A stretch of DNA of 10,833 bases, from contig JAKLIE010000017.1 of NCBI GenBank assembly GCA_022709775.1, positions 1 through 10,833 of the forward strand. Reading direction: 5' to 3'. Under the pieces are notes generated by a model that did not search any database, had not been told where the DNA came from, and saw only the letters and a list, made by a program, of their open reading frames with translations. Origin of the DNA: Pseudomonadota bacterium. GTDB taxonomy: Bacteria; Pseudomonadota; Gammaproteobacteria; Burkholderiales; Casimicrobiaceae. The number at the start of each line of letters is the position of its first letter. The first letter of the stretch is position 1. Below are positions 1 to 10,833 of this stretch, piece after piece. Made by a program: the position numbers and the translations under genes.

Positions 1-453
1 CGCCGACACGATGACGGTCTCACCGCGCTCGGGTTTCCCGACATCGAGCATGCCGACCCACGCGGTAAGCCCGGGCGACCCCATTACGCCGAGCGCAGTC
101 GAGATCGGCGCGAGCGATGCGTCGACAGTCTCGAGGGCGTCGGCGGACGCGACCGGATGCGTCTGCCACCCGGTTTCTCCGCAGACGATGTTCCCGGCGA
201 CAAAACGCGGATCGTTCGACTGGATGACCTCGCTTACCGCACGTCCGATCACTGTCGCGCCGGGCGCCGCGGCGGTTCCGTAGTTGCGCGCGCCGGCCAT
301 CCAGTTGCGCTGGTATGGATCCATCGACAGCCAGATCGTCCTGAGCCGCAATTCGCCCACGCCGGGCGCTCGGAGTGGCTCGTCGACAAGGGTGAAGTCA
401 GCCGGCTCCGGCATCCCCTGCGGGATGCGCGCGAGCGCTACGCGGCGGTTCAC
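1..453 (-). CDS. NADP-dependent MDR oxidoreductase (CurA / leukotriene B4 12-hydroxydehydrogenase type), N-terminal 151 residues, cut by window edge
   Basis: This is the 5' part of a gene that runs off the left edge, with 151 codons visible. The family reduces activated C=C double bonds or quinones with NADPH, in the cytoplasm and without zinc. Visible family signatures are LSMDPYQRNWM at about residues 43-52, matching the MDPYxRxxM motif of this group, and GSPGLTAWVGMLDVGKP at about 125-141 followed by GETVIVSA. The nucleotide-binding glycine motif should follow just past the edge. The GTG at 453 was chosen because it gives the usual N-terminus (NRRVALARIPQGMP) and no other start lies upstream in frame before the TGA at 484-486. 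No good Shine-Dalgarno is seen before it. It follows the binding-protein gene by 41 bases and is probably the next gene of the same operon. The family is secure; the substrate cannot be told. Confidence 0.88.
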   Translation of the reverse strand, partial: MNRRVALARIPQGMPEPADFTLVDEPLRAPGVGELRLRTIWLSMDPYQRNWMAGARNYGTAAAPGATVIGRAVSEVIQSNDPRFVAGNIVCGETGWQTHPVASADALETVDASLAPISTALGVMGSPGLTAWVGMLDVGKPERGETVIVSA

Positions 454-494
454 GGGCGCGCCACGGGTTCGGTCGGGTGGATGTGAGGCCCCCC

Positions 495-1466
495 CTACTT
501 GGCCTTGAGCCCGAGGCTCGGCAGGACCCCACCCCAACCATCGTACTGTCCGCGGAAGAACGTTTCGAATTCGTCGACCGTCCCGCCGACCGGCGTGACG
601 CCCGCTTCGGACATCTTCCGTCGCATATCGGGATCGCGGATCGCGCTCATCGTCGCGGCGCTGATCGCGTTCACGATCTCCGGCGGCGTGCGGCCCGGGA
701 CCATCACGCCCCACCAGAACGACATCTCGAACGGCACGCCCGCCTCGCGCGACGTCGGAACGTTCGGCAGCCCGGGAAGCCGCTGAGGCGCGAAGACCGC
801 AAGCGCCTTCACCGTCCCCGCGTTGATGTGCGATTTCGCCGAGGGCTCCGCACCGGGCATGACCTCGATGTGGCCCGCGATCAGGTCGGAGAGCGCGGGT
901 CCCGCTCCCTTGTACGGGACGTGTGTCATTTCGATGCCCGCGGCACGCGAGAACATCTCCATCGTCAGATGATGGACCGTCGCCGCGCCCGGCGTGCCGT
1001 AGTTGAGCTTGCCCTTGTTCGCCTTCGCTACCGCGATCAGGTCGGCGAACGTCGAGAGGTCGGGGCGCTTTCCGGTCGACAGGAGCAGGATGGGCAGCGA
1101 GCCGACCTGGGACACCAGCTTCAGGTCCGTGCGCCAGTCGAAAGGCATGTCCTGCAGGTGCGGGAGGAGGGAGAGCGACTCGGAGCCGAACAGGACCGTG
1201 TAACCGTCGGGCGGGCTCTTCGCAACGAAGTCTGCACCGAGAATGCTGCCGGCGCCCGCCTTGTTCTCGACGATCACCGGCTGGCCCCACTGCGCCGACA
1301 GCTTCTCCGCGAGCATGCGCGCAAGAATGTCCGTCGTCGCCCCGGGCGCGAAGGGCACGACGAGCTTGACCGGACGATCCGGGAATGCGGCCGAGGCCCC
1401 TCCCGCCATGGCGAGAGCGAACACCGCGACGGCGAAGGTTGCGAACCGCCTTGTCCATCCGTTCAT
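495..1466 (-). CDS. Bug/TctC family tripartite tricarboxylate transporter substrate-binding protein
   Basis: This is a 323-residue periplasmic solute-binding protein, the usual length for the family. Residues 1-26 form a signal peptide: positive N-terminus (MNGWTRR), hydrophobic core, and a GGASA-A cleavage site near 26/27. The mature protein opens with FPDRPVKLVVPFAPGATTD, containing the family's substrate-loop signature. GTPGAATVHHLTMEMF (about 158-172) and YKGAGPALSDLIAGHI (about 185-200) are further hallmarks. The ATG at 1466 was chosen because it has a strong GAGGAG site and directly starts the signal peptide. An in-frame ATG at 1535, overlapping the stop of the preceding ferredoxin gene, would add 23 charged residues and spoil the signal. 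No TctA or TctB membrane genes are present in the window; orphan Bug proteins are common in Burkholderiales. Placement suggests it captures the substrate or a related acid of this operon, but its ligand is unknown. Confidence 0.95.
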   Translation of the reverse strand: MNGWTRRFATFAVAVFALAMAGGASAAFPDRPVKLVVPFAPGATTDILARMLAEKLSAQWGQPVIVENKAGAGSILGADFVAKSPPDGYTVLFGSESLSLLPHLQDMPFDWRTDLKLVSQVGSLPILLLSTGKRPDLSTFADLIAVAKANKGKLNYGTPGAATVHHLTMEMFSRAAGIEMTHVPYKGAGPALSDLIAGHIEVMPGAEPSAKSHINAGTVKALAVFAPQRLPGLPNVPTSREAGVPFEMSFWWGVMVPGRTPPEIVNAISAATMSAIRDPDMRRKMSEAGVTPVGGTVDEFETFFRGQYDGWGGVLPSLGLKAK

Positions 1467-1472
1467 GCCTGG

Positions 1473-1479
1473 CTCCTCT
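1473..1479 (-). promoter_or_regulatory. Ribosome binding site of the Bug/TctC gene
   Basis: On the coding strand this reads AGAGGAG, six bases before the ATG at 1466. It decides the start against the in-frame ATG at 1535, which has no such site and sits inside an ATGA overlap with the upstream stop codon. Confidence 0.75.
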
Positions 1480-1531
1480 TCGTTGGGGGCGCCGAAGGAC
1501 GCCCATCTTCCCTGTCTGTCGCGTCCGGGCC

Positions 1532-2383
1532 TCATGCCCGCTCGAGGCGCACGACGCCGAGGTAACGACTCACGCCAAGCGTTACCGCCGTTCGCGCGTC
1601 GCGATACCCGTTCGCACGCACGACCACCTCGTACGCGCCGCTATCCTCGCCCAGCCCGTCGACCTTGAACTCGCCAAATTCGTCGCTCTTCGCCGACGCG
1701 ACGACGCTCCCGTCCTTGATTACGTCGACCGTCGCACCCGCGACGCAGTCGTCGACACCGTTCGCCCGCGCGACGAGTGTCCCGCCGACGAAGCACGCGA
1801 CGTAGCGGTGCAGGTTCTGGTAGAAGACGCGTGGTCGCGTGCCGAACTCGGGATGGAGCACCTCCCAGCCCTCGTTCGCCACACGGGCCGCCAGCGCATC
1901 GTCGTCGAGCTTCGCCGACGTCATCGCGGCGGTCGGGCAGGCCTGGACGCAGCGCGGCTCCTTCCAGCCGCGATCGATCAGGTGCGCGTCGAAGATCCAT
2001 TTCTGCGGGAGTCGCTCCTCGTCGTTCCACCAGATCGCCCCGTACGGGCAGGTGTAGACGATCTCCTGCCGTCCACGCGCCTTGTCGGGGTCGATCATCA
2101 CGATACCGTCGGGGCGCCGGTAGACGGCGCCGTCGGTCGAGGCGGTCACGCAAGGGGCGTTCTCGCATTGGTTGCACGTCGTCGGCAGGTGCGCGACGTC
2201 CACCATCGGCGCTTCGCCACGCTCGCGCGTCGAGATCGCGATCCAGTCGTGGCCGTGCCTCGGCTGCGGCGCGGCATAGCCGGGGTAGGCGTTGCCCACG
2301 TGCTCGTCCTTGCATGCGACGTAGCAGTTGCGACAGTTGTGACACTTCGCCAGGTCGATGAACAGCGCCCATTTGCCGGTCAT
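1532..2383 (-). CDS. Transhydroxylase-type molybdoenzyme small (beta) subunit: [4Fe-4S] ferredoxin with C-terminal Cna-B/transthyretin-like domain (AthS/RhS homologue)
   Basis: This 283-residue iron-sulfur subunit partners the molybdenum subunit encoded just upstream. It has the layout of the small subunit of Pelobacter pyrogallol-phloroglucinol transhydroxylase: a ferredoxin part (1 to about 155), a linker with GTRPRVFYQNLHRY (181-194), then a beta-sandwich domain (about 198-283) with the Cna-B-like stretch SDEFGEFKVDGL. Cluster cysteines visible are C14, C17, C20 and C24; C70, C73 and C78; C112; and C145 and C149. As I recall the Pelobacter protein, it binds three clusters with twelve cysteines. 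Here the CxxC expected at 129-132 reads WIFD, leaving ten, so probably two full clusters. No signal peptide is present, so it is cytoplasmic. The ATG at 2383 is preceded by GGGGGAGG, which lies in the intergenic repeat. The family call is firm; whether the enzyme is a transhydroxylase or an oxidase/hydroxylase is open. Confidence 0.9.
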   Translation of the reverse strand: MTGKWALFIDLAKCHNCRNCYVACKDEHVGNAYPGYAAPQPRHGHDWIAISTRERGEAPMVDVAHLPTTCNQCENAPCVTASTDGAVYRRPDGIVMIDPDKARGRQEIVYTCPYGAIWWNDEERLPQKWIFDAHLIDRGWKEPRCVQACPTAAMTSAKLDDDALAARVANEGWEVLHPEFGTRPRVFYQNLHRYVACFVGGTLVARANGVDDCVAGATVDVIKDGSVVASAKSDEFGEFKVDGLGEDSGAYEVVVRANGYRDARTAVTLGVSRYLGVVRLERA

Positions 2384-2645
2384 GAGGCACCCTCCCCCAG
2401 GCTCGCCGCTCGCGCGGCATCGCGCCCCCCCTCCGCAGGGAGGGGGGTGTGGTCCCCCCGAGGCGAACGCTGTTCGCCGCCCCCCGGGGGGCCCGACGAC
2501 CTCGGGGCGGCCCGTCGGTCGTCGGCGCCCAGGGACGGCCCGGCGGCGCTCGATGAACGACCTCCCCCAGGCTTGCCCGCCGCGCGGTCTTCGCGCACCC
2601 CCTCCCCAGGGAGGGGGCGAGCGCCTTGGGACGGCCCGGCGACGC
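2384..2645 (-). repeat. Tandem G/C-rich hairpin repeat (two head-to-tail copies) between the molybdoenzyme subunit genes
   Basis: The gap between the two subunit genes holds two direct copies of one element, about 2557-2649 and 2381-2556. On the coding strand each begins CAT(C)GAGCG, then CGCCGGGCCGTCCC, and ends GCCTGGGGGAGG. Each carries a perfect hairpin: 2598-2605 with 2610-2617 (8-bp stem), and 2426-2434 with 2439-2447 (9-bp stem). The longer copy has about 80 extra bases containing further inverted repeats: GGCGAAC/GTTCGCC at 2462-2468 and 2472-2478, a 14-bp palindrome at 2479-2492, and CCGACGACC/GGTCGTCGG at 2493-2501 and 2517-2525. No T-run follows any stem, so these are not classic terminators. 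The structure resembles a dispersed intergenic repeat family, but its copy number elsewhere in the genome cannot be seen. Confidence 0.8.
2391..2398 (-). promoter_or_regulatory. Ribosome binding site of the small-subunit gene, provided by the intergenic repeat
   Basis: The coding strand reads GGGGGAGG, seven bases before the ATG at 2383. The same GCCTGGGGGAGG-type sequence ends the other repeat copy at 2561-2568, so this translation signal appears to be part of the repeat rather than of the gene. Confidence 0.65.
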
Positions 2646-5597
2646 TCATGACCTCTCTCCGTTCCACTTCTCGATCTCGATCAGGCAGGAGTTCGGCGCC
2701 GAGGCGCTCGTCTTCTCGGTCTGCCAGCGGGTGGGTGCGAGCGTGTTCACGCAGCCGCCGCGGTCGGTCGAGCGGCCCGGCTCGCCGATCGGGTCGTAGA
2801 CCGCCGACGACGCATACGCCTGCACGACGCCCGGTGGCAAGCGCTCGGTCAGCGCCGCCGCGCAGATCACGCTGCCGCGGTCGTTGTGGAGCCGCACGAG
2901 ATCGTGATGCGCTACGCCGCGCGCGCCGGCATCCCTCGGGTTCATCCGTGCGACCCAGTAGTAGTAGCCGTCGACGAGGACGCGGTGCTCCTCCACGTCG
3001 TTGATGAACGTGTCCTTGCCGTCGGTGTGCGTATGGAAGCTGTAGCGCGGGTGCGGCGTGATGAGCTGGAGCGGGAAGCGCGCGTAGAGCTCGCTCGTTC
3101 CCCTGCCCTCCCACGACGGGATGTAGCGGTTCACCGGCGGCCGTCCGGGATCGTCGAACATCTTCAGGCTCGACGGCTCGAACTCGATCTTGCCGCTCAT
3201 CGTCTGCAGGCCTTCGCGGAACGTCGTGCCGTAGCCCGCCGGCAGCGGATGCGGCTCGGGCACGTCCTTGCGCCGCCCCTCTGCGAACCAGCGCATCGCG
3301 ACCGGCTGCGGCGTCTTCGCGGTGTCCTCGGGCGGCACGACGTAGTAGCCCTTCTTCAGGAACTCCTCCCACGAGATGCGGCCCGGCAGGTCGGACGCCT
3401 CGAACTGCGCTCGACACCAGTCGAGCTCGGTCATCCCCTCGCTGTAGTACGTGCCCAGTCCCAGGCGGTGCATGATCGAGAGGAAGATCTGGTAGTCCGA
3501 TCGCGACTCGCCCAGCGGCTCGACGCACTTGTGCTGGATCGAGATCACGCGGTGGTTGAGCTGCCCGTTGTTGTGGTGCGAGTAGCCTCCCGCCACGGTC
3601 CACTCGCCGATGTCCCAGCGCTCGAAGTTCGTGCACGCCGGCAGGATGATGTCGGCGAACTTCGACTCGCCCTCGTGCCAGATCGACTGGTTGACGACGA
3701 ACTCCAGCTCGCTGGATCGGTACGCCTCGGCAAGCCGGTTCGACTCCTGCACGGTGCCGAAGTGCGAGCCGCCGTACTTGTACATCATCCGCACGCGCGA
3801 GTGGCCCGGCGCCGGGTAGTGGAAGCGCATGAATTGACCGTGGATCGACTTCGGGTCGATCGGGTGGCCATGCGTCTCGCCGTCGAGGATCGCTTCCGCG
3901 ATTCGGTTGCGCGTGATCCGCTGAGTCACGACGTTCATGCTCGGAAGCTGCGGCTGTCGCTGGTAGAGCTGGACCGCCGCGCCCGTCGTTTCGACGTCGC
4001 CGGCAAGCCCGCCTTCGCCGTAGCCGGGGAAGTAGAAGTTGTAGTCAATCGGCGCGCCGTACTGCAGGTTGCCGAAGTTGACACCGGGCTTGCCGAGCCC
4101 CTGCATCGCCATCAGGCAGACCATCGCGCGCGCCCACTGCGAGCCGGTCGCCGAGCGGCAGGCCCCGCCGAACGCGGTCCCCTTGCCCCCCGCGCCGAGG
4201 TAGGTTCTGCGCGTACCCCACTTGCGCGCCAGCGCGCGCACCGTGAACGCCGGGACGCCGGTCTCCGGCTCCTGCCACTCGGGGGACTTCGGCACGCCGT
4301 CCTCGACGCCCAGCACGTAGTCGCGGTACTTGTCGAAGCCGGTCGTCCGCTCGGCGACGTAGGCCTTGTCGTACAGCCCCTCGGTCATCCAGACGTGCGC
4401 GATCGCGTGCGCGAGCGCCGGGTCGGTGCCCGGCACGATCGGGATCCACTTGCCGCCGAGCAGCGACGCCGTGTAGTTGAGGTGCGGGTCGATGTGCACC
4501 ATCTCGATGCCGACGTCGCGCGCGAACATCCTCCGCAGCGTGCCCTCGAACGCGCCGTACGAGCCGCCGGTCGACTCCGGGTCGCTCGACCAGAACACGA
4601 TCAGCTCCGCCTGCTGCAGGCAGTCGTCGAGCATCCCGTAGGGCTCGGCCGCGCCGAGCCGCATACTGTAGCCGTAGTGGTGTGTGGCGCCCCAGTACCA
4701 GCCCTCCCAGCTGTCCGGGTTGATCACCATCTTCGTGTAGCCGATGGCGTTCATGAACCGGTTGAACGCGCTCACGTAGCAGCCGATGTTGCCCCAGGTG
4801 TGGTGCGAGCTGTGACTGTTCATGATCGCGCCGTGGCCGTGCACGCGCTTGACGCGCCGGATCTCCGACACGACGATGTCGAGCGCCTCTTCCCAGCTGA
4901 TCGGCACGTAGCTCGACTTGCCGCGGTTCGCGCAGTTACGCTCGCCGTTCGGGTCGAAGTCGACGCGCTTCATCGGCGTCAGCAGTCGGTCCTTCGAGTC
5001 GACCATCGACTTCGATGCAAGCGTGTGCGCGGTCGTCGTCGTGCGGCGCGGCGGCGTGAACACCTGTCCGCGCGCCTCGATCGACCATGAGTGAGGGTCG
5101 TGCTCGTCGAAGTCGATCGGCGTCGTCCGCACGATCTTCCCGTCCTTCACGTAGACGAAGACCGGGCCGCTGTTGGTCGCGTTGACGTAGCGCGTCTCGC
5201 CCTGGCCGGCATCCACGCCCATCGTCCAGCGGACCGACCGCATCAGGCTCAGCGTTTCGGTGAATCGGCAGGCGAGCTCGTCGTCGCCGGTCACCTCGAC
5301 CGAGAAGTTCTTCGCGAAGTTGACCGCGTCCGCGCGCTTCGAGCCCGGCTTGAAGACGCGCCAGGCGACGTCCTCGTCCTTGAACGTCAGCACGACATCG
5401 GGCTTCGCGTGCAGTCCCGCGGCCGAACGCACGCGCGATGCTCCGAACGCATAGTGGCGCGCCGGACCCGCCGGATCGCGCATCCGGAGTTGGACGACGT
5501 GCGCGCGCTCGGCGAGCCGCGCGGCGAACGCCGGGTAGCGCGCCGCCGTCAGGTTCATCGCCCATTCCGCGCCTTTCAGCGCCAGTGCCACTTTCAT
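2646..5597 (-). CDS. Transhydroxylase-type molybdopterin large (alpha) subunit (AthL/RhL homologue) with extra N-terminal SCP2-like domain
   Basis: This 983-residue subunit belongs to the DMSO reductase superfamily and is closest to pyrogallol-phloroglucinol transhydroxylase and resorcinol hydroxylase large subunits. These carry bis-MGD molybdenum and rearrange or add hydroxyls on phenolic rings in the cytoplasm. The match runs from about residue 134 (GPVFVYVKDGKI, 144-155) to the C-terminal LIEIEKWNGE. Active-site counterparts are visible: H265 in SSHHTWGN, D295 and S296 in NPDSWEGW (Ser as Mo ligand), and a tyrosine in YFPGYGEGG, probably Y526. There is no N-terminal cysteine cluster motif and no Tat signal, as in the family. 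Residues 1 to about 130 are extra: the Pelobacter enzyme, as I recall, has about 875 residues. The pattern PDVVLTFKDEDVAWRVF...GDDELA suggests an SCP-2 fold. The ATG at 5597 has GGAGA six bases upstream. An in-frame extension upstream to 5951 would overlap the aconitase gene and is rejected. Confidence 0.92.
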   Translation of the reverse strand: MKVALALKGAEWAMNLTAARYPAFAARLAERAHVVQLRMRDPAGPARHYAFGASRVRSAAGLHAKPDVVLTFKDEDVAWRVFKPGSKRADAVNFAKNFSVEVTGDDELACRFTETLSLMRSVRWTMGVDAGQGETRYVNATNSGPVFVYVKDGKIVRTTPIDFDEHDPHSWSIEARGQVFTPPRRTTTTAHTLASKSMVDSKDRLLTPMKRVDFDPNGERNCANRGKSSYVPISWEEALDIVVSEIRRVKRVHGHGAIMNSHSSHHTWGNIGCYVSAFNRFMNAIGYTKMVINPDSWEGWYWGATHHYGYSMRLGAAEPYGMLDDCLQQAELIVFWSSDPESTGGSYGAFEGTLRRMFARDVGIEMVHIDPHLNYTASLLGGKWIPIVPGTDPALAHAIAHVWMTEGLYDKAYVAERTTGFDKYRDYVLGVEDGVPKSPEWQEPETGVPAFTVRALARKWGTRRTYLGAGGKGTAFGGACRSATGSQWARAMVCLMAMQGLGKPGVNFGNLQYGAPIDYNFYFPGYGEGGLAGDVETTGAAVQLYQRQPQLPSMNVVTQRITRNRIAEAILDGETHGHPIDPKSIHGQFMRFHYPAPGHSRVRMMYKYGGSHFGTVQESNRLAEAYRSSELEFVVNQSIWHEGESKFADIILPACTNFERWDIGEWTVAGGYSHHNNGQLNHRVISIQHKCVEPLGESRSDYQIFLSIMHRLGLGTYYSEGMTELDWCRAQFEASDLPGRISWEEFLKKGYYVVPPEDTAKTPQPVAMRWFAEGRRKDVPEPHPLPAGYGTTFREGLQTMSGKIEFEPSSLKMFDDPGRPPVNRYIPSWEGRGTSELYARFPLQLITPHPRYSFHTHTDGKDTFINDVEEHRVLVDGYYYWVARMNPRDAGARGVAHHDLVRLHNDRGSVICAAALTERLPPGVVQAYASSAVYDPIGEPGRSTDRGGCVNTLAPTRWQTEKTSASAPNSCLIEIEKWNGERS

Positions 5598-5603
5598 GCA
5601 ACG

Positions 5604-5608
5604 TCTCC
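5604..5608 (-). promoter_or_regulatory. Ribosome binding site of the large-subunit gene
   Basis: The coding strand reads GGAGA, six bases before the ATG at 5597. It lies within the 13 bases that separate this gene from the aconitase stop codon, and supports the 983-residue form over longer readings. Confidence 0.7.
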
Positions 5609-5610
5609 GT

Positions 5611-8349
5611 TCATCCCGGTGCGAGCGAGCGTTCGCGCGCCGGTGCGAAGCGCGACCGGGCCGAGCGGAAGATCCCGCCGTCGCTGAGCTGTCGCGCCTC
5701 GGACGCGGTCGTGATGCCGATGGTCGTCTCCAGCAGGCGTTCGGATCCGGCACGGCGCGCGCGCACGCGAACCTTCGTCCCGGCAGCGAGCGCGGATTCC
5801 AGACCGTCGATGTCGATCGTCTCGGTCCCGTCGAGCCCCAGCTCGCGCCAGCCTTCGCCTGGTGCGAACGTGAGCGGGACGATGCCCATGCCGACGAGAT
5901 TAGCGCGGTGGATGCGCTCGAACGACGAGGCCAGCACGGCGCGCACGCCAAGGAGCGAGGGACCCTTTGCCGCCCAGTCGCGGCTGCTGCCGGTACCGTA
6001 CCGCGCGCCCGCGACGACGATCATGGGCACGCCCCGCGCGCGGTAGGCGCTGGCCGCTTCGTGGATCGGAACGACGTCGCCGTCGGGCAGAAGCCGCGTC
6101 CATCCGCCGACGCGATCGGGCGTGAGGAGATTGCGAAAGCGCGCGTGTGCGAACGTCGCGCGCCGCATCACCTCGGCGTTGCCGCGCCGGCCCACGTACG
6201 TGTTGAACTGCGCAGGCCCGACTCCGAGCCCTTCGAGGTAGCGTCCCGCGGCGCTATCGGCGGGAATCTCACCGCCGGGCGAGATGTGATCGGTGTTCAC
6301 TGCATCGCCCATCAGGCACAGGACGCGCGCACCCTCGATGCGGTCGGCGAACGCGTCCGCGTCGCGGTCGAAGAACGGCGGCCGAACGAGGTAGGTCGAC
6401 GCCGGGTCCCACGCGAACCGCTGCCCGGCCGGCGCGGCGAGGCGCTGCCACTGCGGCGGGCCGGCGTAGAGCGCCGCGTAGACCCCGTCGAAGAGCCGCG
6501 GGCCGAGCGCCCGCGCCGCGAGCGCCTCGACCTCGTCCGGATCGGGCGCGACGTCCGCGTAGAAGACCGGCCGGCCGCGCGCGTCGACGCCCAGCGGATC
6601 CCGGGCGAGATCGGCGTCGATGCGGCCGGCGATCGCGTACGCGACCACCAGGTGCGGTGCGCCGAGGTACGCGGCACGCACCAGGCGGTGGATTCGCCCC
6701 TCGAAGTTTCGGTTGCCCGAGAGCACGGCCACCGCCACGAGACCGTGGCGCTCGACCGCCTCGGCGACACCCGCGTCCAGCGGACCGGACTTGCCGCCAC
6801 AGGTCGTGCATCCGTAGCCCACGACCGAAAACCCGAGAGCCTCGAGCGGCTCGAGCAGGTTGAGATCGGCCAGGTAGCGAGGGACGGTTCGCGATCCGGG
6901 TGCGAACGACGTCTTGACCCACGGCGCCGGCGACAGCCCGCGCGCGTGCGCGTTTCGCGCCAGGAGCCCCGCCGCGATCACCGAAGCGGGGTTCGACGTG
7001 TTCGTGCACGACGTGATCGCGGCGATCGCGACGAAGCCGTGCGAGAGCCTCGCGGAACTGCCGCCCACCGTGCATTCGACGCCGGCCGCCTCCGCCGCGG
7101 CGAATCCGTCGTCGGCGACCGGACGCGCGAGCGCGGCGGCGAAGCTCGCCGCGACGTCGCGCAGCCCGACGCGGGACTCGGGCCGCCGCGGGCCCGCCAT
7201 CGCCGGATCGATCTCCGACAGGTCGACCTCGATCGTCGCGTCGTAGTCGGGCAACGGATCGCCCGGCTCGCGGAAGAGTCGAAGCGCACGGGCGACCGCC
7301 TCGGTGCGCAGGACGTCGCCCTCGGAACGCCCGGTCGCGCGCAGGAACGCGAGCGTCTCGCCGTCGACCGGAAAGTACCCCATCGTCGCACCGTACTCGG
7401 GCGCCATGTTGGCGATCGTCGCGCGATCGGGAGCCGCGAGCGCGCTCGCACCGTCGCCGACGAATTCGACGAACGCGCCGACCGGCGCTCCACGGCGAAG
7501 CAGCTCGGTGATGGCCAGCGCAAGGTCGGCCGCCAGAACGCCGGGCTGCGGCCGCCCCCGCAGCCGAACGCCGACGCAGGACGGCTTCGGCACCACGAGC
7601 GGGTCGCCGAGCAGGACAGTCTCGGCCTCGATGCCCCCCACGCCCCAGCCGATCACGCCGATGCCGTTGACCATCGGCGTGTGCGAATCGGTCCCGATGA
7701 CGAGCTCGGCGCCCGCGGTCGCCTCGTCGAAGCGCGCGTCGAGCGCGACCGGACACGCCAGCCTCTCGACCTGGATCTGGTGGATGATCCCCGTTCCCGG
7801 CGGCACGATGCGGATGCCCTCGAACGCCTGCTGCGCCCATTTGAGGAACCGGTAGCGCTCGCCGTTGCGTTCGAACTCGCGGTCGAGGTTGCGCGCGAGC
7901 GCCTCGGGAACGCCGGCGACGTCGACCTGCACCGAGTGATCGACGACGAGATGCGCCGGCACCGCGAAGGTCACGCTCGCCGGCTCTCCCCCGGATTGCG
8001 CCACGACGTCGCGCAGTGCCGCCAGATCGGCCAGCACGGGGATCCCGCTCGAGTCGGGCATGACGAGCCGCGATACGGCGAGCGGTAGCGCCATTCCCGC
8101 CGGCGCGGTGCGCCAGTCGAGCGCTGTCTCCAGCCGCTCCGGCTCGCACTGTTTGCATGCGACCTGGCGGACCAGGTTCTCGAGAATCGCGCGCGCGACG
8201 TAGGGCACCCGGGCAATGTCGAGCCCTCGCTCCGAGAGCATGCCGGCAACGTCGGCGACGCGAAGCTCCTCGCCCGCCGCAACGACCCGCGCGAAGCGGC
8301 CGGCTCGCATTTGCACACCCGCGTCGGACGACGTCGTCCCGCCGCTCAC
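5611..8349 (-). CDS. Aconitase family hydro-lyase, AcnA/IRP type, divergent
   Basis: This 912-residue protein has the full AcnA/IRP layout, close to the usual 890 or so residues. It should bind one [4Fe-4S] cluster and interconvert hydroxy-acid isomers through an alkene. Cluster ligands are C448 (ITSCTN), C514 and C517 (GYGCTTC). Other signatures are RFLKWAQQAF (167-176), PPGTGIIHQ (183-191), TDSHTPMVNGIGVIGWGVGG (220-239), APEYGATMGYFPVD (316-329), GNRNFEGR (545-552), GDAVNTDHISPGG (681-693), and YGTGSSRDWAAKGP (784-797) with the likely catalytic S788 and R790. It departs from ordinary AcnA after the cysteines (GGKSG where IGNSG is usual) and at NTYVGRRGN (usually NSYGSRRGN), so it may be a paralogue with another substrate. 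The GTG at 8349 has GGGAG eight bases upstream; a later ATG at residue 14 is less well placed. It lies 51 bases after the GlcG-like gene and 13 before the large subunit. Confidence 0.93.
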   Translation of the reverse strand: MSGGTTSSDAGVQMRAGRFARVVAAGEELRVADVAGMLSERGLDIARVPYVARAILENLVRQVACKQCEPERLETALDWRTAPAGMALPLAVSRLVMPDSSGIPVLADLAALRDVVAQSGGEPASVTFAVPAHLVVDHSVQVDVAGVPEALARNLDREFERNGERYRFLKWAQQAFEGIRIVPPGTGIIHQIQVERLACPVALDARFDEATAGAELVIGTDSHTPMVNGIGVIGWGVGGIEAETVLLGDPLVVPKPSCVGVRLRGRPQPGVLAADLALAITELLRRGAPVGAFVEFVGDGASALAAPDRATIANMAPEYGATMGYFPVDGETLAFLRATGRSEGDVLRTEAVARALRLFREPGDPLPDYDATIEVDLSEIDPAMAGPRRPESRVGLRDVAASFAAALARPVADDGFAAAEAAGVECTVGGSSARLSHGFVAIAAITSCTNTSNPASVIAAGLLARNAHARGLSPAPWVKTSFAPGSRTVPRYLADLNLLEPLEALGFSVVGYGCTTCGGKSGPLDAGVAEAVERHGLVAVAVLSGNRNFEGRIHRLVRAAYLGAPHLVVAYAIAGRIDADLARDPLGVDARGRPVFYADVAPDPDEVEALAARALGPRLFDGVYAALYAGPPQWQRLAAPAGQRFAWDPASTYLVRPPFFDRDADAFADRIEGARVLCLMGDAVNTDHISPGGEIPADSAAGRYLEGLGVGPAQFNTYVGRRGNAEVMRRATFAHARFRNLLTPDRVGGWTRLLPDGDVVPIHEAASAYRARGVPMIVVAGARYGTGSSRDWAAKGPSLLGVRAVLASSFERIHRANLVGMGIVPLTFAPGEGWRELGLDGTETIDIDGLESALAAGTKVRVRARRAGSERLLETTIGITTASEARQLSDGGIFRSARSRFAPARERSLAPG

Positions 8350-8357
8350 GGCGCTCG

Positions 8358-8363
8358 CTCCCT
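8358..8363 (-). promoter_or_regulatory. Ribosome binding site of the aconitase gene
   Basis: The coding strand reads AGGGAG, eight bases before the GTG at 8349, and supports this non-ATG start. Confidence 0.6.
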
Positions 8364-8400
8364 GGCACGGGCGACTCGCGATGCGGGCGTCGCTGGCACC

Positions 8401-8829
8401 TCAGCCCTTCTGCGTCGCCATGAACGCGGCGATGCCGGCCTCGCCGACCGCGTGGTCCTCGTCGGCCGCGCCCGAGCTGATGCCGACCGCACCGACGATC
8501 TGGCCATCGACGATGACGGGAATGCCCCCCCCCAGGATCGTGAAGCGGCCCTGGAACTGCGTGTGAAGGCCGAACGCGGCGCCGCCCGCGCCCGCGACGG
8601 TCTTGTAGTCGCGCGTCGCGCGCCCGCCGCCGGACGAGGTGAATGCCTTGTTGATCGCGATCTCGACCGACGAGAACTTCGCGCCGTCCATGCGCCGGAA
8701 CGCGATCAGGTGGCCGCCCTCGTCGACGACTGCCATGTCCTTCGGGGTGCCCACTTCGACGGCTTTCTTCTGACAGGCATCGAGGATGAGTTGGGCGTCG
8801 GCGAGGCTCAGGCGCTTCAGGGTCAGCAC
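8401..8829 (-). CDS. GlcG/HbpS family (DUF336) protein
   Basis: This is a 142-residue single-domain protein of the GlcG/HbpS group. Family signatures are VVDEGGHLIAFRRMDGA at about 34-50, AINKAFTSS at 58-66, and GGGIPVIVDGQIVGAVGISSG at 100-120, followed by ED and VGEAG. Some members bind haem (HbpS of Streptomyces) and some sit in glycolate or aromatic catabolic operons (GlcG), but no enzyme activity is established for most. No signal peptide is visible, so it should be cytoplasmic. The start is a GTG at 8829 with GGAGA seven bases before it. It lies between the DRE-TIM enzyme gene (52-base gap) and the aconitase gene (51-base gap), so it is probably cotranscribed. Its role here is unknown; cofactor binding or protection of a sensitive enzyme are guesses. 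Confidence 0.92.
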   Translation of the reverse strand: MLTLKRLSLADAQLILDACQKKAVEVGTPKDMAVVDEGGHLIAFRRMDGAKFSSVEIAINKAFTSSGGGRATRDYKTVAGAGGAAFGLHTQFQGRFTILGGGIPVIVDGQIVGAVGISSGAADEDHAVGEAGIAAFMATQKG

Positions 8830-8881
8830 GTCGGGTTCTCCGGGGAAGGACGAAAGGGAAGGTTTCGTGGGACGCGCGCCG

Positions 8882-10081
8882 TCAAGCGGCCGACTTCAAT
8901 CGCTCGAGCATCGCGAGGAGCTGGTCGTCTCCGATCGGGGCGCTCTGTCTCTCGGCGGTCGCCCGGACCTCGGCGGCGAGCGCGTCGACCAGCGCGTCGT
9001 CGTCGACGTTCAAGCCCAGCTGGCGGAGACGCGCGCCCACCGCGCTGTGACCGGAGAGGCGCCCGAGCCCGATGTGCCGGCTGTTGCCGAAGGTCTCGGG
9101 CGGGACCGACTCGTAAGCGGAAGGCCCGAGCGAAACGCCCATCACGTGCGCGTCGAGCTTGTGCGCGAACGCGTGGCTGCCGACGATCGCCTTGTGCGGC
9201 GGGACGTCGATCCGCGACACCGATGCGACGAGCGAGGCGAGCGCGCTCATGCGCTCGAGCTTCGCGCCCGTGGGCACGCCGTAGAGCACCTCGAGGCTTG
9301 CCGCCAGTTCCTCGAGCGGCGCATTGCCGGCACGCTCGCCAACGCCGAGCACGGTGCCGTCGAGGATCGTCGCGCCCGCCTCCGCTGCCGCGAGGGTGTT
9401 CGCGAGCGCGAGCCCAAAATCGTCGTGAAAATGAACCTGCACCGGCACGCCCGCGACGGCCACCGCACGGCGAACGAGAAACGCCGTCGCGCGCGGATGG
9501 AGCGCGCCGACGGTGTCGGCGACCGTCACGCGCTTCGCGCCCGCCGCGACGACGGCCTTGTAGACGGATTCGAGGAAACCCAGGTCGGCTCGCCCGGTGT
9601 CGGTCGGCGCGAAGCGAACGTTCGGTGCGCGCGAGCACGCGTAGTCGACCGCCTCGACGGCGCGCACGAGCATCTGCGCCCGCGTGACCTTCTGAACGAT
9701 CGACAGCCTAAGGTCGGACACGGGATAGATCAGGTCGATCCAGTCGGCGCCCGAGTCGACGGCGCGATCGATCTGATCGCGCCAGTCCTTCTGGAACACC
9801 TGCGTGACCGCCTCGACCGTCCACGACGGGAACCGCTTGCGGATCTCGACGATCGTCCTGAAGTCGGTCTCGGATCGCCCGGGATAGCCCGCCTGGACTT
9901 GCGCGATGCCGGCATCGTGCAGCGCTTCGGCGATGCGCAGGCGTGCATCGAGCCCGAAGTTGACCTCGCTCGCCTGCTCGCCTTCGCGCAGCGTGCAGTC
10001 GTTGAGGATGACCCGCGGCGCGAACGACTGCTCGCCGCGCACGGCCGGGTCGGTGTTGATCGCGCTCACCGCGGACTTCAT
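8882..10081 (-). CDS. DRE-TIM metallolyase family enzyme, homocitrate synthase / 2-isopropylmalate synthase type
   Basis: This 399-residue protein has a TIM-barrel catalytic domain. It opens with NDCTLREGEQ (27-36), the DRE motif region that supplies the metal aspartate (D28) and catalytic Arg/Glu. VHFHDDFGLALANT (216-229) gives the metal histidines H217 and H219, and GVGERAGNAPLEE (246-258) is the usual glycine-rich turn. The C-terminal part, PPHKAIVGSHAFAHKLDAHV (294-313) and RLSGHSAVG, matches homocitrate synthase (NifV) and isopropylmalate synthase subdomains. That makes a Claisen-type synthase joining an acyl-CoA to a 2-oxo acid more likely than an HMG-CoA lyase. No LeuA regulatory domain is present. 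The ATG at 10081 has GGGAGG six bases upstream. An in-frame ATG at 10111, overlapping the dehydrogenase stop, would add ten residues. An aconitase homologue two genes downstream suggests their reactions follow each other, as in chain elongation. The substrate is unknown. Confidence 0.88.
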   Translation of the reverse strand: MKSAVSAINTDPAVRGEQSFAPRVILNDCTLREGEQASEVNFGLDARLRIAEALHDAGIAQVQAGYPGRSETDFRTIVEIRKRFPSWTVEAVTQVFQKDWRDQIDRAVDSGADWIDLIYPVSDLRLSIVQKVTRAQMLVRAVEAVDYACSRAPNVRFAPTDTGRADLGFLESVYKAVVAAGAKRVTVADTVGALHPRATAFLVRRAVAVAGVPVQVHFHDDFGLALANTLAAAEAGATILDGTVLGVGERAGNAPLEELAASLEVLYGVPTGAKLERMSALASLVASVSRIDVPPHKAIVGSHAFAHKLDAHVMGVSLGPSAYESVPPETFGNSRHIGLGRLSGHSAVGARLRQLGLNVDDDALVDALAAEVRATAERQSAPIGDDQLLAMLERLKSAA

Positions 10082-10086
10082 CGCCA

Positions 10087-10093
10087 ACCTCCC
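10087..10093 (-). promoter_or_regulatory. Ribosome binding site of the DRE-TIM enzyme gene
   Basis: The coding strand reads GGGAGGT, with the GGGAGG core six bases before the ATG at 10081. It favours this start over the in-frame ATG at 10111, which overlaps the stop codon of the dehydrogenase gene. Confidence 0.7.
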
Positions 10094-10107
10094 GTTCGCA
10101 GCATGCG

Positions 10108-10833
10108 TCATGGCAGCGAGATGCCGCCATCGACGGCCCAGGTCTGGCCGGTCACGAACGCGGTCCTGTTCGACGCGAGCAGCACGACGGCGTTCGCCAC
10201 GTCCTCGGCCGTCGCGATGCGCCCGAGCGGAATCGCCGCCTTCTTGCCCTGCTCGTAGGCCGGGTCGCGGAACAGGTCCGCGGTCATCGCAGATCGCACC
10301 GCGGTCGGCGCTACCGCGTTCACGCGCACCTTCGGCGCGAGCTCGAGCGCGAGGACCCGCGTGAAGTGGATCAGCGCGGCCTTCGAGACGCCGTAGGCCG
10401 CACCGGTCTTCGCCGCCACGATCCCGTTGATGCTTGCGATGTTGACGATCGCACCGCCACGCGACTTCATCTCCGCGCCGAATGCCTGGCAGGTGCGCCA
10501 GCAGCCGCCGACGTTGACGTCGAGGATCTCCGCCAGCGCCTCGTCGGTGCAGTCCATCGCGCCCGCGCGGATCTGCAGCCCGTGCGAGTTGACGAGAATG
10601 TCGACCGGGCCGTCCTTCGCAACCTCGGCCGACGCCTTCGCGATCGAGTCGCGCGAACGCACGTCGGCGACGACCGGGCGGACACCCGGCATCGGCTCGG
10701 CGGGCACAAGGCGGTCGAGCGACCACACGCTCACGCCCTGCTGCGCGAGCATCCGGCAGATCGCGGCGCCTATCGCCCCCGAGCCGCCGGTCACGACGGC
10801 GCGCGAGCCGGCGAGTCCGAGGTCGAAGCCTCG
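10108..10833 (-). CDS. Short-chain dehydrogenase/reductase (SDR), classical type, 5' end cut by window edge
   Basis: 241 codons are visible and probably only a few N-terminal residues are missing, since the sequence entering the window (RGFDLGLAGSRAVVTGG) is already near the normal start of a classical SDR of about 250 residues. It should catalyse NAD(P)-dependent interconversion of an alcohol and a ketone. Seen are the nucleotide motif TGGSGAIG, an Asp after the second strand (SLDRL) that favours NAD(H), ADV, the catalytic serine in NIASINGI, and YGVSK with the Tyr and Lys. The C-terminus has the usual FVTGQTWAVDGG. The central NNAG motif reads NSHG, a mild departure. Its TGA overlaps an ATG in frame with the next gene (ATGA), so the two are coupled. 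Phloroglucinol reductases are also SDRs, which is interesting beside a transhydroxylase, but nothing here identifies the substrate. Confidence 0.93.
   Translation of the reverse strand, partial: RGFDLGLAGSRAVVTGGSGAIGAAICRMLAQQGVSVWSLDRLVPAEPMPGVRPVVADVRSRDSIAKASAEVAKDGPVDILVNSHGLQIRAGAMDCTDEALAEILDVNVGGCWRTCQAFGAEMKSRGGAIVNIASINGIVAAKTGAAYGVSKAALIHFTRVLALELAPKVRVNAVAPTAVRSAMTADLFRDPAYEQGKKAAIPLGRIATAEDVANAVVLLASNRTAFVTGQTWAVDGGISLP

Follow-up and report, generated by a model that had tools for sequence, protein, structure and literature searches.

A modular, conserved gene cluster around a transhydroxylase-type molybdoenzyme that looks like an undescribed breakdown pathway

The window, i.e., the whole stretch of 10,833 nucleotides that we analysed, carries eight genes (SDR, DRE-TIM, HbpS-like, AcnA, ThL, ThS, Bug and MDR), all on the minus strand. 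Its features, in the direction in which the genes are read, are as follows:

10108..10833, minus strand: SDR oxidoreductase, 5' end beyond the window; PF13561, 169 bits (adh_short_C2)
8882..10081, minus strand: DRE-TIM Claisen-type synthase, homocitrate/isopropylmalate-synthase-like, of a distinct subfamily; PF00682, 211 bits, and PF22617 (HMGL-like and HCS_D2)
8401..8829, minus strand: HbpS/GlcG-like protein; PF03928, 115 bits
5611..8349, minus strand: AcnA-type hydro-lyase paralogue with an altered substrate pocket; PF00330/PF00694 (Aconitase and Aconitase_C)
2646..5597, minus strand: ThL, large (Mo) subunit of transhydroxylase/resorcinol-hydroxylase type; PF21423, PF00384, PF01568; 4v4c_A
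5223..5597, minus strand: SCP2-fold domain at the N terminus of ThL, not covered by the alignment to 4v4c_A; AlphaFold2 and Foldseek
2384..2645, minus strand: ThL-ThS spacer with GC-rich repeats, 262 nt
1532..2383, minus strand: ThS, iron-sulphur small subunit with a C-terminal carboxypeptidase-regulatory-like domain; PF13247, PF13620 (Fer4_11 and CarboxypepD_reg); 4v4c_B
495..1466, minus strand: Bug/TctC periplasmic solute-binding protein; PF03401, 234 bits
1..453, minus strand: MDR NAD(P)H reductase, curcumin-reductase-like, 3' end beyond the window; PF16884, 103 bits (ADH_N_2)

With the starts chosen here, the gaps from SDR to MDR are 26, 52, 51, 13 (between AcnA and ThL), 262, 65 and 41 nt. 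SDR and MDR are truncated by the ends of the window, and a full-length MDR orthologue is present in the related genome G332. An earlier note on this DNA had described same-strand genes with short gaps or overlaps; this holds for the strand, but there are no overlaps and the ThL-ThS gap is long. The spacer shrinks to ~170 nt in a second relative, G465, and to ~30 nt in G332, and the region around it in the window (2380-2650) has a fold z-score of -2.7. Scanning the window revealed no consensus promoter and three terminator-like sites, none of them on the gene strand (shuffle mean, 4.0), which leaves the operon question undecided. The enzyme families named in the note proved correct, judging by Pfam profile matches and, for the molybdoenzyme, by its closest structure (4v4c), and the eight-gene observation is confirmed. 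Labels given to uncharacterised neighbours, here and below, are Pfam/NCBIfam matches, deposited annotation, tblastn or visual reading.

The solved structure closest to the molybdoenzyme is that of pyrogallol hydroxytransferase (965 bits for ThL against 4v4c_A, 248 bits for ThS against 4v4c_B). ThL contains the AhtL-like domain 1 (AhtL-like_1st, PF21423, 103 bits) and the molybdopterin domains (Molybdopterin, PF00384; Molydop_binding, PF01568), and ThS contains the iron-sulphur and C-terminal beta domains of a small subunit. Equivalents of TH H144, D174, S175 and Y404 are kept in 28 of 28 aligned ThL sequences, giving ThL the serine Mo ligand and the catalytic His/Asp/Tyr, while all 28 have Tyr where TH has R153 (positions were counted on the ThL-4v4c_A alignment). 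ThL relatives are numerous, with at least 3647 proteins at E<=1e-30 from 7997 scored candidates, and few substrates are known for transhydroxylase-type large-subunit relatives. At its N terminus ThL carries an additional domain that has no Pfam match in the window's own sequence; its AlphaFold2 model (mean pLDDT 79) is of SCP2 fold, and its best Foldseek matches are UbiJ-SCP2 (E 6.5e-6). A Ser-ligand group of molybdoenzymes is described in PMC10100899.

The full set of eight genes, with order and strand unchanged, is also present in 3 of 64 genomes from a single family of betaproteobacteria (G465, G332 and G455); that search was centred on G332. Proteins of the window and of these three clusters are 56-97% identical (SDR, 75-92%; HbpS-like, 87-96%), and dN/dS across 24 gene pairs is 0.08-0.56, i.e., below 1 for every gene. 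When the 21 ORFs of >=100 aa outside the three clusters were compared, the sole specific match between genomes was a GntR-UTRA regulator (G332 vs G465, 76%) located past MDR on the opposite strand; the other matches were a Bug paralogue, 34-39% identical to the cluster Bugs. Since the order of all eight genes is kept in three genomes with differing flanks and with such dN/dS values, we rejected chance adjacency. The earlier note had proposed a search for this order, holding that its conservation in no relative would speak against the set; as three relatives keep it, that outcome did not arise. The eight genes are thus a real set, but not a complete one: in all three relatives they are preceded by genes for a UbiD decarboxylase, a class-III aminotransferase, HyuA and HyuB, extending the cluster to ~13 genes and ~19 kb. 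UbiD and the aminotransferase match characterised enzymes only distantly (best, 94 and 284 bits, respectively). Among 349 genomes of the order, one had a UbiD homologue at E<=1e-50, namely G332, the centre of that search.

AcnA passes the NCBIfam AcnA cut-off (TIGR01341, 994 vs 945), yet in 4/4 orthologues its pocket reads MPDSSG, CGGK and NTDHIS in place of the canonical LQDFTG, CIGN and TTDHIS. G332 encodes a second AcnA with LQDFTG and CIGN; the second AcnA in G455 is a partial match, and none was found in G465. Based on the pocket residues and the second AcnA of G332, a housekeeping TCA role was rejected, despite the cut-off being passed. In a tree, AcnA groups (100/98) with proteins from Shinella and Antarctobacter, whose annotated neighbours are GntR and members of the isocitrate lyase/PEP mutase, amidohydrolase/dihydroorotase and isochorismatase families. 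An ICL/PEP-mutase-family gene lies near AcnA in the Antarctobacter, Shinella, Roseibium and Streptomyces contexts and is absent from the Roseomonas and Thermomicrobium ones.

The synthase has the HMGL-like barrel, HCS_D2 domain and catalytic His/Tyr of the DRE-TIM superfamily. It does not reach the NCBIfam cut-offs for homocitrate, isopropylmalate or citramalate synthases in the 25 of 29 matched models covered (best, 327 bits vs a cut-off of 517). In G1034 and G1188, which belong to two other phyla, its subfamily adjoins genes for an aconitase-type isomerase, a PrpB-like lyase and a Tct transporter, as well as PrpD in G1034, which, by predicted gene families, is a methylcitrate-cycle-like arrangement. 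At E<=1e-80, one of 399 genomes matched the synthase, G332 (this draw overlaps the 349-genome order draw used for UbiD). A wider draw gave 1/369, again only the search centre G332, hence 0/368 others, and further draws gave 1/249 and 1/251; the wider draws used E<=1e-80 or 1e-75, those of 399 and 369 genomes overlap in group, and such large draws may miss weak relatives because few candidates were scored per genome. None of 20 genomes of ThL relatives matched at E<=1e-70, and 12 of 15 other genomes did at E<=1e-30, each listed match being only 30-36% identical. As for plasmids, searches returned no synthase, ThL, UbiD, HyuA or aminotransferase at >=60% identity, and AcnA matches of 60-80% identity in 3 of 377 records (47-52% in the inspected rows). 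Elsewhere, genes annotated as PEP mutase and as BKACE-type lie within ~5 kb of the Burkholderia stagnalis synthase, without an aconitase, and the Agrobacterium context is a LeuCD/IPMDH-type locus.

A lyase that would complete such a route was sought in G332, G455 and G465. Neither three module lyases nor the G1034 PrpD had a homologue in or near the clusters (tblastn, E<=1e-5). Genome-wide, the lyase homologues were only moderate or weak, the best being 39% identical in G332, 37% in G455 and 27% in G465; in G465, the Antarctobacter lyase query gave weak matches only (27% over ~240 residues, 41% over 85).

The earlier note had suggested one shared pathway for the eight genes. In the sister genomes G454 and G456, ThL-ThS-Bug-MDR stands as a unit without the synthase (no match at E<=1e-80), aconitase, HbpS or window-type SDR, adjoined by LysR and DctP genes (Pfam-checked in G456 only). 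Moreover, DRE-TIM or AcnA occurs in the fetched flank of one of 80 distant ThL loci, at 26-28% identity, and in none of the other 79, several of the 80 loci stopping at a contig end. By this distribution the cluster is modular. The conserved gene set stands, but its assignment to one common pathway has only partial support, and none in the form that joins all eight genes as the note has it. A somewhat less likely alternative to our proposal below is that two functionally separate units are adjacent by happenstance, with ThLS-Bug-MDR hydroxylating a phenol and UbiD-AT-HyuAB-SDR-synthase-AcnA serving another acid. The completeness of the former alone in G454 and G456 fits this explanation, as do the DRE-TIM/isomerase/lyase units without ThLS in two other phyla, but order and strand are constant in three genomes with differing flanks, and just 13 nt separate AcnA and ThL in the window.

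We regard it as improbable that the cluster is a version of an established route, for pyrogallol/phloroglucinol or for resorcinol, in which the SDR would resemble phloroglucinol reductase and the other genes would be accessory. ThLS is indeed closest to transhydroxylase, and in 9 of 80 relatives ThL neighbours at least three of the four phloroglucinol degradation genes given for Clostridium scatologenes in PMC10470551 (all four in 5; one member per family checked). However, tblastn at E<=1e-5, with one query per family, found no cyclase, BKACE or 3-hydroxyacyl-CoA dehydrogenase homologue in the window, in any of the three clusters or in the available flanks, and the window SDR is only ~30-42% identical to SDRs near the phloroglucinol-set ThL genes. 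With these three signature genes missing from the sequence covered, we rejected the phloroglucinol assignment; what is shared with the C. scatologenes cluster is an SDR, along with the ThL homologues that stand beside the gene set in some other bacteria. There is also a slim chance that HyuAB, whose families are common to Apc/Acx subunits, is acetone/acetophenone-carboxylase-like, such that the pathway would carboxylate a ketone or phenolic without ring nitrogen. HyuA scores 480 bits to N-methylhydantoinase and 415 to 5-oxoprolinase vs 147-294 to acetophenone/acetone carboxylase subunits, and HyuB 276 and 243 vs 116-157. The scores to hydantoinase, oxoprolinase and caprolactamase are clearly higher, yet below the caprolactamase cut-offs, and the cluster has a single HyuA and a single HyuB, whereas acetophenone and acetone carboxylases require more subunits. 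The bit scores disfavour a carboxylase role, and UbiD, the aminotransferase, HyuA and HyuB would point to a nitrogen-containing ring acid over a plain polyphenol.

Taken together, we tentatively propose that this modular cluster serves the catabolism of a (hetero)aromatic acid taken up by the cell. Its core, ThL-ThS-Bug-MDR, would hydroxylate the ring with water-derived oxygen and reduce a double bond of the product, and UbiD, joined upstream in this lineage, would decarboxylate. HyuAB could hydrolyse a lactam or cyclic imide in an ATP-dependent manner and, with the GSAM-like aminotransferase and the SDR, open the ring and remove nitrogen. The resulting 2-oxo dicarboxylate would be condensed with an acyl-CoA by the synthase and the product isomerised by the AcnA paralogue, as in a methylcitrate-type sequence, with the final lyase, if any, encoded elsewhere. 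What the data show is which genes are present, how they are arranged and conserved, to which families they belong and which residues are kept; the individual reactions and their sequence, an N-heterocyclic substrate and any lyase encoded elsewhere are inferred. In favour of this proposal are the order in three other genomes, each time preceded by UbiD, the aminotransferase, HyuA and HyuB; the DRE-TIM/isomerase/PrpB-like lyase modules; the HyuAB scores; the AcnA grouping; the conserved ThL residues; and the UbiD (1/349) and DRE-TIM (1/399) matches, both solely in G332, on which the UbiD search was centred. Against it are the core alone in G454/G456, the lack of a module lyase or PrpD homologue in or near the clusters, the distance of UbiD and the aminotransferase from characterised enzymes, and the change of TH R153 to Tyr.

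That the ~13 genes form, more specifically, an oxygenase-free route for an N-heteroaromatic acid not described before (UbiD, a transhydroxylase-type enzyme, HyuAB, transamination, and DRE-TIM/AcnA elongation and isomerisation of a 2-oxo acid) is a bolder and unlikely claim; if true, the route would be methylcitrate-like, built on a Claisen-type DRE-TIM synthase. A full-text search of open-licence papers returned none describing the gene combination, and neither did literature searches judged by titles and abstract starts. Together with the absence of the three phloroglucinol signature genes from the sequence covered, this supports the note's suggestion of a route not yet described, and the cluster looks like an undescribed breakdown pathway. 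Because it is conserved and ties a transhydroxylase-type subunit to ring-opening and acid-processing enzymes, it offers a concrete context in which a new class of substrates can be tested for. Two features are leads of more general interest, reaching past this window: the SCP2-fold domain on ThL, and the grouping of DRE-TIM, isomerase and PrpB-like lyase in unrelated phyla.

Compared with pyrogallol-phloroglucinol transhydroxylase (4v4c) and resorcinol hydroxylase, ThLS is alike in having two subunits and an AhtL-like domain and in conserving the Ser ligand and the positions of the catalytic residues, and differs in the SCP2-fold domain, the Tyr at R153 and its gene neighbours; the Azoarcus resorcinol pathway includes hydroxyhydroquinone dehydrogenase and hydroxybenzoquinone-cleaving PDH-like genes. 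The anaerobic nicotinate pathway of Eubacterium barkeri employs other hydroxylase and amidohydrolase families and no DRE-TIM synthase, but it, too, combines hydroxylation of a ring with hydrolysis of a cyclic amide and with an aconitase-family hydratase. The methylcitrate cycle (PrpC, AcnD/PrpD, PrpB) likewise combines a synthase with an aconitase-family isomerase, and a PrpB-like lyase accompanies relatives of the cluster synthase (together with PrpD in G1034), whereas the cluster itself is without the lyase and its synthase is DRE-TIM rather than of citrate-synthase fold. A Streptomyces scopuliridis plasmid carries a DRE-TIM and AcnA-type pair like FrbC/FrbA, with ICL/PEP-mutase- and IDH-family genes where the window cluster has Bug, HyuAB and ThLS. 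The FrbC/FrbA synthase-aconitase pair itself, used in FR-900098 biosynthesis, resembles the cluster in pairing a DRE-TIM synthase with an AcnA-type isomerase.

The window carries eight minus-strand genes arranged head to tail, which Pfam assigns to an SDR, a DRE-TIM synthase (homocitrate/isopropylmalate-synthase-like), an HbpS-like protein, an AcnA-like aconitase paralogue, the large (Mo, ThL) and small (iron-sulphur, ThS) subunits of a transhydroxylase-type molybdoenzyme, a TctC-type binding protein (Bug) and an MDR; the first and last are truncated by the window ends. Pyrogallol hydroxytransferase is the molybdoenzyme's nearest solved relative. The earlier note correctly described eight same-strand genes, but the layout is slightly looser than it stated, with a 262-nt gap between ThL and ThS, and it left HbpS and ThS unnamed. 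This GC-rich spacer (2384-2645) holds two copies of a ~57 bp element, 86% alike; related sequence is present in the relative G465, and a search of a second relative, G332, gave no match.

Orthologues of the DRE-TIM synthase were found in three of 64 genomes in a family search centred on G332, i.e., G465 (95%), G332 (89%) and G455 (79%). All three carry the eight genes in the window's order and strand (protein identity 56-97%), with dN/dS values against the window of 0.08-0.25 (G465), 0.09-0.24 (G332) and 0.10-0.56 (G455). Two further protein relatives, P0009 (ThL, 75%) and P0129 (synthase, 68%), suggest a further lineage with ThL and the synthase. Upstream of the SDR, all three clusters add HyuB and HyuA (hydantoinase/oxoprolinase-like subunits), a class-III aminotransferase akin to glutamate-1-semialdehyde aminomutase, and a decarboxylase of the UbiD family. 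The G332 and G465 clusters contain a second Bug; that of G455 lacks it and has in its place a GntR-FCD regulator that separates HbpS from AcnA, so that each cluster comprises 13 genes. G332 and G465 also share a GntR-UTRA gene past the MDR. Among 349 genomes of the order, a UbiD homologue (E<=1e-50) was detected in one, the search centre G332.

ThL keeps the equivalents of the transhydroxylase-site Ser, His, Asp and Tyr in 28/28 sequences, and all 28 have Tyr at the position of R153 in the solved enzyme. Its residues 1-125 (5223-5597, minus strand) have a predicted SCP2 fold; this region falls outside the alignment to that structure and is detectable (E<=1e-8) at 68 of 80 more distant ThL loci. 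The 1272-residue relative P0005 (86%) combines the domains of both subunits in a single polypeptide and may be a natural ThL-ThS fusion.

The AcnA paralogue retains its iron-sulphur cysteines in all four copies and carries the changes LQDFTG to MPDSSG, CIGN to CGGK and TTDHIS to NTDHIS; the G455 copy additionally deviates inside SCTNTSNP. In an 18-row midpoint-rooted tree it clusters with Shinella and Antarctobacter proteins (support 100/98). These proteins have PDSSG and C[GS]GKSG in common with it but lack NTDHIS, and the genes annotated next to them include GntR and members of the ICL/PEP-mutase, amidohydrolase or dihydroorotase, and isochorismatase families. A Streptomyces scopuliridis plasmid locus (L114) combines a DRE-TIM homologue and AcnA with two further genes, a short one of the IDH family and one of the ICL/PEP-mutase family, and resembles a phosphonate biosynthesis locus.

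The DRE-TIM protein scores below the cut-off of every NCBIfam model among those listed. It belongs to a subfamily marked, in most of 24 aligned rows, by GYPG[RK]S, by F[AST] preceded by a basic residue, and by HKLDxH; the motif Arg aligns with the Arg through which homocitrate synthase binds the distal carboxylate. In G1034 and G1188, genomes from two other phyla, DRE-TIM relatives adjoin an aconitase-type isomerase, a PrpB-like lyase and Tct genes (labels partly by eye), with PrpD also nearby in G1034; these lyases score slightly below the prpB cut-off, and one in G1188 has a split frame. G1188 (L134-L136) has three DRE-TIM copies, with isomerase subunits, PrpB-like lyase and Tct genes near (labels partly by eye). 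Two other synthase relatives, P0143 and P0147, are fused to a GntR-FCD regulator domain.

The gene set is modular. ThL homologues (E<=1e-100) occur in 5/64 family genomes, in seven copies. The sister genomes G454 and G456 carry the core unit ThL-ThS-Bug-MDR without the remaining cluster genes (ThL 81-82%, MDR 55-59% identity), adjoined by LysR and DctP genes (Pfam check in G456), and a second ThL copy in G454 (70%) adjoins TPP-enzyme, ECH, dehydrogenase and ALDH genes. At the 80 more distant loci, several of which stop at a contig end, ThS is present at 76, a DRE-TIM or aconitase match at one (26-28%) and HbpS at none; at nine, at least three of the four published phloroglucinol-set genes neighbour ThL. 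Two plasmid relatives lie near genes annotated as VOC family and fumarylacetoacetate hydrolase family. Judging by these neighbours, ThLS enzymes occur in several settings of ring degradation.

Gene content, conservation and residues are established; beyond them, we propose a route from ring hydroxylation to an oxo acid, in which ThLS would hydroxylate the ring, the MDR or SDR would carry out a reduction, HyuAB would open the ring, a transamination would take place, and the synthase and isomerase would process the oxo acid. Reading the cluster as two units instead of one pathway is nearly as likely; a lyase to complete the route is missing, the core unit stands alone elsewhere and the substrate is putative, which together call for caution. 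As for what is new in the proposed route's gene set, no description of the combination was found among open-licence papers, and every cluster enzyme falls in a known family or superfamily.
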